Shown here piece after piece: positions 1 to 30,551 of a DNA stretch of 30,551 nucleotides; the first letter of the stretch is position 1; every line of letters starts with the position of its first letter. Position numbers and translations under genes: made by a program. The stretch is from an uncultured Collinsella sp. (GTDB lineage: Bacteria; Actinomycetota; Coriobacteriia; Coriobacteriales; Coriobacteriaceae): NCBI GenBank assembly GCA_934650095.1, contig CAKUFT010000020.1, forward strand, positions 1-30,551, in the 5' to 3' direction. Below the pieces are notes generated by a model that searched no databases, had not been told where the DNA came from, and saw nothing but the letters and a program-made list of their open reading frames with translations.

Positions 1-1614
1 CAGCTCAAGCGCTGCTTTAACCGCGACTTTACGCACGCCTATCAGGACGGCACCTCGGGCGACGAGATGATGAGCTATGAGCGTTCCAACAACCGCGGCC
101 AGATCGTGGGCACGGTGCGGGGCAGCCGCCCGTCCAACCGCGATGTGCGCGGCCTCAAGCCCGACGACCGCCGTCGCCGCGCCGCCATCGCCCGCATTGA
201 GCTGTTTGAGCCCGTGGGCAAGGGCGACCTGCTGGAGCTTCGCCACGATAACGAGTTTGACCAGTTCCTGACCACTATTGCCGCCGATGATGCCGCAGCC
301 GGTGAAGTCATCGAATGTCGCGTACCCCGCAGCATGCCCGAGGGCTGCCGCGTCCGCGTGATTCGCAGTCAGCGTGCCATCGACGCCGCCGGCGCCGCGC
401 TCAAGCGCGATGTGCTGCGCCGCCGCGCCGTAGACGTGTCCGTTGTGGCGCGTCTGGACGAGCCGTTTACCGTTACGCTCACCTGCTGCGACGACCCTTC
501 GCTTACGGCCACGGCCACGGGCTTTACCGTCGAATCCGCCAAGACCCGTGCGGTCGAGGCGTCCGATCTGGTTGAGCACGTCGGCCGCATGGGTTCCTCT
601 CCCTTTGAGGCTGCGAGCTTTGAGGTGGCGCTTGATGAGGGCTGTGGCATGGGTTTCTCCGCCGTACATAAGGTGCGCGGCGCCGCTTGCAAGGCGCTGG
701 AAGAGGCCATTCTGGCGCCGTACGCGGAGCGCGCGAAAACGCTCGAACTGCCGGCGATTGCCACCAGTGATTCCCGCCCCGCGCCCGAGCACTACCGCGA
801 CGAGCCGCAGATCTGCGCCACCGTCACCTCGCTCGAGGCCGCCGAGGCAGCGCGGGCGGAGGGTGCAACGCGCATCTACATGACCACCAACGCGCTCGAT
901 GCGGCCAAGCTCTCCCCCGCCGATACGTTTGAGCAGGGCATCGTACCCGTGCTCGATGAGGTCTGCCGCGCCGTTGACCATGTCCGCGTTGACCCATGGG
1001 TTGTTGCCGGCGCCACGGTCGCTATTGGCAACATCTCTGAGCTTGCCCTGGCCGCCCAGGTTGGCGCCACGGCCGAGATTCGCTCTTGCCTGCCGGTACA
1101 CAACATGCCCTGCATGGAGGCGCTTGCCGAGCGCGGAGCCGGTGCGTTTTGGCTCTCGCCCGAGATCACGCTCGACGAGATTGTCTCGCTCGGCGCCGCT
1201 GCGCCCGCGGCTCTGGGCATCACCGTCTTTGGCCGCCCGCGCGTCATGACAAGCGAGCATTGCATTCTGCAGGTTGCCAACGGCTGCATCCACGATTGTG
1301 CCAACTGCCGCCTGCGTGCCCGCAAGCTCTCGCTCAAAAATATCGACGGAAAGGTCATGCCCGTCCGCACCGACATCCACGGCCGCTCTCGCCTGTACGA
1401 CGCCTACCCCATCGACCTCACACCGCAGGTTCCACAGCTGCTCGACGCCGGCGTGCGCCGTCTTATGGTCGACGGAACCTTGCTCGAGGCCGATGAGATT
1501 GGCCGTGCCGTCGCCCGCGTCCGTCGCGCCGTCGAGGCCGCGCAGGCCGGCCGCAAGCCCGCCGCCCGCCTGCGCGGGGCGACCTCGGGCTGCATGTTTG
1601 TGGGAATCAGCTAA
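1..1614 (+). CDS. U32-family peptidase-like protein (C-terminal part, 5' end outside window)
   Basis: The frame is open from base 1 and ends with TAA at 1612-1614, so about 537 C-terminal residues are visible and the start lies upstream. The first residues (FNRDFTHAY, then SYERSNNRGQIVG) match the segment that follows the catalytic part of U32 'collagenase-like' proteins, where the DUF3656-type domain begins. The last third carries a conserved cysteine cluster (NGCIHDCANCRLRARK near codons 427-442 of the visible part) typical of long, two-part U32 proteins. The U32 signature itself would be upstream. Family members include RlhA, which acts in hydroxylation of 23S rRNA, and the tRNA-modifying TrhP group. 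An RNA-modification role is therefore more likely than secreted proteolysis, but this is inference from the family. The next gene, 15 bp downstream, also modifies RNA. Confidence 0.85.
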   Translation, partial: QLKRCFNRDFTHAYQDGTSGDEMMSYERSNNRGQIVGTVRGSRPSNRDVRGLKPDDRRRRAAIARIELFEPVGKGDLLELRHDNEFDQFLTTIAADDAAAGEVIECRVPRSMPEGCRVRVIRSQRAIDAAGAALKRDVLRRRAVDVSVVARLDEPFTVTLTCCDDPSLTATATGFTVESAKTRAVEASDLVEHVGRMGSSPFEAASFEVALDEGCGMGFSAVHKVRGAACKALEEAILAPYAERAKTLELPAIATSDSRPAPEHYRDEPQICATVTSLEAAEAARAEGATRIYMTTNALDAAKLSPADTFEQGIVPVLDEVCRAVDHVRVDPWVVAGATVAIGNISELALAAQVGATAEIRSCLPVHNMPCMEALAERGAGAFWLSPEITLDEIVSLGAAAPAALGITVFGRPRVMTSEHCILQVANGCIHDCANCRLRARKLSLKNIDGKVMPVRTDIHGRSRLYDAYPIDLTPQVPQLLDAGVRRLMVDGTLLEADEIGRAVARVRRAVEAAQAGRKPAARLRGATSGCMFVGIS

Positions 1615-1629
1615 CCGAAAGGCTTACAC

Positions 1630-2289
1630 GTGAACGAAGAACCTCAAGTCCTCTACTGCGACGCCTGGCTCATGGCCATCGACAAGCCCGCCGGCATGAT
1701 CGTCCACGGTGACGGCACCGGCGAGCGCACGCTTACCGACTACGCCAGCGACCTGCTGCTGGCGATGGGCGACGGCTTTGCCGCGACCGACATGCAGCCG
1801 CTCAATCGCCTGGACCGCAACACCACCGGCGTGGTGCTGTTCTCGCTCGACAAGCAGACGCAACCCGCCTTTGACCAGATGGTCATCGACCACGCATTCG
1901 AAAAGCACTATCTGGCGCTCGCCGAGGGCAAAATCAACTGGAACGAGAAGCTCATCGACAAGCCTATCGCCCGCGACCGCCACGATAGCCGCAAGATGCG
2001 CGTTGGCGCCAGCGGCAAGCCGTCTCAGACGCGCGTCAAGGTACTCAAGCGCCTTAAGAGCCGCCGCGGCCTGCCCACGCGCTCGTATATTGATGTCGAG
2101 CTGCTCACCGGCCGCAAGCATCAGATTCGCGTGCATCTGGCAAGCGAGCATCATCCCCTGGTTGGCGACGACCTGTACGGAACGCCGCGCCCCTGCGGCC
2201 TCATGCTCCATGCCCACAGCGTGTCCTTTACGCATCCCGTAACCGGCGAGCACATCCACATCGAAGCCCCCTGCCCCTGGGAGCCCTAA
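1630..2289 (+). CDS. RluA-family RNA pseudouridine synthase
   Basis: 219 residues with a GTG start, preceded by GAAAGG at 1617-1622. The core motif RLDRNTTG (residues 60-67) contains the catalytic aspartate Asp62. It is preceded by the family's DKPAGM segment (residues 18-23) and followed by GRKHQIRVHL near residues 170-180, which fits the RluA/RluD fold. There is no N-terminal S4 RNA-binding domain, and the protein is shorter than RluC or RluD (about 300), resembling short RluA/TruC-like members. It should isomerise specific uridines in rRNA or tRNA; the target cannot be read from sequence. It probably forms an operon with the U32 gene 15 bp upstream. A palindromic repeat begins directly at its stop codon. 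Confidence 0.9.
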   Translation: MNEEPQVLYCDAWLMAIDKPAGMIVHGDGTGERTLTDYASDLLLAMGDGFAATDMQPLNRLDRNTTGVVLFSLDKQTQPAFDQMVIDHAFEKHYLALAEGKINWNEKLIDKPIARDRHDSRKMRVGASGKPSQTRVKVLKRLKSRRGLPTRSYIDVELLTGRKHQIRVHLASEHHPLVGDDLYGTPRPCGLMLHAHSVSFTHPVTGEHIHIEAPCPWEP

Positions 2290-2327
2290 ACCACCACAAA
2301 GGGGACAGGCACCTTTATGGTGGTTTT
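2290..2327 (+). repeat. Short palindromic repeat, type A, copy 1 (GGGGACAG core)
   Basis: Imperfect palindrome: CCACCACAAAGG on the left pairs with CCTTTATGGTGG on the right around GGACAGGCA. It starts one base after the rluA-like stop codon. A near-identical copy lies at 2540-2576 in the same orientation. It could fold as a hairpin at the mRNA 3' end, and it resembles REP-type elements. No transposase is visible nearby. Confidence 0.75.
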
Positions 2328-2357
2328 GCCGCAACGGCTCAGCCGCGGTCCCAAAAC

Positions 2358-2414
2358 GTCTCGATCTGTAACAGTTAGAACCCATTTTCCGGTCTATCTG
2401 TTACAGATCGAGAC
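2358..2414. repeat. 17-bp perfect inverted repeat
   Basis: GTCTCGATCTGTAACAG (2358-2374) and its exact reverse complement (2398-2414) are separated by 23 bases. With its neighbours it occupies a 309-base gene-free region (2290-2598) between the pseudouridine synthase and the regulator gene, which holds only repeats. Function unknown; a dispersed non-coding palindromic element is the simplest reading. Confidence 0.7.
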
Positions 2415-2442
2415 ATTCAAATCCCCCTCAAGGGAAAACCTA

Positions 2443-2495
2443 AATCTGTAACAACAACTCGGCAAAATCGGCCCCAGGTGTTACAGATTGAGACA
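2443..2495. repeat. Degenerate relative of the 2358-2414 palindrome
   Basis: AATCTGTAACA (2443-2453) pairs with TGTTACAGATT (2479-2489). The right half, TGTTACAGATTGAGAC (2480-2495), differs by one base from the right arm of the preceding palindrome, so the two are related tandem copies. Confidence 0.55.
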
Positions 2496-2539
2496 AAGCG
2501 GCAACGCCCGTAATGGACGTCGTCGCTTCTGTTGTTGAA

Positions 2540-2576
2540 CCACCGCAATGGGGACAGGCACCTTTGTGGTAGTTTT
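2540..2576 (+). repeat. Short palindromic repeat, type A, copy 2 (GGGGACAG core)
   Basis: CCACCGCAAT, GGGGACAGGCACC, then TTTGTGGTAG. It matches copy 1 at 2290-2327 in the same orientation apart from a few bases. It lies just past the 3' end of the DeoR-type gene (stop at 2599-2601, opposite strand) and could form a hairpin in that transcript. Confidence 0.7.
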
Positions 2577-2598
2577 GGCCTTGTCCTGCCCCCTATCG

Positions 2599-3345
2599 CT
2601 AGACCGTGATGACGTTGTCCATCGACTGGTACTTGGCGGGCACCTCGCCCGCGGTGATAATCGTCGCGTCGCGGAAGTCCGCGAACTTGACGGGCGCCAC
2701 CATGCCAAATTTGCTGGCGTCCGAGATTACGAAGCGTTTGGCCGTATGACGCATCGAGATACGCTTGACCTGCGCTTCCTCGATATCGGGCGTCGTAAAG
2801 CCCTGCTCGGCGGCGATGCCGTTGGATCCCCAAAAACCGCAGTTAAAGTTATAGCGGTCCAGAGTCGCCAAGGCATCGGGACCAACGAGCGCCTCGGTTT
2901 CAGGCTTGAGCTCGCCGCCCAGCACCACGGTGCGCATACCACGCAGAGCAAGATGCTGGGCATGGAGCACCGAATCGGTCACATAGGTAACGCCATCGAG
3001 ATGCGGAAGATGCTCGATAAGCCTGAGCGTCGTGGAGCCCGAATCGATGTACACGAAACTATCGGGCTCTACGAGGGCCGCGGCGCGGGCACAGATGCGC
3101 TCCTTATCGTCGTTATGGAGATCGCTGCGCTCGCTGATCGTCAGATCGCGCGTCACATGCGCACGCTCCAGACTCGTCGCGCCTCCGTGCACCTTGGCGA
3201 TGCGGTGCGCGCGGTCGAGCGTCTGCAAGTCGCGCCGAATGGTAGACGCCGTCACGCCCAGGGCTTCGGCAAGCTCCGGCACGGTAACCGAGCCGGCCTG
3301 CTGCACCATCGAGACGATCGCGTTAAGCCTATCTTCCGCAAGCAT
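2599..3345 (-). CDS. DeoR-family transcriptional regulator
   Basis: 248 residues with an ATG start. The Shine-Dalgarno AGGAGGAG (about 3352-3360) overlaps the last codons and stop of the upstream oxidoreductase gene. The N-terminus (residues 1-57) is the classic DeoR winged helix-turn-helix, including VTVPELAEALGVTASTIRRD. The C-terminal sugar-phosphate sensor domain carries the family's DSGSTTLRLIEHL segment near residue 100, which forms part of the ligand pocket. It should repress sugar or polyol catabolic genes and release DNA on binding a phosphorylated sugar. The 3-bp spacing from the Gfo/Idh oxidoreductase suggests it controls that gene and itself. Candidate operators are the ACGCA motifs at 4481-4608. 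The effector is unknown. Confidence 0.92.
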   Translation of the reverse strand: MLAEDRLNAIVSMVQQAGSVTVPELAEALGVTASTIRRDLQTLDRAHRIAKVHGGATSLERAHVTRDLTISERSDLHNDDKERICARAAALVEPDSFVYIDSGSTTLRLIEHLPHLDGVTYVTDSVLHAQHLALRGMRTVVLGGELKPETEALVGPDALATLDRYNFNCGFWGSNGIAAEQGFTTPDIEEAQVKRISMRHTAKRFVISDASKFGMVAPVKFADFRDATIITAGEVPAKYQSMDNVITV

Positions 3346-3348
3346 CGC

Positions 3349-4428
3349 TTACTCCTCCTCGGGGTACACGACTCCCCAATCAGCGCGGAGCTTGGTCATA
3401 AGCTCCATAACATCAGAAGCATAGCCCAGGAGCTTGCGCTTCGAATCGTCACCGGCAACCGCCTTCTCCAGGTCGGCCATCTCGTAGCACAGGGCATAGG
3501 CCTCGGTGCCAGCGTGGACCTCCTCGCGATGACCGTCCGCAGTCCACACGATGGTCGCATGGTCGGCACGCGGATACTCGTTGACCTCGATATAGCACTT
3601 GTCGAAGCTGATGACCGAGCGCTTGGGCTGCTTGGAGTGAAGCGTAAGGCTCACGACGCCCAGCTGCTGCTCGGCATTGCGGCAGACGATGCCGCCTGCA
3701 ACATCGACGCCAGTCTCGCAGGTGTTGCCCAGCGAAACGACCTCGGCGGGCTGGCTCGCCATAAACAGGCGCATAACGGACAGTGCATACACGCCAATAT
3801 CGAGCATGGCACCACCGGCGAGGTTGCGATTGTAGAAACGGTTGGTCAGGTCGCCGTACTCCTTGTAGCTACCAAAGTTGAGCTGAGCGAGGTTCATGCG
3901 GCCGAACTCGCCGGCATCCATGCGACGGCGCAGCTCTTGATACAAGGGCATGTGGAGCACCGTGGTAGCGTCCATAAGGACCACGTTGTGCTCGGCGGCA
4001 ATGGCACGGGCCTCATCGAGTTCAGCGGAATTGAGGGTAATGGCCTTTTCGCAGAGCACGTGCTTGCCGGCTGCCAGGGCAGCGCGCAGATAGGTGATAT
4101 GAGTGTTGTGCGGCGTGGTGATATAGACGGCGTCGATGTCCGGATCGGCGTAGAGGTCCTCGACCGTGTCGTACACCTTCTCGACGCCATACTGCGCGGC
4201 AAAAGCCTGGGCCTTGGACAGCGTACGATTAGCGACACCCACAAGCTTGCGGCCGGCAAGAGCGAGAGATTGGGCCATCTGGTTGGCAATAACGCCGCAA
4301 CCGATCACAGCCCAACGGAGCTCGGGAGCCGTAAAGATGTCCTCGGGGAACGGCTTGTCCTGGACCGAAGCGAATGCTGCTTTGGCGGCTGCCGCAGCGT
4401 CGAGTGGAGCCTGCTTGGAATCTGCCAT
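3349..4428 (-). CDS. Gfo/Idh/MocA-family NAD(P)-dependent oxidoreductase
   Basis: About 359 residues. Two adjacent ATG codons (4431 and 4428) follow GGAGG; the second has the better spacing. After a roughly 40-residue leader the Rossmann motif VIGCGVIA appears, followed by ITTPHNTHI and LCEKAITLN. The last aligns with the family's EKP motif but has Ala for Pro, the variant seen in dihydrodiol-dehydrogenase-like members. The C-terminal domain includes GGAMLDIGVYAL. The family oxidises or reduces sugars, inositols or related diols in the cytosol; the substrate is not evident. Together with the downstream DeoR regulator it looks like a small sugar-responsive operon. There is no transporter next to it. 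Confidence 0.9.
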   Translation of the reverse strand: MADSKQAPLDAAAAAKAAFASVQDKPFPEDIFTAPELRWAVIGCGVIANQMAQSLALAGRKLVGVANRTLSKAQAFAAQYGVEKVYDTVEDLYADPDIDAVYITTPHNTHITYLRAALAAGKHVLCEKAITLNSAELDEARAIAAEHNVVLMDATTVLHMPLYQELRRRMDAGEFGRMNLAQLNFGSYKEYGDLTNRFYNRNLAGGAMLDIGVYALSVMRLFMASQPAEVVSLGNTCETGVDVAGGIVCRNAEQQLGVVSLTLHSKQPKRSVISFDKCYIEVNEYPRADHATIVWTADGHREEVHAGTEAYALCYEMADLEKAVAGDDSKRKLLGYASDVMELMTKLRADWGVVYPEEE

Positions 4429-4480
4429 CATGTGCCTCCTGTGTCATAGAACGTCTTGCATTTCGGACAGCTCTATATTC

Positions 4481-4608
4481 GCACAAACACGCGCGTCTGT
4501 GCGCGTTTTTGCGTATCTCACCGCTAAACGGTCATTTTTGCCCCGCAAACGGCGCATCTATACGCATATTCACGCAATCCCACGCACGCAAATACGCACA
4601 AATGCGCA
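4481..4608 (-). promoter_or_regulatory. Cluster of phased ACGCA/TGCGT motifs, candidate operator of the oxidoreductase-DeoR operon
   Basis: Upstream of the oxidoreductase, ACGCA starts at 4562, 4572, 4582, 4586 and 4594, the first three exactly one helical turn apart. TGCGCA follows at 4603. Nearer the gene are ACGCGCGT (4489-4496), TGCGCGT (4500-4506) and TGCGT (4510-4514). DeoR-type repressors often bind repeated short motifs over their own promoters, so these are likely operators. I could not place a convincing -35/-10 pair. The whole 4429-4927 gap otherwise holds a possible gene remnant, two type B repeats and the rplX terminator. Confidence 0.4.
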
Positions 4609-4639
4609 TTGGTCATTGCTCAGAGACAGGGGCTTATGC

Positions 4640-4711
4640 TTAGAACTCAAAAGACAGGATGATCCGCTTAGCCTCGTCACTCATGGCGCGCTGCAGCTCA
4701 AAGGACCGCCC
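4640..4711 (-). pseudogene. Possible 3' gene remnant (about 23 codons)
   Basis: On the minus strand a 23-codon open stretch ends ...MSDEAKRIILSFEF and a TAA at 4640-4642; an in-frame TAG lies just upstream. The composition looks like a real protein C-terminus, but there is no start with a ribosome binding site and no recognisable family. It may be a leftover gene end, or chance. Confidence 0.15.
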
Positions 4712-4729
4712 CTAACTGCCAACAGTATG

Positions 4730-4760
4730 CCCACTCATTTATGTCTGTCCCCAATGAGTG
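4730..4760 (-). repeat. Short palindromic repeat, type B, copy 1
   Basis: 31 bases with CACTCATT and AATGAGTG as inverted ends. Read on the minus strand the centre contains GGGGACAG. The copy at 4819-4849 is identical at 30 of 31 positions. Confidence 0.75.
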
Positions 4761-4818
4761 TTCTCTAGGAATGCCATGAAGATCGCCCTGCCCGCGAAGG
4801 ACCTTCCCCAACGGCTAC

Positions 4819-4849
4819 CCCACTCATTTAAGTCTGTCCCCAATGAGTG
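4819..4849 (-). repeat. Short palindromic repeat, type B, copy 2
   Basis: Second copy of the 31-base CACTCATT...AATGAGTG element, same orientation as copy 1 and 58 bases from it. It lies just beyond the rplX terminator. Confidence 0.75.
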
Positions 4850-4865
4850 CAATGAGTAGGGATAG

Positions 4866-4903
4866 AAAAAGGCCCGGGTGCCGTGGGGCATCCGGGCCTT
4901 TGC
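4866..4903 (-). terminator. Rho-independent terminator of the ribosomal protein operon
   Basis: On the minus strand AAAGGCCCGG and CCGGGCCTTTTTC form a strong GC stem followed by a T tract. It lies 25 bp beyond the rplX stop. It ends the run here; rplE, which normally follows rplX, is absent. Confidence 0.85.
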
Positions 4904-4927
4904 TAGCAACTTGATGTTGCGGGCAGC

Positions 4928-5233
4928 TTAGAACTTGTGGCCGCACTTCTTGCAGACGCGCAGCTTGTTCTTGCCGTCCTTCTCGTGACCGACGCGGGTA
5001 ACCTTACCGCACTCGGGGCAGACGAGATTGACGTTGGAGGCATCGATGGGAGCCTCCTGCGAAACGATGCCGCCCTGCTGGTTGGCAGCGTTGGGCTTGA
5101 CGGCCTTCTTAACGACCGAAACGCCCTCGACAACGACCTTGTTCTCGGCGGGGAGAGCACGCAGGATAACGCCCTGCTTGCCGCGATCCTTACCAGAGAG
5201 AACCTGGACCTTATCGCCCTTCTTGATATACAT
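4928..5233 (-). CDS. rplX: 50S ribosomal protein L24
   Basis: 101 residues with an ATG start. The KOW motif region [18 protein letters not shown] is at residues 4-21, near the N-terminus, and the C-terminus carries a zinc-ribbon pair, CPEC near residue 72 and CKKC near residue 94. L24 is an early 50S assembly initiator that binds the 5' end of 23S rRNA. It is the last gene of the run, 13 bp after rplN. In most bacteria rplE and the rest of the spc genes follow, but here a terminator does. Confidence 0.97.
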
Positions 5234-5246
5234 ATATCTCCCCTAA

Positions 5247-5615
5247 CTACAGGGTCTCGGGAGCGAGCGAGACGATCTTCATGTACTTCTTGTCACGAAG
5301 CTCGCGAGCGACGGGCCCGAAGATACGGGTGCCGACGGGCGAACCATCGTTGTTGATGACAACGCAGGCGTTCTCATCAAAGCGAATGTAGGAGCCATCC
5401 TTGCGGCGGATCTCCTTAACGGTGCGAACGACGACGCAACGGACAACGTCCTTCTTCTTGACGTTGGCGCCAGGGGTAGCCTCCTGGACAGCACCGATGA
5501 ACACATCGCCGATGCCTGCATAACGACGCTTGGAACCGCCAAGCACCTTGATGCAGCGAATCTTGCGAGCGCCGGAGTTGTCGGCGACGTTCAGCATGGT
5601 TTGCATCTGAATCAT
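5247..5615 (-). CDS. rplN: 50S ribosomal protein L14
   Basis: 122 residues, the family's standard length. It has the expected start [16 protein letters not shown], and [14 protein letters not shown] towards the end. It binds 23S rRNA near the bridge to 16S rRNA. It has a well-placed GGAGGA before the ATG (about 5623-5628). It is separated from rpsQ by 118 bases, unusually long for this gene pair, and that spacer holds a long hairpin (5641-5706). Confidence 0.97.
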
Positions 5616-5640
5616 GGTAGATGTTCCTCCGAACTAAGAA

Positions 5641-5706
5641 CCGAAGAGAGGTGCGCAGCCTGTATACGGCCTGTGGTATGCAAGCCAGGCATACGCACAT
5701 CTTCGG
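5641..5706 (-). promoter_or_regulatory. Structured RNA candidate in the rpsQ-rplN spacer
   Basis: Three stem blocks pair in register: CCGAAGA (5641-5647) with TCTTCGG (5700-5706), GTGCG (5651-5655) with CGCAC (5694-5698), and GCCTG (5658-5662) with CAGGC (5686-5690). The internal loops are of 1-3 bases and the apical loop is 23 bases. No T tract follows, so it is not a classic terminator. It could be a protein-binding site for autoregulation, a processing site or an mRNA stabiliser; which is not known. Confidence 0.5.
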
Positions 5707-5733
5707 AAACGTACAAGTCGTAAGAGCGACTGC

Positions 5734-5994
5734 TTATTTAGCGCGCTCGACGACCTCGATGAGGCGCCAACGCTTCATCTTGGACATAGGACGGGTCTCC
5801 ATAACGCGGACGGTGTCGCCCACGCCAGCCGTGCACTCCTCGTCGTGAGCGTGCAGCTTCTTGGAGCTGGTCATCATCTTGCCGTACTTGGGGTGACGCT
5901 TGCGCTCGGTGATGGTGACAACGATGGTCTTGGCACCGGAGACGGAGGTAACGACACCCGTACGGACCTTACGCGAGTTACGCGAATCAGTCAT
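5734..5994 (-). CDS. rpsQ: 30S ribosomal protein S17
   Basis: 86 residues with an ATG start. The S17 core is clear: RTGVVTSVSGAKTIVVTI, then RHPKYGKMM and the basic C-terminal part DTVRVMETRPMSKMKRWRL. It is an OB-fold protein that binds 16S rRNA early in 30S assembly. It follows rpmC by 16 bp and precedes the structured 118-base spacer before rplN. Confidence 0.96.
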   Translation of the reverse strand: MTDSRNSRKVRTGVVTSVSGAKTIVVTITERKRHPKYGKMMTSSKKLHAHDEECTAGVGDTVRVMETRPMSKMKRWRLIEVVERAK

Positions 5995-6010
5995 GTTCTC
6001 TCCTTAGGTC

Positions 6011-6226
6011 CTACTCGGCGACAGCGGACTTCTCCGCTGCGATCTCGCGGGCGCGCTGCTCCGTGAGGACGCGAGCGATGTCCTTCTTCACGGTGTTGAC
6101 GCGAGCGGTGTTGTCCAGCTGGCTGGTGGCCATCTGGAAACGAAGGTTAAAGAGCTCGGCGCGCATTTCCTTCAGCTTCTCAACGAGCTGAGCGTCCGAG
6201 AGCTCACGAATCTCTGCGGGCTTCAT
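6011..6226 (-). CDS. rpmC: 50S ribosomal protein L29
   Basis: 71 residues. It has the typical two-helix L29 sequence, with ELSDAQLVEKLKEMRAELFN followed by LRFQMATSQLDNTARVN. It sits near the exit of the peptide tunnel and helps dock SRP and trigger factor. Its ATG overlaps the rplP stop by one base (TAATG), so the two are translationally coupled. Confidence 0.96.
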   Translation of the reverse strand: MKPAEIRELSDAQLVEKLKEMRAELFNLRFQMATSQLDNTARVNTVKKDIARVLTEQRAREIAAEKSAVAE

Positions 6227-6729
6227 TAGTTCTCCTCCTTGGCGGCGGCGGCGTCCTCAGCAGCCCACTTGGCCTCGAGAGCGGCCTCCTCAGCCATCTC
6301 CTTCTCGATGCGCTGCTCAGCGTTCTTAGCAGCAACAATCTTGGTCTTGATGGGAAGCTTGTGCTGTGCAAGACGCAGAGCCTCGCGAGCGACCTCCTCG
6401 GGCACGCCCTTGACCTCGAACATGATGCGGCCGGGTTTGACGACGGCCACCCACTCCTCGGGGTTACCCTTACCAGAACCCATGCGAGTCTCGGCAGGCT
6501 TCTTGGTGATGGGCTTATCGGGGAAGATCGTGATGTAGACACGACCGCCACGCTTCATGTAGCGGGTCATGGCAATACGAGCGGCCTCGATCTGACGGTT
6601 GGTGATCCAATGGGCCTCGAGAGCCTGGATACCAAACTCGCCGAAATGCAGCTCGGTATTACCCTTGGCCTGGCCCTTCATGGAGCCACGCTGCACCTTG
6701 CGGTGAAGAATACGCTTAGGGGCAAGCAC
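6226..6729 (-). CDS. rplP: 50S ribosomal protein L16
   Basis: 167 residues with a GTG start that overlaps the rpsC stop (TAGTG). The conserved body is complete: [15 protein letters not shown] at the start, [19 protein letters not shown] in the middle, and [20 protein letters not shown]. It contributes to the A-site region of the 50S subunit. The family is usually 136-145 residues long. The extra C-terminal part (from about residue 139) is rich in Ala and Glu and predicted helical, with unknown function. Confidence 0.97.
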
Positions 6730-7439
6730 TACTGACCCCTCCTCTCGGAGTTACGACGACGAGGACGGGAAGAGCCCTCGAGTGCAGGGTTGGGAACAGG
6801 CTGGCCCGGGAGCTTCTCGCCCAGGTAGATCCAGACCTTCACGCCGCAAGCGCCCATGGTGGTGCTGGCGACAGCCGTGCCGTAGTCGATCTTGGCACGG
6901 AGGGTGTGCAGAGGCACGCGACCCTCGCGGTACCACTCACGACGGCCCATCTCGGCACCGCCGAGACGACCGGAGCACTGGATACGGATGCCCTTAGCGC
7001 CGGCCTTGCGGGCGGACTGGACAGCCTTGCGCATAGCGCGACGGAAGGCAACGCGGCCCTCGAGCTGCTCGGCGATAGACTGAGCAACGAGGTTGGCGTC
7101 GAGCTCGGGGCGCTTGATCTCGACAACGTCGACGGAGAGCTGGCCCTTGGAGACGCCAGCGACCTTCTCGAGCTCGGTGCGGAGGGTATCAATCTCGGCA
7201 CCCTTCTTACCGATGACAACGCCGGGGCGAGCGGTGAGGATGATGACCTTCACCTTGTCGCCAGCGCGCTCGATCTCGACGCGGGAGACAGCTGCGCGGG
7301 AAAGACGCTTCTCGAGGTACTTGCGGATCTCGAGATCGTTACCGAGGGTCTTAGCGTAATCCTTCTCTGCGAACCAGCGGGAGCGCCAGTTCTCGGTGAT
7401 GCCAAGACGGAAGCCGGTGGGGTAGACTTTCTGACCCAT
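6729..7439 (-). CDS. rpsC: 30S ribosomal protein S3
   Basis: 236 residues with an ATG start. It begins [14 protein letters not shown], has the KH-domain GKKGAEI loop near residue 78, and the C-terminal domain contains [21 protein letters not shown]3 lines the mRNA entry channel and has helicase-associated functions. It is coupled to rplP by a 1-base overlap and lies 6 bp after rplV. Confidence 0.97.
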
Positions 7440-7445
7440 ACAGCT

Positions 7446-7817
7446 TTACGCCTCCTTTCGAGGAGCAACGACGACGGTGATGTGGGAAGTACGCTTCAGA
7501 ATGCGAGAAGCGGAACCCTTGGCGCGGGGACGGATGCGCTTAAGCGTCGGACCCTCGTCAACATAGGCAGCGGCGACAACCAGGTTGTCGGCACGCAGAC
7601 CGTTGTTGTTCTCGGCGTTCGCAACGGCGGAACGGAGAACCTTCTCGACATCCACGGCGACGGCGCGGTCGCAGAAGTGGAGGATGTCGAAGGCCTGAGC
7701 GACAGGCTTGCGGCGGATCAGATCGACCACCAGGCGGGCCTTGCTGGGGGAAACACGCACGTACTTAGCGACGGCGCGAACCTCGGTGGCCTCAGTTTCA
7801 ATAGACTTAGTTGCCAT
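7446..7817 (-). CDS. rplV: 50S ribosomal protein L22
   Basis: 123 residues. After a short, non-conserved N-terminal extension the L22 core reads [20 protein letters not shown]. The long beta-hairpin that reaches the exit tunnel follows ([16 protein letters not shown]). Macrolide-resistance changes occur in this hairpin elsewhere; none is obvious here. It lies 14 bp after rpsS and 6 bp before rpsC. Confidence 0.96.
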
Positions 7818-7831
7818 TTACGGTTAACCCC

Positions 7832-8092
7832 CTATTTGGCCTTGTGGCCACGGAACGTACGAGTCGGCGCGAACTCGCCGAGCTTGTGACCAACCATGGA
7901 CTCGGTAACATACACGGGCACATGCTTGCGGCCGTCGTGGACGGCGATGGTGTGACCAACCATCTCGGGGAAGATGGTGGACGCGCGGGACCAGGTCTTC
8001 ACGACGTCCTTCTTGCCAGCCTCGTTCATCGCGGTGATACGCGAGAGAAGGCGAGTCTCCACGAACGGGCCCTTTTTGAGACTTCTGCTCAT
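7832..8092 (-). CDS. rpsS: 30S ribosomal protein S19
   Basis: 86 residues with an ATG start. It has [12 protein letters not shown] at the N-terminus and [19 protein letters not shown] followed by [16 protein letters not shown] near the C-terminus, all canonical. S19 sits in the 30S head and contacts S13. It is in the usual place between rplB and rplV. Confidence 0.97.
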
Positions 8093-8124
8093 AAGTGCTT
8101 TCTCCTAAAACTCGGTATCCGAAA

Positions 8125-8955
8125 TTACTTCTTACGGCGACGAATGATGTGCTGGTTCGAGACCTTCTTCTTCTTGCGCGTACGAAGGCCCTTCGTCGGC
8201 TTACCCCAGGGGGTAACAGAGGGACGACCAGAGGTGTGGTTCTTGCCCTCGCCACCGCCGTGCGGGTGGTCGACAGGGTTCATGACGGTACCGCGGACGG
8301 TCGGGCGCACGTTCATGTGACGCTTACGGCCGGCCTTGCCGATGACGATGTTGGCGTGATCGGCGTTGCCGACCTCACCGACGGTGGCGCGGCAGGTAAC
8401 GAGGATGCGGCGCATCTCGGAGGAAGGCATACGGACGATAGCGTACTTGCCCTCCTTACCCATCAGCTGGCAGGAGTTACCGGCGGAACGGGCGATAGCG
8501 GCGCCCTTGCCCGGCTGGAACTCGACGGCGTGGATGAGCGTACCGACGGGGATGTCGGCGAGGGGCAGAGCGTTGCCCGGCTTGATGTCGGCGTCAGAAC
8601 CGGACATGATGGTCTGACCGACCTCGAGGCCCTTGGGGGCCAGGATGTAGCGCTTCTCACCGTCAGCGTAGTGCAGCAGAGCGATGCGAGCGGAACGGTT
8701 CGGATCGTACTCGATCGTGGCAACCTTGGCGGGCACGCCGTCCTTGTTGCGCTTGAAGTCGATCACGCGGTAACGACGCTTCACGCCGCCGCCCTGGTGG
8801 CGGGTGGTGATGCGGCCGTTGTTGTTACGACCGGCCTTCTTGGGCAGGGGCTCGAGAAGAGACTTCTCGGGCTTGGTGCAGGTGATCTCGGAGAAATCGG
8901 AGATCGTCTGCCAACGCCTACCAGCGGAGGTCGGCTTAAGGTGCTTTACAGCCAT
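8125..8955 (-). CDS. rplB: 50S ribosomal protein L2
   Basis: 276 residues. The open frame extends 25 codons further upstream, but the ATG at 8953-8955 is the right start: it gives the conserved [15 protein letters not shown] and has GAAAGGG ahead of it. The body contains [16 protein letters not shown]. The C-terminal [20 protein letters not shown] includes the histidine linked to peptidyl-transferase centre function. The 179-base spacer to rplW is unusually long and structured. Confidence 0.97.
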
Positions 8956-8986
8956 TACAATCCCTTTCAATAGGAATCCGTTAGCC

Positions 8987-9117
8987 ATCGCAGACAGGGA
9001 TTCGAGGTTCTGCCTCGGGTGCGATGACACCGGACGTATACACGGTTCCGGGCGTGTCCATTTTATACGCCCAAAACCTTGAGCTCTCGCCTCCCCTATT
9101 TGGGAGGCATGAGCTCA
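8987..9117 (-). promoter_or_regulatory. Chain of hairpins in the rplW-rplB spacer, with a terminator-like first stem
   Basis: Reading on the minus strand, hairpin 1 (9117-9080) pairs TGAGCTC with GAGCTCA and GCCTCCC with GGGAGGC around a 6-base loop. It is followed three bases later by TTTT, like an attenuator. Then GGGCGT (9067-9072) pairs with ACGCCC (9050-9055), or alternatively CCGGA with TCCGG (9030-9051). A last stem pairs ATCGCA (8987-8992) with TGCGAT (9020-9025) around CGAGG/CCTCG (9003-9017). TATAAA on the minus strand (9062-9067) could be a -10 element, but no -35 is evident. A cis-regulatory RNA controlling rplB onward is the best guess. Confidence 0.5.
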
Positions 9118-9134
9118 CTCAACAGCAGCGAGTC

Positions 9135-9422
9135 TTAGGCCTGGTTGCCAAAGACCTCGATGGTGTCGCCCTCGGCCAGCGTGACGATGGCCTTCTTCCA
9201 AGAACGGGTCTTGCCGGCGACATAGCGCACGCGCTTGGTCTTGGGCTTGACCGTCAGGGTGTTCACGCGAACGACCTTGACGCCGAAGATCTCCTCGACA
9301 GCGTCCTTGATCTGATACTTGTTAGCATCCTTGGCGACCTCGAACGTGTACTTGTTCAGCTCCATGCCGGAGAAGGAACGCTCGGACACGATCGGACGGA
9401 TGATGATCTCGTGGGCGGTCAT
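9135..9422 (-). CDS. rplW: 50S ribosomal protein L23
   Basis: 95 residues with an ATG start. It contains IIIRPIVSERS near the N-terminus, NKYTFEVAKDANKYQIKDAVE, and VRVNTLTVKPKTKR. L23 lies at the tunnel exit and is the main docking site for trigger factor and SRP. Its ATG follows the rplD stop directly (TAAATG). Confidence 0.97.
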   Translation of the reverse strand: MTAHEIIIRPIVSERSFSGMELNKYTFEVAKDANKYQIKDAVEEIFGVKVVRVNTLTVKPKTKRVRYVAGKTRSWKKAIVTLAEGDTIEVFGNQA

Positions 9423-10049
9423 TTATGCAAGCACCTCCCCGAAGTGAGCGGCGATGTCGGCGGGCATCAGCACAGCGTTGTTGTTGACGAGATCGTAGGT
9501 GTTGGCCTCGTCGGCAGTGATGATGAACGTCTTGGGAATGTTGCGGAACGACAGGTAGGCGTTGACATCCTCATCGCGAACGATGATGGTCAGACGCTTA
9601 CCCTCAAGGCCGAGAGCCTTGAGCATGGCGACGGCAGCCTTGGTGGAAGGCTTCTCGAAGCCGTAGTCGTCGACGAGCACGAGCTCGCCATCGGCCAGCT
9701 TGGCGGACAGCGCGGAGCGCATAGCCAGCTTGACCTCCTTGTTGTTCATACGCTTAGCGTAGGAACGGGGCTTGGGGGCGAAGACAACGCCACCGTGACG
9801 CCACTGGGCAGCACGGATGGAACCCTGGCGGGCACGGCCGGTGCCCTTCTGACGCCAAGGCTTCTTGCCGCCACCGGAAACCTCAGAGCGACCCTTAGCA
9901 GACTGGGTGCCCTGACGCCAAGAGGCCATCTGGCACTTGACGATGTGGTGCATAACGTGGATGTTCGGCTCGATGCCGTACACCTCAGCGGCGAGCTCGG
10001 CCTCGGCGACCTTCTTGCCCTCGCTGTTCTTTACTTCAAACTTTGCCAT
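9423..10049 (-). CDS. rplD: 50S ribosomal protein L4
   Basis: 208 residues. The tunnel loop KKPWRQKGTGRARQGS is intact, with no typical macrolide-resistance change, and the C-terminal globular part contains AMRSALSAKLADGELVLVD. In E. coli L4 represses the S10 operon through its leader RNA; whether that occurs here is unknown. It follows rplC by 46 bp. Confidence 0.97.
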   Translation of the reverse strand: MAKFEVKNSEGKKVAEAELAAEVYGIEPNIHVMHHIVKCQMASWRQGTQSAKGRSEVSGGGKKPWRQKGTGRARQGSIRAAQWRHGGVVFAPKPRSYAKRMNNKEVKLAMRSALSAKLADGELVLVDDYGFEKPSTKAAVAMLKALGLEGKRLTIIVRDEDVNAYLSFRNIPKTFIITADEANTYDLVNNNAVLMPADIAAHFGEVLA

Positions 10050-10095
10050 TTAAGTGTTCTCCTTGGTATGACGCTGGGCTAAATGGGCTGGGCCC

Positions 10096-10716
10096 TTAGG
10101 CCATACGGATGGCGACGAGACCATTCTTGGCACCCGGGACAGCGCCCTTGACCAAGATGAGGTTCTGCTCGGCATCGATGCGGACAACGGAAAGGTTCTT
10201 GACGGTAACGCGCTCGTTACCCATGTGACCGGCCATCTTGACGCCCTTGAGGACGCGCGCAGGATAGGCGCACTGACCGATAGAACCGGGGTGACGCTGG
10301 AAGTGAGAACCATGCGTCATAGGACCGCGGCGCTGACCCCAGCGCTTGATGCGACCCTGGAAGCCCTTACCCTTGGAGGTACCGATGACGTCGACCTTCT
10401 CGACATCAGCGAAATCAGCGACGGTGACGACCTCGCCGACCTTGTGCTCCTCGCCGTTCTCGACGCGGACCTCACGAAGGAAGCGGACAGGCTCGACGCC
10501 AGCCTTGGCGAAGTGACCAGCCATGGGCTTGTTCACGTTCTTGGCCTTGATGTCGCCGAAACCGATCTGGACGGCGTCATAGCCGTCGGTTGCCTGAGTT
10601 TTAACCTGCGAGACAGCGCAGGGGCCAGCCTGGATGACCGTGACGGGAACGACGTTATCGTCCTCGTCCCAAACCTGGGTCATGCCAATCTTGCGGCCGA
10701 GAATCATGCTGATCAA
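10096..10716 (-). CDS. rplC: 50S ribosomal protein L3
   Basis: 206 residues. I take the start as the TTG at 10714-10716, giving [16 protein letters not shown], which matches the usual L3 N-terminal pattern (M-I-x-x-I/L-L/Y-G-x-K). The alternative ATG at 10705-10707 would begin MILGRK. The long central loop is present ([22 protein letters not shown]). L3 contacts the peptidyl-transferase centre. It is the first gene of this ribosomal run; S10, which normally precedes it, lies 14 kb away. Its leader contains a strong hairpin. Confidence 0.95.
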
Positions 10717-10736
10717 GATATGATCCCAACTCTCGC

Positions 10737-10788
10737 GTGGTCTTGGGACAATGCGTACACCACCGAGCGTACGCCCCTAGAGGACCAC
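10737..10788 (-). promoter_or_regulatory. Hairpin in the rplC leader
   Basis: GTGGTC (10737-10742) pairs with GACCAC (10783-10788), GGG (10745-10747) with CCC (10775-10777), and GCGTAC (10753-10758) with GTACGC (10769-10774), closing a 10-base loop. It lies about 20 bases before the TTG start and could carry autoregulation of the ribosomal run. Confidence 0.45.
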
Positions 10789-10899
10789 TACTTACACGAC
10801 GTGCTCCCCAGCCTTGTATTGCGTCCGGACTACCTGACAACCCTATTAAGCAGGCATTTTGTCCAGCCAGAATACTCCCCTGGTTACACACAGCTGTTT

Positions 10900-10905
10900 A
10901 GTATA
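10900..10905 (-). promoter_or_regulatory. Candidate -10 element of the rplC operon
   Basis: TATACT on the minus strand, preceded directly by TG. No good -35 is seen at the right distance. It would give a leader of about 180 bases that includes the 10737-10788 hairpin. The gap 10717-11165 holds this region and the long hairpin at 10978-11128, and nothing else I can identify. Confidence 0.25.
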
Positions 10906-10977
10906 CACGGCTGCGGGCGTATCCATCGAGATTCATATTTCACTCACATTGTTTACGCAGGTAAAGTGCGTGGATGG

Positions 10978-11128
10978 CTCCCGAGCACGGCGGAGGGCCG
11001 GAGAAATATATTAAGGTCCCTGCTCTACAGTCCTGCGCAAGACGGAGAGCACATTAAGTGCTCTCCTTTGCGTGCGGAACTCGCGATGACCTTAATATAT
11101 TTCTCCGGCCCTCCGCCGTGCTCGGGAG
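10978..11128. repeat. Long hairpin element with conserved 69-nt core, copy 1
   Basis: Arms 10978-11018 and 11088-11128 are a perfect 41-bp inverted repeat. Between them is a 69-base core (11019-11087) almost identical to the core at 28294-28362. Inside the core GGAGAGCAC (11044-11052) pairs with GTGCTCTCC (11058-11066) around ATTAA, and GCAA pairs with TTGC below it. In the other copy both strands of this stem change together (G-C to A-T). The outer arms of the two copies are unrelated apart from TTAAG next to the core. The element lies 38 bases past the stop of the histidine phosphatase gene and 260 bases before rplC. It may be a mobile palindromic element or a structured RNA. Confidence 0.85.
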
Positions 11129-11165
11129 ACGACACGTTGATGTCTGCTTAACTCTGCTCGCTCAG

Positions 11166-11792
11166 CTAATTACTTTGTTGAGGATCGATGATTTGCTGCA
11201 AGATGAACTTGGATTGGGGCGCGTCGTCTTCTTCTCCCGACTTTTCCTCGTCAAAATCGAAAATCATGATGGCGCAGTTGGGGAGTTTTGTTGGGAGCCC
11301 GAAGCCCTCTGGGGCTGCAGCCTTGATGAATTGGCGGCTGGCGCTGCCGTGGCTTACCGCTAGGAGGGTTTTGGTGCCTTCGGCGCTTATGAGATTGGTT
11401 AGGGCGCCTACCATGCGCTGTTGCAGGGCTTGGCTTCCTTCTCCGCCAAATGGGATCAGGTCCTCGCCGGGGTCCCAGACGTCGGTGGGAAGGGCATCGT
11501 GGGGACCTTCTTCGAAGGTGCCGTAGCTGCGCTCGATGATGCCTTCGCAGGGCTCGACTGCTGCATCCGGGCCGAGGAGTTCGGTTGCGACGAGACTTGC
11601 CGTGTCCATGGCTCGGCCTAAGGGCGAAGAGACCACTTTGTCGGGGACGACGTCGTGGTCCTTGAGCCATGCGGCTGCCATTCCCGCTTGTTTGCGGCCC
11701 AGGTCGGTTAACGGAGAATCGCAGCGGCCCTGGACGAGCTTTTTAACGTTGAATTCTGTCTGACCGTGGCGGAGCAGATATAGACGCTTCAT
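11166..11792 (-). CDS. Histidine phosphatase family protein (phosphoglycerate-mutase-like)
   Basis: 208 residues with an ATG start after GGGGAG. The catalytic LLRHGQTEFN is at residues 6-15 (the His8 of RHG is the phospho-acceptor), ERSYGTFEE supplies the acid, and VSHGSASR carries the second histidine. This branch (PhoE/CobC/GpmB-like) covers broad-specificity phosphatases more often than true glycolytic mutases. At 208 residues it is shorter than dPGM GpmA (about 250), so I prefer phosphatase. It is 39 bp after the CDF transporter gene, possibly in one transcript. Confidence 0.88.
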   Translation of the reverse strand: MKRLYLLRHGQTEFNVKKLVQGRCDSPLTDLGRKQAGMAAAWLKDHDVVPDKVVSSPLGRAMDTASLVATELLGPDAAVEPCEGIIERSYGTFEEGPHDALPTDVWDPGEDLIPFGGEGSQALQQRMVGALTNLISAEGTKTLLAVSHGSASRQFIKAAAPEGFGLPTKLPNCAIMIFDFDEEKSGEEDDAPQSKFILQQIIDPQQSN

Positions 11793-11831
11793 GCTCTCCC
11801 CTTCTGTATAACTTGCTTTGCTGGCACAGCC

Positions 11832-12992
11832 CTACTCGTGGGTATGGCCTACGTAGTCTTCGTCGATCGTGATCTTGGCAATCGACTTGGGATATTCCGA
11901 TTCGACACGTTTCGCCAACGCGCGCTTTAGGTCCTCGGCGCTCATCGCCAAATCCGAGGGTCGCACGCAGTCAAAAATCACGTTGGTATGCGTGGGACCC
12001 GGAACACAGCGTAGGTCGTGGATCGAGAGGCGGCTATCGATCTCTTGAGCCATAGCGTTGATGCGCAGACGCATGCTCGCCACCTTTGGATCGTCGGTCA
12101 CGATGGGATCGTAATGGAGCGTGACGATCATACCGTCTTCGTTCCTAAATGCCTGCTCGATGTTATCGAGCGTGTCGTGACTTTCCAGCGGGCTGGCCTC
12201 GGCCGCCATCTCGGCGTGCGCACTTGCAAACTTCCTGCCCGGACCGTAATCGTGAACCATAAGGTCGTGGACGCCCAAAACGCCGGGGTAGCTCATGATC
12301 TTGTCTCGGATATGTTTGACCAGCTTGGGATCGGGCGCCTGGCCCAAAAGCGGGCTCACCGTATCTTGAATAAGTTCAAAGCCGCTCCAGCCAATATAGG
12401 CGCCAACGGCAAGGCCGACCCATGCGTCAAGATTGATGTGCGTCACCTGCGAAACAATTGCGCACGCTAACACGGCGCCTGTGGCAAGAACATCGTTCTT
12501 AGAATCTTGCGCGGTCGCATGCAGCGTCTCGGACTCAATGCGATCGCCGAGCTTTTGGTTGAGAGCCGCCATCCAGAGCTTTACGACCATCGAAAGCACT
12601 AGAACCGCCACCAGGGCAAGCGAGAACTCGACAGATTCGGGGTGGATGACGCGCTCAAACGAGGACTTCACCAGCTCAACGCCAATCAACAGCACGAGTG
12701 CCGCCACGACCAGACCCGAGAGATACTCGTAGCGGCCATGTCCGTAAGGATGCTCGGGGTCGGCCGGCTTGCTCGCTAGCTTAAAGCCCAGCACGCTCAC
12801 GATATTCGAGCTGGCATCGGACAGGTTGTTCATGGCATCCGCCACGATCGAAACCGATCCCGACAGCACGCCAATTGCACCCTTCGCAGCGCATAGTGCC
12901 ACATTGGCGAGAATACACACCACACCCGTCAACGTTCCCACGCGCGCACGGTTGCCCTGCGCTCGCTTAATAATCCACTCGACCATCCTCAT
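11832..12992 (-). CDS. Cation diffusion facilitator (CDF) family metal efflux transporter
   Basis: 386 residues with about six N-terminal membrane segments, then a cytosolic metal-sensing domain. Landmarks are SIVADAMNNLSDASSN in TM2 (Asp52, Asn56, Asp59), HPYGHGRYEY at 81-90, and DSKND in TM5 (Asp163, Asp167). The D-x3-D in TM5 instead of the H-x3-D of zinc exporters points towards manganese-type CDFs, but substrate calls from motifs are uncertain. It should export divalent metal in exchange for protons. The start could be the ATG at 12992 or at 12986; GGGGACTG favours the first. The C-terminus extends about 80 residues beyond a minimal CDF. Confidence 0.92.
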   Translation of the reverse strand: MRMVEWIIKRAQGNRARVGTLTGVVCILANVALCAAKGAIGVLSGSVSIVADAMNNLSDASSNIVSVLGFKLASKPADPEHPYGHGRYEYLSGLVVAALVLLIGVELVKSSFERVIHPESVEFSLALVAVLVLSMVVKLWMAALNQKLGDRIESETLHATAQDSKNDVLATGAVLACAIVSQVTHINLDAWVGLAVGAYIGWSGFELIQDTVSPLLGQAPDPKLVKHIRDKIMSYPGVLGVHDLMVHDYGPGRKFASAHAEMAAEASPLESHDTLDNIEQAFRNEDGMIVTLHYDPIVTDDPKVASMRLRINAMAQEIDSRLSIHDLRCVPGPTHTNVIFDCVRPSDLAMSAEDLKRALAKRVESEYPKSIAKITIDEDYVGHTHE

Positions 12993-13066
12993 CAGTCCCC
13001 ACGGTACTACCTATATATATCTATTGCTCAAACGGATTGTAGTGTAGCCACTTTGTTCCCCAGATA

Positions 13067-13100
13067 CAAAAAGGCCGCAACCCACACGGGCCACGGCCTT
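13067..13100 (-). terminator. Rho-independent terminator after the PTS gene
   Basis: On the minus strand AAGGCCG and CGGCCTT form a stem with a GC-rich loop, followed by TTTTT. It lies about 40 bases beyond the EIIC stop, just past the type C repeat, and insulates the CDF gene downstream. Confidence 0.8.
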
Positions 13101-13102
13101 GG

Positions 13103-13136
13103 AATGTGACATGCGGGACGTCCCTTTGTCGCACAG
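13103..13136 (-). repeat. Short palindromic repeat, type C, copy 1
   Basis: 34 bases with AATGTGACATGCGG on the left and TTTGTCGCACAG on the right. It is almost the same as 14368-14401, in the same orientation. It lies two bases past the stop codon of the PTS gene. Confidence 0.75.
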
Positions 13137-13138
13137 GT

Positions 13139-14353
13139 TTATGCGCTTACTTCAGCAGCGCTCGCAACTGTTTCGGGCGAATCGACTTCGTCTTCTGCCG
13201 TCTGCCCCTTCGCTGGCACCACGCCAAAGCAGTAGCTCAGCGCCGCAGACACCGCAAATGCCACACCGCCAGCAGCACAGCACCACAGCAGATTCGAGAT
13301 GCCGCCCGTGGCGAAACCAATAACCATAAGCACATTCGTCATGCCGATGGTATAGGCCGTAACGTGGCCCACGGCTGCGACAAGACCTCCAACGGCACCA
13401 CCAATGGCCATGCATGTGAGGCACCTGCCGTATTTAAAGCCGCAGCCATATAGCGCCGGCTCGCTTACGCCGCCAAGCACGCCCGAGATCGAATAACCCA
13501 GCATAAGGGCTTTTTCGTCCTTATCCGCAACGCGAAGCGATGCGCCAAAGGGCATGCCCCAGACAGCAAACGTCGCCATCGTCGCAGCGATGAGGATGCA
13601 CGAGTCCGTTCCCACACTCATAAACTGCGCGTAGGCGAGCGATAAGACAACGTTGCTGACGCCCGCGATCTTAAGAAACTCCCAGCCCGCGGCGAGCCCC
13701 GTAAGCGTGAGCAGTGACACGATGCCGCCCGAATTGCCGAGCATAAACATGAGTTGTCCCAACAGCATGCCCAGATAGCTGCCCGCCGGGGCCGTAATGC
13801 ACAGGGACACCGGAACCATGACGAGCATCGTCGCAAACGGAACGAACGAAAACGCCACGGCCTTAGGGATAACGCGCTGAAAGAAACACTCCACTCGCCA
13901 TAGCACGGGCACCGAAATGAGAACCGGAATAACAGTCGTCGTGTAATCGTTGACCGGCGCGGGAAGCAGGCCATATACGGAAGTCATCGATGCCCCCGTC
14001 GTCGAAGCGGCATCGACGAGCTTAAGCAAATCGGGCGCAATCAATACGCCGCCCAGCATCATGCCCAGCTGCTCCGAGCAACCGAGCTGGCGGGCGGCCG
14101 CCCAACCAAGATAAATGGGCAAAAAGTAGTAACCGGCGTTATAGAGCCAGCTGTAGAACAGGCGATAGATTTCGGAATCGGCAGACCACAGGCCCAGCAT
14201 GCCTTCGCCCATAATGACGGCGACGGTGCGGAACAATGCCGCGCAGACAATAAACGGCAGCGCCGACATCATGCTTTTGGACAGATAGTCCACCACGGCC
14301 ATGGCGTTTGATGAAACCGTCGTTGTAAACGAGGTGTTAGAAACTTGTGACAT
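13139..14353 (-). CDS. PTS EIIC-like membrane protein (glucose/sucrose superfamily), no IIA or IIB partner
   Basis: 404 residues from the ATG at 14351-14353, preceded by GAAAGG. The open frame extends upstream of this, through the repeat and into accDA, but that part is not PTS-like. It has about ten membrane segments, FLPIYLGWAAARQLGCSEQLG at 78-98 (typical of EIIC), and GVSEPALYG at 295-303, equivalent to the GITEP motif. The loop that normally reads TGLHW-like here reads LTGLAAGWEF, so the usual histidine is missing. There is no EIIB or EIIA domain and no sugar enzyme nearby. It may pair with components encoded elsewhere or have lost transport. The C-terminus is an acidic tail. It sits between fatty-acid genes and a metal transporter, bracketed by type C repeats, which suggests insertion. 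Confidence 0.85.
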   Translation of the reverse strand: MSQVSNTSFTTTVSSNAMAVVDYLSKSMMSALPFIVCAALFRTVAVIMGEGMLGLWSADSEIYRLFYSWLYNAGYYFLPIYLGWAAARQLGCSEQLGMMLGGVLIAPDLLKLVDAASTTGASMTSVYGLLPAPVNDYTTTVIPVLISVPVLWRVECFFQRVIPKAVAFSFVPFATMLVMVPVSLCITAPAGSYLGMLLGQLMFMLGNSGGIVSLLTLTGLAAGWEFLKIAGVSNVVLSLAYAQFMSVGTDSCILIAATMATFAVWGMPFGASLRVADKDEKALMLGYSISGVLGGVSEPALYGCGFKYGRCLTCMAIGGAVGGLVAAVGHVTAYTIGMTNVLMVIGFATGGISNLLWCCAAGGVAFAVSAALSYCFGVVPAKGQTAEDEVDSPETVASAAEVSA

Positions 14354-14367
14354 GGAACGCCTTTCCC

Positions 14368-14401
14368 AATGTGACATGCGGACTGTCCCTTTGTCACACA
14401 G
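14368..14401 (-). repeat. Short palindromic repeat, type C, copy 2, containing the accDA stop codon
   Basis: AATGTGACATGCGGACTGTC followed by CCTTTGTCACACAG, with GTGACA/TGTCAC as inverted ends. The TGA that ends accDA (14394-14396) lies inside it, so the repeat supplies the last codon and stop of that gene. Confidence 0.75.
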
Positions 14402-16118
14402 TGCGGAAGTGACCGATTGCGCGGTACTTTTCGTAGCGGAGGTTGGTGAGCGTCGCATCGTCGAGCTGCCCAAGCGTATCGAAGGCATCAAATGCCGAGG
14501 ATATGACGGCGCCGGCGATCTCCTCATGCGACAGGCCCCTATCGTCAACGATGCCGTCGATGATGCCGAGCGCCAGCAGATCGGGGGCCGTGAGTTTAAG
14601 CGCCTCGGCAGCCTCATTCGCGCGCTCGGTATCCTTCCACAGGATCGACGCACAGGCCTCGGGGCTCACGACCGAATAGGCCGAGCTCGAGAGCATCAGG
14701 ATGCGGTCGGCCACGGACAGCGCCAGCGCGCCACCAGAGCCGCCCTCGCCTGTCACCACCGAGACAATCGGCGTCTTAAGGCCGCTCATCTCCATGAGAT
14801 TCTGGGCAATCGCCTCGCCCTGGCCGCGCTCCTCGGCACCGATGCCGCAAAACGCGCCCGAAGTATCAACCAGGCACAGAACCGGCCGGCCAAATTTCTC
14901 GGCTTGGTGCATCAGGCGACGTGCCTTGCGGTAGCCCTCGGGATGTGCCATACCAAAGTTGTGACGCATGCGCTCTTTGGTCGTGGTGCCGCGCTCGATG
15001 GCGATGACCGTTACGGGGTGTCCGTCTTTCCAGCCAATGCCAGCCACCACAGCAGCGTCGTCGCCAAAGTAACGGTCCCCGTGCAGCTCCACAAATCCAT
15101 CCAGGCCCAGCGAGATCATCTCACCTGCCGTGGCGCGATCCGCCGAGCGGGTCTGCTTGACAATCTCGAGCGCGGTTTTTGGTGCGGCCGAGCGCTTGAA
15201 CAAGTGTCCCAACTTTTTGCCGCGGCGACCCGTATGCACGATCTCATGCGGTGCCCCCAGGACGGGCGCGTGCCCTTCGTGCAGCGCCAGCAGCTCGCCT
15301 ACCGTGAGCGCAATCTCGCCACGCGGAACAACGGCATCGCAAAAGCCGTGCTCCAGCAAAAACTCGGAGCGCTGGAATCCCTTGGGCAGGCGTTTGTGCA
15401 TGTTCTGCTCGATCACGCGCGGGCCGGCAAATGCCGTCAGGGCATCGGGCTCGGCCAGGATAATGTCGCCCTCCATGGCAAAGCTCGCGGTTACGCCTCC
15501 GGTCGTGGGGTCGGTGAGCACCGTGATATACAGACCGCCCGCCTCGCTGTGGCGCCTAACCGCCGCAGAAATCTTGGCCATCTGCATAAGCGACGTCACA
15601 CCCTCTTGCATGCGCGCGCCGCCCGAAACGGTAAAACCGACAACCGGCAATCCCAGCTCGGTCGCACGCTCAAATGTGCGACAGATCTTCTCGCCCACCA
15701 CGGAACCCATCGAGCCCATCATAAAGTTGGCGTCCATAAAGAAGAGCGCCGTATCGCAACCGCAGATCTTGCCCCTGCCGCACACGACGGCATCGCGCTC
15801 GCCCGAACGCTCGCTCACGCTCTTGAGCTTGTCGGCATAGCCGGGAAACGAGAGGAAGTCCTCTGACGCCAGTTCGGCATCCCACTCCTCAAAGGTACCC
15901 GCGTCCACCGTCATGCGCATGCGCGCGCGACCGCTCACGCGAAAATGCTTGCCGCAACGGGGGCACACCTCGAGGTTGTCGTGCAGGCGTGCCTCATCTA
16001 TCACACGGCGGCACTCCGGACACTTGATAAACACGTGGCGCGCGGGAAACTCGGCGCACGACTCGGTTATCGGTCCCTCAAGGACATTGACCGTCTTCGC
16101 TTTTCTATTCATCAGCAT
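14394..16118 (-). CDS. accDA: Acetyl-CoA carboxylase carboxyltransferase, fused beta-alpha subunits (AccD-AccA)
   Basis: 574 residues. Residues 1 to about 285 are AccD: a four-cysteine zinc ribbon (Cys33, Cys36, Cys52, Cys55), then GFTVSGGARMQEGVTSLMQM. Residues from about 290 are AccA: DRATAGEMISLGLDGFVELH, then VDTSGAFCGIGAEERGQGEA. In E. coli the two are separate proteins forming an alpha2-beta2 enzyme; here one chain guarantees equal amounts. It transfers the carboxyl group from carboxybiotin on AccB to acetyl-CoA, making malonyl-CoA. Its start overlaps the accC stop (start ATG at 16118 or 16112). It is the last gene of the fab operon. Its final codon and stop lie in a type C repeat. Confidence 0.95.
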   Translation of the reverse strand: MLMNRKAKTVNVLEGPITESCAEFPARHVFIKCPECRRVIDEARLHDNLEVCPRCGKHFRVSGRARMRMTVDAGTFEEWDAELASEDFLSFPGYADKLKSVSERSGERDAVVCGRGKICGCDTALFFMDANFMMGSMGSVVGEKICRTFERATELGLPVVGFTVSGGARMQEGVTSLMQMAKISAAVRRHSEAGGLYITVLTDPTTGGVTASFAMEGDIILAEPDALTAFAGPRVIEQNMHKRLPKGFQRSEFLLEHGFCDAVVPRGEIALTVGELLALHEGHAPVLGAPHEIVHTGRRGKKLGHLFKRSAAPKTALEIVKQTRSADRATAGEMISLGLDGFVELHGDRYFGDDAAVVAGIGWKDGHPVTVIAIERGTTTKERMRHNFGMAHPEGYRKARRLMHQAEKFGRPVLCLVDTSGAFCGIGAEERGQGEAIAQNLMEMSGLKTPIVSVVTGEGGSGGALALSVADRILMLSSSAYSVVSPEACASILWKDTERANEAAEALKLTAPDLLALGIIDGIVDDRGLSHEEIAGAVISSAFDAFDTLGQLDDATLTNLRYEKYRAIGHFRTV

Positions 16119-17448
16119 AGAGATGCCCCATCAGATCGGTGTGATACATGCCCGACAAGAACTCGTCGTTTGCCAGCACGTCAAGCTGAAGCTCACTGTT
16201 TTCGCTCACGCCCTCAATCACGAGCTCGCCCAGGGCCGAGCGCATCTTGCGAATGGCGCCGTCGCGCGTGGGCGCACACACGATGAGCTTGCCGAGCATG
16301 GAGTCGTAGTACGGCGGAACTTTCGCTCCGGTAAACATGGCGGAATCCCAGCGCACGCGCGGGCCACCCGGCACACGCAACGCGGTGACCGTTCCGCACG
16401 ACGGCAGAAAGTCCGGCGTTTCGGCATTGATGCGGCACTCCATGGCGTGGTTGCGCACCGGCATGTCCTCCTGCTCAAAGGGCAGAGGCTGGCCGGCTGC
16501 CACGCGCAGCTGCCACTTGACCAAGTCGGTATCGGTCACAAACTCCGTAACCGGATGCTCCACCTGCAAGCGCGTGTTCATTTCCATAAAGTAGAAATTG
16601 CCGTCGTCCGAATACAGGAACTCGATGGTACCGGCTCCTTCGTAGCCGACGGCACGAGCCAGGTCGCGCGCTGCCTTGTGCATACGGGCACGAATATCAT
16701 CGTGCCCATCGAGGCACGGCGCGGGGCTCTCCTCGATCAGCTTTTGGTTGCGACGCTGCACCGAGCACTCGCGCTCGCCGAGCGAAAACACATGGCCCTG
16801 CTTATCGGCCATGATCTGCACCTCAACGTGGTGCGCCGGCGCGACGAACTTCTCCATGTAGCACTCGCCGTCGCCAAAGACGGCCTCGCCCTCGGCACGC
16901 GCCTCGATGAACGCCTTTGCCGCATCTTCCACACGCTCGACCTTGCGAATGCCGCGACCGCCACCGCCTGCACGCGCCTTAATAAGCACGGGGCAGCCGA
17001 TGCGCTCGGCCTCGGCCGTTGCCTCCTCGGGGCTTTTGAGCAAATCACAGCCCGGCACGATGGGCACGCCCGCCGCGGCAGCCGTTCGACGTGCGGCGTC
17101 CTTGTCGCCCATGCTGTCGATGACCTCGGCCGAGGGACCGACAAACGCCAGACCGTACTTGTCGCAGTCGCGCACGAAGCTCGCCTTCTCAGAGAAAAAG
17201 CCATAGCCGGGATGAATTGCCTTAGCTCCCGACTTTACGGCACAGGTGAGCACGGCATCGTCGTTGAGGTAGCTCTCGGCAAGACGCGGGCCGCCGATGC
17301 AATACGCCTCGTCGGCAAGCTGCACGTGTAGCGCGTCCGCATCGGCCGTGGAATAAACGGCGACGGTCTTGATGCCCATATCGCGGCACGCGCGGATAAC
17401 ACGGACCGCGACTTCGCCGCGGTTGGCGATGAGCACTTTGTCGAACAT
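16105..17448 (-). CDS. accC: Acetyl-CoA carboxylase, biotin carboxylase subunit
   Basis: 447 residues. The ATG at 17446-17448 gives MFDKVLIANRGEVAVRVI, the conserved N-terminus, and AGGAAGG precedes it; the open frame runs further upstream but that part overlaps fabZ in another frame. It contains the glycine-rich ATP-grasp loop ARAGGGGRGIRKV and the catalytic MEMNTRLQVEHPVTE. It carboxylates the biotin on AccB using ATP and bicarbonate. It lies 10 bp after fabZ and overlaps accDA. Confidence 0.96.
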   Translation of the reverse strand: MFDKVLIANRGEVAVRVIRACRDMGIKTVAVYSTADADALHVQLADEAYCIGGPRLAESYLNDDAVLTCAVKSGAKAIHPGYGFFSEKASFVRDCDKYGLAFVGPSAEVIDSMGDKDAARRTAAAAGVPIVPGCDLLKSPEEATAEAERIGCPVLIKARAGGGGRGIRKVERVEDAAKAFIEARAEGEAVFGDGECYMEKFVAPAHHVEVQIMADKQGHVFSLGERECSVQRRNQKLIEESPAPCLDGHDDIRARMHKAARDLARAVGYEGAGTIEFLYSDDGNFYFMEMNTRLQVEHPVTEFVTDTDLVKWQLRVAAGQPLPFEQEDMPVRNHAMECRINAETPDFLPSCGTVTALRVPGGPRVRWDSAMFTGAKVPPYYDSMLGKLIVCAPTRDGAIRKMRSALGELVIEGVSENSELQLDVLANDEFLSGMYHTDLMGHLYADE

Positions 17449-17458
17449 GAAGCCTTCC

Positions 17459-17881
17459 TTAACTTTCGTGCATGAGTGCAAAAGACATATCGGCGCGGCA
17501 GCAAACCTCACCGTTGACGCTCGCGGTACCCGTCGCAAAGCGGAACGGCCCGTGCGCACGCGTGATGGAGCACACCAGATCCACCGTGTCGCCCGGGCGC
17601 ACCGGACGCTTAAAGCGCACCTTGTCCAAACTCGTGTAGAACGGCGTCGCGCCGCGCGCCTCCTCATCGCCCATCAGCAGCACGCAGCAGTTCTGGGCGA
17701 GCATCTCGCACTGAATCACGCCGGGAACGACCGGGTTTCCCGGAAAATGCCCCTGCAAAAAGTACTCGTCGCCCGTAATCGTGATCTTGCCGTGGGCCTC
17801 GTCGCCCACCAGCTCGGCTTCGTCGAGCAAAAGCATCGGCTCGCGATGCGGCAACAGCTTCTTGAGCTCTTCTTTGTTCAT
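17459..17881 (-). CDS. fabZ: 3-hydroxyacyl-ACP dehydratase FabZ
   Basis: 140 residues from the ATG at 17879-17881; a GTG three codons upstream is possible, but GGATAGGTG fits the ATG. The catalytic pair is His45 and Glu59 in HFPGNPVVPGVIQCEM. It dehydrates beta-hydroxyacyl-ACP in fatty-acid elongation. It sits between accB and accC, a mixing of synthase and carboxylase genes often seen in Gram-positive fab operons. Its Shine-Dalgarno overlaps the accB stop. Confidence 0.95.
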   Translation of the reverse strand: MNKEELKKLLPHREPMLLLDEAELVGDEAHGKITITGDEYFLQGHFPGNPVVPGVIQCEMLAQNCCVLLMGDEEARGATPFYTSLDKVRFKRPVRPGDTVDLVCSITRAHGPFRFATGTASVNGEVCCRADMSFALMHES

Positions 17882-17890
17882 GGATATCAC

Positions 17891-18367
17891 CTATCCGATT
17901 CTCATGAGGCAGCTGCCAAACTCCACGAGGTCGCCGTCGGCCACGCAGATCTCGAGCACCTCGCCATCCGCCTCTGCCGTCACCTCGTTGAGAACCTTCA
18001 TGGCCTCGATGATGCAGAGGGTCTCGCCGGCCTTGACCTTGGAGCCCACGTGCACAAACGGCTCGTCGCCCGGCGCCGGGGCAGCATAGAAAACGCCGAC
18101 CATGGGAGCGGTCACCTCGGTGCCCTTGGGCTCCGGTGTGGCGGCAGGTGCCTGCGCGGCGGGCTCCGGTGCGGCGGCAGGCATAGCGACAGGAGCCACT
18201 GCCGGGGCAGTCACGGCACCCGGCATGGGCATGGGCACGGCAACCGGCTGCGCCGCACTCGCGCGCTCGAGTTCGACCGCGGTGCCATCGGGCTCCTCAA
18301 CGCGCACGCGCGTAAGGCCGCGGTCCTCCATAACATCGGCTATCTCGGCAAGTCTTTTGGAATCCAT
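17891..18367 (-). CDS. accB: Biotin carboxyl carrier protein of acetyl-CoA carboxylase
   Basis: 158 residues. The biotin attachment motif EAMKVLNEV places the biotinylated lysine at Lys124. Residues 38-82 are a flexible Pro/Ala-rich linker (PVAVPMPMPG and so on). The N-terminal part is a short conserved helix region. It carries carboxybiotin between AccC and AccDA. The ligase BirA, encoded divergently at the head of this operon, should modify it. Confidence 0.96.
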   Translation of the reverse strand: MDSKRLAEIADVMEDRGLTRVRVEEPDGTAVELERASAAQPVAVPMPMPGAVTAPAVAPVAMPAAAPEPAAQAPAATPEPKGTEVTAPMVGVFYAAPAPGDEPFVHVGSKVKAGETLCIIEAMKVLNEVTAEADGEVLEICVADGDLVEFGSCLMRIG

Positions 18368-18370
18368 GCT

Positions 18371-19618
18371 CTAGCTCCTCGTATATCTACGCAGCGCGAT
18401 GGCGGCGTTGTGCCCGCCAAAGCCCAGGTTGGTCGAAAGCGCCCAGGTAAGGTCGGCGCGAACCGCTCGATTAGGCGTATAGTCAAGATCGCAGGCGGGA
18501 TCGGGCGTGTGGTAGTTAATGGTCGGGGGCACCACGCCCTGCTCGAGCGCCATGGCGCAGGCCATGACCTCGATGGCCCCCGTGGCACCGATCATGTGCC
18601 CCGTCATCGACTTAGTCGACGAGACATGTGCGGCGCGCGCCGCGTCCTCGCCGAGCGCTCGCTTAATGCCCGCCGTCTCAGACGAATCATTGAGCTTGGT
18701 CGAGGTGCCGTGGGCGTTGATGTAGAGGCCCTCGGAAGGCTTGACGTCGCCCTCGGCCACCGCCAGCGATATCGCGCGGGCAATGCCGGCAGCCTCGGGA
18801 TCGGGGCTCGTGATGTGATAAGCATCATCGGTGTTACCGTAGCCCATGACCTCGGCATAAATGTGCGCACCGCGCGCCTGCGCATGTTCCATGCTCTCGA
18901 GTACCAGCACGCAGGCGCCCTCGCCCATCACAAAGCCGTCGCGATTCGCATCGAACGGACGGCATGCCGTCGACGGGTCAGGATTAGTGGTGAGTGCACG
19001 GCAGGACGTAAAGCCTGCAACGGCATCGGGGATAATGGCCGCCTCGGCGCCGCCCGCAAGGATTGCGTCCGCATAGCCGTGCTTGATAGCACGGAACGCC
19101 TCGCCCACCGCATGGGCCGAGGTCGCGCAAGCGGTCACGACGGGCAGGGTCGGTCCCTTTGCCTTGTGACGGATTGCGATATTGCCCGATGCCATGTTGG
19201 GGATCATCATCGCGATCATGTAAGGCGATGCGCGGCGGGGCCCACGATCGGCAATCGTGTGGACGTTGTCGACGAGCGTCGACATCCCGCCCACGCCCGA
19301 TCCCACGTACACGCCCAGGCGTTCGTGGTCGACGGCGCCCTCGACATCGAGCCCCGCATCGTGCATCGCCTCGTCCGAAGCCGCCATCGCAAACTGAACG
19401 CAGGGGTCGAGATGTTTGGCGTCACGCTTGCCAAAGTACTCGTTGCCGTCAAAGCCCTTGACCTCGGCCGCCACCTTGACGGTAAACGCATCGGTATCGA
19501 AGTGCGTGATCGGCCCGATGCCGCACGTACCGGCGCACATTGCCGCCCAGGTGGCAAGCGCGGTGTTGCCGAGCGGCGATACGGCACCGATGCCGGTGAT
19601 TGCAACTCTCTGTTCCAT
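18371..19618 (-). CDS. fabF: 3-oxoacyl-ACP synthase II (FabF)
   Basis: 415 residues from the ATG at 19616-19618; an adjacent ATG at 19621 is the alternative, both following GAGGAG. The catalytic triad is visible: Cys164 in VTACATSAHA, a His in INAHGTSTKLND and a His in STKSMTGHMIGATG. It condenses malonyl-ACP with the growing acyl chain. It is the only elongating condensing enzyme in the operon (no FabB). It lies 3 bp before accB and about 39 bp after fabG. Confidence 0.96.
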   Translation of the reverse strand: MEQRVAITGIGAVSPLGNTALATWAAMCAGTCGIGPITHFDTDAFTVKVAAEVKGFDGNEYFGKRDAKHLDPCVQFAMAASDEAMHDAGLDVEGAVDHERLGVYVGSGVGGMSTLVDNVHTIADRGPRRASPYMIAMMIPNMASGNIAIRHKAKGPTLPVVTACATSAHAVGEAFRAIKHGYADAILAGGAEAAIIPDAVAGFTSCRALTTNPDPSTACRPFDANRDGFVMGEGACVLVLESMEHAQARGAHIYAEVMGYGNTDDAYHITSPDPEAAGIARAISLAVAEGDVKPSEGLYINAHGTSTKLNDSSETAGIKRALGEDAARAAHVSSTKSMTGHMIGATGAIEVMACAMALEQGVVPPTINYHTPDPACDLDYTPNRAVRADLTWALSTNLGFGGHNAAIALRRYTRS

Positions 19619-19657
19619 CATGGTCTCCTCATCCAAGCCGTTCTTCGGCCCTGGTCT

Positions 19658-20431
19658 CTACATCGCTATTCCGCCGTCAACGCGTACGACTTCACCCGTA
19701 ATGTAGGCAGCCGCATCGCTCGCCAAAAAGCGCACCACGCCTGCCACTTCCTCGGGGCGCGCCATGCGCTTCAGGGGAATCTGCTCCTCGGTTGCCACGC
19801 GAACCTTCTCCAAAAGCTTTGCCGTCATATCGGTCTCGACAAAGCCGGGGGCGACGGCGTTAACCCTCACGCCGCGCGGCGCAAGCTCGCGCGCCACCGC
19901 CTTGGTCAGGCCAATCACGCCCGCCTTGGAGGCAGCGTAGTTGGCTTGCCCGGCATTACCCATCAGCCCCACAACCGAGCTCATGTTGATGACGCAACCG
20001 CCGCGCTGGCGCATAAAGGTCTTGGTGAGCGCGCGCGTCGTATTGAACGTGCCCTTGAGATTGACATCAAGCACGCGGTCGAAGGCATCGTCGCCCATGC
20101 GCATGAGCAGGCCATCGCTGGTGATGCCGGCGTTGTTGACGAGCGCCCAAATGGAGCCAAAGTCGCTCAGGACCGCTTCCGCGCACGCATTGACGGCAGC
20201 GGGGTCGGCCACGTCGCATTGATATGCGTGCGCCGTGGCGCCAGCCGCCTCGCAGGCTTCGCACGTCTCGTGTGCTGCATCGACGCTGCCGGCATAGACG
20301 ACGGCGATATCGTAGCCATCCTCCGCCAGACCGACAGCGCATGCGCGGCCGATACCGCGCGAGCCGCCCGTAACGAGCGCCACCCGACGTGTGTCGTTGC
20401 GCTCGAGTGCGCCATTGTTCAAGTTGCCCAT
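19658..20431 (-). CDS. fabG: 3-oxoacyl-ACP reductase FabG
   Basis: 257 residues. It has an SDR fold: TGGSRGIG (21-28), VNNAG (98-102), catalytic Ser152, Tyr165 and Lys169 (YAASK), and the C-terminal VRVDGGIAM. The first 15 residues are an extension ahead of the usual start, but the ATG has GGAA at good spacing. It reduces 3-oxoacyl-ACP with NADPH. Its place in the fab operon supports FabG over the many other SDR functions. Confidence 0.95.
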   Translation of the reverse strand: MGNLNNGALERNDTRRVALVTGGSRGIGRACAVGLAEDGYDIAVVYAGSVDAAHETCEACEAAGATAHAYQCDVADPAAVNACAEAVLSDFGSIWALVNNAGITSDGLLMRMGDDAFDRVLDVNLKGTFNTTRALTKTFMRQRGGCVINMSSVVGLMGNAGQANYAASKAGVIGLTKAVARELAPRGVRVNAVAPGFVETDMTAKLLEKVRVATEEQIPLKRMARPEEVAGVVRFLASDAAAYITGEVVRVDGGIAM

Positions 20432-20461
20432 GTCGTTCCTTTCGGGTTACAGCCCTGTGGG

Positions 20462-21388
20462 CTATGCGAGCTCGTCGGCAATAGCTGCGACCTGATCGGC
20501 CGTTTCGCACGAATACACGCGAACATCGCTCAGCGTACGCTTGACCAGGCCGGACAGCGTTTTTCCGGGACCGACCTCAATAAACGTGTCGATGCCCTGA
20601 TCCTGCAGAGTGTGCAGTGTGTCAACCCAGCGCACGGCATGGCTCACCTGGTTGGCCAAGACCTCCGATGCCGCTTGGGGGTCCGCCGGATAGGGCGCCG
20701 CCGTCATGTTTGCCACAACCGGAATGAGCACCGGGGACGGGGCGTGACCGGCTTGGATATACGTCGCCAGCCCCTCAGTCGCCTCGGCCATATAGGGGCT
20801 ATGGAATGCACCCGACACCGCGACCTTCATGGCACGGCCGCCCGCCTCTTTTACCAGAACGTCGAGCGCCTGCAGTGCCTCGGGCGCCCCGGCCACAACG
20901 GTCTGCTGGGGGCTGTTGTAGTTGACCGGCCAGCAGTCTTCGCCGGCCTGTTTTGCCAGGCCCTCGACTTGCGCCGCATCGAGCTTGATGACAGCACGCA
21001 TGCCGCCGGGGTGACGCTCGGCCGCCGCGGCCATCAATGCTGCACGCTCGCACACGAGCTCAAAACCCGCTCGCGTATCGAATGCCCCCGCAAAGGTGAG
21101 TGCCGCGACCTCGCCCAGCGAGAATCCCGCACAGGCGGCAGGTACCACGCTGCGCTCGCGCAAAGCAGCTGCGACCGCCAGGTCGTGCACGAACACGCAA
21201 GGCTGCGTGTTCTCGGTCTGCGAGAGCTCCTCCTTCGAGGCGCTCCGGCACTGCTCACTGGTCCCCGGGCGCACCTCGTCGGCGATCGCAAACACCTCGG
21301 CAGCCGCCGGCGATGCCTCGATCAAGTCGACGCCCATCGCCGGATGCTGGGCACCCTGGCCGGCGAACAAAAACGCTACGCTACCCAT
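20462..21388 (-). CDS. fabD: Malonyl-CoA:ACP transacylase FabD
   Basis: 308 residues from the ATG at 21386-21388, giving MGSVAFLFAGQGAQ; a GTG at 21412 with a better-spaced GAAGG is possible and would add eight residues. The nucleophile is Ser90 in GFSLGE and the catalytic His is His196 in SGAFHSPYM. It loads malonyl onto ACP. It overlaps the fabK stop by 13 bases, implying translational coupling. Confidence 0.95.
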   Translation of the reverse strand: MGSVAFLFAGQGAQHPAMGVDLIEASPAAAEVFAIADEVRPGTSEQCRSASKEELSQTENTQPCVFVHDLAVAAALRERSVVPAACAGFSLGEVAALTFAGAFDTRAGFELVCERAALMAAAAERHPGGMRAVIKLDAAQVEGLAKQAGEDCWPVNYNSPQQTVVAGAPEALQALDVLVKEAGGRAMKVAVSGAFHSPYMAEATEGLATYIQAGHAPSPVLIPVVANMTAAPYPADPQAASEVLANQVSHAVRWVDTLHTLQDQGIDTFIEVGPGKTLSGLVKRTLSDVRVYSCETADQVAAIADELA

Positions 21389-22320
21389 GCGGACGCACCC
21401 TTCAAGACGCACTCAGCGCCTTCGACCAGATCGTCAACGATCTCGCGCGCGCTCTGACGCTCGTTGACCATGCCGGCAATCTGCCCGCACAGATACGAGC
21501 CCTCTTCGTAATTACCGTCCTTTGCGGCCTTGCGAAGTGCGCCCGTGCCCATGGCACCGAGTTCCTCGGGGCTTGCGCCCGCCGCCTCGCTCTTGGCATA
21601 GGCGTTGGTGAAGGGGCTCTTAAGGGCGCGAACCGGATGTCCCGTCGAGCGACCGGTCGCACGCGTCGACGTGTCGCCCGCCTTGAGCACCAGCTCTTTG
21701 TACTGCTCGGATACGGTGCATTCGTTTGCAACCAAAAAGCGTGTACCTACCTGGACGCCAACGGCACCCAGCATAAAGGCGGCTGCCACACCGCGACCAT
21801 CGGCGATGCCGCCGGCCGCCACAACGGGGATATCCACTGCATCCACCACCTGCGGAACAAGCGCCATCGTCGAGGTCTCGCCAATATGTCCACCTGATTC
21901 GGTGCCCTCGGCAACCACGGCAGTGGCTCCACGACGCGCCACGAGACGCGCCAGCGCCACCGAAGCCACGACGGGAATAACTTTGATGCCTGCATCGCTC
22001 CAGGCCTTCATGTACTTGGTGGGATTGCCGGCGCCAGTCACCACAACGGGCACCCGCTCATCAATCACCACTTGTGCGACCTCGTCGACAAACGGGCTCA
22101 TGAGCATAACGTTGACGCCAAAGGGCTTATCCGTCTTGGCGCGCAGCTCGTGGATCTGGTCGCGCAGCCAGTTGGCATCGGCATTCATAGCCGCGATAAT
22201 CCCTAAGCCGCCCGCCTCGGACACGGCGGACGCCAGCGAGGCATCGGCAATCCAGGCCATACCGCCCTGAAACACGGGTTTTTCGATACCGAGCAGATCG
22301 CAGAGAGGAGTCTTGAGCAT
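21376..22320 (-). CDS. fabK: Enoyl-ACP reductase II (FabK, FMN-dependent)
   Basis: 314 residues with the nitronate monooxygenase/FabK TIM-barrel fold: PVFQGGMAWIADASLASAVS at the start, catalytic His145 in GTESGGHIGE, and VAAGGIADGRGVAAAFMLGA. It catalyses the last step of each elongation cycle. No FabI, FabL or FabV is in the window. Position between acpP and fabD is as in streptococcal fab operons, which supports FabK over a nitronate monooxygenase. FabK enzymes are insensitive to triclosan, so tolerance is expected if this is the only enoyl reductase. Confidence 0.93.
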   Translation of the reverse strand: MLKTPLCDLLGIEKPVFQGGMAWIADASLASAVSEAGGLGIIAAMNADANWLRDQIHELRAKTDKPFGVNVMLMSPFVDEVAQVVIDERVPVVVTGAGNPTKYMKAWSDAGIKVIPVVASVALARLVARRGATAVVAEGTESGGHIGETSTMALVPQVVDAVDIPVVAAGGIADGRGVAAAFMLGAVGVQVGTRFLVANECTVSEQYKELVLKAGDTSTRATGRSTGHPVRALKSPFTNAYAKSEAAGASPEELGAMGTGALRKAAKDGNYEEGSYLCGQIAGMVNERQSAREIVDDLVEGAECVLKGASAWVA

Positions 22321-22322
22321 TA

Positions 22323-22559
22323 CTACTTCTCCAATGCCGCCTCGACCGTATCGACAAACTCGCCGACCGTCTTGGGGTTCTCCTCGGTATCGAGCTGAAT
22401 GCCAAACTCGTCCTCGACGGCGACGAGGATCTCGACGGTACCCAGGCTGTCGAGGCCAATCTCCTCGAGCGTGGACTCGGGCTTCATCTCGACATCGTCA
22501 AGGCCGGCGGTCTCGCGGATAACGTCGCAAACGCGCTCGAAGGTCTTCTGATCTGCCAT
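22323..22559 (-). CDS. acpP: Acyl carrier protein
   Basis: 78 residues, acidic. The phosphopantetheine site is Ser38 in GLDSLGTVE. It shuttles the growing acyl chain between the Fab enzymes. It lies between fabH and fabK with 2 bp to the latter. Confidence 0.95.
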   Translation of the reverse strand: MADQKTFERVCDVIRETAGLDDVEMKPESTLEEIGLDSLGTVEILVAVEDEFGIQLDTEENPKTVGEFVDTVEAALEK

Positions 22560-22611
22560 GGTAGTTCTCCTTTGTTTGTGCCCTGGGGGCGTTTTTATGT
22601 CCTATGTGCAA

Positions 22612-23571
22612 CTACTTCCAGCGAAGCAGGTAGCCACCTATATCCAGACCGGCGCCAAATCCAACCAAGGCGATCGCGTCGCCCGGGCAAAGCGCGCCAG
22701 TGTCTGCCAGCCGGTCGAGGGCAAGCGGAATGCAGGCGCTCGAGATGTTGCCGGTCTCACGCAGCGTACGGACCACGCGGTCGTCCGGCACGCCTAGGCG
22801 CTTGACCGCCTGGCTCAAAATTCGTTCGTTGGCCTGATGGAATACAAAATGGTCGATGTCCTCAACCGCGATACTTGCGTCGCTCGCGAGCTTGTTGACC
22901 GTGTCGCAGATCGCATTGACGCCAAACTTGAACACGCGGCGGCCGTTCATGGAGAGCACGCTCTCGCGGTCCTGCGCCGTCTTATACGGCGAGGAGCCCG
23001 CCAATCCGGGGACGCGCAGTGTTTCGACGTCAGGCGACGTCGAAAGCTCAACGGCGAGGGGATTCTCTCCCCCGGCCTCTATGACCGCAGCACCCGCGCC
23101 ATCGCCAAAGAGCACGCACGTTGCACGGTCGGTCCAATCGAGCGCGCGCGTCATCTGCTCGGCTGCAACGACCAGCACGTGTTTGGCGCGACCGCGGGCG
23201 ATATAGCCCTCGGCGACATCGAGCGCAAATACGAAGCCGGCACAAGCCGCCGAAACGTCGAAGGCAGGACATGTGGCACCCAGGCGCTCAGCAACGGCGC
23301 ACGCTTCGGCGGGAACAAGGTGGTCACCCGTCGTCGTCGAGCAGACGATCAGATCCAACTGGCTCGCGTCGATTCCGGACACCTGGAGTGCCCGCTCGCT
23401 CGCCGCTACGGCAAGGTCGTCAAGTGACTCGGTGGTGCAGACGTGGCGGCTCTTGATGCCTGTGCGGGTAAATATCCACTCATCCGAGGTATCGAGGAAC
23501 TCGGACAGCTCGTCATTGGAAACACTGCGCTTGGGAAGCGCCGAGCCTGTTCCAAGAATCGTGAAACCCAT
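22612..23571 (-). CDS. fabH: 3-oxoacyl-ACP synthase III (FabH)
   Basis: 319 residues from the ATG at 23569-23571, which follows a perfect GGAGG. The open frame continues upstream through the promoter region but that part is not FabH. Catalytic residues are Cys110 in SAACAGFVFAL, His in FHQANERI and Asn in GNISSACIPLAL. It starts fatty-acid synthesis by condensing an acyl-CoA with malonyl-ACP; its acyl preference sets straight versus branched chains. It is the first gene of the operon and the natural control point. Confidence 0.96.
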   Translation of the reverse strand: MGFTILGTGSALPKRSVSNDELSEFLDTSDEWIFTRTGIKSRHVCTTESLDDLAVAASERALQVSGIDASQLDLIVCSTTTGDHLVPAEACAVAERLGATCPAFDVSAACAGFVFALDVAEGYIARGRAKHVLVVAAEQMTRALDWTDRATCVLFGDGAGAAVIEAGGENPLAVELSTSPDVETLRVPGLAGSSPYKTAQDRESVLSMNGRRVFKFGVNAICDTVNKLASDASIAVEDIDHFVFHQANERILSQAVKRLGVPDDRVVRTLRETGNISSACIPLALDRLADTGALCPGDAIALVGFGAGLDIGGYLLRWK

Positions 23572-23587
23572 CGCTAACCTCCTTTGA

Positions 23588-23654
23588 GTTGTTGACGTGT
23601 TTACATCGACCAAGAGAGGATAGCGCATTTCAGTCGTTGTTGACGTGTTAACAT
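23588..23654 (-). promoter_or_regulatory. Two near-identical 19-bp motifs bracketing the fab promoter
   Basis: GTTGTTGACGTGTTTACAT (23588-23606) and GTTGTTGACGTGTTAACAT (23636-23654) differ at one base and are 48 bases apart. Between them on the minus strand lies TATCCT (23617-23622), the same -10 hexamer as in the rpsL promoter; a clear -35 is lacking. One motif would cover the start of fabH transcription and the other the upstream half of the promoter and the divergent birA side. This is the layout expected for a repressor of fatty-acid synthesis, but its protein is not encoded in the window. Confidence 0.55.
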
Positions 23655-23747
23655 TAAATTGTCCAAATGCGACAAAGGCTTCACATTGTGTCTGTCTCTC
23701 GACACCACTGCGTTATTCACTTATTCATTAAGGAGGTAGCAGCCGTT

Positions 23748-24524
23748 ATGGATGCCAAATTAAAGATAGTCGACGTAACCGGATCGACCAACGATGACCT
23801 GCTCGAAGCAGGAAAACAGGGAGCGCCGCATGGCACAGGACTTGCCGCCCGGGCTCAGACAGCAGGACGCGGCCGGCGCGGTCACAAGTGGGATTCAACC
23901 GCCGGCAACTTACTGCTTTCGATTGTCCTGCGTCCATGCGTTAATCCTGCAAAGTACTCTGGTCTTGCCGCCGTCAGCGGCCTAGCGGTACTCGAGACGC
24001 TCGAAAAGCAGGGTCTTGCAAACGAGATTGGCCTCAAATGGCCCAACGACTTGGTCGCTCGAGGGCGCAAACTCGGCGGCATTCTGGTCGAGGCCGCACG
24101 CGATAACGAAGGCAAACCTTTCGCCGTCTGCGGCATTGGCGTCAATGTGAACTATGTGCCCTCGGAGGTTCCCGATGGCGGCCTACCGGCAATCGGCCTG
24201 TCTGACCTCAACGAGAACGTTCCCGCCGTCGATGTGCTGCTCAAGGAGGTCTATCGCACCGTCGTAAACGCTGTGGACGCGTGGGCGGATCTGCTCAACG
24301 CCAAGGAAGAAAACGCCGGACCGCTCGCACCCATCCACGGCGAATATGTCACTCACCTCAATTGGATTGGGGAGCACGTTATCGCCCGTTCCCCTGCCGG
24401 TGACGAGCTGGCGCGTGGCATCTTTCAAACGGTCGATGCCTTTGGTCGCGCGTGTATCGAAACGGAAGACGGCTTGCGTTCCTTCCATTTTGAGGAGGCG
24501 TCATTGCGCCCATTGAGCGAATAG
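23748..24524 (+). CDS. birA: Biotin-[acetyl-CoA-carboxylase] ligase
   Basis: 258 residues from the ATG at 23748-23750, with AGGAGG 11 bases upstream; an upstream open stretch is not conserved. It contains TGSTNDDL (11-18), GRGRRGHKW (40-48), KWPNDL (98-103) and GGIL, the biotin/ATP site. It lacks the N-terminal DNA-binding domain of E. coli BirA, so it is a ligase only and should not repress transcription. Divergent from the fab operon that encodes its substrate AccB, it likely shares control through the intervening motifs. Confidence 0.93.
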   Translation: MDAKLKIVDVTGSTNDDLLEAGKQGAPHGTGLAARAQTAGRGRRGHKWDSTAGNLLLSIVLRPCVNPAKYSGLAAVSGLAVLETLEKQGLANEIGLKWPNDLVARGRKLGGILVEAARDNEGKPFAVCGIGVNVNYVPSEVPDGGLPAIGLSDLNENVPAVDVLLKEVYRTVVNAVDAWADLLNAKEENAGPLAPIHGEYVTHLNWIGEHVIARSPAGDELARGIFQTVDAFGRACIETEDGLRSFHFEEASLRPLSE

Positions 24525-24579
24525 AGCGCCGCAGCCACCTACTCGGCAGCATTACCCGGCAGTCCAAACCATCATTCAA

Positions 24580-24618
24580 AACAAAAGAGCCCCGCTACCG
24601 TAATGGCAGCGGGGCCCT
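24580..24618 (-). terminator. Terminator of the rpsL-rpsG-fusA-rpsJ operon
   Basis: AGCGGGGC (24608-24615) and GCCCCGCT (24589-24596) form the stem. On the minus strand it is followed by TCTTTTGTTTTG. It lies 22 bases past the rpsJ stop. birA converges on it from the other side, where no T tract follows. Confidence 0.85.
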
Positions 24619-24639
24619 GTAAGCTATGAGCGATATCGC

Positions 24640-24948
24640 TTAGAGCTTGATGTCGATGTCGACGCCAGCGGGGAGGTCGAGACGCATAAGCGAATCAACG
24701 GTGCCCGAGGTGGGGTCGAGGATGTCGATGAGGCGCTTGTGGGTGCGCATCTCGAACTGCTCACGGGAGTCCTTGTTCACGTGCGGCGAGCGGATAACCG
24801 TGTACAGGTTGCGCTCGGTGGGCAGGGGGACAGGACCGGAAACGCGAGCGCCGGTCTTCTGAGCGGTCTCGACGATGAGCTTCGCGGACTGATCGACGAC
24901 TTCGTGATCATAGCCCTTGAGGCGAATGCGGATCTTCTGGGTAGCCAA
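24640..24948 (-). CDS. rpsJ: 30S ribosomal protein S10 (NusE)
   Basis: 102 residues with a TTG start (24946-24948) after GGAGG. The sequence is canonical: [19 protein letters not shown], then [21 protein letters not shown]10 is in the 30S head and also acts as NusE in transcription antitermination. It normally heads the S10 operon directly before rplC. Here it is the last gene after fusA (60 bp), followed by a terminator. tuf, which usually sits between fusA and rpsJ, is absent. Confidence 0.97.
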
Positions 24949-25008
24949 CTTAAACCTCCAAAGAGTGCGAGAGATGTTCTCGCGGATTACGTAACAGGGA
25001 GCTCGAAC

Positions 25009-27108
25009 TTAGGCGTTCTTGCTCATGACCTCGTCCACGATGGACTTGGGCGCGGGCTCATAAGAGTCGAACTGCATCGTGTAGGATGCACGGCCCTGGG
25101 TCTGGGAGCGAAGGTCGGTAGCGTAACCGAACATCTCGCCCAGCGGCACCTTGGCACGGATGAGCTTGCTGTTCTTGCGATCCTCCATGCCCTCGATCTT
25201 GCCGCGGCGACCGGAGAGGTTGCCCATAACGTCGCCCATGTACTGCTCGGGGGTCTCGACCTCGACAGCCATGATCGGCTCGAGCAGCTGCGGATCGGAC
25301 TTCTTGAGGGCGTCCTTGATAGCCATGGAACCGGCGATCTTAAAGGCGGCCTCGGAGGAGTCGACCTCGTGGTAAGAACCGTCGAACAGGGTGACCTTGA
25401 CGTCGAGGACCGGGAAGCCGGCGATAACACCGGTGTTCAGGGCCTCCTGGATGCCCTTGTCGATGGACGGGATGTACTCCTTGGGCACGACACCGCCGAC
25501 GATAGCGTTGACGAACTCGTAGCCGAAGCCCTCCTCCATCTTCTCGAGCTTGATGACGGCGTGGCCGTACTGACCGCGACCACCGGACTGACGGACGAAC
25601 TTGCCCTCAGCCTTCTCGACGTCGTGACCAGCGGTCTCGCGGTAGGCGACCTGGGGCTTACCAACGTTAGCGTCAACCTTGAACTCGCGGAGCAGACGGT
25701 CGACGATGATCTCGAGGTGCAGCTCGCCCATGCCGGCGATGATGGTCTGGCCGGTCTCGTGGTTGGTGGACACCTGGAAGGTCGGGTCCTCCTCGGCGAG
25801 CTTGGTCAGAGCCAGGGACATCTTGTCCTGCTCGGCCTTGGTCTTGGGCTCGATGGCAACGTCGATAACGGGCTTAGCGAACTCGATCTTCTCGAGGACG
25901 ATCTCCTTGCCCTCGGCGCACAGGGTGTCACCGGTGGTGGAGTTCTTGAAGCCGACGCAAGCGACGATGTCGCCGGCGGCAGCGTCGTCACGGTCGATAC
26001 GCTCGGCGGCGTTCATCTCGAGGATGCGGCCGAGGCGCTCGCGCTGACCGTTGGAAGCGTTGACAACGTAGGAGCCGGACTCGGCGCGGCCGGAGTAAAC
26101 GCGGACGTAGGTGAGCTTACCGACGAACGGGTCGGTCATGATCTTGAAGACCAGACCGGAGAAGGGCTCGTCGAAGGAAGGATGACGCTGGATCTCCTCG
26201 CCGGTGTCCGGATCGGTACCGGTGACGGCCTCGACGTCGAGCGGGCTGGGCAGGTAGTCGACGACAGCGTCGAGCAGCTCCTGAACGCCCTTGTTCTTGT
26301 AGGCGGAACCCACAAAGACAAGGTTGAGCTCGTTGGCCAGAACGCCCTTGCGCAGAGCAGCCTTGAGCTCCTCGACGGTGAAGTCCTCCTCCATGAGGAT
26401 CTTCTCCATGAGCTCGTCGTCAAAGCTGGCAGCAGCGTCGAGGAGCTCCTCGCGCTTGGTGGCAGCGATGTCGGCAAACTCAGCCGGGATCTCGTCCATC
26501 GGCTCGGGGTAGGTCATACCCTTCTCGTCGGCCTTGAAGTCCCATGCAGTCATGGTGACCAGGTCGATGACGCCCCAGAAGTTGTCCTCGGCGCCCATCG
26601 GGACCTGAGCGGCCACGGCGTTAGCGTCGAGACGATCCTTCATGGTCTCGATAGCGTTGAAGAAGTCAGCGCCCACGCGGTCATACTTGTTGATGAAGGC
26701 GATGCGGGGAACGTTGAAGGTAGAAGCCTGACGCCAAACGGTCTCAGACTGGGGCTGAACGCCGGCAACGGCGTCGAAGACGGCGACAGCGCCATCGAGG
26801 ACGCGCAGGCAGCGCTCGACCTCGGCGGTGAAGTCAACATGGCCCGGGGTGTCGATGATCTGGATGCGGTAGTCCTTGCCGTCCTTGTTCCAGAAGCAGG
26901 TGGTAGCAGCGGAGGTAATGGTTACGCCGCGCTCCTGCTCCTGAACCATCCAGTCCATGGTGGCAGCGCCCTCATGGACCTCACCGATCTTGTGGGTCTT
27001 ACCGGTGTAGTAAAGAATACGCTCGGTCGTGGTGGTCTTACCGGCATCGATGTGGGCCATGATGCCGATGTTACGGGTATCGGAAAGCTTGTACTTAGGC
27101 TTAGCCAT
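25009..27108 (-). CDS. fusA: Translation elongation factor G
   Basis: 699 residues. GTPase motifs are [15 protein letters not shown] (P-loop), DTPGHVDFT (G3) and NKYDRVGAD (G4), followed by the EF-G domains II-V with [12 protein letters not shown] and [11 protein letters not shown]. It drives translocation of mRNA and tRNA. It lies in the expected place 19 bp after rpsG. Confidence 0.98.
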
Positions 27109-27127
27109 GTTAGTTCCTTACCTTAAC

Positions 27128-27601
27128 TTACCAACGATAGTGAGAGAACGCGCGGTTGGCCTCGGCCATCTTGAAGACGTCCTCACGCTTCTTGACGGAA
27201 GCGCCCAGGCCGTTGGAGGCGTCGAGGATCTCGTTGGCGAGACGCTCGGCCATGGTCTTCTCCTTGCGAGCGCGGGAGAAGTTGACGATCCAGCGGATAC
27301 CCAGAGCGGTGGAACGACGGGAGTTGACCTCCATCGGGACCTGATAGGTAGCGCCACCGACACGCTTGGGCTTAACCTCGAGCGTGGGCTTGACGTTGTC
27401 CATAGCCTTCTTGAAGGTAGCGAGAGCGTCGCCACCCTCGGACTTCTCGGCAACGATCTCGAAAGCGGTGTAAACGATGCGCTCAGCGGTGGCCTTCTTG
27501 CCGTCAAGAAGGACCTTGTTGATGAGCTGAGTCACCAGGCGGTTGTTGTAAACGGCGTCAGGCTGAACCTCACGACGATTAGCTGCTGCACGACGCGGCA
27601 T
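27128..27601 (-). CDS. rpsG: 30S ribosomal protein S7
   Basis: 157 residues, one more than usual. It begins [18 protein letters not shown] and contains [20 protein letters not shown], with [15 protein letters not shown] in the middle. S7 organises the 30S head around the 3' domain of 16S rRNA and represses the str operon in E. coli. GGAG sits 8 bases before the ATG. Confidence 0.97.
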
Positions 27602-27674
27602 GTGAAATCTCCTTAAGTGTCTACCGTGCGGCGCTTAGGCGGCACACGGCGAAAGTATCAAAACGTTATCTGGC

Positions 27675-28052
27675 TTATTTAGCCTTGGGGCGCTTAGCAC
27701 CGTACTTGGAACGGGCCTGCATACGGTTCTGGACCGGAGCAGCGTCGTAGGCGCCACGGATGACGTGATAACGGACACCAGGGAGGTCACGGACACGACC
27801 GCCGCGGACGAGCACGATGGAGTGCTCCTGCAGGTTGTGGCCCTCACCCGGGATGTAAGCAGTAACTTCGATGCCGTTGACAAGGCGAACACGGGCAACC
27901 TTACGAAGAGCCGAGTTCGGCTTCTTGGGGCTCGTGGTGAAGACGCGGGTGCACACGCCGCGCTTCTGGGAGTTGTGCTGCAGAGCAGCGTTCTTGGACT
28001 TCTTGGGCACGGAACGACGGCCCTGGCGAACCAGCTGGTTAATAGTAGGCAA
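27675..28052 (-). CDS. rpsL: 30S ribosomal protein S12, with Arg at position 88
   Basis: 125 residues with a TTG start (28050-28052) after GAAGGAG. It has [25 protein letters not shown] with Lys43 intact, and EGHNLQEHS. Position 88 reads [14 protein letters not shown]: Arg88 (codon CGT at 27789-27791) where E. coli has Lys88. K88R is a known streptomycin-resistance change elsewhere, so this organism may be intrinsically resistant. S12 monitors decoding at the A site. The leader contains an AGGGG/CCCCT hairpin at 28109-28126. Confidence 0.97.
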
Positions 28053-28145
28053 AGCGTACTCCTTCTCGAATGATTCCAGCTTTCTGTAAAGTGCAACGGC
28101 TTGAATCGAGGGGTCAGCATCCCCCTACGAAACACGCTGTTCGAT

Positions 28146-28174
28146 AGGATACGTGGCGTTAGCTGTGCCGTCAA
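28146..28174 (-). promoter_or_regulatory. Promoter of the rpsL operon
   Basis: On the minus strand TTGACG (28169-28174) and TATCCT (28146-28151) are separated by exactly 17 bases, a good sigma-70-type match. Transcription would begin near 28139 and give a leader of about 87 bases. Confidence 0.65.
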
Positions 28175-28258
28175 CAGACCACGCCGCCGGGCGTATCCCA
28201 AAATTGGCACATTTCCGCAAACCCTACACAAAAGGAATCCCCTCCTGTGCGCGGGGGC

Positions 28259-28397
28259 GGATTCTCGGGCCGGGCGGCCCAGGTATTAAGTTTGCTGCTC
28301 TACAGTCCTGCGCAAGACGGAAAGCACATTAAGTGCTTTCCTTTGCGTGCGGAACTCGCGACAAACTTAAACGGCGGGCCGCCCGGACCGGGAATCC
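28259..28397. repeat. Long hairpin element with conserved 69-nt core, copy 2
   Basis: Arms 28259-28293 and 28363-28397 pair over 35 bases with a five-base internal loop and two single-base interruptions. The core (28294-28362) differs from copy 1 (11019-11087) at only four of 69 positions. The inner stem here is GGAAAGCAC (28319-28327) with GTGCTTTCC (28333-28341), a compensated change relative to copy 1. The outer arms share no sequence with those of copy 1 beyond TATTAAG beside the core. It lies about 200 bases upstream of rpsL. Confidence 0.85.
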
Positions 28398-28420
28398 GAC
28401 GCGCTCGTCGGGGCAACGTT

Positions 28421-28457
28421 ACCTGCCAAAAAGGGACAGGTTTGTTTTGGTCGGTTT
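28421..28457 (+). repeat. Short repeat, type D, copy 1 (GGGACAG core)
   Basis: ACCTGCCAAAAAGGGACAGG followed by TTTGTTTTGGTCGGTTT; CC-AAAA and TTTT-GG halves can pair. The second copy (30371-30409) is in the opposite orientation, and the pair brackets the sigma and anti-sigma genes. Confidence 0.65.
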
Positions 28458-28523
28458 TATCTGCGGAAACGTCGCGCTCCAGCGGTGATCCGCCCTCATC
28501 TGTCATAGGGAAATCGGCGGCGC

Positions 28524-28653
28524 TTTCGGAAGTATGCGGCAAATTCTGGACCTGCCGAGCACGCCGGGGTTTGCGATAATAAACCAGCAGGTAGAGCGCT
28601 TGAGCATATGCGGTGTGGTCGGCCCATCGAGATTTTGCCGCATACTTCCGAAA
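28524..28653. repeat. 20-bp perfect inverted repeat enclosing nested hairpins
   Basis: TTTCGGAAGTATGCGGCAAA (28524-28543) and its exact reverse complement (28634-28653) enclose 90 bases. Inside, CCTGC pairs with GCAGG and GGTTT with AAACC around GCGATAAT. It may be a further small palindromic element. An open frame crosses it on the minus strand, but I do not consider it a gene. With the promoter, the hairpin element and the type D repeat, it accounts for most of the 28053-28733 gene-free stretch. Confidence 0.6.
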
Positions 28654-28699
28654 TTCAGGCGAATATCGCTCAAAATAACCGTCCATATAACGCAAAATA

Positions 28700-28726
28700 G
28701 GCCGCTTCCCCTAGTGGGAAGCGGCC
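28700..28726 (-). terminator. Terminator of the sigma/anti-sigma operon
   Basis: GGCCGCTTCCC (28700-28710) and GGGAAGCGGCC (28716-28726) form an 11-bp perfect stem with loop CTAGT. On the minus strand TATTTTG follows. It begins 8 bases past the stop codon of the anti-sigma-like gene. Confidence 0.88.
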
Positions 28727-28733
28727 TCAAGCC

Positions 28734-29810
28734 TTACGAGTAGACGATGGTAAAGGGTACTTCTGTTTCGGTCTCTCCTGTTGATGTGCACCTCGTTCCC
28801 TCAAGGGTTACCGATACAACCTGATCGACATTGATGAGCCTTGTCGGAACCCAGATGTTCTCTCCGCTATTGCGCGCCATCGAAACATAGAAATTGTACG
28901 CCCCTGCGTCGTCATCTTCGATAATCTGCTCCGATCCATCCTTGTAGCTGACGGTCAGTTTATGATCAACTGCTTCATAGCCCAGATCATCGATGTGCGT
29001 CTGGATGGAAAACGGGCTGATCTCGAGAGGCGAGTCGTCGGAGCGGAGCTCCTTTGTATCGACGTGCGCTCCGACGTTAAACTCTGGCGTCGATACCTCG
29101 ATCACCTTCGCATCCTCACCTTTGCCCTCCGTCCAACTGATATTCCAGGTGACCGCATGTCGTAAATCTCGATCGCGATTCCAAGATGCAAAGTACATCG
29201 TGCCGTTAATGACCGTGTCGCTTGATGTGTCTTTATCAATGGTGCAGCGTGTATCAGCCCATTCCTCGCCGAAGTTCATGCTGGGTGTACTGACGCCCCC
29301 CTCTTCTTCACCATAGAGAACAAGTTCGCCAGTCTCTGCTGCCGGCTTGTAGTAGTTAACACCATTTGGATTGGACAACGTAAACGTCACGGCACCGCAA
29401 CCGTTTTTATCGATAGCCATATCATGAATGTCGAGTGTATAGCCGTTGCCCTCGACGGACAGATTGACCTTCTGTACTGAACCCTCCAAGCTTTGGGGCG
29501 CAATGCCGTCACCAAACTCTCTGGTGTAGGTATATTTAGTCCCCGACGAGCCACCTTGAGTCCAGGTAATGGACTCTCCGTTGCCATGGTTTCCCCAGGC
29601 AGAGGCAAAATAACTGGAATTGACGACGGCGTAGGCGACCCCTCCGGTCGCCAGCACTCCGGCAAGGCATCCGATCACGGCAACGTACAGAGGCTTCGCG
29701 TGACCCTTTCGGCGAAGCGGCTCACCAGCAGCGGCATAAAGAACACGGTCAGCAAGATCGCTATCGGCTTGGACGGACTCGAAGGCCTGCTTGATTTGGT
29801 TGGATTTCAC
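28734..29810 (-). CDS. Membrane-anchored anti-sigma-like protein (DUF4179-type)
   Basis: 358 residues with a GTG start (29808-29810) after GGAGG. The N-terminal 40 residues should be cytosolic, one membrane helix spans residues 41-63 (LYVAVIGCLAGVLATGGVAY), and about 290 residues lie outside, rich in beta-type sequence with few cysteines (NGCGA, TRCTI, GTRCTS). This layout and its position directly downstream of an ECF sigma gene, overlapping it by 50 bases, mark it as the likely anti-sigma factor. It has no zinc-binding HxxxCxxC motif. The signal sensed by the outer domain is unknown. Confidence 0.75.
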   Translation of the reverse strand: MKSNQIKQAFESVQADSDLADRVLYAAAGEPLRRKGHAKPLYVAVIGCLAGVLATGGVAYAVVNSSYFASAWGNHGNGESITWTQGGSSGTKYTYTREFGDGIAPQSLEGSVQKVNLSVEGNGYTLDIHDMAIDKNGCGAVTFTLSNPNGVNYYKPAAETGELVLYGEEEGGVSTPSMNFGEEWADTRCTIDKDTSSDTVINGTMYFASWNRDRDLRHAVTWNISWTEGKGEDAKVIEVSTPEFNVGAHVDTKELRSDDSPLEISPFSIQTHIDDLGYEAVDHKLTVSYKDGSEQIIEDDDAGAYNFYVSMARNSGENIWVPTRLINVDQVVSVTLEGTRCTSTGETETEVPFTIVYS

Positions 29811-30279
29811 GGTCGCCCTCCTCTAGGATGAACTTGAGTTTCGATCTGCCGCGGGCTAAACGCGTTCGAACGGTCGAGGCTGGTACATGTAATAACTCGG
29901 CAATCTCTGAGGTCGAAAAGCCCAGATAGTAATAGAGCACGATGGGAACACGGAATCGCTCCGGAAGTCGCATAACGTCTGACAGGACCGCCTTGGTCTC
30001 ATCCTGCGCCGTCGAAAGCGAATCGGCCAGGTTCTCAATATCCTCCACGCGTCTCCATGGCTTTCGAAAGAGCGATTTGCATTCATTAATCGTGACCCGG
30101 ATAAGCCAGCGACGAAGATGCTCCCAGCCTTCAAAATGCGTATCGCTTTTGAGCAACTTAAGAAAGACGTCTTGTGCAACATCGTCGGCATCGGCGCGAT
30201 CGCGCAGGTACGTCAATGCGATTCGAAACACGACATCCCGGTGATCTTCGACCGCCTGTCTAAATGCTTGTTCTTCCAT
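29761..30279 (-). CDS. ECF-type RNA polymerase sigma factor
   Basis: 172 residues from the ATG at 30277-30279, preceded by a perfect GGAGGTGAT. Region 2 is clear (VFRIALTYLRDRADADDVAQ, then DVFLKLL), as is region 4 (LPERFRVPIVLYYYLGFSTS, then the helix-turn-helix EIAELLHVPASTVRTRLARG). There is no region 1.1 or 3. It should direct polymerase to stress or envelope genes when released by the downstream membrane protein. The promoter at 30328-30356 has ECF-like elements, so it may regulate itself. Confidence 0.92.
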   Translation of the reverse strand: MEEQAFRQAVEDHRDVVFRIALTYLRDRADADDVAQDVFLKLLKSDTHFEGWEHLRRWLIRVTINECKSLFRKPWRRVEDIENLADSLSTAQDETKAVLSDVMRLPERFRVPIVLYYYLGFSTSEIAELLHVPASTVRTRLARGRSKLKFILEEGDREIQPNQAGLRVRPSR

Positions 30280-30327
30280 AATCACCTCCCGGTGACGTTG
30301 ATGGTTCTTGATGAGGTCCTCACCATA

Positions 30328-30356
30328 GATACGCTTTGACCGGACGAAATGTTTCA
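30328..30356 (-). promoter_or_regulatory. Candidate ECF-type promoter of the sigma gene
   Basis: On the minus strand TGAAAC (30351-30356) and CGTATC (30328-30333) are separated by 17 bases. ECF promoters typically have AAC in the -35 and CGT in the -10, so autoregulation is plausible. Confidence 0.4.
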
Positions 30357-30370
30357 AATTCAAGCAGGAA

Positions 30371-30409
30371 AAACCTACCAAAACTAACCTGTCCCTTTTT
30401 GGCAGGTTT
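30371..30409 (-). repeat. Short repeat, type D, copy 2 (GGGACAG core, inverted)
   Basis: On the minus strand it reads AACCTGCCAAAAAGGGACAG followed by GTTAGTTTTGGTAGGTTT, close to copy 1 at 28421-28457. The two copies point in opposite directions. Confidence 0.65.
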
Positions 30410-30414
30410 ACAAA

Positions 30415-30448
30415 AAAGACCCGCTTCCCTGTTGGGAAACGGGTCTTT
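30415..30448 (-). terminator. Terminator after the partial gene at the right edge
   Basis: GACCCG with CGGGTC and TTCCC with GGGAA form the stem. On the minus strand TTTTTT follows. It separates the upstream gene from the sigma operon. Confidence 0.85.
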
Positions 30449-30474
30449 GGAAGGGCGGTTAACGTACTAGGAAG

Positions 30475-30551
30475 TTACTCCTCGTCGTTGTCCTTGGCCT
30501 CTTCGGCGTCGTCGGTGTCCACGAGCTGGTTGAGCAGCTCGTCGAGGGAAG
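30475..30551 (-). CDS. C-terminal tail of an acidic protein, possibly RNA polymerase beta' subunit (partial)
   Basis: The last 24 codons before TAA (30475-30477) encode SLDELLNQLVDTDDAEEAKD and four further acidic residues. rpoB-rpoC commonly precedes rpsL-rpsG-fusA, and RpoC can end in an acidic tail, so RpoC is a reasonable guess. The tail alone is too short and low in complexity to prove it. Confidence 0.4.
   Translation of the reverse strand, partial: SLDELLNQLVDTDDAEEAKDNDEE

Follow-up and report, generated by a model that had tools for sequence, protein, structure and literature searches.

Two long hairpins in the genome of an uncultured Collinsella sp. carry almost the same tip on arms that are unrelated in sequence and that, in each copy, pair with each other. 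What kind of element keeps its centre and exchanges its stem, and does a stem compensated in this way imply selection on a folded DNA or RNA? The window, by which we mean the whole stretch of 30,551 nt that was analysed (contig CAKUFT010000020.1), holds both hairpins on its plus strand. In copy 1 the locus-specific left arm of 41 nt (10978-11018) is perfectly paired with the right arm (11088-11128), giving 41 bp of 100% complementarity around a conserved tip of 69 nt (11019-11087), which reads CTGCTCTACAGTCCTGC..GTGCGGAACTCGCGA on the plus strand ('core-plus') and AGTTCCGCA..AGGACTG on the minus strand ('canonical'). Copy 2 (28258-28398) has arms of 37 nt that are 81% complementary (28258-28294 and 28362-28398) and a tip at 28295-28361. 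The 69-nt tips of the two copies show four differences. The compensatory change described in the original prediction is real and concerns one pair of the apical stem, 11047 G/11063 C in copy 1 and 28322 A/28338 T in copy 2; in copy 1 this stem-loop, GGAGAGCAC-ATTAA-GTGCTCTCC, occupies 11044-11066. The folding energies correspond to z = -14.1 (copy 1) and -7.2 (copy 2), and 0 of 200 dinucleotide shuffles folded as well for either copy. Complementarity, shuffles and the family-wide copies described below thus confirm two hairpins with a shared tip and unrelated, self-pairing arms, and a covariance-model scan of the window at E ≤ 0.01 returned copies 1 and 2 only.

Copy 1 lies 262 bp from the TTG-started rplC (10716) and copy 2 lies 207 bp from rpsL (28052), likewise TTG-started, and a special link to ribosomal operons had been suggested. 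This link is not supported. In NZ_OY725717 all 11 pattern matches lie between genes according to the PLSDB gene table, which is incomplete, at pnp-rnjA (two), rplC, rpsL, groES, thrC-thrB, manA, murB, tsaD (two) and one more site, and the association with ribosomal operons is incidental. No coherent regulon is visible among the neighbouring genes. Between copy 2 and rpsL, outside the element, a sigma-70-like promoter match (TTGACG-17-TATCCT, minus strand, 28146-28174; a consensus match only, with one match found and 0.2 expected) places the hairpin probably outside the operon leader, while the scan found no sigma-70-like promoter between copy 1 and rplC. A ribosomal-protein leader was rejected as an identity, given that copy 2 stands upstream of the rpsL promoter match and most annotated copies stand at other genes. 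Using a home-made gene caller on three Collinsella genomes and the window, so that sites recur in the count, we found 49 of 72 copies in tandem gaps, 20 in convergent and 3 in divergent ones. The picture is less clean in other genomes: with the same kind of gene caller, 28 of the 59 copies of G077, G115, G089 and G083 lie in tandem gaps, 12 in convergent and 6 in divergent ones, whereas 11 fall within predicted ORFs (in G115, G089 and G077) and 2 are at an edge. The window also holds a second long hairpin without the tip, which adjoins copy 2 (28524-28653; 43-nt arms, 84%), and partly palindromic repeats around GGGGACAGG and CCTGTCCCTTTTTGGCAGGT at 2289-2328, 2538-2577, 28421-28464 and 30364-30407. 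Repeats of the CCTGTCCCTTTTTGGCAGGT kind also border other copies of the hairpin family.

Of 43 Collinsella genomes, 35 match the core pattern and none matches its reversed control. Aerofaciens-like Collinsella carry 7-24 tip-pattern matches per genome, mostly 16-24, and the recurrent Collinsella tip is 67 nt long; among the more distant species, G033 and G034 have 17 matches each, G028 has 9 and the others have 0-3. The exact 22-mer occurs in 117 stretches of a species-representative collection, and 80 of 80 among the matches listed are Collinsella. A covariance model (R1), built from an alignment (A1) of 49 diverse copies, matches 72 of 118 genomes of the order and 25 of 57 genera. Because R1 gives about 45 bits to every long perfect hairpin, matches below about 50 bits were not counted as members, and a sequence pattern, AGTTCCGCA-N12..42-AGGACTG, was used as an independent test. 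The pattern is present in 128 of the 246 class genomes, which represent 49 of 110 genera, with 13 control matches in total, and a lone match in a genome may be chance. The tip and long arms recur in distant copies, among them L396, L398 and L385 and, further away, L414-L418; the mean arm is 34 bp in Collinsella and 25 bp in distant copies (n = 67). Outside the class the pattern is sporadic (13 matches in 8 of 337 genomes of the phylum), and control matches are more frequent there. One genome of another class in the same phylum, G292, is the lone stand-out outside Coriobacteriia, with 6 tip-pattern matches and 0 control matches. The tip is therefore not confined to two places: the family is one of interspersed extragenic REP-like hairpins of Coriobacteriia, with a tip kept across genera and arms that differ by site.

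The conserved tip spans about 40-70 nt and consists, on the canonical strand, of AGTTCCGCA, a variable apical stem and AGGACTG. The arms around it are GC-rich (78% GC in the outer left arm against 60% in the left flanks), and an AT-richer stretch adjoins the tip in many Collinsella copies. Inward of the arms, in the plus-strand reading, lie a short stem with an asymmetric internal loop and then an invariant AGTCC/GGAACT with a bulge; the inner tip has a mid-stem in three sequence classes and then the covarying apical stem, all these helices being drawn partly by eye. Two-sided changes occur in 29 of 34 pairs and pairing is retained in 89.7% of cells against 61.1% when shuffled. The covariation score is 0.723 against 0.217 shuffled and at most 0.297 with partners slid, on a structure derived from the same alignment, which favours that structure. 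The expectation that the element has many copies, keeps its tip and covaries in its stems is thus borne out. The GTAG of the aerofaciens tip is not conserved in other genera. Three variants were observed: a 33-nt short version (L482:6731-6764, G122) within a predicted reading frame that we take to be SufD-like; a second tip type (L339:4215-4555, G014), shorter and diverged (ACATTCTCGCTTTGCTGCGAAACT), at the same site as L305 and with unrelated perfect arms; and a half tip followed directly by a second complete hairpin (L139:2470-2700), with the breakpoint inside the apical stem.

The arms are paired within each copy and specific to each site. Arms were compared in 201 distinct Collinsella copies, which fall into 30 flank clusters; the biggest cluster (76 copies) merges several sites. 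Arms pair in 190 of the copies and are broken in 11; the median arm score is 32, compared with 7 (maximum 19) in 344 cross-cluster controls, and 88% of copies lie above the control maximum. Arm 16-mers are common to three cluster pairs only, one of which is the same site flipped, the others sharing four and one. This comparison, made between clusters only, revealed no donor copies for new arms. Even a single site can carry unrelated arms among relatives, all of them well paired (L317, L325, L341). Same-site pairs with flanks at least 85% alike had left arms less than 70% identical in 36 of the 143 sampled, and mean identity over these pairs was 84% for left arms and 94% for tips (at most 40 pairs per cluster, excluding the 76-copy cluster and copies with an arm score below 19). 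Arms are thus locus-specific rather than always the same sequence.

Alleles of single sites suggest how arms may arise. At pnp there are chimeric copies with arms from two alleles, and the inner part of the right arm contains AGCAAAAGGGC, which mirrors the tail of the pnp terminator. In L502 and L518 nearly the same arms (the right arm differs by one base) enclose a tip that is inverted and otherwise identical, and L303 and L320 likewise have common arms around a flipped tip. Locus A was read as filled in 5 genomes and empty in 10. Its empty alleles form a short hairpin, GGGTGGAG or GGGCGGAG..CTCCGCCACC, and in L493 and similar filled alleles the outer stem of this hairpin is retained and its loop replaced by the tip with an inner stem; L512, also filled, has different arms, and L510 is chimeric. 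The empty alleles of locus B have no visible homology to the arms. At the rplC site, perfect palindromes that have other centres and lack the tip stand in the distant Collinsella species G016, G022 and G035 (L233, L234 and L235; 54, 52 and 40 bp per arm), and the hairpin tip is present there in one distant Collinsella (L231). Among the alleles compared we found no fresh insertion with a clean empty site.

The best explanation, to which we give a probability of roughly 0.45, is a REP-like extragenic family whose tip would be selected or propagated, whose arms would be made locally by template switching and whose hairpins would be filtered at the RNA level. The tip would be the unit that is kept or spread, and the arms would arise on the spot, from stems already present and by fold-back template switching, in which one arm is rewritten from the other or from flanking DNA; the same process could homogenise arms and invert the tip. 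The parts of PMC8794818 and PMC8604942 that we draw on attribute to template switching perfect stems, multibase compensation, arm homogenisation and inversion of the loop or spacer. We infer template switching here because perfect stems, block compensation and inversion of the tip between relatives match these reported signatures, as a pattern only. It is rather doubtful that the tip alone spreads as a 'self-arming' element, entering existing stem loops or single-stranded gaps, with each new copy building a long inverted-repeat stem from the local flank. If so, copies would have the centre in common but differ at their ends, opposite to the usual transposable elements.

The original prediction held that a conserved tip and a covarying stem imply selection on a folded DNA or RNA. 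The pattern stands, but for the arms the inference is too strong, because template switching can yield the same pattern (PMC8794818 and PMC8604942, in the parts used here) and the mismatch types are strand-neutral. The compensatory change alone does not prove RNA selection either, given that G.T and A.C mismatches are equally common (41 and 45), with no RNA-strand preference; by transcription context the ratios are 13:19, 17:14, 1:0 and 1:1, with 5:11 unassigned.

A somewhat less likely explanation, though one to be reckoned with, is selfish non-autonomous mobile DNA of a REP- or MITE-like kind, without host function, whose folded tip would be recognised by a recombinase or transposase and whose arms would be target hairpins or by-products. 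Copy number is patchy, at 0-44 per genome in the class (maximum 22+22, G077) and 0-29 within Collinsella, which is not as expected of an indispensable function. Copies are interspersed, and paired hairpins in Collinsella stand in F..R order at distances of 206-283 bp (in G077 there are one F..R pair and one same-orientation pair). Broken copies are tolerated, and filled and empty alleles both exist. Conserved ends, however, are absent. In REP sequences one palindrome end carries a conserved GTAG or CGTC, according to the relevant part of PMC3733652. Within 9 nt outside each arm, in one copy from each of 29 clusters, GTAG occurs 0 and 0 times and CGTC 1 and 0 times, and the commonest tetranucleotide outside the arms is found in 6 of 29 clusters. 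A link to a RAYT/REP transposase was rejected: Y1_Tnp occurs in 10 of the 16 genomes rich in copies and in 11 of the 17 poor in them, and it is absent from G077, the genome with 44 matches. REP-like logic, in the sense of a foot and a Y1 transposase, was accordingly not upheld. The sole candidate target duplication is an 8-bp repeat, CCGGCGGG, at pnp, where 388 bp are absent in G014, and this fits insertion or deletion between the repeats alike. The thrC-thrB and rplC sites are also filled in distant Collinsella species, and orientation is tied to neighbouring genes.

This orientation bias also bears on a classical structured RNA, a 3' UTR or intercistronic cis-regulator in which RNA selection would have shaped the stems through ordinary compensatory substitutions. 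Of the copies that lie no more than 80 nt from a gene 3' end, 29 are core-plus in that transcript and 6 are opposite (p = 1e-4; G014, G077, G115, G089 and G083, five genomes from four or more genera), with 23:0 when G077 is left out and 6:6 in G077 alone; near gene starts the ratio of 14:5 is not significant. In the 5' arm G exceeds C in 25 and T exceeds A in 24 of the 29 clusters; the ratios in distant copies are 52:10 and 34:15. Both signals would suit a structured RNA, as would the strong covariation and the tip kept across genera, and yet we regard this reading as clearly unlikely. Against RNA selection stand the lack of any excess of G.U over A.C, the inversion of the tip within near-identical arms and the persistence of broken copies. 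In addition, arms are swapped wholesale between relatives, the stems far exceed the length that RNA regulators usually need and the neighbours suggest no regulon. PMC8794818, in its discussion of the 5' G/U asymmetry of RNA stems, proposes template switching via G.U intermediates as the cause. It is highly improbable that the family is a DNA-level site with attC-like logic, folded as a cruciform or single strand and serving recombination or chromosome structure: tip inversions, chimeric arms, rearranged flanks and strand-symmetric mismatches would agree with it, but the transcription-linked orientation bias and the 5'-arm asymmetry point to a strand-asymmetric process, and by eye no cassette arrays surround clustered copies.

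To return to locally made arms around a selected or propagated tip, the stems would have been made by template switching, probably with some filtering at the RNA level, the latter because of the 3'-end orientation bias and the 5'-arm G/T asymmetry, and an RNA function is a candidate. Many copies may be transcribed, in 3' UTRs and between cistrons, where a tip-reading factor might protect the 3' end or process the transcript and the hairpin might thereby be filtered as RNA. An intrinsic terminator was rejected, given that no U-tract follows the stem on either strand (29 clusters; 67 distant copies). The 9 nt past the stem contain 2.4 T (core-plus) and 1.47 T (canonical) in the 29 clusters, compared with 2.3 and 1.64 at 40 nt further, and 2.27 and 1.07 against 1.75 in the 67 distant copies. 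Terminator scans around both window copies gave 0 and are no test of these hairpins, because the loops were limited to 3-8 nt.

The expectation that no named family fits agrees with Rfam and with the open papers listed. No Rfam 15 match reached the gathering cut-off in the window, and in 20 distant loci the single such match was a tRNA in another part of L416. Under the cut-offs, copy 1 resembles miRNA models with long hairpins (MIR1437 at E 4e-9 has 55.5 bits, where 168 are needed), and the other matches are weak, scattered and unconvincing. A cmscan of copy 1 up to E = 10 did not return the Collinsella-1 RNA (RF01700), listed in the portion of PMC2864571 used here as a structured RNA candidate from Actinobacteria and the human gut. 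A phage origin was rejected: the exact 22-mer has 0 matches in IMG/VR, and a phage collection gave no match. A loose pattern is found in at least 120 phage stretches, none with arms among the matches listed (the best scores 7.5, whereas five distant members reach 11.5-20), and these are hence taken as chance. A search of the open literature on Collinsella, Eggerthella or Coriobacteriia repeats found no description of this hairpin family among the papers listed. The main text of PMC8040213, a microbiome-wide RNA screen, names Collinsella once (an L7/L12 leader) and reports 250 palindromic candidates, and it is possible that the family has an unnamed entry among the supplementary candidates.

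The family is a structured repeat spread across a class of common gut bacteria, and neither Rfam 15 nor the open papers listed gave an earlier description of it. It also offers a natural experiment on whether perfectly compensated stems need selection or whether template switching is sufficient: the one conserved tip stands at many orthologous sites on stems of independent origin, which makes the two measurable against each other. It is a warning that covariation alone may mislead calls of functional RNAs.

Among known systems, REP/BIME elements with TnpA-REP (RAYT) come close, as interspersed extragenic palindromes in both orientations with inverted pairs, patchy copy number and many extragenic copies, mostly in tandem or convergent gaps. 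However, REP palindromes are 20-40 bp long with a stem sequence conserved between copies, whereas the Coriobacteriia hairpins conserve the tip and have locus-specific stems. MITEs have conserved terminal inverted repeats, whereas here the arms are unrelated between flank clusters. Integron attC sites are folded sites with conserved structure, variable sequence and a variable terminal stem. The Coriobacteriia hairpins resemble them in conserved structure and variable sequence, but no R/L boxes were recognised by eye and no cassette arrays were seen. Intrinsic terminators are likewise GC-rich hairpins, often directly past a stop codon, but the present hairpins lack the U-tract, have a structured tip of 40-70 nt and often lie away from a 3' end. 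Template-switch hairpins or quasipalindromes, as treated in parts of PMC8794818 and PMC8604942, share the perfect stems, multibase compensation, arm homogenisation, inversion and 5' G/U asymmetry; in the Coriobacteriia hairpins, by contrast, the spacer is a conserved multicopy family and the arms reach 20-50 bp.
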